DNA from: a virus
Reading direction: 5' to 3' (one strand)
IMG/VR virus record: IMGVR_UViG_3300028025_000016
Location: 1-32,056 of that record
Length of the DNA: 32,056 bases
Below are positions 1 to 32,056 of the stretch, one piece after another. Below the pieces are notes generated by a model, which was not told the DNA's origin, made no database searches, and was given only the letters and a program-made list of their open reading frames with translations. Numbering within the stretch: position 1 is the stretch's first letter; each line of letters opens with the position of its first letter. A program made the position numbers and the translations under genes.

Positions 1-127
1 TGTCATGACTACAAAAACAAAATAGAATGCCTAGAATGCTACCCAAATCACCACTAGACTATTCCCTTGAAATCCGCTACAGGCTTTCAAGCGGTGAATG
101 GTCTGCATGGATGAATAAGGGAAAAGG
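1..127. repeat. Terminal direct repeat, left copy (assembly overlap of a circular genome)
   Basis: Bases 1-127 are identical to 31930-32056, which gives a unit of 31,929 bp. A repeat of exactly 127 bases matches a k-mer size often used by short-read assemblers, so it most likely marks a circularised or circularly permuted contig and not a packaged terminal repeat. Gene 1 lies partly in it. Confidence 0.95.
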
Positions 128-278
128 AAGCTTTCAAAACATAGAGATAGTACAAAGGCAAATCAGGCTTCTAGCTGCTTCATATTATGGCCGACAGAAG
201 GAGATTCGCTTTGAATGGAATGGATGGCTTTGTGATTTTGCAGGGCTTCCCACTGGCGAAGTAATAAGCCTTAAATGA
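27..278 (+). CDS. Hypothetical protein, 83 aa
   Basis: I do not recognise this family. The product is small, basic and rich in aromatic residues (several Trp and Tyr), with no membrane segment or clear motif. It heads a tight cluster: its stop overlaps the next start as ATGA at 275. Because the genome is circular, its real upstream neighbour is the HNH gene ending at 31926, only about 30 bp away. That leader carries the sequence CATGACTACAA, which is also found at the 3' end of the tRNA-like RNA and just before the HNH gene. The ATG at 27 is used; an in-frame ATG at 36 is an alternative. Function unknown. Confidence 0.7.
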   Translation: MPRMLPKSPLDYSLEIRYRLSSGEWSAWMNKGKGSFQNIEIVQRQIRLLAASYYGRQKEIRFEWNGWLCDFAGLPTGEVISLK

Positions 279-760
279 AAGCGATCGGATGGCTATATGA
301 TCATGAGTTCAAATATGTATTTCAGAATATAGGAAAGGATCTATGGGAAGATCTCAGGCAGGAGGTAGCGGTGATAGTCCTAGAATACGATGCGGAAAAA
401 CTCAGAGAACTAGAAGCCAAAGGAAAGCAGGTTTTTAAGTTCTGGATAGTTAGGATCTGCTGCAATCAAACTAACTCGAAGTACGGGAAGTTTGGAAGGC
501 TATACGGGAGCCTAGTACCGGTTGAAGATATCATGAAGTTTGTAAAAGAAGAACAGCAGATTGATAACAGTCAAGAAGTAGCGGATGGGATAGCAAAGAT
601 AGTTCAGGGCTTATACTGGTATGATCAAGAAATACTCAAGATGTATGTGGAACTTGGATCTGTGAGGAAGGTATCAAAGCAGACAGGCATTCCACATACT
701 TCAATATTTATAACAATTAAAAAAATTAGATCATGTATCAAATCGCAGTTGGTGTACTAG
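275..760 (+). CDS. Sigma-70-like / HTH DNA-binding protein (putative)
   Basis: The 161-aa product has the outline of a small sigma-like factor. An acidic and aromatic N-terminal half (about residues 20-65, with LWEDLRQEV and FKFWIVRICCNQ) recalls sigma region 2. A C-terminal segment (about 115-155, YDQEILKMY then VRKVSKQTGIPHTSI) resembles the region 4 helix-turn-helix. Proteins of this shape are common in Bacteroidota phages. If the reading is right it would direct RNA polymerase to phage promoters, perhaps late ones, since no strong host-type promoter is visible before the structural genes. It overlaps gene 1 by 4 bp and the next gene by 28 bp. The family is inferred from pattern only; a non-sigma HTH regulator is the main alternative. 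Confidence 0.55.
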   Translation: MKAIGWLYDHEFKYVFQNIGKDLWEDLRQEVAVIVLEYDAEKLRELEAKGKQVFKFWIVRICCNQTNSKYGKFGRLYGSLVPVEDIMKFVKEEQQIDNSQEVADGIAKIVQGLYWYDQEILKMYVELGSVRKVSKQTGIPHTSIFITIKKIRSCIKSQLVY

Positions 761-999
761 GGTCGGTAGGTTTAACTCTGCTTTATTTCTATATCCTGAA
801 CTTTCCTAAATTTTTTAAAGAAGTCACGGGTAGGAAGTTGGTCAAGCCTTTCAGCTGTTCCTTTTGCATGTCCTTCTGGATCAGCTTCTTTTTTCTAATT
901 TTAAAAACGGATTTGCTAGAAGCCATATTTATATCTAGTATAGTACCCTTCATCTATCTTTATGTGGAGGATCATTTCACTAATAAATTTCAATTATGA
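733..999 (+). CDS. Small membrane protein with CSFC motif
   Basis: The 88-aa product is strongly hydrophobic, with likely membrane segments at residues 4-24, 46-58 and 62-77. A Cys-x-x-Cys pair (C42, C45) sits at the start of the second segment in the context PFSCSFCMSFW. This resembles the DUF1360-like pattern of small membrane proteins with a Cys pair before a Phe-Trp membrane helix. The role is unknown. A holin role is possible in principle, but better holin candidates lie beside the endolysin gene. The start at 733 lies inside the previous gene and the stop overlaps the next start (ATGA at 996). Confidence 0.65.
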   Translation: MYQIAVGVLGSVGLTLLYFYILNFPKFFKEVTGRKLVKPFSCSFCMSFWISFFFLILKTDLLEAIFISSIVPFIYLYVEDHFTNKFQL

Positions 1000-1310
1000 C
1001 ACCTGAAGATTTAGAACTATTCAAGAAGCACATGCCTCTGTATGAATCCTACAAGAAGCACGCATTTATCCGTAATTATGACAAGGAAGTCTACACGGAA
1101 TTGATCTACCTGTATACTACCTATGTTAACCCTAAGCACAACTTCAGCCATTGGTGTAGTAGTTGCCGAATGGAGTTGGTAAACTACCTATACGGATGGT
1201 ACACAAATGAAGAAAATACTACTTGGTATAGGGATCAAGAAGCAAGTACCGAAGTGCAGGAGGAAGCATCAGCCCCGGTGAAAAGAGGAAGAAAACCTAA
1301 AAACTCATAA
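996..1310 (+). CDS. Hypothetical protein with CxxC and AT-hook-like tail
   Basis: The 104-aa product has an acidic, aromatic N-terminal region, a central HWCSSCRMELVNYLYGWY block with a single Cys pair (C54, C57), and an acidic linker. It ends in a basic tail (residues 96-102, KRGRKPK) that looks like an AT-hook. A single CxxC could bind zinc only with other ligands (His48 and His52 are near) or by dimerising. DNA binding is a reasonable guess from the tail. The ATGA overlap upstream and the 1-base gap to the next gene show co-transcription. No firm family assignment. Confidence 0.65.
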   Translation: MTPEDLELFKKHMPLYESYKKHAFIRNYDKEVYTELIYLYTTYVNPKHNFSHWCSSCRMELVNYLYGWYTNEENTTWYRDQEASTEVQEEASAPVKRGRKPKNS

Positions 1311-1311
1311 C

Positions 1312-1599
1312 ATGGAAACCAAACCAAAAATAAGACTAGGCAATGGCAAGAAAAGAAGTGCATCATGGTTAACAGCTGCAATCTGTATTAGCGATGCTGA
1401 GGCACACGCATACACCTACAACGGGAAGAAGTACGTTAACCTAAACGTGAACATCTACGATGCACCGAATGAGTACGGGAAGGATGTAGCTATTACCCTA
1501 AACGATTACAAAAAAGAAGAAAATTTAAACCCTGAGGTTAACAAGATGCCTACAGCACCGGTGACCTATGAAGCTGAAGATTACGATCTACCCTTTTAA
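1312..1599 (+). CDS. Mini single-stranded DNA-binding-like protein (putative)
   Basis: The 95-aa product has a basic N-terminus and a short beta-rich core (about residues 17-66, with alternating SWLTAAICI, YTYNGKKYVNLNVNIY and KDVAITL strands). It ends in an acidic tail (EAEDYDLPF). A tail finishing in an acidic run plus -LPF is the hallmark of bacterial SSB proteins, whose DIPF-type tip recruits partners. The core would be smaller than a full OB fold of about 110 residues. It probably coats phage ssDNA and could work with the ERF annealase encoded at 26138. The next gene starts on the last base of its stop codon. The assignment rests on the tail and strand pattern. Confidence 0.55.
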   Translation: METKPKIRLGNGKKRSASWLTAAICISDAEAHAYTYNGKKYVNLNVNIYDAPNEYGKDVAITLNDYKKEENLNPEVNKMPTAPVTYEAEDYDLPF

Positions 1600-1856
1600 T
1601 GAAAAAGCATACCAAGATTTACATGGAATATTTCGGCTACACGATAGCTGATTTTATTCCTTGTGAGTCTTGCGGATCTCAGGCAGTAGACATCCATCAC
1701 ATTAAAGCTAGGGGAATGGGTGGCAGTAAAACAGCGGATCGGATAGAGAACCTTATGGCCTTGTGCAGGATCTGTCACGATACTATGGGGGACAAGAAAA
1801 GCTACCGGGAATACTTAGAAGAAAAGCACAAAGAAAAAATGAATCAACCTAAATAA
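1599..1856 (+). CDS. HNH endonuclease
   Basis: The 85-aa product is a compact HNH nuclease. Zinc ligands are visible as CESC (C22, C25) and CRICH (C56, C59). The catalytic core is DIHHI (H33, H34), followed by the conserved NLMALCRICH block with N51 and H60. Such free-standing HNH proteins are common upstream of terminase genes in cos-type phages, where some are needed for genome-end cleavage. A packaging role is therefore plausible, with the terminase genes about 1.8 kb downstream. The start ATG shares one base with the preceding stop (TAATG). Confidence 0.85.
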   Translation: MKKHTKIYMEYFGYTIADFIPCESCGSQAVDIHHIKARGMGGSKTADRIENLMALCRICHDTMGDKKSYREYLEEKHKEKMNQPK

Positions 1857-1862
1857 AAAACC

Positions 1863-2057
1863 ATGTCAAACTTTCAATTGAATTTTAACAGCGAAAAAAA
1901 AGTGATCAGCATCACCCTTGACAATGAAGAAGGAATCTTCGATCTAGCTTACCTATTCAAGAAGCTTTTGGATGATGCAGGTATTCCTAATAAGCTAGAA
2001 GAAAAGGATATCACACCTGTGGAGGCTTTACAAGTAGCAAACGAAAAATTAGACTAA
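1863..2057 (+). CDS. Hypothetical protein, 64 aa
   Basis: Small acidic product with a beta-rich N-terminal half (FQLNFN, KKVISITLD) and a helical C-terminal half (LAYLFKKLLDDA, VEALQVANEKLD). No motif or membrane segment was recognised. The ATG follows an A-rich leader (AATAAAAAACC) typical of the starts in this genome. Its stop overlaps the ParB-like start by one base (TAATG at 2057), so it is in the same transcription unit. Confidence 0.65.
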   Translation: MSNFQLNFNSEKKVISITLDNEEGIFDLAYLFKKLLDDAGIPNKLEEKDITPVEALQVANEKLD

Positions 2058-2599
2058 TGGAGATCAGAAGCGTTAAACTTTCAGATATCAAAAGTAATCC
2101 GAACAACCCTAGGATTATCAAGGATGACAAGTTTAGAAAGCTAGTCAAATCTATTCAGGAGTTTCCAAAGATGCTTGAGATCAGACCTGTGGTAGTGAAT
2201 GCTGATATGATAGTCCTAGGGGGAAACATGAGATTGAAAGCCTGTAAGGAAGCAGGTCTCAAAGAAGTACCTGTGATTTTTGCGGATGATCTTACGGAAG
2301 ATGAACAGAAACAGTTCATTATTAAGGATAATGTAGGATTCGGTGAATGGGATTGGGATATGCTAGCGAATGAATGGGAGCCTGAACTTCTTGAATCTTG
2401 GGGGCTTGATGTACCTAGTTGGCAAGACACTCCAGATTATTCAGATAAAAATCAAGAAATTGATGTTGATGATTATACTGATAAAATGATTATTAAATTA
2501 GAATATACTGAAAATGATTATTTGCAAGTAAGGGATCAGCTTAGTAAAATTGCAGATACTCCAGAGCAGGCGGTTTGGAAATTGTTAGGAAATGAATAA
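2057..2599 (+). CDS. ParB-like nuclease-domain protein
   Basis: The 180-aa product begins with a ParB/sulfiredoxin-like domain: SVKLSDIKSNPNNPR (residues 5-19), KLVKSIQEF (28-36) and the conserved loop VLGGNMRLKA (53-62). A helical region with DWDMLANEW follows. In phages this domain is very often next to or fused with a DNA methyltransferase, as here, where the methyltransferase start overlaps its last codons (ATGAATAA at 2592). It may help target or regulate modification. From about base 2430 (residue 125) the DNA becomes clearly more AT-rich and matches the methyltransferase gene, so the last 55 or so residues may have come in with it. Confidence 0.8.
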   Translation: MEIRSVKLSDIKSNPNNPRIIKDDKFRKLVKSIQEFPKMLEIRPVVVNADMIVLGGNMRLKACKEAGLKEVPVIFADDLTEDEQKQFIIKDNVGFGEWDWDMLANEWEPELLESWGLDVPSWQDTPDYSDKNQEIDVDDYTDKMIIKLEYTENDYLQVRDQLSKIADTPEQAVWKLLGNE

Positions 2600-3632
2600 A
2601 CACTTATTCCCATACAAATGGTATTTAGCAGATGGATACCCGCCTAGCAATCAATTAAATGTATTCGGCACTTTTATTTGTGGTGGAGGATCGACAATGG
2701 GTTATAAGTTAGCAGGCTTTAATCATTTAGGAGGGGTTGAAATAGATCCCCCTATTGCTGATGTTTACAAAACAAATCATAATCCAAAGTTTTTATTTAA
2801 TCAGGATATAAGAGAATTTAACAATCGTACTGATTTACCAAAAGAATTATATCAACTTGACATATTAGATGGATCACCTCCATGTTCAACTTTTTCAATG
2901 GCTGGATCAAGAGAAAAAGCCTGGGGAAAAGAAAAGGTATTTAGAGAAGGTCAAGCAAAGCAAAGTCTGGATGATTTAGTTTTTGTTTATTGCGATACAA
3001 TAATAAAGCTTCAGCCAAAAGTATTTTTGCTTGAGAATGTTAAAGGCATAATTCAAGGGAATGCAAAAGTGTATTCAAAAAACATAGTAAAAAAAATGAA
3101 TGATGCTGGATATACTGTTCAAGTGTTTTGCTTGAATGCTGCATCTATGGGAGTACCACAGAAAAGAGAACGTGTATTTTTCATTGGACATAAAAAAGAG
3201 TTTGCTTTTCCAAAATTAAAATTAGAGTTTAATGAGGAAGCCATATTATTTGGAAAAGTATTTGAAGATATTAATTATAATGATTTAACAAAAAATGAAC
3301 AATATTTGTGGGATAACAAAATAAAAGGAGACAAAGATTTTGGTTTTATAAATGTTAGATTAGGCAATAAACAAAATTCATTTACAACAAAAATATTATA
3401 TAAAGATAAAGTATGTAATACGGTAACCGGTGGAGATAATAATGTTTTATTTGATATACCAAGAAAAACAACAAAAAAAGAAGTTTGTCAGATAGGAACA
3501 TATCCACTCGATTACAATTTTAAAAATATAGAGCCAAAGTATTTAATTGGAATGAGCGTTCCTCCTGTAATGACTGCACAGATAGCTAATCAAATTTATC
3601 TTCAATGGTTTAAGCCTTTTTTACAAAAATAA
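2592..3632 (+). CDS. C5 cytosine DNA methyltransferase
   Basis: The 346-aa product carries the ordered motifs of DNA (cytosine-5) methyltransferases, which move a methyl group from S-adenosylmethionine to cytosine. Motif I is FICGGGSTMG (residues 28-37). Motif IV is DGSPPCSTFS with catalytic C98. Motif VI is LLENVKG with E148. Motif VIII is QKRERVFFIG (190-199). Motif X is GMSVPP near 320. All key residues are present, so it should be active. No partner restriction enzyme is visible, which suggests self-protection against host restriction. Base and codon use is far more AT-rich than the flanking genes (TTA, ATA and AAA codons), a sign of recent transfer. Target sequence cannot be told from the protein. 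Confidence 0.93.
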   Translation: MNKHLFPYKWYLADGYPPSNQLNVFGTFICGGGSTMGYKLAGFNHLGGVEIDPPIADVYKTNHNPKFLFNQDIREFNNRTDLPKELYQLDILDGSPPCSTFSMAGSREKAWGKEKVFREGQAKQSLDDLVFVYCDTIIKLQPKVFLLENVKGIIQGNAKVYSKNIVKKMNDAGYTVQVFCLNAASMGVPQKRERVFFIGHKKEFAFPKLKLEFNEEAILFGKVFEDINYNDLTKNEQYLWDNKIKGDKDFGFINVRLGNKQNSFTTKILYKDKVCNTVTGGDNNVLFDIPRKTTKKEVCQIGTYPLDYNFKNIEPKYLIGMSVPPVMTAQIANQIYLQWFKPFLQK

Positions 3633-3650
3633 TTATCAAAACTCAACACT

Positions 3651-3986
3651 ATGAAAAAGCCTGACACATCTGTAATCGAGAAAGCCATCGTGAAGGCATT
3701 TGGCAACCTTTCTACGGCTGCAAGATCATTGCAGGTAGATAGAGTAACCCTGTACAAATGGATCGAGCAGGAGGGACTAGAAGAGGCTGTAATCGAAGGG
3801 CGCAACACGAGGCTAGATTTTGTAGAAAGCAAGCTAGACCAAAAGATAGATAGCGGGGATACTACTGCCATCATTTTCTTTCTTAAAACTCAGGGCAAAT
3901 CCAGAGGCTATGTAGAAAGGCAGGAAGTGACCGGGGCAGATGGGAAGAAACTTTTCGAAGTGACCATTATAGATGGCGCAGATTAA
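3651..3986 (+). CDS. terS: Small terminase subunit (putative)
   Basis: The 111-aa product has an N-terminal helix-turn-helix (about residues 15-40, with LSTAARSLQVDRVTLYKWI), a helical middle (ESKLDQKIDSGD), and the conserved TAIIFFLKTQGKSRGYVER block (72-90) seen in many small terminases. It would recognise the packaging site and hand DNA to the large subunit. Its gene overlaps the large terminase start by 14 bp. It begins after an A-rich leader where normal base composition resumes after the AT-rich methyltransferase gene. Confidence 0.8.
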   Translation: MKKPDTSVIEKAIVKAFGNLSTAARSLQVDRVTLYKWIEQEGLEEAVIEGRNTRLDFVESKLDQKIDSGDTTAIIFFLKTQGKSRGYVERQEVTGADGKKLFEVTIIDGAD

Positions 3987-5133
3987 ACTTAAAACAAACA
4001 AAGTATTTCGGCACTTAGAGGAGTCTGCTGCCAAAATCGTAGTGCAGCAAGGAGGCACCAGATCAGGCAAAACTTTTAATATCCTGCTTTGGATAATCTT
4101 TGCTTACTGCCAAAGGAACGATGGTAAAATAATCACGATTTGCCGAAAGTCTTTTCCTGCTTTGAGGGGTACGGTCATGCGGGACTTTTTTCAGATCCTC
4201 AAGGATCATGACATCTATTCTGAAGACTACCACAGCAAGAGCAATAACGAATACAGGCTGAACGGAAACACGATCGAGTTCATAAGTTTAGATATGCCTC
4301 AAAAAATCAGGGGTAGAAAGCGAGATCTACTTTTTGCAAACGAAGCAAACGAGTTAACGCAGGAAGATTGGACTCAGCTTCTGTTCCGTACAAATGAGAA
4401 AGTGATTTTAGATTACAATCCATCTGAAGAATTCCATTGGATCTACGATCAGGTGCTTACCCGTTCGGATGTTGATTTCTTCCAGACTACCTACAAGGAT
4501 AACCCATTTTTAGGCGATGTAATCAAAGATGAAATCGAAAGGCTCAAAGGGATAGATGAAAACTATTGGAGGGTGTACGGGCTTGGGGAAAGAGGTCAGG
4601 CCAAGTCTCTAGTATATACCTTCAGTACTACCAAAGAAATCCCAAAGGAAGCAAAGCTAGTAAGCTATGGTCTTGACTTCGGTTACTCAAGTGATCCTAC
4701 TTCCCTAGTTCGCACGTATATTCTAGATGATAATATGTACGTGGATGAACTGCTATACAGAACAGGGATGACTAACCAAGACATAGCAAACGAGATGAAA
4801 GTTCTGGGGCTAGATCGCAGTAATGAAATCTATGCGGATTCAGCTGAGCCAAAAAGTATAGAAGAAATCTATCGAATGGGATGGAACGTAAAGCCAACGA
4901 TCAAAGGATCTATCAACATAGGTATTGACATAATCCGTAGATACAAGCTAATCGCAACCGAAAGCAGTTTCAACCTGATCAAGGAACTTAGGAACTACAA
5001 GTATATTGAAGATAAAAACGGGCAGATGACTAACAAGCCCGTGGATAATTTTAATCACGCACTGGACGCACTTCGCTATTCGGTAGTAAACAAGATTTCA
5101 AAGAGCCATTTGGGTAGGTACTCATTCAGATAG
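3973..5133 (+). CDS. terL: Large terminase subunit (ATPase and nuclease)
   Basis: The 386-aa product is the DNA-packaging motor. Walker A is GGTRSGKT (residues 27-34), the Walker B region is LLFANEAN (119-126, with E124), and a coupling motif follows as LDYNPSEEFHW (147-156). The C-terminal RNase H-like nuclease shows YGLDFGYSSDP (D235), IYADSAEPKSI (D289) and FNHALDALRY (D365), the expected acidic triad. The length is at the short end for this family but all motifs are intact. It pumps DNA into the prohead through the portal encoded at 18625, which is unusually far away in this genome. Confidence 0.95.
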   Translation: MAQIKLKTNKVFRHLEESAAKIVVQQGGTRSGKTFNILLWIIFAYCQRNDGKIITICRKSFPALRGTVMRDFFQILKDHDIYSEDYHSKSNNEYRLNGNTIEFISLDMPQKIRGRKRDLLFANEANELTQEDWTQLLFRTNEKVILDYNPSEEFHWIYDQVLTRSDVDFFQTTYKDNPFLGDVIKDEIERLKGIDENYWRVYGLGERGQAKSLVYTFSTTKEIPKEAKLVSYGLDFGYSSDPTSLVRTYILDDNMYVDELLYRTGMTNQDIANEMKVLGLDRSNEIYADSAEPKSIEEIYRMGWNVKPTIKGSINIGIDIIRRYKLIATESSFNLIKELRNYKYIEDKNGQMTNKPVDNFNHALDALRYSVVNKISKSHLGRYSFR

Positions 5134-5165
5134 AAACATCAAACCAAATAAATATATTTAAAGCC

Positions 5166-5768
5166 ATGTGGGATAAATTAACCGTTGGGCAGTTCATAAC
5201 CTTGTACGATATCGAGGCAAGCCAAAACCTAAACATCATTGAGAAGCAGCAGAAAATGCTAGCGGTGATCGAGGGTAAGAATGAGCGGGAGTACGATGAT
5301 TACAAGTACCGGGACTTGATCAAAGAGTACGGGGAAAAGCTTTCTTTCTTCAATAACATCCCTGAGTCAAAGCCTGTGGACTATTTGCAGGTAGGGGATA
5401 ATCGCTATAAGTTCTGCTATGAATTGCAGGAGATAACAGCCGGGCAGTACATCGATATCCTTTCATTTAGTGGTGAGATCATGCAGTTGAATAAGATCGC
5501 CGCCTGCTTCTTTCTACCTATGGAAGGTGACAAATATAAGGGCTACGGGGTAGTGCCTCATGAAGTGGTCGCAGATGATTTGCTAGAGGCAAATTTTCTA
5601 GAAGTATATAGTTGTATGCTTTTTTTTTGTCAATTATTCAGCGAATTAATAAGCAGTACAATAACCTACTCAATTCAGAACAAGGATCTGGCGGAGAAGG
5701 CAGTCCGTTTATGGAAAGGTGGGGGTGGGTATTTAGCACCAAACAAGTGGCAGATTTCAACAACATAA
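5166..5768 (+). CDS. Tail assembly chaperone, upstream frame (G-like)
   Basis: The 200-aa product starts WDKLTVGQFITLYDIE, with further blocks VGDNRYKFCYELQEITAGQYIDI and EVVADDLLEANFLEVYSCMLFF. It is a conserved Bacteroidota phage protein that by position and pattern resembles tail assembly chaperones. After codon 154 the gene runs over a T9 stretch (5620-5628); a -1 slip there would swap the last 46 residues for the 88-residue extension encoded to 5893. This G/GT arrangement is classic for chaperones that load the tape measure protein. The tape measure gene is unusually far downstream, at 12936. The leader AATAAATATATTTAAAGCC may hold a weak promoter. Confidence 0.7.
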   Translation: MWDKLTVGQFITLYDIEASQNLNIIEKQQKMLAVIEGKNEREYDDYKYRDLIKEYGEKLSFFNNIPESKPVDYLQVGDNRYKFCYELQEITAGQYIDILSFSGEIMQLNKIAACFFLPMEGDKYKGYGVVPHEVVADDLLEANFLEVYSCMLFFCQLFSELISSTITYSIQNKDLAEKAVRLWKGGGGYLAPNKWQISTT

Positions 5769-5893
5769 CGGTAAACGAAGCTTATGATTTAAGGGTAGTT
5801 GAATATCTAAACTGCCTAGCATATTTAAAGGACTACAATAAACACAAGGATCTCGAATATAAGAAATGGCAGTTGCAACAAAGGAACAGGTAG
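5612..5893 (+). CDS. Tail assembly chaperone extension, -1 frame (T-like)
   Basis: This reading frame has no ATG of its own near its start. It opens just after a TAG at 5609-5611, only 8 nt before the T9 run, so it is best expressed by a -1 slip from the upstream gene. Decoding T TTT TTT at 5621-5627 gives a 242-aa fusion ending at 5893. Its end, with MERWGWVFSTKQVADFN, NEAYDLRVVEYLNCLAYL and a basic helical tail, resembles the C-terminal domain of chaperone fusions that contact the tape measure protein. It overlaps the next gene by 28 bp. A TTG start at 5612 is possible but unlikely. Confidence 0.6.
   Translation: MYAFFLSIIQRINKQYNNLLNSEQGSGGEGSPFMERWGWVFSTKQVADFNNITVNEAYDLRVVEYLNCLAYLKDYNKHKDLEYKKWQLQQRNR
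5620..5628 (+). other. Probable programmed -1 frameshift site (T9 run)
   Basis: Nine T residues in the frame ATG CTT TTT TTT TGT contain the slippery heptamer T TTT TTT. The -1 frame is closed by TAG at 5609-5611 and then open to 5893, bracketing the slip to this run. No strong stimulatory hairpin is visible just downstream. A length error in the homopolymer is the competing explanation. Confidence 0.6.
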
Positions 5894-6489
5894 AAGGACT
5901 AGTCAACATCGGAGGCGTAAGGCTGAAGGGTAACGAATTTATAGCTGCTGTAGAAGGTGCCCTTGTTAAAAATATTACAGATGCCATGCAGAAGCTAGGT
6001 ATATCTGTAGTGGATAATCTAGCAAAGTATGCCCCTGTAGATGAAGGAAAGCTTGCAGGATCTTTTAGGGTTTTAAAAGTAAGCGAAACGAAGACCGGGT
6101 ACCGGTTAGAAATTAGCGTAGGTGCTGAGTATTCAGATTACCAAGATAAAGGGGTGAAGGGTATTAGAAACAGGCGGAAGACCTTCCCAAATGCTGAGGG
6201 TAGATTCTACCAATTCAAAACCTACGGGATGCCTGTCGAAGCCCTGCAAGGTTTAGAGGGATGGATGAAGCGCAAGAACATGGAGATAGATGCGACTAAC
6301 TTAATCGAGGGAAGGCAGATGCTACCTCAGATTTCTAGCAGCGCAAAGCGATTGGCATACTACATTAAAAAGTACGGTATTGAGGGTAAGATGTTTGTGA
6401 AGAAATCAATTGACGAAGCAACACCAGAATTCAACATCGACATTCAAAACATTGGATTTAATTCCTTGACCTTAAAGATAAGCAAATGA
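5866..6489 (+). CDS. HK97 gp10-like tail completion protein (putative)
   Basis: The 207-aa product has the pattern of the HK97 gp10-like neck/tail family. A helix leads into KYAPVDEGKLAGSFRV (residues 54-69), then a beta-rich stretch with ISVGAEYSDYQDKGV (83-97), which in that family covers the glycine and tyrosine-rich core. Residues 98-160 add a basic linker and a helical insertion, and the end is a short beta-rich tail. It would act at the head-tail junction or tail end. It overlaps the chaperone extension by 28 bp and the next gene by 4 bp (ATGA). Confidence 0.65.
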   Translation: MAVATKEQVEGLVNIGGVRLKGNEFIAAVEGALVKNITDAMQKLGISVVDNLAKYAPVDEGKLAGSFRVLKVSETKTGYRLEISVGAEYSDYQDKGVKGIRNRRKTFPNAEGRFYQFKTYGMPVEALQGLEGWMKRKNMEIDATNLIEGRQMLPQISSSAKRLAYYIKKYGIEGKMFVKKSIDEATPEFNIDIQNIGFNSLTLKISK

Positions 6490-7676
6490 TAACCCTAGTA
6501 GAACCTACCAATAGTATCCTGCCTGCATTCAATCGTATCAACTACACGATCAGCAGCGACAACGCAAACCTATCAGGGTTTAAGTATGTAGTGAAAGTTT
6601 TTAATACTGCAAACGAGTTGATCACTCAGGCTTTCTACGATTCCCCGGCTAACCCTGCTGACTCTGTGGAATTTGATGTGAGCAAATTTGTATCTGTAAA
6701 CTTTACCTACTCAAGCGGATTCTATCAGGTAGCAACTCAGGCGAGCAATACCAACGTAATCAAAGGATACTATCTCAAGTGCTATGAATACTACGAAGTT
6801 GCAGGGGTGTTTCAGATCGTCTCAGCTTCAGAGGTGGTGAGTGCTACCAAGTATGCCTTGGCTGCTTCTTTGCCTTTGCTAGAAGAAAATAGTTTTGCTG
6901 CGGACATAAGCAAATACAATGGGGTAAGCAACACAAGTTACCTACCATTAACAGAATGGAATACAATCAAATCAAGGGAAACAGATGCGACTGTTTTAGG
7001 CTTTATCAACACAGGACTTTTAACAAATGTGGAGTTATTGGTCACCTATGCAAACGCAACTACAGCAACCTACACTATTGCGGTAAGCCCTAACCCTCCA
7101 GCGGTTGTACCTTGCGTGACCTACTTCCAGATCACACCCTTGACCTACGGGGGAAGCATCGACAATATTCAGCTTTTTGCAAATTGGAATAACGGATCAG
7201 CAAGAAGGGCAAAGTTCGCAACTATATTTATTCAGTCCTGCGGAAGATATGACCCTATGCGCTTGGCTTACCTAAACAAGTATGGGGTTTATGATTTCTT
7301 TAACTTCGACCTAGTAAGCAAGACTACCTTTGATGTAGAAAAGAAAGGATACGAGCGGAACTACTCAGGCAGCATCTATGAATCGGACGGGATCAGGGTT
7401 AAAAATATCAACCCGATCTACTACACAAAAGAGACTCAAAAGTGGAAGATTATAAGCGACTATTTAACGGATAGCCAAGCAGAGATTCTTCGGGAGTTGT
7501 ATTCATCCCCTTTGGTCTACATGAATTTGGTAAATGATAATTACATCACCCCATCATGGATACCTGCGAAGCCTACAGCGACCTCCTACGAGGTTAAAAA
7601 GACGGCGATAGACAAAGTATTCAATATTGAACTAGAACTCGAATTTCAGCTTATAAACAATCGACAGGTAATATGA
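6486..7676 (+). CDS. Tail-associated structural protein (putative)
   Basis: The 396-aa product is beta-rich and dominated by Thr, Asn, Tyr and Val. The N-terminal third (LVEPTNSILPAFNRINYTI, then FKYVVKVFNTANELIT) looks like an immunoglobulin or fibronectin-type sandwich. The C-terminal part (KTAIDKVFNIELELEFQL) reads like a Dit-type module. Similar proteins lie in Bacteroidota phage tail operons. It sits between the gp10-like gene and the large tail protein, with ATGA overlaps on both sides, so it is probably part of the distal tail. No enzymatic motif. Exact role unknown. Confidence 0.6.
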   Translation: MITLVEPTNSILPAFNRINYTISSDNANLSGFKYVVKVFNTANELITQAFYDSPANPADSVEFDVSKFVSVNFTYSSGFYQVATQASNTNVIKGYYLKCYEYYEVAGVFQIVSASEVVSATKYALAASLPLLEENSFAADISKYNGVSNTSYLPLTEWNTIKSRETDATVLGFINTGLLTNVELLVTYANATTATYTIAVSPNPPAVVPCVTYFQITPLTYGGSIDNIQLFANWNNGSARRAKFATIFIQSCGRYDPMRLAYLNKYGVYDFFNFDLVSKTTFDVEKKGYERNYSGSIYESDGIRVKNINPIYYTKETQKWKIISDYLTDSQAEILRELYSSPLVYMNLVNDNYITPSWIPAKPTATSYEVKKTAIDKVFNIELELEFQLINNRQVI

Positions 7677-9853
7677 GCGCAAGACTATTTGTAGAAGGAT
7701 ACGAGGCAGACACCCTTGGTGATATCGATGTTGAATTTACCTTTTCGGTAGCTGATATAAGTGACATTGAAAGAAGAAACACCAGCTTTTCAAAGACTTT
7801 AACCCTGCCAAGTACTGCGAGAAATCAGCAGCTATTCGGGAACATCTTTGACATCTCTGTAGCAAATGATATCGTGGCAGGGGCTAACATCTTGTCGAAC
7901 TTCAACCCGGCAAAGCAGGCACAAAGCCAAATCTTCTTGGATAACGTGAAGATCTTTGACGGTGTTTTAAGGCTGTCTAAGATAGTTAACAGGGAAGGGG
8001 ATATCACATACGAAGTGAATATGTTCGGCAGGCTTAGGGACATCCTAGACGCCTTGGGAGACCTAACCCTAGCAGACCTAGATTTCGATGACTATGATCA
8101 CACCTACAATCAAGCAAATTTAGAAGCAAGTTGGTCACGGACTGAGTGGGTATCTGGAGCGCAGAACTATGTCTATCCTTTGGTAGATTATGGCTATAGT
8201 GCTAATGGAATAAACTACCCATTAAAAAACTTCAAGCCTGCGGTATTTGTAACTGAGATCCTAGAGCGGATATTTGAGGAAGCAGAATTTGAGATTCAGG
8301 AGCCAAAATTTTTTGAATCTTTCTTTTTTAAGAAGTTGATTTTGTTGACTGCCGAGAAGAACATCACTAGGGAAGTGCTGAATTTGCTAGATCAGAGAAC
8401 AAACCTACTTACTCAGAATGTAACCTCAGTACCTAGCTTCTCACAACTTCTAGTTTTTAACAGCGTATCTGCTCCTAGCTTTACGATTAGTAACGGAGGA
8501 ACTAGATTCACTTACAATAAAACTCAGGCTTTAAATACAGGGCTAAACTTTACTGTAAGTTTAAGTTTTACTTCCTTAGCAACTTTTACAAAGAACCTTT
8601 GGACTGTTTCAATTTTAAAAAATGGGTCGCAAATTTTATCTGAAAGTGAGACCGTGACCATAGTACCACTAGGGGGAACTTACACCTACAACATTGCAAT
8701 TTCAGGGGGAGTTACTCTTGCACTAAATGACTATTTCGAAGTAAGATTAACCGGTCAAGCTGTAGGGGGTGCAGGCTATAATGCCAACATCCAGAACACA
8801 TTGACAGTAGCACCGGGTGGGGTTCTAAAGATTGGTAGCACGATCCCTGTGGCAGTCGATGTGGTGGAGGGTGACACGATGAAGATCAATTACACGATGC
8901 CGAAATCTATGAAGCAGCGTGACTTCCTGAAGTCTATTATCTCGATGTACAACTTGTACATAACTCAGGACAAGCTGCAAACAAATATCCTAGAGATCAT
9001 CCCCTATAATGAGTTCTTTAAAACATTCAAGGATGAATCCATAGATTGGAGCGACAAACTAGATGTATCTCAAGAGGTAGTTATCACACCCTTGAGTGAA
9101 TTGAGTGCGAAGGAGTACAGGCTTATGTTTGACGATGATTCCGACTATTGGAGTCAAAGCTATAAGACTAAATTCAATGAAGGATATGGGGAGAAACGGG
9201 AAGTTATTCCGAATGATTTTGTAACAGAAACCAAATCGGTAAAGGTAGTTTTTGCACCTCCTGTTTTGAGAGAGGAAGTAGCAGGTAGGGTGATGGTTCA
9301 CCTATACAAAGTTGAGAATAACGTAAAGATCCCGGACAACTTCAAGCCGAGAATAGTATTCTTTGCGCCTCAAACCCCATGCCCTACAACTTGGCAGATT
9401 CAGTACGCATCCGGGGCTGTGACTTATAACTCCTACCCTTATGCGGGTCACGTCAACAGCTTGACAGATCCTGCTTTTGATCAGCTATTCAGCTACCCTA
9501 GGGAAGTCTATTTTTCTATAGGTGCCTATCCAGAGAATTCAAATTTGTACACCGAATACTACGATCAGCTTATCACTTCGATAGGTGACAGGAACAGCAG
9601 GCTTCTTGAGGGTTATTTTTATTTGACCCCTACAGATATTTCGAACCTAGATTTTAGGACGATCATAAAAGTAGGCAATCACTTCTTTCAGTTGCAGAAG
9701 GTAGATAAATACAATCCAATTGCAAACGGGCTAAGCTATGTTTCTTTGTTTAAGATCCTAGGTGAACTTGAGCCACAGGATTATGACTACATCCTTCTGG
9801 AGAATGACTTCTACATGTTACAAGAAAACGGGGTTAATAAGTTTTATATTTAA
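7673..9853 (+). CDS. Large tail / baseplate protein
   Basis: The 726-aa product opens with RLFVEGYEADTLGDIDVEF and the block ERRNTSFSKTLTLPST (residues 34-49). Both are characteristic of a large structural protein found in Bacteroidota phage tails. A Ser/Thr and Asn-rich beta insertion (about 250-390) is followed by a region with KINYTMPKSMKQRDFLKSII (about 405-425), which recalls the hub domain of tail-tip proteins. It ends in YILLENDFYMLQENG. It likely forms the baseplate hub or tail tip that carries the fibre encoded next. It overlaps the preceding gene by 4 bp. Confidence 0.65.
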   Translation: MSARLFVEGYEADTLGDIDVEFTFSVADISDIERRNTSFSKTLTLPSTARNQQLFGNIFDISVANDIVAGANILSNFNPAKQAQSQIFLDNVKIFDGVLRLSKIVNREGDITYEVNMFGRLRDILDALGDLTLADLDFDDYDHTYNQANLEASWSRTEWVSGAQNYVYPLVDYGYSANGINYPLKNFKPAVFVTEILERIFEEAEFEIQEPKFFESFFFKKLILLTAEKNITREVLNLLDQRTNLLTQNVTSVPSFSQLLVFNSVSAPSFTISNGGTRFTYNKTQALNTGLNFTVSLSFTSLATFTKNLWTVSILKNGSQILSESETVTIVPLGGTYTYNIAISGGVTLALNDYFEVRLTGQAVGGAGYNANIQNTLTVAPGGVLKIGSTIPVAVDVVEGDTMKINYTMPKSMKQRDFLKSIISMYNLYITQDKLQTNILEIIPYNEFFKTFKDESIDWSDKLDVSQEVVITPLSELSAKEYRLMFDDDSDYWSQSYKTKFNEGYGEKREVIPNDFVTETKSVKVVFAPPVLREEVAGRVMVHLYKVENNVKIPDNFKPRIVFFAPQTPCPTTWQIQYASGAVTYNSYPYAGHVNSLTDPAFDQLFSYPREVYFSIGAYPENSNLYTEYYDQLITSIGDRNSRLLEGYFYLTPTDISNLDFRTIIKVGNHFFQLQKVDKYNPIANGLSYVSLFKILGELEPQDYDYILLENDFYMLQENGVNKFYI

Positions 9854-9858
9854 GAATT

Positions 9859-12750
9859 ATGGCAGATAAGCGAATAAGTCAATTAGTAGATAGGGGCACG
9901 GTTGCGAATAGCGATGTGGTGCCTATCGTGGTAAGCGGTGCGAGTACAACCAACAAGGCTACGATCTCAAGCATTCAAACTTTCATGCAGGGTAACCTTG
10001 ATCTGGGGGTGACTTCTGTAGGTTTATCCATGCCTTCAGCTTTTACGGTAACAGGAAGCCCGGTTACTTCAAGCGGGAATATATCTGTAGTAGGTGCAGG
10101 AACAGTATCCCAATACATCAGGGGTGATGGTAGCCTAGCAGACTTTCCTCAAGGTGGAGGCGGTGGCGGTGCTTCTGTTAACTACTACCTAAATGGATCA
10201 GTATCTCAGGGTACTATCGGAGGGATTGCCTACTATGAGATGAATAAAGTTCCTATTTTGGGAACAGGTACAGATTTTGTGGCTATTGCAGACGGGTATC
10301 TAGCTTCATTCATTACTGATGCGGGAGATCCTAGTCTACTACAAATCCCAGGAGGGAATTGGAATTTTGAAACCTACTTCAGTGCATCTTCAGGAGGTGG
10401 TACTCCTACTTTCTATGTAGAACTTTACAAGGTAGATTCAGGAGGAACGGCTACTTTGATAGCTTCAAATTCAGGCACTCCTGAACTCATAGCATTTGGT
10501 ACTACAATTAATCCCTATTTTTCTACTCTTGCAGTACCTACTACAACACTAGCCTTGACAGATAGACTAGCACTCAGGTACTATGTAGCAAGATCAGGAA
10601 GGACTATCACCATGCATACGGAGAATAGTCACCTTTGCCAAATCATCACCACATTCACCACAGGCTTAACTGCTTTGAATGGATTGACTGCTCAGGTGCA
10701 GAATTTTGCTACAGGGACTAGTGGAACAGACTTTGCTATCTCAAGTTCATCTTCTACCCACACCTTCAATCTACCTACTGCAAGTGCTACGAATAGAGGT
10801 GTTTTGAGTAGTGCTGATTGGACTACTTTCAATAACAAAACTTCTAACCTTGGAACAGTTACAAGTGTAGGTCTATCTTCAGCTACTAGCGGGGTCACCA
10901 TTGGATCAACTCCAATCACCACAAGCGGAACTATTACCCTTGCAATAGCAACAGCTAGCGGTTCACAAAACGGCTTATTATCAAGTACAGATTGGACTAC
11001 ATTTAACGGGAAGCAAAATGCTTTAACAAATCCTGTTACAGGTACAGGAGTAAATGAAAGGGTAGCCCTTTGGAATGGAACTAATTCAATCAATTCAGAT
11101 TCTGATTTCACTTATAATTCAAGTACTAATTTACTAACTATTGGAGGGGGGATTACCCTTACAGGAGCGCAGACTATTCAAACCTCAACAGGTAACCTTA
11201 CCCTAGCTACAGCAGCAGGCAATGGAAATATTGTTTTGAATGCGCACGGAGATGGAAATGTCACTACAAATGATAGTATTTTTATTGGCTCTACTTCAGG
11301 TATAAATTATGGTGGACTTTCAAACAAATTAAGTGTTGCTACTACAAGCTATAACTTATTTGATATTTCAAGATTTTCAAATGATAATGATGGTGCAAGG
11401 CTTTATCTAGGAAAATCTAGGGGTTCAACAATTGGGAGTAGTGTAATAGTACAAAATGGAGATTTATTAGGTACTATTCAGTTTGAAGGAGATTGTGGCG
11501 AAGGTATGGTTCCTGCTGCATCAATTTCTGCTGAAGTTGATGGAGTTCCAGGATTAACTAGTGATATGCCAGGTAGGTTAATATTTAGAACTTGTTCGGA
11601 TAACACTATTTTTGCAGCTGAAAGAATGCGTATAACTTCGGCAGGTAAAGTAGGCATCGGCACGGATAATCCTCCTAGTAAATTTTCGGTTCAGTTTGAT
11701 AAGTCTGCTGCATTTGCAGGTGCAGCAGTTTATGATTCACAAGTATATAACGCTTCAGATCATGGGGGAACTCTTGGCTTTGGAGGTACATTTAATTCAT
11801 CGGGGGGGTATACAGAATGGTCTGCTATTGGTGGTATGAAATCAAATACTACTGATGGTAATGTTAGTGGAGACATAAACTTTTATACTAGACTTAATAG
11901 TAGCGCAATGACCGAACGAATGCGCATCACTTCGAGTGGCATAGTTCAAGTAATGTCGGGAAATGAACTACGAGCATATCGTTCAGATAATACACGATAT
12001 GGATCATTCTTTACTGACAATCTCGCAGTACAACTTACATCAAGTAATGACCCAATAAGAATATCATCTGCTGATAGAACAGAATTTTACACAGCAGGAA
12101 CAGAAAGAATGCGAATCACTTCGGGGGGATATTTGAAGGCTGCTAATAATGGAGGTTATAATAATGCTACAGGAACATTTCACGAATTAACCCAAAATCT
12201 AAATGGTGCTTCATCAGCAATTTTAACACATGGAGGAACATCAGACCCTTATGGGTTAGAAGTTAATTTTACAGGACATGATCCAAATAATGCTACCAAT
12301 TATATGTTTGGTGCATACAAGACTTCAGGAGGTTTTGTGTGGATTTATAGAATTTTCTCTAATGGAACTGTATCAGCTAGATCAGATGCACGATGGAAGA
12401 AAAATATTGAGACTACTCGAAACGGCTATATTGATGATTTATGCAAACTTAGAGTAGTAAAATATAATTGGTATAATCATGAAGATGATGCTCCAAAAGA
12501 ACTAGGATTAATTGCACAAGAAGTAGAAGAGGTATTCCCTAATCTAATTCAGATTGATCCTGTAATAGCAAAAAGAGAAGTAGAACAAGAAGATGGAACT
12601 ATCATTGAAGAAGAATTTGAAGATGGGGTTTCAAGAAGTATTAAAACTAGTGTTCTGCCTTTCATGTTATTGAAAGCAATACAGGAACAGCAGGCACAAA
12701 TAGAAGAACTTAAAACAGAAATCAATTCACTTAAAAACCAAATCAAATGA
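9859..12750 (+). CDS. Tail fibre with C-terminal S74 intramolecular chaperone
   Basis: The 963-aa product begins ADKRISQLVDRG, a common tail-attachment start in Bacteroidota phage fibres, followed by a Gly-rich hinge (GGGGGG near residue 100). Beta-helical repeats follow, including paired RGVLSSADWTTFN and NGLLSSTDWTTFN units and three RMRITS units. The end is a Peptidase_S74 domain: SDARWKKNI at 842-850 supplies the Ser842/Lys847 dyad, then LGLIAQEVEEVFPNL and a coiled coil. S74 domains trimerise the fibre and cut themselves off, here about 122 residues. From about base 11270 the gene is more AT-rich than its first half, which suggests replacement of the receptor-binding part. Confidence 0.88.
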   Translation: MADKRISQLVDRGTVANSDVVPIVVSGASTTNKATISSIQTFMQGNLDLGVTSVGLSMPSAFTVTGSPVTSSGNISVVGAGTVSQYIRGDGSLADFPQGGGGGGASVNYYLNGSVSQGTIGGIAYYEMNKVPILGTGTDFVAIADGYLASFITDAGDPSLLQIPGGNWNFETYFSASSGGGTPTFYVELYKVDSGGTATLIASNSGTPELIAFGTTINPYFSTLAVPTTTLALTDRLALRYYVARSGRTITMHTENSHLCQIITTFTTGLTALNGLTAQVQNFATGTSGTDFAISSSSSTHTFNLPTASATNRGVLSSADWTTFNNKTSNLGTVTSVGLSSATSGVTIGSTPITTSGTITLAIATASGSQNGLLSSTDWTTFNGKQNALTNPVTGTGVNERVALWNGTNSINSDSDFTYNSSTNLLTIGGGITLTGAQTIQTSTGNLTLATAAGNGNIVLNAHGDGNVTTNDSIFIGSTSGINYGGLSNKLSVATTSYNLFDISRFSNDNDGARLYLGKSRGSTIGSSVIVQNGDLLGTIQFEGDCGEGMVPAASISAEVDGVPGLTSDMPGRLIFRTCSDNTIFAAERMRITSAGKVGIGTDNPPSKFSVQFDKSAAFAGAAVYDSQVYNASDHGGTLGFGGTFNSSGGYTEWSAIGGMKSNTTDGNVSGDINFYTRLNSSAMTERMRITSSGIVQVMSGNELRAYRSDNTRYGSFFTDNLAVQLTSSNDPIRISSADRTEFYTAGTERMRITSGGYLKAANNGGYNNATGTFHELTQNLNGASSAILTHGGTSDPYGLEVNFTGHDPNNATNYMFGAYKTSGGFVWIYRIFSNGTVSARSDARWKKNIETTRNGYIDDLCKLRVVKYNWYNHEDDAPKELGLIAQEVEEVFPNLIQIDPVIAKREVEQEDGTIIEEEFEDGVSRSIKTSVLPFMLLKAIQEQQAQIEELKTEINSLKNQIK

Positions 12751-12887
12751 AAGTAACACTTAACGAAGACCAAATCAAAATGCTAGAAGCATGGGCACAA
12801 GAACTGCCTACTAAGTACGGGATGTCCTTCATCCAATTCCTAGCCCAACAAGTGCAGGAGCAGAACCCGAAGGAAGAAACAGAATAA
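12747..12887 (+). CDS. Small hypothetical protein, 46 aa
   Basis: A short gene begins with an ATGA overlap on the fibre stop codon. The product (MKVTLNEDQIKMLEAWAQEL..., ending in an acidic QEQNPKEETE tail) is amphipathic helical, with no membrane segment. The perfect translational overlap and the hairpin that follows its stop support it as a real gene. Fibre-linked small proteins can be chaperones, but nothing in the sequence proves that here. Confidence 0.7.
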   Translation: MKVTLNEDQIKMLEAWAQELPTKYGMSFIQFLAQQVQEQNPKEETE

Positions 12888-12892
12888 CAAAT

Positions 12893-12913
12893 GGGGAATC
12901 AAATCGATTCCCC
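12893..12913 (+). terminator. Hairpin after the fibre operon (weak terminator or processing site)
   Basis: GGGGAATC (12893-12900), a 5-nt loop and GATTCCCC (12906-12913) form a perfect 8-bp stem 5 nt after the stop of the small gene. The following TAACCTTTAAAAA is a poor U-tract, so termination may be partial. The stem resembles the one after the capsid gene at 17625. Confidence 0.5.
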
Positions 12914-12935
12914 TAACCTTTAAAAACCCACACCA

Positions 12936-15005
12936 ATGGCTGAAGAAAATAAGATCATACTTGATGCAGATGTCAAACCCCTGAAGAAACAACTAAGGGA
13001 AGCAACGCTTGAACTCCAAGCAGCACGGCAGAAGTTTGGGGATCTAAGTACGGAAGCCGTTGAAGCAGCGAAGAAAGTAGCAGGAATCAGGGATAGTATA
13101 GAAGATGCAAACGAACAGGCTAGTCTATTCGATCCGGGTAAGAGATTCCAAGCCTTAACCAGTGCAGCAAGTTTAGCAGCCGGGGCAGTAGGTGCCGTTC
13201 AGGGTGCAATGGGTTTATTCGGTGCAGAATCTGAAGATGTCCAGAAAGCACTTTTGAAAGTACAGTCTGCGATGGCTTTGTCTCAGGGCTTATCTCAGCT
13301 TGCGGATCTAGGCAAGGTCACAGATCAACTCAAGTCATCCTTCAAGGGATTGATTGGAACTACTGCTCAGAAAACAGCAGCGACCGCAACAGACACGGCA
13401 ACCGTAACAGCTAACACAGTAGCAAACACAGCGCAGGCAGCAGCAACAAATGCATCTTCCCTAGCAAGTAAGGCAGCAGCAGTATCCTTAAAAGTTTTGA
13501 GGGGTGCTATGATTTCTCTGGGTATCCCTGCTTTGATTATCGGCTTGGTTGCCGTAGTTCAGAACTTTGGGGCTATCAAAGATGCGGTACTAAATGCCAT
13601 TCCGGGGCTTGGTAAAATTGCCTCCACGATCGGGGGTTTAGTTCAGAATGTGACCGACTTTGTAGGGATCACAAGCAAAGCAAATCGTGAACTAGATGCG
13701 CTTACAAAAAGCACGGCAGCAAGAAATCAAACGATAGATACTCAAATCAAATTATTAACCGCACAAGGGGGTAAGGAGAAAGAGATTTTTGAACTAAAGA
13801 AAAAACAAACTACCCAAGAACTTCAAGACTTGATAGCCTCCGACAGGCTAGATGGGAAGACCACAGAAGAACGGCAGAAAAGAAGAACAGAACTGCTTAA
13901 CAACCTAACCTTTGAAACCGCTGCATACAATAAAAAAGAAGCGGACGAAGCAAAGGCAGCAGCGGAAAAGCAGGCAGCCGAAGCAAAGACCAGAGCAGAA
14001 AAAGCAAAGGCTGAACAGGAGAAAATTGATGCCGAGAAAAAAGAAGCGGATCAGAAGCTAAAAGATGACAAAAAAGCTGCGGATGAAAAAACGGCAGCGG
14101 AAGATAAGGAATTTCAAAAGAGACTGAATGAGATCCTGCTTGAATCAAGGCTTGCAGCGATCAAAGATGAAAACGATAGAGCTCGCCAAGAGTTACTTGC
14201 AAATCAAAAGCAGGAGCTTGCAGATTTGGCGGCTGATACTAATCTAAGGGAAGACCAAAAGTTGGCACTTGAAACGCAACTTAAAATTAGAAACAAAGAA
14301 GAACTTGATGCACTTGAATTATCCTTTGCAGAAGCAGATGCCATAAGAGAACTAGATAGGCTAGATGAACAAATGGCTAAAAATGAAGCCGATTTTAATA
14401 CAGAAAGAAGTCTATTAGAAGAAAAGCAGAATCTACTAGAACAATATTATCAGGCGGGTACAATTTCAGATGATCAATACACCGCAGGGATAGAAGCTAA
14501 TTCAAAAGCAAGAATAGAGATAGACAAATTAGAGCAGCAAGCCAAGGTGCAAAATGCTGAATTATCTTCCCAATTATTGGGCACTATTTCGGATTTAGTC
14601 GGTAAAAACACGGCAGCAGGAAAGGCTACGGCTATAGCTGCTACCACTATCGATACTTACCTAGGTGCGCAAAAGGCCTATGCATCTCAATTGATTCCCG
14701 GTGATCCATCTTCCCCTATTCGTGCTGCTATTGCTGCTGCTATTGCGGTGGCAGGCGGTATCAAGAATGTTAGGGCAATTGCAAGAACACCAATTCCGGG
14801 AGGCGGTGGAGGGGCATCTGCTCCTTCTGTTTCAGCTTCAGCCCCGGATGTTGCTCCTTCCGTACCTACAATTGGATCTAGCCCGGTAACTGCCTTGGGA
14901 ACTATGATGCAGAATCAGCCTCCACTCAAAGCCTATGTGGTAGAAAGCGAAGTGACAGGAACGCAAAAGCGAGTAGCCGATATTGAACGCAGAGCAGGAT
15001 TTTAA
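12936..15005 (+). CDS. Tail tape measure protein
   Basis: The 689-aa product fits a tape measure protein: long helical stretches rich in Ala, Lys, Glu and Gln, a hydrophobic segment (about residues 190-210, MISLGIPALIIGLVAVVQNF), and a coiled coil (about 320-480). A second Ala/Ile-rich hydrophobic part comes near the end, followed by a Gly, Ser and Pro-rich linker. By the usual ratio of about 0.15 nm per residue it would set a tail near 100 nm, a short siphovirus tail. It sits downstream of the fibre, which is the reverse of the usual order. Confidence 0.88.
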   Translation: MAEENKIILDADVKPLKKQLREATLELQAARQKFGDLSTEAVEAAKKVAGIRDSIEDANEQASLFDPGKRFQALTSAASLAAGAVGAVQGAMGLFGAESEDVQKALLKVQSAMALSQGLSQLADLGKVTDQLKSSFKGLIGTTAQKTAATATDTATVTANTVANTAQAAATNASSLASKAAAVSLKVLRGAMISLGIPALIIGLVAVVQNFGAIKDAVLNAIPGLGKIASTIGGLVQNVTDFVGITSKANRELDALTKSTAARNQTIDTQIKLLTAQGGKEKEIFELKKKQTTQELQDLIASDRLDGKTTEERQKRRTELLNNLTFETAAYNKKEADEAKAAAEKQAAEAKTRAEKAKAEQEKIDAEKKEADQKLKDDKKAADEKTAAEDKEFQKRLNEILLESRLAAIKDENDRARQELLANQKQELADLAADTNLREDQKLALETQLKIRNKEELDALELSFAEADAIRELDRLDEQMAKNEADFNTERSLLEEKQNLLEQYYQAGTISDDQYTAGIEANSKARIEIDKLEQQAKVQNAELSSQLLGTISDLVGKNTAAGKATAIAATTIDTYLGAQKAYASQLIPGDPSSPIRAAIAAAIAVAGGIKNVRAIARTPIPGGGGGASAPSVSASAPDVAPSVPTIGSSPVTALGTMMQNQPPLKAYVVESEVTGTQKRVADIERRAGF

Positions 15006-15016
15006 TACTTAAGGAT

Positions 15017-16048
15017 ATGGATAAATTACCACTATATAAAATGTTTATCGCTGATGACATCGATGGCGAAGAAGAAGTAGATTTTGTAGCCTTGGTGGAA
15101 AGCCCTGCAATCCAGAGAAACTTTCTAGCATTTTCTGAGCAGTTTGTAGAGCCTAGCCAAGGGGAAAGCAAAGAAGACTTTCTTCCTAGATGCATTGAGT
15201 ACATGATCAATGAAGGGAAGGAATCCGATCAAGCGGTAGCTATCTGCTCAAGTCAATGGGAAGGTAGATTCCAAGAAGATTCCTATAATGACTACCCACA
15301 GAGCGCAAAGGATAATGCAGAACGGGGAATCCGTTTGAATGAGGCAATAGGTAATAGATGCGCTACTCAGGTAGGAAAAGTTCGTGCTACTCAAATCATG
15401 AATGGTGAGAACCTTTCTAGGGAGACCATAAAAAGAACTTACTCCTACCTAAGCAGGGCTGCCGAATATTATAACCCTGATGACACAGAAGCCTGTGGAA
15501 CTATCAGCTACCTTCTCTGGGGTGGTGAGCCTATGCTTAGATGGGCAGAAAGCAAAATGAAGCAAGAAGAATTTAGTGCGCACCTATCCTTCGCCGTTCA
15601 GGATGAAGATCAGCGCATAGTATCCGGGCCGTTAATGATCGCAGATCTACCGATCTACAGAAGGGACGAAGATGGGGAATACTATGTGATGTTCACCGGG
15701 GAGCAGATCAAGAAGATCGTGCAGCGTTTCTTTAAAAAAGGATATCAAGCAAAGGTCAACATTGAACATGGCAAAAAAGCCGATGGGGTATACATGTTTG
15801 AAAGCTATATCATTGACAGGGAAAGAGGGGTTAACCCTCCTACAGGTTTCGAAGATGTAGCAGATGGTTCTTGGTTTGGTAGCTTTAAGGTTGAAAATGA
15901 CAAACTCTGGGGCGAAGTAAAAGCAGGGACATTCAAAGGCTTTTCTGTGGAGGGTTTATTCCGTTACGAAAAGGCGGGAATGATCGTGCAAAAAGAAGAA
16001 CAGATCATGGCACAGATTTTTAAAATTTTGGAACAAATTGAACAATAA
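15017..16048 (+). CDS. XkdF-like prohead protease with inserted helical domain
   Basis: The 343-aa product starts and ends like the XkdF family of putative phage serine proteases: FVALVESPAIQRNF (residues 23-36), GPLMIADLPIYRRDEDGEYYVMF (204-226), VNIEHG with likely catalytic H251, and AGTFKGFSVEG with likely catalytic S310. Between the halves lie two small modules. Residues 51-82 (LPRCIEYMINEGKESDQAVAICSSQW) recur in phage capsid proteins. Residues 92-180 (DYPQSAKDNAERGI to CGTISYLLWGG and LRWAESK) form a helical domain also seen in other phage head proteases. It should process the scaffold and capsid proteins encoded next. Confidence 0.8.
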   Translation: MDKLPLYKMFIADDIDGEEEVDFVALVESPAIQRNFLAFSEQFVEPSQGESKEDFLPRCIEYMINEGKESDQAVAICSSQWEGRFQEDSYNDYPQSAKDNAERGIRLNEAIGNRCATQVGKVRATQIMNGENLSRETIKRTYSYLSRAAEYYNPDDTEACGTISYLLWGGEPMLRWAESKMKQEEFSAHLSFAVQDEDQRIVSGPLMIADLPIYRRDEDGEYYVMFTGEQIKKIVQRFFKKGYQAKVNIEHGKKADGVYMFESYIIDRERGVNPPTGFEDVADGSWFGSFKVENDKLWGEVKAGTFKGFSVEGLFRYEKAGMIVQKEEQIMAQIFKILEQIEQ

Positions 16049-16071
16049 TTACTAACTAAATATTTACAATT

Positions 16072-16656
16072 ATGAACGCAAAAGAAGCACTTGTGCAAAT
16101 TAAAAACTTGCTTTTCACAGAAGCAGAAAAGAAAGCAGCCTTCGCTTTGGTAGAAGGTAAGCTAGTAGATGGCACTATGGTGGCATACGATCTTGAGACT
16201 TCAGAGATCTACGTTATTGGTGAAGATGGGGTACAAATCCCTGCACCTGTTGGAGAGCATCAGCTTGAAAGCGGTGAGATCGTAATCGTAACTGAAGCAG
16301 GTAAAATTGCTGAAGTTAAAAAAGGCGAAGAAAAGAAAGTAGAAATCGAAATTGAAGCAGCCGAAGTAACTCCTGAAGAACCTAAGAAGGACGAAGCAAT
16401 GGCTAAAGTAGAAGAGGCCATGGGATACCTAGAAAAAAAGGTAGAAGAACTAAGCAAAAAGGTAGAAGAAATGGCAAAGAAAAATGAAGATATGAAAGAG
16501 GCGGTGAAATTATCTGCTGAAGTTCTTGAATCATTTGCAAAAGAGCCAAGCGACAAAGCAATCACTTCGCCAAACCAATTTGCTAAGCAATTAAAAACAG
16601 AAAAAAACGAGCGTTTCAACAACCTTCAAAAAGCATTTTCAACACTTAAAAAATAA
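16072..16656 (+). CDS. Scaffolding / capsid assembly protein (putative)
   Basis: The 194-aa product is very rich in Glu and Lys. An N-terminal beta region (about residues 28-90, with EIYVIGEDGVQIPAPVG and GEIVIVTEAGKIAEV) leads into a long coiled coil (about 108-150, heptad-like EKKVEELSKKVEEMAKK). A basic C-terminal tail follows. Placement between the protease and major capsid genes plus this composition fit a scaffold that is cut and lost on maturation. The leader AACTAAATATTTACAATT is AT-rich and could hold a weak late promoter. Confidence 0.75.
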   Translation: MNAKEALVQIKNLLFTEAEKKAAFALVEGKLVDGTMVAYDLETSEIYVIGEDGVQIPAPVGEHQLESGEIVIVTEAGKIAEVKKGEEKKVEIEIEAAEVTPEEPKKDEAMAKVEEAMGYLEKKVEELSKKVEEMAKKNEDMKEAVKLSAEVLESFAKEPSDKAITSPNQFAKQLKTEKNERFNNLQKAFSTLKK

Positions 16657-16662
16657 ACGACA

Positions 16663-17616
16663 ATGGCATTAGACCTTTCAGCATTAACGAACTATGTGAA
16701 AGAGAATGAATTGCAGCTTACTTCTGCTGCTATCTTCTCAGCAAAAACTGCTAGACTTATCGAACAATTCGGTAACGTACAAGTAGGTATCAAATCAGCA
16801 GAGACTATCAACATCATGACTACTGATGCGGTATTCCAGACAGGTGGTACTTGCGGATTTAACTCCTCAGGAACTACTACTATCACTCAAAGAACTTTGA
16901 CCGTAGGTAAGATCAAGATTCAAGAATCTATCTGCCCTAAGACTTTCGAAGCTAAGTACACTCAGAAGGCTTTGAGAGAAGGATCTAGCTATGACTACAT
17001 GGCTTACGCACAAGAATATTCTGCTCAGAAAGTAGAGCGTATTGGTGCTGCTTTGGAGACTGCTATCTGGCAGGGTGATCCGGGAAGTGGAAACGCTAAC
17101 CTAAACAAGTTCAATGGACTTGCTAGCATGATCAATGATCTAGGCTTCGGTGGCGCAGGTGATCCTGTAAAAGGAAACACTTCCAACTTGACTACCTTGA
17201 CTACTGCAAATGTTGAGCAGGCTGTAGACGAAATTTTCGCTGCTATTCCTGCTGCTCTTTTGGATAAGCAAGATCTAGTAATCTTCTGCGGTAATGATAC
17301 TTTCAGAGAGTATGTGATCGCCTTGAGAGATTCTAATTTGTTCCACTACCCTGTAGATGCAGCTAACATGGAACTAGTTGTACCGGGCACAAACATCAAG
17401 TTGATTGGTGTAAATGGTTTGAACGGAACTGACTATCTTTTCGCTTGCTCAATGTCAAACCTTTACATTGGTACTGACCTTTTGAATGAGCAAGACCGTT
17501 TCGAGCTGTTTTATGCCGTCGAGGCGGACGAAATGAGATTTGTAGTTGAGTTCAAATTCGGTGTACAGGTTGCATTCCCTGACGAAGTAGTGTTCTGGAA
17601 GAAAGCAGCAGCCTAA
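16663..17616 (+). CDS. Major capsid protein
   Basis: The 317-aa product lies right after the scaffold and before a strong hairpin. It starts ALDLSALTNYVKENELQL. Its later blocks (KIKIQESICPKTFEAKYTQKAL, QEYSAQKVERIGAALETAIWQG, DLVIFCGNDTFREYVIALRD and the C-terminal VEADEMRFVVEFKFGVQVAF) fit a capsid subunit of the HK97 fold as found in Bacteroidota phages. The gene has the most even and least AT-biased codon use of the window (GCT, ACT and AAC rich), as expected for a highly expressed protein. No long N-terminal delta domain is present, in line with a separate scaffold gene. Confidence 0.85.
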   Translation: MALDLSALTNYVKENELQLTSAAIFSAKTARLIEQFGNVQVGIKSAETINIMTTDAVFQTGGTCGFNSSGTTTITQRTLTVGKIKIQESICPKTFEAKYTQKALREGSSYDYMAYAQEYSAQKVERIGAALETAIWQGDPGSGNANLNKFNGLASMINDLGFGGAGDPVKGNTSNLTTLTTANVEQAVDEIFAAIPAALLDKQDLVIFCGNDTFREYVIALRDSNLFHYPVDAANMELVVPGTNIKLIGVNGLNGTDYLFACSMSNLYIGTDLLNEQDRFELFYAVEADEMRFVVEFKFGVQVAFPDEVVFWKKAAA

Positions 17617-17624
17617 ATAAAATC

Positions 17625-17648
17625 GGGGAAGATGGTGGCGTCTTCCCC
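17625..17648 (+). terminator. Hairpin terminator after the capsid gene
   Basis: GGGGAAGA (17625-17632), an 8-nt loop and TCTTCCCC (17641-17648) form a perfect 8-bp stem 8 nt after the capsid stop. The tail after it is only moderately T-rich (TTCACTTATT), so partial read-through into the next gene is likely. Confidence 0.65.
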
Positions 17649-17672
17649 TTCACTTATTAAATAAATAAAAAT

Positions 17673-18176
17673 ATGCCTTGTGCCTTAACTCAAAGTTATA
17701 CGCTTGATTGCAAAGATAGCGTAGGCGGTTTAACAGCCGTATATTTTGCACCTTATGAAGATTTGGCAACAGTAACCATAGCAGCAGGAGTAGTGACTAC
17801 TTTGACTATGGATGCTACCAAGAGATTCTACAAGTACGATCTTGTAAAAGAATCTTCCAACTTCGCAGAGGCTGTAAATACTAACGTGCAGAATGGTACT
17901 ATTTTCTACGCTCAAACTCTCGAAATTATCCTTAACAAATTGCAGGTAAACACCAGAAACGAAATCGTTCTTTTGGGAAAAAACAGACTTGCAGTAATTG
18001 CTACAGATAATAACGGTGAGAATTGGTTCTTAGGTGTTGGAAATGGTTTGGATCTCACCGGTGGAGGAAGTGCTTCAGGTACTGCCTTCGGTGATAGATC
18101 AGGATACACTTTGACCTTCACAGGTAACGAGAAAGAACTTTGTCCAAAAGTGACAGCAGTCATCCCGATTACCTAA
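17673..18176 (+). CDS. Tail tube / major tail protein candidate
   Basis: The 167-aa product (MPCALTQSYTLDCKDSVGG, then VTIAAGVVTTLTMDATKRFYKYDL, LEIILNKLQVNTRNEIVLL and SGYTLTFTGNEKELCPKVTAVI) is beta-rich and of the size of a siphovirus tail tube subunit. It lies between hairpins that suggest its own transcript level: one after the capsid gene and a classic terminator after it. A highly expressed structural subunit fits best; the main alternative is a capsid decoration protein. The DCKDSVGG start is a recurring signature in Bacteroidota phages. Confidence 0.65.
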   Translation: MPCALTQSYTLDCKDSVGGLTAVYFAPYEDLATVTIAAGVVTTLTMDATKRFYKYDLVKESSNFAEAVNTNVQNGTIFYAQTLEIILNKLQVNTRNEIVLLGKNRLAVIATDNNGENWFLGVGNGLDLTGGGSASGTAFGDRSGYTLTFTGNEKELCPKVTAVIPIT

Positions 18177-18206
18177 TATATTTGGTTTATAGGTTAGATG
18201 TGAAAG

Positions 18207-18234
18207 CACCCTCGATTCTGGGGGTGTTTTTTTT
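18207..18234 (+). terminator. Intrinsic terminator
   Basis: CACCCTC (18207-18213), a 6-nt loop and GGGGGTG (18220-18226) form a 7-bp stem with one G-U pair, directly followed by eight T residues. This is the best canonical rho-independent terminator in the window. It also shows that the next gene cannot start at 18140 and that its ATG at 18269 is the true start. Confidence 0.88.
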
Positions 18235-18268
18235 GTGTACATACTACAGGGTTTTTGTATTTAATGAT

Positions 18269-18628
18269 ATGATCGCAATACCACAGGGGACAAATACTTC
18301 TATTTATATAACCCTTACAGATAAGAGGGAAACAAGTAGCAATGTCTACATCTTCCGCTTTAATCATGAGGTGACAAATGAGGAAGTGATTTTGACTTTA
18401 ACGGATACAAGCACATTTAAAGATCGTGTTTCAAAATTTGCAATTACGAGCGCAAACTTCAATAATAGAACCATCGGATTCTGGAGGTACAACGTAACGC
18501 AATCTGGAAGCGGTTCTGAAATTATCGCCACAGGAAAAATGCAATTGACGGCACCTAACTTAAGCACAGCCGGGGTGATAAGATATAACGGTTATAATGG
18601 TGACTATAAAACCTATACCACAACATGA
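18269..18628 (+). CDS. Small beta-rich structural protein, 119 aa
   Basis: The ATG at 18269 is chosen because the longer frame from 18140 would run through the terminator at 18207-18234. The product (MIAIPQGTNTSIYITLTDKR, then VYIFRFNHEVTNEEVILTLTD and GFWRYNVTQSGSGSE) is a Thr and Asn-rich beta protein of the kind found beside portal and tail genes in Bacteroidota phages. A capsid or tail decoration role is possible. Its last codons overlap the portal start (ATGA at 18625), so both are made from one message that must begin after the terminator. Confidence 0.65.
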   Translation: MIAIPQGTNTSIYITLTDKRETSSNVYIFRFNHEVTNEEVILTLTDTSTFKDRVSKFAITSANFNNRTIGFWRYNVTQSGSGSEIIATGKMQLTAPNLSTAGVIRYNGYNGDYKTYTTT

Positions 18629-20637
18629 TAAAATTCCTAAAATTTGATGAAGTGCCTTTGCCTATTTACAAGGAAGTAAAAGGGAAAGATTACATTTTTT
18701 ATGGTGAGCGGAATGACTACCCTAACTACCTGCTAAGGATCTACAATAACAGCGCAAAGCATAACGCAATTGTGACCGGGAAGGTGGACTACATCTGCGG
18801 TAACGGGTGGACTGTGAAGGCTGAGGATGAAATGGAGAAGGCAAAAGCCTTTGGAATTATTGACAAGGTAAACAGAAAAGAAGAAAGCCTAAATGAAGTA
18901 ACAAATAAGCTTGTCACGGACTTAACTATCTTCGGGGGATATTACCTTCAGGTGATATGGACAAAGGCCACAGGCGAGATAGCAGAACTTTACCATGTGG
19001 ATTACTATAAGGTTAGAACGAACTCAGACAATAGCGAATTCTATGTCTCTGATAACTGGATCAAGAACGATAACGTAAACCCTAGGCCTGACTACGAAAC
19101 CTACCCGGCTTTTGATCCCAACAATCCAACAGGATCTCAAATACTTTACTTTAAAGAATATCGTGCAGGGGTGAATACTTATTCCCTTCCTGACTACCGG
19201 GGTGCAATCAGCTATATCGAACTAGATATCTCGATAGGTGAGTACCACCTGAACACCATAAACAACGGCATGTTCTCTAGCAAGCTTATCAACTTGAATG
19301 GCGGGAAGGTAAGCCAAGAGGAAGAAGATAGAATCGAGCGACAATTCCAGAATAAATTCAGCGGATCTAAAAACGCAGGTAAATTCATGCTAGCGTTTAA
19401 CGATAGCAAAGAGAATGAGCCTTCTATAATTGACCTATCAGGTACGGAACTTGATAAGCATTTCGACCTTTTGAACTTGACTGTTCAGCAGGAGATTTTT
19501 AGTGGTCACAAGATCACAAGCCCAATGCTTTTTGGAATTAAAACAGAAGGCCAACTAGGGGGAAGATCTGAAATGAGAGAAGCCTATCAGCTATTCCAGA
19601 ACACCTATGTGAACTCAAAGCAGCGGGCACTTGAAGAAGTGGTTAACTACCTTTTCAAGTTTAACGATTTAATGGTTAAGCTAGAATTAAAACCTACTGA
19701 ACCTATCTCTTTTGAATTCTCAGAGGCAATCATTTCAGCAAATATGACTCAGGATGAAATCCGAGAGAAGCTAGGACTTGCACCTATCGAAAAGAAAGAA
19801 ACAGCAGGAGCGCAGGACATTATCAATTCATTGAACAGCCTATCACCTTTGATCGCTACCAAGGTAGTCGAGAGCATGGATGTAAACGAACTCCGAAGCT
19901 TGATTGGATTGCCTGTACGTTCTGAAATTGTAACTCCTGCAAACATAGGTGAAGCACCTGCTCCTACTACGGTAGAAACTTTGCATTTATCATGCAGCCA
20001 TACAGAAAAGGATGATGAAATCCTAAGCTACTTTGAAGGTAAAGGGGTAAGCAAAAGCAAGTTTAAAATCATCCAGAATGACAGGTTAGTTTTTAACAGC
20101 ATGGATGAATTTGTAAAGCAGGATCTATTCGCTGAATACCTTTTGAATGAGGTGCAGAAAAAAATCATAACTCAGATCCAAAAAAATGAGAATGTGACCG
20201 TGCCACAAATCGCCAAGGCGGTAGGTATAGATGAAGCTTCTGTGATATCTAGAATCAATACTTTGATAGATGATCAGGTACTAGTAGAAAAAATCAGCCG
20301 TGAAGGATTAATCACAAGATCTGTGACCCGTATAGGGGAAGCAGCTATCAAAAGGCTTCAACCTGTGACTTCATTTAAGGTGTTATACAGCTATGAAGAA
20401 AGGCCAAACGTACCAGCAGCAGCAAGCGGAAGCCGTCCCCTTTGTGAGAAACTTTACAAGGATGGAGACAGCCTTTTATTTACCCGTGAAGAAATCCAAA
20501 ACATCTCAAACCAACTAGGCTATTCCGTTTTTCAGCTTTGCGGTGGATGGTACACGAACCCAAATACAGGGGTAAGGACACCGTTCTGCCGTCATGAGTG
20601 GAGACGCAATGTAGTAGTAGAAAAGACATCACGATGA
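18625..20637 (+). CDS. Portal protein with C-terminal winged-helix and Cys/His domains
   Basis: The 670-aa product has a portal-like N-terminal two-thirds: FYGERNDYPNYLLRIYNNSAKHNAIV (about residues 26-51), a wing and stem region, then GHKITSPMLFGIKTEGQLGG and EMREAYQLFQNTYV. After residue 450 come extra modules: a winged-helix-like segment (about 525-565, VTVPQIAKAVGIDEASVISRI) and a C-terminal Cys/His region. That region has C607, C639, C655 and H657 in RPLCEKLY, QLCGGWYTNPNTG and PFCRHEW, and resembles the MuF-type C-terminus that normally sits in a separate head protein. The portal forms the dodecameric DNA gate. Confidence 0.82.
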   Translation: MIKFLKFDEVPLPIYKEVKGKDYIFYGERNDYPNYLLRIYNNSAKHNAIVTGKVDYICGNGWTVKAEDEMEKAKAFGIIDKVNRKEESLNEVTNKLVTDLTIFGGYYLQVIWTKATGEIAELYHVDYYKVRTNSDNSEFYVSDNWIKNDNVNPRPDYETYPAFDPNNPTGSQILYFKEYRAGVNTYSLPDYRGAISYIELDISIGEYHLNTINNGMFSSKLINLNGGKVSQEEEDRIERQFQNKFSGSKNAGKFMLAFNDSKENEPSIIDLSGTELDKHFDLLNLTVQQEIFSGHKITSPMLFGIKTEGQLGGRSEMREAYQLFQNTYVNSKQRALEEVVNYLFKFNDLMVKLELKPTEPISFEFSEAIISANMTQDEIREKLGLAPIEKKETAGAQDIINSLNSLSPLIATKVVESMDVNELRSLIGLPVRSEIVTPANIGEAPAPTTVETLHLSCSHTEKDDEILSYFEGKGVSKSKFKIIQNDRLVFNSMDEFVKQDLFAEYLLNEVQKKIITQIQKNENVTVPQIAKAVGIDEASVISRINTLIDDQVLVEKISREGLITRSVTRIGEAAIKRLQPVTSFKVLYSYEERPNVPAAASGSRPLCEKLYKDGDSLLFTREEIQNISNQLGYSVFQLCGGWYTNPNTGVRTPFCRHEWRRNVVVEKTSR

Positions 20638-21227
20638 GCGCAAATGTATTAATGATTTCGGAGCAGTCCTTTAAGGATTTCACCGTAGCTTCCGCAAATA
20701 TTGACCTGAAGAATGTGACTCAGGTGATCAAGATGACTCAGGATAGGTACATCCATCCCATCTGTGGAACTGCGCTATATGATAAGATCCTTTCTTTGAT
20801 CGTAGCGGGTACCATTACAAGCGGAGGGAATGCGGTTTATAAAACTTTGCTAGATGACTACCTAACAGACACCCTGTTCAATTACGTTCTGGGTGAACTG
20901 CCTATGGCTATGCAGTACAAATTTGTAAATAAGGGAGTGGTGAAGCGCAAATCAGAGAACATCACTGAACCTACTTTTGCAGAACTTCAGAGCATCAGCC
21001 AATACTACAAGGGATATGCAGAATGGTATGCGGAAAGATCTATAAACTACCTAACTGCAAACAATACTCTGTACCCTGAGTACTTGAATCCGGGCAGCGA
21101 TGTGACTACGATCCAGCCTGTAAGCAATCAATACAAGGTAGCTATCAATCTAGGCCGTGGTGATTACGAAGATTACAGGCCGTACAGCGAAAGATACCAA
21201 GGCAACCGCTACAAAAAACCATTCTAA
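20634..21227 (+). CDS. Head-tail connector protein (DUF6712-like)
   Basis: The start at 20634 is preferred because it gives an ATGA overlap with the portal stop; an upstream in-frame ATG at 20598 lies inside the portal gene. The 197-aa product is largely helical: MISEQSFKDFTVASANIDL, YIHPICGTALYDKI, LLDDYLTDTLFNYVLGELPMAM, SQYYKGYAEWYAERSINYL. It matches the pattern of Bacteroidota phage adaptor proteins that sit under the portal. The basic, Tyr and Arg-rich C-terminus (YRPYSERYQGNRYKKPF) may contact DNA or the neck. Confidence 0.7.
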   Translation: MSANVLMISEQSFKDFTVASANIDLKNVTQVIKMTQDRYIHPICGTALYDKILSLIVAGTITSGGNAVYKTLLDDYLTDTLFNYVLGELPMAMQYKFVNKGVVKRKSENITEPTFAELQSISQYYKGYAEWYAERSINYLTANNTLYPEYLNPGSDVTTIQPVSNQYKVAINLGRGDYEDYRPYSERYQGNRYKKPF

Positions 21228-21229
21228 AA

Positions 21230-21361
21230 ATGGCTTATTCAAAGAACGAAAAGAAACTAAAAGAATTCTTATCCAAACAAGATGACCCTAGCAAATCTAG
21301 TAGCAAAACTAAAAGCAATCCAAGAAGCGCATCCGATGATTCGGACATTCGGAGAGGGTGA
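21230..21361 (+). CDS. Small hypothetical protein, 43 aa, overlapping the next gene
   Basis: An ATG two bases after the connector stop opens a 43-codon frame (MAYSKNEKKLKEFLSKQDD, then a Ser/Lys-rich low-complexity tail). It covers the 54-base gap before the next gene but overlaps that gene by 80 bases. Only the first half looks protein-like, so the real gene may be a short leader peptide or a remnant. Confidence 0.4.
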   Translation: MAYSKNEKKLKEFLSKQDDPSKSSSKTKSNPRSASDDSDIRRG

Positions 21362-21716
21362 TATTTATGACTACACGGACAACGGGGGTGAGATTATTTA
21401 CCCTGTTTTCTGGACAGTTGTAAGGCCTTCGCAGTATGCAAATACCACTATGCGCTATCGCTTGGTTCTTTTGTTTGCGGATCTCTTGACTGAAGATAAA
21501 AGCAACAGGCTTCAGGTTCAAAGCGATCAGCTTCTTGTGGCCTTGGATGTTTTGGCAAAATTAAAACTAGATAATACCTACTCATTTAATACACCTCCAC
21601 AGGCATCTGTAGAATTCTTTCAGGAACGCTTTGATGACTTTGCAGCCGGGGTAAGTATCGACATAGAAATAACTGCTCCTATTCCTTTGAACCTTTGTCA
21701 AGTTCCAACTAATTAA
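21282..21716 (+). CDS. Tail terminator / head-tail completion protein (putative)
   Basis: The 144-aa product (MTLANLVAKLKAIQEAHPMI, then IYPVFWTVVRPS, YRLVLLFADLLTEDKSNRLQVQSDQLLVALDVLAKL, SVEFFQERFDDFAAGVSIDIEI) has the helix-then-sandwich pattern of tail terminator proteins that close the tail tube at the head end. It ends in a CQVPTN tail. Its location after portal and connector genes supports this. A family name cannot be fixed from the sequence alone. Confidence 0.65.
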   Translation: MTLANLVAKLKAIQEAHPMIRTFGEGDIYDYTDNGGEIIYPVFWTVVRPSQYANTTMRYRLVLLFADLLTEDKSNRLQVQSDQLLVALDVLAKLKLDNTYSFNTPPQASVEFFQERFDDFAAGVSIDIEITAPIPLNLCQVPTN

Positions 21717-21720
21717 AGAG

Positions 21721-21909
21721 ATGAATATATTGAAAAGCGATGAACTAGGAGTACCCTCCACCTTCTTGGCAATGTTTGCCAATGTCACGGCTATGGCTGG
21801 GCTTCAATTTGTAAACGTAGTTTTTACATCCATTATTTCTATTCTTTCAATTATTTATTTGGGTTATAAGTTACGGGCAGAAATAAAGAAAAGCAATGGC
21901 AAAGGCTAA
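21721..21909 (+). CDS. Small membrane protein, holin-like (first)
   Basis: The 62-aa product has a hydrophobic region from about residue 14 to 49 (FLAMFANVTAMAGLQFVNVVFTSIISILSIIYLGYKL is the span, broken by Asn residues) and a short basic C-terminus (RAEIKKSNGKG). This could be one long or two short membrane helices. Position just before a second holin-like gene and the M15 endolysin suggests a lysis role. It overlaps the next small gene by 14 bp. Confidence 0.65.
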   Translation: MNILKSDELGVPSTFLAMFANVTAMAGLQFVNVVFTSIISILSIIYLGYKLRAEIKKSNGKG

Positions 21910-22021
21910 GGCAGTAGCGCAGATCAAAATTAGCTTCGGTAAAAGGAGAAATGGAAAGGCAAAAAAGTCCTATTCAAAAAGTTTAAACAAGCCTAAAAAA
22001 TACAGGGGACAAGGCAGATGA
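21896..22021 (+). CDS. Very basic 41-aa protein
   Basis: A short frame starts inside the end of the preceding membrane-protein gene and ends with an ATGA overlap on the next holin-like gene. The product (MAKAKAVAQIKISFGKRRNG, ending KPKKYRGQGR) has about 15 Lys or Arg residues in 41 and no acidic residues. The tight overlaps on both sides make it a credible gene. Such peptides may bind nucleic acid or membranes; no function can be assigned. Confidence 0.7.
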   Translation: MAKAKAVAQIKISFGKRRNGKAKKSYSKSLNKPKKYRGQGR

Positions 22022-22254
22022 AAAACTTCTTTAAATGGGCAAAAGGATTTCTATCTGAAAGTGGTGAAGCTTCTAGCAAAAGGCTAGTAGGTGTAATTAG
22101 TGCAATTGCTTTATCCTATACTCTTATCAGAAATCAAAACGAACCTTTAGTCTATTCAGTAGCTGCATTATCTGCTGCTGCTTTGGGGATCACGGCTGCC
22201 GAAAAGATATTTAAAAAACCTACAGACAAAAATGAAAATCAGCCCCCATCTTAA
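22018..22254 (+). CDS. Holin (putative)
   Basis: The 78-aa product has an N-terminal amphipathic helix (FFKWAKGFLSESGEASSKR), two short membrane segments (about residues 23-37, LVGVISAIALSYTLI, and 44-60, LVYSVAALSAAALGITA), and a charged C-terminus (EKIFKKPTDKNE). This matches a holin type common in Bacteroidota phages. It would open the inner membrane for the endolysin, whose gene overlaps it by 23 bp. Confidence 0.75.
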   Translation: MKNFFKWAKGFLSESGEASSKRLVGVISAIALSYTLIRNQNEPLVYSVAALSAAALGITAAEKIFKKPTDKNENQPPS

Positions 22255-22693
22255 TTTAGCGGAGATCACCAGAAGTGACACAGCTAAGAGGCACGGAATA
22301 GACAATACCCCAACGGCAGAACACTTAGAGAACTTCAAGCTTCTTGCAGATAAAGTATTTGAGCCTATCCGGGAACACTTCGGGGTACCTATTTTTATTT
22401 CGAGCGGGTACAGATCTAAGGCTTTAAATGCTTTTATAAAAGGTAGCGCATCGTCTCAGCATTGTAAGGGTCAAGCCATTGACATCGATATGGATGGAGG
22501 GAATGGAGAAGTGACTAACAGAATGGTATTTGATTTCATTAAAAATAAGCTAGACTTTGATCAATTGATTTGGGAGTTTGGTACAGACTTCAATCCTGAT
22601 TGGGTTCATGTTTCATTTGTAAAATCAGGAAACAGAAAGCAAAAGCTAAAGGCCGTTCGGTCGGGAGGCAAAACAACCTATATACCCATTTAA
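22232..22693 (+). CDS. Endolysin, peptidase M15-family
   Basis: The 153-aa product is a zinc D-Ala-D-Ala-type peptidase that cuts peptidoglycan peptide links. Zinc ligands are visible in SSQHCKGQAIDIDM (H77 and D84) and DWVHVSF (H126), with the substrate-side ISSGYRSKALN (57-67). No signal peptide is present, so export should depend on the holin. The length is typical for single-domain phage M15 endolysins. The basic C-terminus (NRKQKLKAVRSGGK) may help wall binding. Confidence 0.9.
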   Translation: MKISPHLNLAEITRSDTAKRHGIDNTPTAEHLENFKLLADKVFEPIREHFGVPIFISSGYRSKALNAFIKGSASSQHCKGQAIDIDMDGGNGEVTNRMVFDFIKNKLDFDQLIWEFGTDFNPDWVHVSFVKSGNRKQKLKAVRSGGKTTYIPI

Positions 22694-23574
22694 TGGAACT
22701 AACCAAAATTGCTAGAAATGTTCACAGCATTTCTTTAAGCAAAGAAGAAAACAGAGTAGCCTTGCTTTCGGATCTACACTGGGATAATCCTAAGTGCGAC
22801 CGGGTAATGCTGAAGCGTCATTTAGATTATTGTCTGGAACAGAATATCCCGGTCTTCATCAATGGAGACCTTTTCTGTTTAATGCAAGGCAAGGGAGACA
22901 AAAGGGGAAACAAAAGCGACATTTTGCCTGAGCATAACAATGCCAAGTATCTTGACTCAATTGTGGAAACTGCCGTAGATTGGTTCAGCCCTTATGCCTC
23001 TATCTTGACTGTGATTGGGTACGGTAATCACGAAACCTCAATTATCAAATATCAGGAGACAGACATCCTTCAGCGATTTGTAGATTTACTAAATTACAAA
23101 AACAAAAGCCAAGTTTATGTGGGTGGATATGGTGGGTGGATTGTTTTTAAATATGAAATAAGGCATAGCACTTCTATGAGCAAGACTATGAAATATTTTC
23201 ATGGGAGCGCAGGAGGTGGCATTGTTACTCGTGGGGCAATCAACTTGACTAGGGCACTAGAAATTTATGAGAACATGGATATCTTTGTAATGGGGCACAT
23301 CCATGAAAATTCATGCCGTAATGATGTCCGGGATTCTTTGCATTACAATCAAGGTAAGCGAGTCTATGAACTTGAGCAAAGGCAGATTCACCTAGCTATC
23401 ACCGGTACATACAAAGAAGAATATGGAGATGGATCTCATGGATGGCATATTGAAAGAGGCGCACCGGTTAAACCTGTAGGTGGCAGAATTCTAGTCCTGA
23501 ATGGCAGAAGGGTTGTTAAGGATGGAGCAGAAAATTATGATTTATTAATCGACTCAACAAAGTTTCCACTATGA
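22693..23574 (+). CDS. Calcineurin-like metallophosphoesterase
   Basis: The ATG at 22693 is chosen because it overlaps the endolysin stop by one base; the longer frame from 22600 only reads endolysin sequence out of frame. The 293-aa product shows the dinuclear-metal motifs in order: LLSDLHW (D27, H29), INGDLF (G58, D59), GYGNHET (111-115, N112, H113) and VMGHIHEN (GHIH 201-204). Phage members of this family act on nucleic acids or nucleotides, but the substrate is unknown here. It sits in the lysis operon, though its role is probably in DNA or RNA metabolism. Confidence 0.88.
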   Translation: MELTKIARNVHSISLSKEENRVALLSDLHWDNPKCDRVMLKRHLDYCLEQNIPVFINGDLFCLMQGKGDKRGNKSDILPEHNNAKYLDSIVETAVDWFSPYASILTVIGYGNHETSIIKYQETDILQRFVDLLNYKNKSQVYVGGYGGWIVFKYEIRHSTSMSKTMKYFHGSAGGGIVTRGAINLTRALEIYENMDIFVMGHIHENSCRNDVRDSLHYNQGKRVYELEQRQIHLAITGTYKEEYGDGSHGWHIERGAPVKPVGGRILVLNGRRVVKDGAENYDLLIDSTKFPL

Positions 23575-23792
23575 AAGCAAACCTTGAATTTGATTTGCCT
23601 GAAGATAACGCAGACTTTCAAGCAGCAATAAATGGCCACAATTATAAAAGCGCAATCTGGGAATTTGATCAATTGCTAAGATCAGAGATGAAATACAAAG
23701 AACTAAGTAACGATACCTACAAGGCTTATGAATATTGCAGGAAGGAATTAAGAAAAATACTAGAGCAGGATAATTTATTTATAGAGCAGTGA
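23571..23792 (+). CDS. Hypothetical protein, 73 aa
   Basis: A mostly helical, charged product (MKANLEFDLPEDNADFQAAI, then SAIWEFDQLLRSEMKYKEL and KAYEYCRKELRKILEQDNLF). Proteins of this shape, with the DQLLRSEMKY block, recur in Bacteroidota phages without known function. It overlaps the phosphoesterase stop and the next start by 4 bp on each side (ATGA), so it is part of the operon. Confidence 0.7.
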   Translation: MKANLEFDLPEDNADFQAAINGHNYKSAIWEFDQLLRSEMKYKELSNDTYKAYEYCRKELRKILEQDNLFIEQ

Positions 23793-24340
23793 TGGAATTT
23801 TCAACAGATAACCAAAAAATCAGAATTGCTATTTTAGCTTTTATTGCAGGGGTGATTTTAGCTTTTATAGTTTTTCCTAGACCTGAGCAGGAGACAGTCT
23901 ACAAGTTTGAAACGAAGGTAGAAAGTGACACAATTTACACTCGAGTAGTGGATACTATTTATGTGCCAAAAACCAAGATCAAAACGGAAGTTTTAAGGGA
24001 TACAGTCCTAATTGATTTTAAGCCTCGAATAAGCCTTTTTAAGGCCTCCATTCCTTCAGAGTATGGAAGTACCCATGTGAGCGGTGAAGTCCTTGGAGAA
24101 GTCCTAAAAATGACTGCTACAAATGATTTCAAGATTCCCGTGGTGACCAACACGATCACGGAAACAAAAACAGAGACAATTATCAAGAAACCCAAGGGGA
24201 TATATGTAGGCGCAAGCATCAATTCCCTTTCTGATCCTGGCGCAAAAGTTTCCTATCTGGACAATAAATATTTGTTTCAATACGGATATCAACCTGTGAC
24301 AAAAATTCACACTTTGGGAATCTCTAAAAAGCTTTTCTAG
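23789..24340 (+). CDS. Inner-membrane-anchored periplasmic protein, possible spanin
   Basis: The 183-aa product has one N-terminal membrane helix (about residues 12-29, IAILAFIAGVILAFIVF) followed by a long Thr/Lys/Glu-rich extended region (30-130) that would lie in the periplasm. The end is a block of short beta strands (KGIYVGASINSL to YLFQYGYQPVTKIHTLGI) finishing in Phe. A terminal aromatic residue on a strand is typical of outer-membrane targeting. A protein anchored at one end and outer-membrane-like at the other, next to holin and endolysin genes, fits a one-piece spanin. This role is inferred. Confidence 0.55.
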   Translation: MMEFSTDNQKIRIAILAFIAGVILAFIVFPRPEQETVYKFETKVESDTIYTRVVDTIYVPKTKIKTEVLRDTVLIDFKPRISLFKASIPSEYGSTHVSGEVLGEVLKMTATNDFKIPVVTNTITETKTETIIKKPKGIYVGASINSLSDPGAKVSYLDNKYLFQYGYQPVTKIHTLGISKKLF

Positions 24341-24341
24341 T

Positions 24342-24587
24342 ATGTGGATAGAAATAGATGTAATGTTAGCAGGTAGCACGATGGACTGGAAAGAACTAGG
24401 CCTAGATGTCAAACATGAATTTGTTAGGCGCATGGTGAGGGTGGATGATATCGCCTATGTACAGGAGTTGGTACACGATATTCAGGTGATCTACTTCTAT
24501 GACAAAACTTCCTGCCTACTTCGGGGTACCTATACTGAGATCCGGGATGAACTCCTACACCTAGATCAGGAAGGGCAGCTAGACTAA
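24342..24587 (+). CDS. Hypothetical protein, 81 aa
   Basis: Acidic product (MWIEIDVMLAGSTMDWKEL, then VRVDDIAYVQELVHDIQVIYFYDKTSCLL) with no recognised motif. It starts 1 base after the preceding stop and is the last plus-strand gene before the convergent minus-strand operon. The 43 bp after it hold only a weak ATTCG/CGAAT hairpin (24588-24606), not a convincing terminator. Confidence 0.6.
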   Translation: MWIEIDVMLAGSTMDWKELGLDVKHEFVRRMVRVDDIAYVQELVHDIQVIYFYDKTSCLLRGTYTEIRDELLHLDQEGQLD

Positions 24588-24630
24588 TTCGAAAAAAATC
24601 CGAATAAGCGTAGACAATTTGTCGACAGTT

Positions 24631-24828
24631 CTATTCATTTTTTTTGACTATATCCTGAAGCTGAGTCCAGATCTGTGACTGCGCATCACCCCAATACATA
24701 TCACACTTTCCATCTTTGAAGGGTGGGGTAATGAAGTAGGATTGATAGATTCCCGGCTTAGCGGTAAACCTATAGCATCCTTCTTTGTAGGGACAATTTG
24801 TCCCCATGCACATCGTGATATCAGGCAT
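24631..24828 (-). CDS. Cys-rich zinc-ribbon-like protein, 65 aa
   Basis: The minus-strand product has four cysteines (C7, C12, C18, C42) in MCMGTNCPYKEGCYRF and DGKCDMYWGD, a likely small metal-binding fold, and a helical tail (IWTQLQDIVKKNE). A block like PPFKDGKCDMYW recurs in Bacteroidota phages. It is the last gene of a three-gene minus-strand operon. An imperfect-palindrome 11-mer (GACAATTTGTC) occurs within its start region and again just beyond its stop. Confidence 0.7.
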   Translation of the reverse strand: MPDITMCMGTNCPYKEGCYRFTAKPGIYQSYFITPPFKDGKCDMYWGDAQSQIWTQLQDIVKKNE

Positions 24829-24903
24829 GATTATTCATTCATTAGTTTATTTTTTCTGTTTAATGCGTAGGATATCTTACATTCTACTCCCTTTTTGTAA
24901 ACT

Positions 24904-25167
24904 CTATTTAACTTTATCCTGAATCTTCAGCAGGACTAGGTAGCCTATAAGATCATTAATGACATCTTCATCATCCTTTTCAAGGCTGCCATTCTTTATT
25001 CTTTTAAGTTTGTCATCTATCCTGACCAGTAGTCCTTCTTTTGCGGACAACTGACTGAACACACCCAAGGGTTCAAGGGCAGAATTGCCGTACTTCAGAT
25101 TTTTGTTGATAAGCATTTCACGAATGCTCAGAAGATAGATGGATACTAGATGTGAAAAATCATTCAT
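24904..25167 (-). CDS. DUF1599 / Nmad1-like protein
   Basis: The 87-aa helical product carries NKNLKYGNSALEPLGVFS (residues 22-39), GLLVRIDDKLKRIKNGS (45-61) and EDVINDLIGYLVLL (67-80). This is the signature of the DUF1599 family, named nucleotide modification-associated domain 1 because it clusters with DNA or nucleotide modification genes. It may act on or sense modified nucleotides. A DNA methyltransferase is present at 2592 but in a distant operon. It is the second gene of the minus-strand unit, 11 bp after the first gene's stop. Confidence 0.78.
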   Translation of the reverse strand: MNDFSHLVSIYLLSIREMLINKNLKYGNSALEPLGVFSQLSAKEGLLVRIDDKLKRIKNGSLEKDDEDVINDLIGYLVLLKIQDKVK

Positions 25168-25178
25168 TGTATAATGAT

Positions 25179-25430
25179 TTAGCCTGCTGATTCATGATGC
25201 TGTCGGAAGGATTTAAATCTATCCCCTTTTAGGTATTGACTTGATTTAAACTTTGACCTGCCCTTCTTAACCAAGCAGCCATCTTCAAACAGAATGTAGA
25301 ACTCATTTTCTGCCGTTACTTGATTAATAGAAGTGTATTCTATCCACCATTCCTGTGGCTTGCGGTTTTCATCTATTACTCTGGAGGCTTTACCGTATCC
25401 AAATGGGTTCAAAATCTCTGATTCTTCCAT
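25179..25430 (-). CDS. Hypothetical protein, first gene of minus-strand operon
   Basis: The product (MEESEILNPFGYGKASRV, then EWWIEYTSINQ, NEFYILFEDGCLVKKGRSK and KGDRFKSFRQ) resembles small Bacteroidota phage proteins with a WWIEYTSI block; function unknown. I start it at 25430 because conserved-looking sequence begins there. A start at 25484 would add 18 residues (MRFFSKLIFKPYNLQEKT) and cannot be excluded, as both ATGs follow A-rich leaders. The promoter must lie in the divergent region 25431-25573, but no clear TAnnTTTG box is seen on this strand. Confidence 0.65.
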   Translation of the reverse strand: MEESEILNPFGYGKASRVIDENRKPQEWWIEYTSINQVTAENEFYILFEDGCLVKKGRSKFKSSQYLKGDRFKSFRQHHESAG

Positions 25431-25517
25431 CGTTTTTTCTTGCAAGTTATAGGGTTTAAAAATCAGCTTTGAAAAAAATCTCATTTTTTGTTGAAAATAT
25501 TTTCTAAAATGTTTTTT

Positions 25518-25544
25518 ATTCTAATTTATTTATTCGATATTTGA
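25518..25544 (+). promoter_or_regulatory. Early promoter, copy A of a repeated bipartite element
   Basis: ATTCTAATTTATTT (25518-25531), 4 nt, then GATATTTGA (25536-25544). The second block is one mismatch from the Bacteroidota -7 box TAnnTTTG. Exactly the same two blocks at the same spacing occur at 28275-28301. It faces the gene at 25574. Confidence 0.65.
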
Positions 25545-25573
25545 TTCATAATTAACCCTTAACCAAAAACAAA

Positions 25574-25852
25574 ATGAAAAATTTAGATCAAAAAATTCAA
25601 GAAATTAAAGAAGGCGATTTGCTAGCTTTCAGTACTTCCGATTCTTTTAAAGGAGCAGGTTACCTAGTAGAATTTGTTACAGAAAAAGCAATAAAGGTAG
25701 ATGGTGAATGGATACCTAAGAGCCAAATAGTAGAAATTGACCTTGCTGTAAAATTTAATGGAGGAATAGAATGCAAGGATATTCAATTAAATTCTTGGTT
25801 TGATGACAAACTCTGTAAAGACATGCATAAAAAAGCAAAGTGGGCATACTAA
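25574..25852 (+). CDS. Hypothetical early protein, 92 aa
   Basis: First gene of the rightward early operon, right behind promoter copy A. It starts in the A-rich context ACCAAAAACAAAATG that also precedes the gene at 28332. The product (KEGDLLAFSTSDSFKGAGYLVEF, split around residue 20, then KVDGEWIPKSQIVEI) has a small beta-barrel look, and the C-terminal half contains two Cys and a basic end. No family recognised; an early host-takeover role is possible from position only. Confidence 0.65.
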   Translation: MKNLDQKIQEIKEGDLLAFSTSDSFKGAGYLVEFVTEKAIKVDGEWIPKSQIVEIDLAVKFNGGIECKDIQLNSWFDDKLCKDMHKKAKWAY

Positions 25853-25864
25853 AATAAAAACCAA

Positions 25865-26119
25865 ATGAACTACGAAACAGAAAATTTCCACGATCAAGAG
25901 ATCACATTCACCTATGAAGGAGAAGACTACCTTTGGATAGGTGACTACACAATCGAACACACCGGGGAAGATGAAAGCGAATTCGCTCCTGCCTACGGGG
26001 AGATGGAAATCACCATTGAGTATACTAGAAGCCTGTCATCATATGAGCATGGGTATGAGGTCATCCCTACCCGGTCTATGCTTATGGAACTAGAACTAGA
26101 AATTGAAAGAAACTATTAA
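25865..26119 (+). CDS. Hypothetical acidic protein, 84 aa
   Basis: Very acidic product (about 20 Glu or Asp in 84) with alternating hydrophobic residues in its first half (EITFTYEGEDYLWIGDYTI, then GEMEITIEYTRS). It ends in a helix (MLMELELEIERNY). The overall charge could suggest a DNA mimic, but there is no specific support. It lies 12 bp after the preceding gene in the early operon. Confidence 0.65.
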   Translation: MNYETENFHDQEITFTYEGEDYLWIGDYTIEHTGEDESEFAPAYGEMEITIEYTRSLSSYEHGYEVIPTRSMLMELELEIERNY

Positions 26120-26137
26120 CCAAAACCAAATAAACAA

Positions 26138-26689
26138 ATGGAAAGATCACCAAGTATCCAGAACCTTACCCAAGGCCTAGCCAAGTTTCACGCTATGGTA
26201 GGGCGAATCTCGAAGGACGCAAAGAACCCGTTCTTCAAAAGCAATTACGCAAGCCTTCCGCATATCATTACGGAAGTTTCAGAACCACTAGAAAAGGCAG
26301 GCTTGATTCTTAGCCAATTCCCAAACGGGGATGGGCTAACAACCATGCTAATTCACGCAGATAGTGGGGAGTTTATTTCAGCTACCTACACCCTTCAGGT
26401 GGTTAGACAAAACGATCCACAGGCTCAGGGGTCTGCGATCAGCTACGCAAGAAGGTACGCAATTACAAGCGTTCTAAACCTAGCCATATCAGATGATGAT
26501 GCGGAGGCAGCTATGCGCCCGGTAAGGCAGGCACCAACACCTAGCAAGATGGCACCTACAGAAGCGCAATTTGCAGGCATAATTCAATACTTGAACGGAA
26601 CTCCAGAGCAGCAAAAAACAGCCAAGGAGGCACTAAAAAAATATACCTTAACCAAAGATCAAACAGAAATACTTGACGGGCTACTATGA
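26138..26689 (+). CDS. erf: ERF-family single-strand annealing recombinase
   Basis: The 183-aa product matches the ERF superfamily: NLTQGLAKFHAMVGRISKDA, KNPFFKSNYASLPHI (residues 27-41), and the conserved block QGSAISYARRYAITSVLNL followed by an acidic ISDDDAEA. ERF proteins anneal complementary ssDNA and support phage recombination or genome circularisation. It likely works with the SSB-like protein (1312) and the RusA resolvase (30721). The C-terminal part after residue 135 is a Pro/Ala linker and helices, shorter than in larger ERF proteins. Confidence 0.9.
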   Translation: MERSPSIQNLTQGLAKFHAMVGRISKDAKNPFFKSNYASLPHIITEVSEPLEKAGLILSQFPNGDGLTTMLIHADSGEFISATYTLQVVRQNDPQAQGSAISYARRYAITSVLNLAISDDDAEAAMRPVRQAPTPSKMAPTEAQFAGIIQYLNGTPEQQKTAKEALKKYTLTKDQTEILDGLL

Positions 26690-26931
26690 ATATTGTAAAT
26701 GTACTTGTACCAAATGCGTACAAATTGAAAAAAAGAAAGGATGGTACTTTTATATCTGTAATTGTAGATGAAGAAATAGATCCTTTTAATGTAGAATTTA
26801 TAGGCGGTGACTGTATCCAAATTGATACAAACGAAATGGCATACATTACCTTATCAATAGATAACCTTTACCAGATTATTGATTTGATTGAAGCAGCAGA
26901 ATACAAATACTCTAAACAAAGAAAAAAATGA
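26686..26931 (+). CDS. Hypothetical protein, 81 aa
   Basis: The product begins NIVNVLVPNAYKLKKRKDG, with beta strands to about residue 45 and a helical end (YQIIDLIEAAEYKYSKQRKK) that is strongly basic. It overlaps both the ERF stop and the Gp157 start by 4 bp (ATGA), placing it inside the recombination module. The gene is more AT-rich than its neighbours. No family recognised. Confidence 0.65.
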   Translation: MNIVNVLVPNAYKLKKRKDGTFISVIVDEEIDPFNVEFIGGDCIQIDTNEMAYITLSIDNLYQIIDLIEAAEYKYSKQRKK

Positions 26932-27410
26932 ACCTATATGAAATCACACAGGAGGCGCAGTATTTAGCTGCGCTTCTTGAAACCGAAGAACTCACTCCAG
27001 AATTAGAAGCAGAACTTTTAATCAATCAGGAGCAGCTACAGATCAAAGGCATCAACTATGCTAAGGTGATCAGCAATTACCAAGGGGAAAGCGACCAGAT
27101 AGACGCTGAAATTAAGCGACTCAAGGCGATGAAAGAAAGCCGGGATAATAAGGTCACATGGTTAACAGAAAGCCTCAAGAAAGCCATGCTAATAAGCGGA
27201 ATCGAGAAGATAGAAAGCCCCCTATTCAAGATATCATTGAGAAGATCTGAGGCGGTGGAAGTAGATATACCCGAAGCTTTGCCCGTAGATTGGCAGGTCA
27301 AGAAGGTAATGATCACAGCAGACAAAGTAGCGATCAAGAAAGCAATCAAGGAAGGCTATTCAATAACCGGTGCAAGGCTAGTAGAAAATTTTAACCTGCA
27401 AATCAAATGA
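26928..27410 (+). CDS. Siphovirus Gp157-family protein
   Basis: The 160-aa product has the Gp157 layout: an N-terminal helical region (MNLYEITQEAQYLAALLE), a coiled middle with INYAKVISNYQGESDQIDAE and IKRLKAMKESRDNKVTWLTE, then a beta C-terminal part with PLFKISLRRSEAVEVD and YSITGARLVEN. Gp157 proteins lie next to ERF or RecT-type recombinases in many siphoviruses. Some have been linked to phage resistance or recombination, but their activity is not settled. Confidence 0.85.
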   Translation: MNLYEITQEAQYLAALLETEELTPELEAELLINQEQLQIKGINYAKVISNYQGESDQIDAEIKRLKAMKESRDNKVTWLTESLKKAMLISGIEKIESPLFKISLRRSEAVEVDIPEALPVDWQVKKVMITADKVAIKKAIKEGYSITGARLVENFNLQIK

Positions 27411-27604
27411 AAAAGACGGCAGTTGATTACCTATTTGAAAAACTTTGGGGAATCCATAAGGATAAATTCACTTGGCAAATGATTTTGAAAGAAGCCAAAA
27501 AAAAACATAAAAAAGAAATAATCGATGCTTTCAAGGCGGGTGCTTTTTATGAAGGTTATGAATTAGAAGCTGAACAATATTATTTTGAAAAATACGAAAA
27601 CTAA
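27407..27604 (+). CDS. Small conserved phage protein, tandem copy 1
   Basis: The 65-aa product (MKKTAVDYLFEKLWG, then ILKEAKKKHKKEIIDAFKAG and LEAEQYYFEKYEN) shares its layout with the next gene: TAV-x-x-LF at the start, a Lys-rich central helix, and AEQYY near the end. The two look like a tandem duplication of a family widespread in Bacteroidota phages, function unknown. ATGA overlap with Gp157. Confidence 0.72.
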   Translation: MKKTAVDYLFEKLWGIHKDKFTWQMILKEAKKKHKKEIIDAFKAGAFYEGYELEAEQYYFEKYEN

Positions 27605-27612
27605 ATAATCAA

Positions 27613-27819
27613 ATGAAACAGACAGCAGTAGAATTGCTATTCAATGAAATTGATATGCAATATCCTGAAATTAATTTAAGGTCAAAAGAATGGCTTTTTG
27701 AAAAAGCCAAAGAGATGGAGAAGCAGCAGATAATTAAAGCATGGATGGCAAACGATTATCCATTACAAAGAATATGGGCAGCTGAACAGTACTACAAAGA
27801 AACCTACGGAGAAATATGA
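27613..27819 (+). CDS. Small conserved phage protein, tandem copy 2
   Basis: The 68-aa product (MKQTAVELLFNEIDMQYPEI, then WLFEKAKEMEKQQIIKAWMA and AAEQYYKETYGEI) is a diverged paralogue of the preceding gene, keeping KxTAVxxLF and AEQYY. The two genes are 8 bp apart. It ends in an ATGA overlap with a small gene at 27816. Confidence 0.72.
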   Translation: MKQTAVELLFNEIDMQYPEINLRSKEWLFEKAKEMEKQQIIKAWMANDYPLQRIWAAEQYYKETYGEI

Positions 27820-27962
27820 AGCCATACCTATACCTAGGAAAATTTATTCAGAGACCCGGTGATCTAGCCCCCAAGGGGGTTAGGTCTACCTACCAAACTG
27901 AAAAGCTACCTTTTAACGAAACCTTTGAAAGAATATGGCAAATTGTAAACACGAAAGCCTAG
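27816..27962 (+). CDS. Small hypothetical protein, 48 aa
   Basis: A short frame begins on an ATGA overlap and ends 28 bp inside the next gene. The product (MKPYLYLGKFIQRPGDLAPK, ending ERIWQIVNTKA) has no known motif. Its coding sequence contains a 7-bp GC hairpin (27865-27882, CCCC-CAAG-GGGG core) that could attenuate transcription or translation before the HTH gene. The overlaps support it as real. Confidence 0.6.
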   Translation: MKPYLYLGKFIQRPGDLAPKGVRSTYQTEKLPFNETFERIWQIVNTKA

Positions 27963-28264
27963 TGCCATTGGTACGGGAACTATATACCCAAGGGAATACA
28001 AAGCACCAGATCGCTGAGATGATGGGGATCAGGATAACTACGGTTAACTACATTCTGTACAACATTCTTGAAGTATCAAGCTATAACCCTAGGGCGAACC
28101 TAGTAAACGAGATGCCAAGGGAACTAGTGAACCGGGTAGTGACACTATCCTCTTGGGGGTACTCCAAGAAAGAAATCGCAGAAGATCTAGAAATCAAATT
28201 TAAGCTAGTAGCGGATCTAGTAAAGGAGGCTACAGATAAAAAATTGATTCAAAAATTATTGTGA
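27935..28264 (+). CDS. Double helix-turn-helix regulator (putative)
   Basis: The 109-aa product contains two HTH-like units: residues about 9-40 (LVRELYTQGNTKHQIAEMMG, then ITTVNYIL) and about 62-95 (ELVNRVVTLSSWGYSKKEIA, then EIKFKLVADLV). Each has the turn pattern of homeodomain-like or resolvase-type HTHs. It is probably a DNA-binding regulator of early genes. The gene ends just before promoter copy B, which it might control. It overlaps the upstream small gene by 28 bp. Confidence 0.68.
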   Translation: MANCKHESLVPLVRELYTQGNTKHQIAEMMGIRITTVNYILYNILEVSSYNPRANLVNEMPRELVNRVVTLSSWGYSKKEIAEDLEIKFKLVADLVKEATDKKLIQKLL

Positions 28265-28270
28265 AATATT

Positions 28271-28301
28271 TTGGATTCTAATTTATTTCTAAGATATTTG
28301 A
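28271..28301 (+). promoter_or_regulatory. Early promoter, copy B, with -33 box and dyad
   Basis: A TTG (28271-28273, within TTTTGG) lies 19 nt before GATATTTG (28293-28300), close to the Bacteroidota -33/-7 arrangement. The stretch 28275-28301 repeats copy A at 25518. The -7 box starts a small dyad, GATAT-TTGAC-ATATC (28293-28307), that may be an operator. Confidence 0.7.
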
Positions 28302-28331
28302 CATATCATTTAACTCTAACCAAATAACAAA

Positions 28332-28433
28332 ATGAAAAAAGCACTTCAGATCATTGGCAAAATCCTTTACACGATCCTTGCCTTATCACCCATCTTCGCC
28401 CTTGGCTACATGCTAGGTCTTAAATTATTGTAA
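28332..28433 (+). CDS. 33-aa membrane peptide
   Basis: A short gene right after promoter copy B, starting in the context AACAAAATG. The product is a basic N-terminus plus one hydrophobic helix (MKKALQIIGK, then ILYTILALSPIFALGYML). It is too short to have been listed by common gene-length cut-offs. The strong promoter and matching start context suggest it is expressed early, possibly acting at the host membrane (for example superinfection or excluding competitors), but no function is proven. Confidence 0.6.
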   Translation: MKKALQIIGKILYTILALSPIFALGYMLGLKLL

Positions 28434-28453
28434 ACCAAAAACCAAAATCCAAA

Positions 28454-28759
28454 ATGGAAAATCTAAAAATCAAAACCCTCAGAACAGTAGATGTGGAATC
28501 TGAATTTACCCTATCTACCTGCTTCACTATTAATCAGTACACTCACTACAAGCTGATAGACAAAAATACTAGCCTAGCTGTAACCTTCTACCCTAGCAGT
28601 AAGGAAAGTATTTTGGCTCTGGAGTTATTCCCTAGCATCCGCTTGGAGAATTTACGCTATGTGCAGTATGTGGTCAAGCCTGAGAACTATCTGGAGATCA
28701 CAGAAGAAGAATTCAATAAGCATTTAAACGAGGCTAAAAAATTCATTTTGTCCCTATGA
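28454..28759 (+). CDS. Hypothetical protein, 101 aa
   Basis: The product (KIKTLRTVDVESEFTLSTCF, then YTHYKLIDKNTSLAVTFYPS and YLEITEEEFNKHLNEAKKFI) has a beta-rich first half and a helical end. No family recognised. It follows the membrane-peptide gene by 20 bp, starts after AACCAAAATCCAAAATG, and overlaps the next gene by 4 bp. Confidence 0.65.
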   Translation: MENLKIKTLRTVDVESEFTLSTCFTINQYTHYKLIDKNTSLAVTFYPSSKESILALELFPSIRLENLRYVQYVVKPENYLEITEEEFNKHLNEAKKFILSL

Positions 28760-28962
28760 AATCCACCGACTCACAAACCGCTTTGATCAAGGGATGGCTC
28801 CTAAATGGCAGATCTATTACGCAGCTAGATGCCTTGAATATGTTTGGCTGCTTTAGGCTTGCTGCTAGGATAGCTAACATCAGGGAGGAAGGCCTAGACA
28901 TAGTTACGGACATGATCATCGTAAACGATAAGAGGGTAGCAAATTATCGCCTATCCAAATGA
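28756..28962 (+). CDS. Small HTH-domain protein (HTH_39-like)
   Basis: The 68-aa product matches a small HTH family common in phages: SQTALIKGWLLNGRSITQLD (residues 6-25), ALNMFGCFRLAARIANIREEG (26-46) and a C-terminal beta hairpin (DMIIVNDKRVANYRL). The pattern GxSIT-x-x-x-AL-x-x-FG-x-x-RLAARI-x-x-IRxxG is characteristic. It is likely a DNA-binding regulator. ATGA overlaps on both sides. Confidence 0.78.
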   Translation: MKSTDSQTALIKGWLLNGRSITQLDALNMFGCFRLAARIANIREEGLDIVTDMIIVNDKRVANYRLSK

Positions 28963-29108
28963 GAAGGCGAAACCTAACCGAATACGAAAAAGAATTGATC
29001 TTTGAAAGATGGCAGGATCGGATACCTACAAAAGTCATAGCCATAGAATTTGGAGTAAGCTATATGTGCATTTATAACCAACTAAAAAGAAGGAATCTAG
29101 TTGGATAA
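28959..29108 (+). CDS. 49-aa HTH protein
   Basis: A short frame with ATGA overlap at the start. The product (MRRRNLTEYEKELIFERWQD, then PTKVIAIEFGVSYMCIYNQL) is a single homeodomain/resolvase-like HTH with a basic N-terminal arm. It is the third HTH protein in about 1.2 kb. Its last codons contain the -33 TTG of the promoter for the small RNA at 29136, so its transcription and that promoter overlap. Confidence 0.7.
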   Translation: MRRRNLTEYEKELIFERWQDRIPTKVIAIEFGVSYMCIYNQLKRRNLVG

Positions 29109-29129
29109 TGGAAAAAAGTTTTATATTTG
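29101..29129 (+). promoter_or_regulatory. Bacteroidota-type promoter for the 29136 RNA
   Basis: TTG (29101-29103), 18 nt, then a perfect -7 box TATATTTG (29122-29129). The expected start site, about 5-8 nt further, coincides with the first base of a 12-bp hairpin at 29136. Confidence 0.78.
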
Positions 29130-29135
29130 AATATC

Positions 29136-29223
29136 AAATCATTTTTGAGGTAGGAGCCAAAAATGATTTCACAAAGGTTTACTAAACCTAGCCCGGCAGA
29201 CTCCTACCTGTTGGGCTTTTTTA
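29136..29223 (+). ncRNA. Three-hairpin small RNA or attenuator leader with complementary loops
   Basis: Hairpin 1 is a perfect 12-bp stem (AAATCATTTTTG 29136-29147 with CAAAAATGATTT 29158-29169) and a 10-nt purine-rich loop AGGTAGGAGC. Hairpin 2 is a 6-bp stem with a 3-nt loop (29175-29189). Hairpin 3 is a 10-bp terminator stem (29190-29199 with 29208-29217) and loop ACTCCTAC, followed by T6. The loop of hairpin 1 is complementary to that of hairpin 3 over GTAGGAG/CTCCTAC. A promoter sits directly upstream. The terminator ends 10 nt before the next ATG, so the element is either an independent sRNA or a cis attenuator of that gene. No known family recognised. Confidence 0.75.
29190..29223 (+). 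terminator. Intrinsic terminator of the small RNA
   Basis: A 10-bp stem AGCCCGGCAG/CTGTTGGGCT (two G-U pairs), an 8-nt loop and a run of six T residues. It lies between a strong promoter and the ATG at 29233, as expected of an attenuator or an sRNA end. Confidence 0.85.
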
Positions 29224-29232
29224 TTTACAAAA

Positions 29233-29925
29233 ATGCAAGGGAAAAAATCATTTGTTTTGTACACGGATCAAAGGGAAGTTTTTGATGAACTTTCAGATGA
29301 AGATGCCGGTAAGTTGATTAAGCACATTTTTTCTTACGTGAATGATGAAGATCCTATCACAGAGGATAAGCTTATCAAAATTGCTTTTCTCCCTATTAAG
29401 ACTCAGCTTAAAAGAGATCTTAGAATCTGGGATGAAAAGAAAGAGCAAAGGGCTGAGGCAGGAAAGAAAGGAGGTCTAGCAAAAGCTAGCAATGCTAGAA
29501 ATGATTTAGCAAATACTAGCGATGCTATAAGTAGTGTAGCAAAACTAGCTGTAAATGTAAATGGTAATGCTAATGTAAATGCTAATGCAAATGATAATTC
29601 TTTTTTTACTATTTTTTCTACTAGGAGGCTAGGAGGAAAAAATCTATTTGAAGATATGTCTCACATCTATGATCTAAATGATGATCAAATACAAAAGCTA
29701 TATCAGGAATGGGATCTAACACATGAAGGCCAAAACTTTGAAAGTGAAAAGCATTTAAAAAATAGTTTTATCTTGTTTGTAAAAAATAATGCAAACAGAT
29801 TTAAGCAGACAAAAGTCAATAACTATAGGCACAAAGAAGAAAAGCCTAAAAGCAAAAACATATTTGCTGATATGTATCAGGATCTATTAAGAGAGGAAGA
29901 ACTAAAAAAACAATCTAACCAATGA
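29233..29925 (+). CDS. DUF6291-like phage replication-region protein
   Basis: The 230-aa product has the N-terminal DUF6291 pattern: KKSFVLYTDQREVFDELSDE (residues 4-23), AGKLIKHIFSYVNDEDP (25-41), IAFLPIKTQLKRDLRIWDEK (50-69), then basic RAEAGKKGGLAKAS (73-86). An Asn/Ala-rich low-complexity linker (about 107-122) leads to a helical C-terminal domain. Such proteins sit in phage replication regions and are thought to help initiation, but the role is unproven. Expression may depend on read-through of the terminator 10 nt upstream of its start. Confidence 0.75.
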   Translation: MQGKKSFVLYTDQREVFDELSDEDAGKLIKHIFSYVNDEDPITEDKLIKIAFLPIKTQLKRDLRIWDEKKEQRAEAGKKGGLAKASNARNDLANTSDAISSVAKLAVNVNGNANVNANANDNSFFTIFSTRRLGGKNLFEDMSHIYDLNDDQIQKLYQEWDLTHEGQNFESEKHLKNSFILFVKNNANRFKQTKVNNYRHKEEKPKSKNIFADMYQDLLREEELKKQSNQ

Positions 29926-30551
29926 AAGGAATCATTTTGAAGCACCTGCAAAAAATGGAATTTGTTTGCGGACTAAAGCAATTTAAAGAATACAGCCAAG
30001 AAGACGGGGTCGAATTATTAAATTGCTTAAATAAGCTTTTTAGTAGCTACGGATGGATGAATGAAAGCCGTGTAGATTATATACTTCATGCAGGAATGCG
30101 AGGGCAGTATGGGGATTTTTATCACGTAAACGAGAAGAATGTAAGCGTATGGATCAATCAATACTATGCACACCACCAAAGCCAAATAGTGCAGGAGGTA
30201 CAGGCAATGAACCGGGTAGATCGGGAACCTACAGAGGAAGAAATAGCGCAATGGATAGAAATAGGAAAGCAGATATTTAGGGACAACTACCAAAGCGCAA
30301 AGGAAAGCGGATTCTGCAAGGATCTAGCTGAGTGGGGAGGCAATTGGTTTAATAAGTTTCAGGAAAAAGGAATCCTGAAGCCTTGGGAATACCCAGTAGA
30401 AGATATTGAAAAGGATGTCCGCAGGGAGTTAAGGATCAGCACCCGGTACATAGATGAAGTTACCGTAGGGGCGAAGTCAAAGAATAAGATCTGGAAGCTA
30501 TTCATTCTGGAATCAATCAAAGAGAATAGAAACCTAGACAAATTGATATGA
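29922..30551 (+). CDS. Replication-region helical protein, 209 aa
   Basis: The product is almost all helical (MKGIILKHLQKMEFVCGLKQ, then YGWMNESRVDYILHAGMRGQ, VSVWINQYYAHHQSQIVQEV, LAEWGGNWFNKFQEKGIL). The order (short N-terminal helices, a domain with a Tyr-Gly turn, then a Gln-rich helix) recurs in Bacteroidota phage proteins next to DUF6291 genes. A replisome organiser or helicase-loader role is plausible since no other initiator is visible, but no ATPase motif is present. ATGA overlaps both neighbours. Confidence 0.6.
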   Translation: MKGIILKHLQKMEFVCGLKQFKEYSQEDGVELLNCLNKLFSSYGWMNESRVDYILHAGMRGQYGDFYHVNEKNVSVWINQYYAHHQSQIVQEVQAMNRVDREPTEEEIAQWIEIGKQIFRDNYQSAKESGFCKDLAEWGGNWFNKFQEKGILKPWEYPVEDIEKDVRRELRISTRYIDEVTVGAKSKNKIWKLFILESIKENRNLDKLI

Positions 30552-30724
30552 AAAAGTTAATCGAAAATCTAACCCCTAGAAAGCAGGATCTATTCAGCAT
30601 GCAAACCACACTGCTAACTATCTTTACCCTTTTGCACTTTGAATTTGATTGTGGACTGTGGTTTATATTTATCGTAGCTGCGGTTACGATAGGTATGGAC
30701 TTTGTTTATAAGGCCTGCAAATGA
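30548..30724 (+). CDS. Small two-helix membrane protein, 58 aa
   Basis: A short gene fills the gap before RusA, with ATGA overlaps at both ends. The product has a charged N-terminus (MKKLIENLTPRKQDLFSMQT) and two hydrophobic segments (about residues 21-32 and 36-52, LWFIFIVAAVTIGMDFV). Not recognised as a family; a membrane role in early infection or lysis timing is possible. Confidence 0.68.
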   Translation: MKKLIENLTPRKQDLFSMQTTLLTIFTLLHFEFDCGLWFIFIVAAVTIGMDFVYKACK

Positions 30725-31062
30725 TTCAATTTAATATAAACCAGAAACCCCTTTCAGTAAATGAAGCCTACCGGGGTAGAAGATTTCGAACCAAGGCCTA
30801 CATAGAATTTGAAAGATGTATGCTTTTAAAAATGCCAAAGGGCAAAATAGATCCTGAGCAGATGTTGAGGGTTGAACTGTTTTTTGGCTTTTCTACCAAA
30901 TCAGCGGATATTGATAACCCGATCAAAGCTACCTTAGATTTGGCACAGAAAAAGTATGGCTTTAACGATAAAATGGTTTTTGAATTGAATGTCAGAAAGT
31001 GCTTAGTTAAAAAGGGGGACGAATTTATCAGCATGGGGATATTTAAAATGCTACCTTTTTAG
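30721..31062 (+). CDS. rusA: RusA-family Holliday junction resolvase
   Basis: The 113-aa product matches RusA: LSVNEAYRGRRFRTKAY (residues 11-27), a strand region ending FGFSTK, then SADIDNPIKATLDL with the catalytic acidic pair D63 and D65, K69, and a further Asp (D83) in KYGFNDKMVFEL. It cuts four-way DNA junctions made during phage replication and recombination, completing the ERF/SSB-like set. It overlaps the membrane gene by 4 bp and is the last gene of the early operon. Confidence 0.92.
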   Translation: MIQFNINQKPLSVNEAYRGRRFRTKAYIEFERCMLLKMPKGKIDPEQMLRVELFFGFSTKSADIDNPIKATLDLAQKKYGFNDKMVFELNVRKCLVKKGDEFISMGIFKMLPF

Positions 31063-31081
31063 ACAAAATTCACCTATAAAA

Positions 31082-31110
31082 ATAGGATATTAATTTTAAT
31101 CCTATATTTG
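31082..31110 (+). promoter_or_regulatory. Promoter and operator-like inverted repeat of the XRE gene
   Basis: ATAGGAT (31082-31088) and ATCCTAT (31099-31105) form a perfect 7-bp inverted repeat separated by 10 nt. The right arm overlaps the -7 box TATATTTG (31103-31110). A repressor bound here would block RNA polymerase. No -33 TTG is seen at the right spacing. Confidence 0.65.
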
Positions 31111-31126
31111 AATAAATAAAAAACAA

Positions 31127-31327
31127 ATGAGCGTACAAGAAGGACTACTAATCAGAAAATCAAGAAAGAAAAGCGGATACACTCAGCTAGAACTATGCAA
31201 GAAGCTAGGCTTATCTCATGCACCCATCAATCAGGTGGAGAACGGATGGGAGTCAATAAGCCTGTTTAATCTTAGAATGATCTGTGAGGCTATAGGTCTG
31301 GAGGTAGTAATCAAAGAAAAAATATAG
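31127..31327 (+). CDS. XRE-family HTH regulator
   Basis: The 66-aa product is a single Cro/C1-type HTH: GLLIRKSRKKSGYTQLELCK (residues 5-24), KLGLSHAPINQVENGWESIS and LFNLRMICEAIGLEVVI. It has no extra domain, so it is DNA-binding only, probably a dimer. The inverted repeat over its own -7 box suggests autorepression. It has no toxin partner nearby, so a toxin-antitoxin role is unlikely. Its stop codon TAG forms the first bases of the acceptor stem of the tRNA-like RNA that follows. Confidence 0.85.
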   Translation: MSVQEGLLIRKSRKKSGYTQLELCKKLGLSHAPINQVENGWESISLFNLRMICEAIGLEVVIKEKI

Positions 31328-31431
31328 TCATGTGGCGGAATGTAGACGCACATCGGAACTGCTTGTTAAAAGTGATGGCACATTGAGATACCCTATATTT
31401 GTGCGTGCAGGATCAGAGCCTGCCATGACTA
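31326..31431 (+). ncRNA. tRNA-like structured RNA with oversized anticodon loop
   Basis: The fold follows tRNA order. The acceptor stem is 7 bp (AGTCATG 31326-31332 with CATGACT 31424-31430), plus discriminator A31431. TG is at positions 8-9. The D stem is GCG/CGC (31335-31337, 31347-31349) in a class II, Leu-like GTGGCGGAA-GTAGACGC context. The anticodon stem CATCG/TGATG (31351-31355, 31373-31377) carries a 17-nt loop. The variable arm is GCACA/TGTGC (31378-31382, 31400-31404). The T stem is a perfect 5 bp (31407-31411, 31419-31423) with a 7-nt loop ATCAGAG. The large loop, missing GG in the D loop and no encoded CCA argue against an ordinary elongator tRNA. Confidence 0.7.
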
Positions 31432-31434
31432 CAA
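31424..31434 (+). repeat. CATGACTACAA repeat, copy 1 (tRNA-like 3' end)
   Basis: The acceptor 3' strand and following bases. The same 11-mer occurs at 31502-31512 and 31933-31943 (equal to 4-14), so copies 2 and 3 flank the HNH gene. Copies 2 and 3 share a longer 14-mer, TCATGACTACAAAA. Confidence 0.85.
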
Positions 31435-31444
31435 GGCAATTGTT

Positions 31445-31468
31445 GAGCATGGTAGAAATACCATGTTC
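31445..31468 (+). ncRNA. 10-bp hairpin with GAAA tetraloop downstream of the tRNA-like RNA
   Basis: GAGCATGGTA (31445-31454), loop GAAA, TACCATGTTC (31459-31468): 10 bp with one G-U pair, closed by a GNRA tetraloop. No T-run follows, so it is not a terminator. It is probably part of the same structured transcript as the tRNA-like fold. Confidence 0.7.
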
Positions 31469-31500
31469 TTCATTGCTGAATTAAATAAAAGTTCGTATAT

Positions 31501-31514
31501 TCATGACTACAAAA
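31501..31514 (+). repeat. TCATGACTACAAAA repeat, copy 2 (upstream of HNH gene)
   Basis: Identical to 31932-31945 and preceded in both cases by ATATT (one extra G in the right copy). The pair brackets the HNH gene as direct repeats, as a target duplication or recombination junction would. Confidence 0.85.
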
Positions 31515-31524
31515 CGGAATATAT

Positions 31525-31926
31525 ATGAATAGGTTCTTTGATAAAATAGATATGACCGACAGTTGTTGGTTATGGAAAGGAGCATTAAGTCAAGGGTATG
31601 GGATTTTTAAAATAGATAAAAAAACTATTAGTGCTCATAGGTTTTCATATCAAATTCATAAAGGAGAAATACCAGAAGGTGTTTTTGTTTGCCATTCTTG
31701 TGATATTAGAAATTGTGTAAATCCAAATCACTTGTTTTTGGGTAGTCCAAAAGATAATTGGCAAGATGGATTTGATAAAGGTAGAATAAAATTATTAGGA
31801 GGAATAGATACTAGTAAACTTAAAAAACATCCTAGTAAGGGAGCCTACAATAGAGGATGTAGATGTAATGAATGTAAGGCCATTCAAAATATGATGGTAA
31901 AAAGATATAGGTGCAGATTGAAATAA
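31525..31926 (+). CDS. HNH_3-type homing-like endonuclease
   Basis: The 133-aa product has the classic layout: an N-terminal NUMOD4-like CWLWKGALSQGYGIF (residues 14-28), AHRFSYQIHKGEIPEG (37-52), then the HNH core VCHSCDIRNCVNPNHLFLG (C56, H57, C59, C64, N68, H69), and a C-terminal zinc-like GCRCNECK (111-118) in a YNR-x(n)-RYR context. Such genes are mobile and spread by cutting DNA lacking them. It is much more AT-rich than its neighbours, carries no intron or split host gene, and lies between direct 14-bp repeats right next to the tRNA-like RNA. It is therefore probably a recent free-standing insertion. Confidence 0.9.
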   Translation: MNRFFDKIDMTDSCWLWKGALSQGYGIFKIDKKTISAHRFSYQIHKGEIPEGVFVCHSCDIRNCVNPNHLFLGSPKDNWQDGFDKGRIKLLGGIDTSKLKKHPSKGAYNRGCRCNECKAIQNMMVKRYRCRLK

Positions 31927-31929
31927 TAT

Positions 31930-32056
31930 TGTCATGACTACAAAAACAAAATAGAATGCCTAGAATGCTACCCAAATCACCACTAGACTATTCCCTTGAA
32001 ATCCGCTACAGGCTTTCAAGCGGTGAATGGTCTGCATGGATGAATAAGGGAAAAGG
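31930..32056. repeat. Terminal direct repeat, right copy
   Basis: Identical to 1-127. It includes copy 3 of the CATGACTACAA repeat (31933-31943). Join at 31929/1 to restore the circular map. Confidence 0.95.
31956..32056 (+). CDS. Partial second copy of gene 1 (assembly overlap)
   Basis: The first 101 bases of the gene at 27-278 appear again because of the terminal overlap. The contig end cuts the frame off. It is not a separate gene. Confidence 0.9.
   Translation, partial: MPRMLPKSPLDYSLEIRYRLSSGEWSAWMNKGK

Follow-up and report, generated by a model that had tools for sequence, protein, structure and literature searches.

Paired hairpin loops point to an undescribed RNA switch or small RNA in many Bacteroidota viruses

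Bacteroidota are a dominant bacterial group in the gut and in water, and to our knowledge the RNA-level control of replication in their phages is largely unstudied. The RNAI/RNAII pair of ColE1 and the CopA/CopT pair of R1 form loop-loop helices of about 7 bp that combine high specificity with compensated diversity. At lambda tR1/nut and HK022 put, a leader RNA lies upstream of a terminator ahead of phage replication genes. The packaging RNA of phi29 is a small RNA with two mutually complementary loops that covary between phages. In P4, short complementary stretches and termination control an operon that includes replication genes (PMC4825925). Here we describe an element in a 32-kb virus record of Bacteroidota type (IMG/VR record IMGVR_UViG_3300028025_000016, positions 1 to 32,056; this whole stretch of 32,056 nucleotides is called the window). 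Sequence comparison suggests that it is a small RNA or RNA switch of a kind not described before, carried by many Bacteroidota viruses.

The element in the window and its genes

The window encodes terminase, portal, tail, Erf and exonuclease genes, the terminase and portal being of the ordinary tailed-phage type, and no integrase was found among the proteins scanned. Its replication protein matches mostly Flavobacterium phages and its terminase has its best matches in Bacteroides and Flavobacterium phages, which indicates a Bacteroidota-type virus.

The element spans positions 29122-29222 on the + strand and opens with a -7 box of Bacteroidota type (TATATTTG, 29122-29129). The box belongs to a putative promoter (29101-29129) in which a TTG (29101-29103) precedes an 18-nt spacer. 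This promoter, part of the original prediction, holds for the box, which is kept as TANNTTYG in nearly all relatives, but not for the TTG: the triplet sits in the final codons of an upstream ORF, and many relatives have TAGTAGG, so it is not a conserved part of the promoter. The upstream ORF (28959-29108, + strand), whose 3' end overlaps the -33 region, is a small HTH ORF (HTH_23, E 4.7e-05, just below the curated cut-off), and a similar small ORF precedes the element in most relatives. No -7-like box was found on the - strand within the window element.

Hairpin 1 (H1, 29136-29169) starts 7 nt past the -7 box and consists of perfect 12-bp arms (29136-29147 and 29158-29169) around the loop AGGTAGGAGC (29148-29157). 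It is followed by hairpin 2 (H2, AGGTTTACTAAACCT, 29175-29189), predicted by RNAfold, and by hairpin 3 (H3, 29190-29222), a predicted intrinsic terminator made up of a stem-loop (29190-29217) with 10 bp, two of them G-U, the loop ACTCCTAC (29200-29207) and a run of six T (29217-29222). At -16.2 kcal/mol, H3 is the strongest terminator-like site of the window. RNAfold returns the same three hairpins for the element, with a z of -2.1 relative to shuffles for the folded sequence as a whole, and together with a check of the coordinates this bears out the 12-bp H1, H2 and the 10-bp terminator with its T6 as they had been described. The H1 loop holds GUAGGAG (29150-29156) and the terminator loop its complement CUCCUAC (29201-29207), which together could form 7 bp, extended to 9 bp by the opening of two stem bases; we estimate the chance of a 7-nt match between such loops in a single sequence at about 5e-4.

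The T-run ends 10 nt ahead of the ATG of a DUF6291 gene (PF19808, Pfam E 7.9e-27; 29233-29925, + strand), in agreement with the original prediction. The gene encodes a replication-type protein with a weak match to the primosomal protein phrog_6451, and its relatives are annotated as replication proteins in Elemovirus and an Olleya phage. No further -7-like box was found on the + strand of the window over the next 1.7 kb, so the replication genes probably rely on read-through, either of the transcript of the element or of an upstream one. Elsewhere in the window, TATATTTG recurs directly after the ORF at 17673-18176, in a stretch (18177-18235) with a strong terminator within 50 nt (-12.8 kcal/mol, T8); this may mark a further very short RNA or simply an operon end.

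Conservation of the loop pairing in related loci

We found at least 118 distinct related loci in viral contigs, a number that counts public contigs and not independent events. They carry nine loop pairs, each fully complementary, in a set that was gathered with complementarity required. The nine loop types are GUGAGAG, GUAGGAG, GUGGUAG, GUCGGAG, GUGGAAG, GUCGAAG, GUAGCAG, GUCGCAG and GUGCAAG, and the constant flanks of the pattern-found set (GU..AG and CU..AC) are partly a product of the search pattern.

Two collections are free of the bias towards complementarity. The first consists of 46 viral contigs fetched by the downstream protein alone, and the element is present in all contigs long enough to judge except L040. 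For 11 distinct loop pairs taken from predicted hairpins, with complementarity not demanded, the loops of one element pair over 6-8 nt; in the downstream-protein set, loops of different types match mostly over 3-4 nt only. The second is a scan of viral contigs in which the three central bases were unconstrained on both sides. Together with the prior loci, it gave at least 96 distinct family members with perfect cores and at least 14 chance matches with two or three central mismatches, and none among the matches listed was intermediate between perfect cores and two or more mismatches. Another pattern, with an N2-pyrimidine design and intended as a negative control, returned mainly chance matches and one new distant member (L187, about 2260-2380, - strand) with the loops GUGCAAG/CUUGCAC ahead of a ParB-like methylase gene. 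L094, of the GUCGAAG type, also lies ahead of a ParB-methylase.

Parsimony requires at least 20 switches of loop type on a tree of 49 DUF6291 proteins, at least 15 on that of 36 DUF4373-like proteins, at least 8 on that of 21 MSGWIK-type proteins and at least 17 on a tree of the RNA backbone from which the loops had been removed. The compensatory changes in homologues that the original prediction sought are found both in the H1 stem, among 80 relatives, and between the paired loops. G-U pairs, tolerated in the stems of H1 (44 of 969) and H3 (82 of 780), point to selection on RNA. The T-run is present in all relatives, and the sequence of H2 varies among them. Since the loop pairing is strictly kept while its sequence is free, selection appears to see the pairing itself; on this comparative evidence, the loop-loop pairing is not due to chance.

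Distant subfamilies (L121, L154, L133, L145 and L187) retain the layout with different stem sequences. With other kissing sequences, it also precedes the replication module of Flavobacterium and Olleya phages that are in culture (Muminvirus, morran, elemo, 11b and Harreka). The kissing pairs are GUGAGACG/CGUCUCAC in filifjonk, GUGGAACG/CGUUCCAC in mumin and snusmum, GUGAGAAG/CUUCUCAC in morran, GUGAGAUG/CAUCUCAC in elemoA_11-9C, UGAGAGC/GCUCUCA in elemoA_7-9A, CGGGCAGG/CCUGCCCG in phage 11b and GUGGUGG/CCACCAC in Olleya phage Harreka_1; on reversed sequence, the same descriptor gave 2 matches in 1.52 Mb. By the strict descriptor, no kissing element was found in FpV9 or in short stretches of Leeuwenhoekiella Arctus, Shewanella ZP9 and Vibrio D478. 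Of the three hairpins first proposed, all are present in the window, but H2 is not universal: the Flavobacterium isolates have an A/U-rich linker in its place. The invariant core therefore excludes H2 and comprises the promoter box, a hairpin, the terminator and the pairing between their two loops. The claim that the loops are complementary over 7 nt, or 9 with stem opening, is confirmed in the window, and complementarity is kept across the related loci and cultured phages. There is strong support for a phage RNA, about 87 nt long, whose two loops are truly in contact and which ends in a terminator ahead of replication genes.

Mumin6-1 and tooticki carry a second element, with the loop pair GUCGUCG/CGACGAC, immediately ahead of the ATG of a NUMOD4-type HNH endonuclease. 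Altogether 34 Flavobacterium phage records contain this second promoter-hairpin-kissing-terminator unit (11666-11760 in mumin6-1, MN812220, listed as L198; 94-185 in L189), and their copies are at least 99% identical. In Cellulophaga phage phi13:2 (L202, about 1384-1475), the gap before a DUF6291-like gene contains TACATTTG, CTCTCAC and then a large terminator-like hairpin whose loop includes GTGAGAG; this complementarity, with the purine and pyrimidine sides swapped, may be chance.

The genes downstream are unrelated between loci and include DUF6291, DUF4373-like, MSGWIK-type, VapE-like, ParB-methylase and HNH genes. A switch strictly specific to replication was rejected, as copies also precede the last three of these. 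Near-identical copies of the element lie ahead of three different replication-gene families in L048, L072, the window and others, as if the RNA marked a recombination boundary between replication modules. The module downstream of the element also differs between filifjonk and mumin6-1.

Possible roles of the element

We favor, with a probability of about one half, a cis-acting attenuator leader of Bacteroidota phages in which H1 kisses its own terminator and thereby tunes read-through into the replication genes; an attenuator of these genes was one of the two alternatives in the original prediction. We infer the transcription start, the intramolecular kissing and the effect on termination each from sequence. 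Transcription would begin at the first hairpin, and in the growing transcript the H1 loop would capture the loop strand of the terminator hairpin in a kissing helix of 7-8 bp. This helix would set how often RNA polymerase stops ahead of the replication (or nuclease or methylase) genes, with the terminated RNA of about 87 nt as the abundant product and the read-through mRNA as the rarer one. The contact could set either the efficiency of termination or the lifetime of the terminated RNA.

The layout of an attenuator, with promoter, structured leader, intrinsic terminator and same-strand gene, is present in the form of sequence signatures. In 117 of the 117 main-set loci with a readable downstream ORF, a start codon follows the T-run on the same strand at 5-21 nt, and it is this anatomy that suggests attenuation. 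Cis action is suggested by three further results. In the complete genomes of filifjonk and mumin6-1, the kissing 8-mer and its complement are each found a single time, inside the element; 7-9-mers of an element's own type are not enriched in the DNA flanking it; and among 384 terminators in the loci examined, kissing is found only at those of the family. The two elements with different loops in mumin6-1 are also what would be expected of cis switches. Against an attenuator, the unrelated downstream genes mean that the RNA could be an independent gene beside a compact module, transcription of these genes could also start from promoters further upstream, and by our rough geometry the short linker would be strained if the intramolecular kiss were fully stacked.

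The window contains nine copies of CTCCTAC on both strands, compared to 2.6 expected, and the extra copies lie in distant genes. The seven extra copies on the + strand are at 7583, 9430, 10403, 15442, 15837, 19961 and 24552, and the copy at 15442 matches over 9 nt. Trans targets within the phage were rejected on the flanking DNA and the two complete genomes, with the exception of the window at 7 nt; this excess also counts against the attenuator, as trans targets may exist in the window phage.

It is possible, at a lower level of confidence, that the element is a structured phage small RNA that stands on its own, about 87 nt long, in which the kiss only compacts and stabilizes the molecule and the function lies elsewhere, for example in binding a protein or acting on a host factor; its place ahead of replication genes would then reflect genome compactness. 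The promoter box and terminator that almost all copies carry, the many unrelated neighbor genes and a seemingly cassette-like behavior, with near-identical copies preceding non-homologous genes, all fit such an RNA. The constant strand and spacing relative to the start codon in the main set do not, and apart from the promoter and T-run no sequence is evidently common to all lineages, which leaves no apparent shared site that a protein or RNA could target. Because the loops differ strongly between lineages, they are unlikely to address one fixed host RNA, to mimic a Shine-Dalgarno sequence or to contain a fixed site for a protein, and a fixed host target is further disfavored by a leader that precedes unrelated genes. 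The suggestion that the purine-rich loop is a Shine-Dalgarno or antisense seed fails, as does an anti-Shine-Dalgarno mimic, because AGGAG is confined to the AGG loop type, the others being GUGGUAG, GUGAGAG, GUCGGAG, GUGGAAG, CGGGCAGG and GUGGUGG. A leader peptide or peptide-leader attenuator is likewise unlikely, as no conserved closed frame was found in 85 elements. Mimicry of a tRNA anticodon loop, with CUNNNAC resembling the anticodon loop and GUNNNAG the codon, was rejected because cultured phages have other loops and the flanks are partly imposed by the search.

Two readings we regard as very improbable. Complementary loops that covary between phages within one RNA, as in the phi29 packaging RNA, could link molecules head to tail into rings, yet the site is a replication module and not a packaging one, the terminase and portal are of the ordinary type, and intramolecular pairing is simpler. 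Equally, the arrangement GTNNNAG ... CTNNNAC immediately ahead of replication genes could be an inverted repeat at the DNA level, either operator half-sites or an origin bound by a replication protein; the spacing, however, differs between lineages, the arms always lie in hairpin loops, and the G-U stem pairs are a sign of selection at the RNA level.

Pairing between molecules of the same type is a more serious alternative, although still an unlikely one. Using the loop of H1 or that of the terminator, terminated copies would pair with nascent ones made from sister genomes or by a superinfecting relative and would sense copy number or exclude kin, like P4 CI RNA or IsrK. This is consistent with loops that are alike inside a lineage, vary from phage to phage and show high turnover, and with the different loops of two elements in one phage; intermolecular pairing within one phage would leave an identical signature. 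By pairing with seqA/seqC, P4 CI RNA terminates its replication operon, and IsrK in its short form acts on the read-through mRNA of its own (PMC4825925). The intramolecular partner is always at hand, however, and should compete. As a prophage immunity RNA the element is improbable: no copy of the main form turned up in about 85,000 genome assemblies or, in a model-based search run without a positive control, in 198 Bacteroidota genomes, and the mumin phages are reported to be lytic only, without lysogeny genes (PMC7077304).

More speculatively, the element could represent a new class of RNA switch, built on an upstream hairpin that kisses the loop of its own terminator, with hypervariable matched loops serving as a private address. 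Recognition would take place between leaders of the same phage, in cis or in homotypic trans, and replication genes would be tuned by RNA dose, that is by genome copy number, or kin excluded; we consider this doubtful. Termination set by a cis contact between the terminator loop and an upstream hairpin, through matched loops that can be freely swapped, would be a novel mechanism and a ready source of orthogonal RNA switches. The presence of the RNA in many environmental viruses and in cultured Flavobacterium and Olleya phages makes it directly testable.

Comparison with described RNA systems

The original prediction held that the RNA matches no known family, and indeed Rfam gave no match above threshold; in the open-access literature, no paper was found on the RNA or on the cis pairing of a terminator loop with an upstream hairpin. 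The likeness to RNAI that had been proposed is upheld for the 7-bp kissing geometry only. ColE1 and R1 control relies on sense and antisense RNAs from opposite strands, whereas both loops of the element lie on the + strand of one predicted transcript, which does not agree with an opposite-strand antisense transcript. Unlike lambda tR1/nut and HK022 put, the element has no boxA/boxB or put-type element that we identified, and we know of no loop pairing with the terminator in either system. The phi29 packaging RNA is part of a packaging motor and kisses between molecules; it differs from the element in position, size, fold and packaging system, and the position of the element and the genome type argue against the likeness.

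The P4 CI and P1-P7 C4 antisense RNAs (Rfam C4) are also short RNAs in the leader of a phage operon, where complementarity and termination set expression (PMC4825925). The element differs in having only two complementary stretches, both hairpin loops in one terminated RNA, and in occurring in lytic Bacteroidota phages; the genomes tested hold no antisense partner outside the element. The C4 covariance model gave no match at the gathering level or up to E 5. No extra target sites like those of a C4 operon leader were found in the flanks or in the two complete genomes, and the missing integrase, the lytic mumin phages and the absence from the bacterial genomes searched do not suggest temperate carriage. 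IsrK of Gifsy-1, a Salmonella prophage, belongs to another host and a temperate element, and the available part of the source describes no cis kissing with the terminator loop; it resembles the element in that one promoter gives rise to both a short terminated small RNA and a read-through mRNA (PMC4825925).
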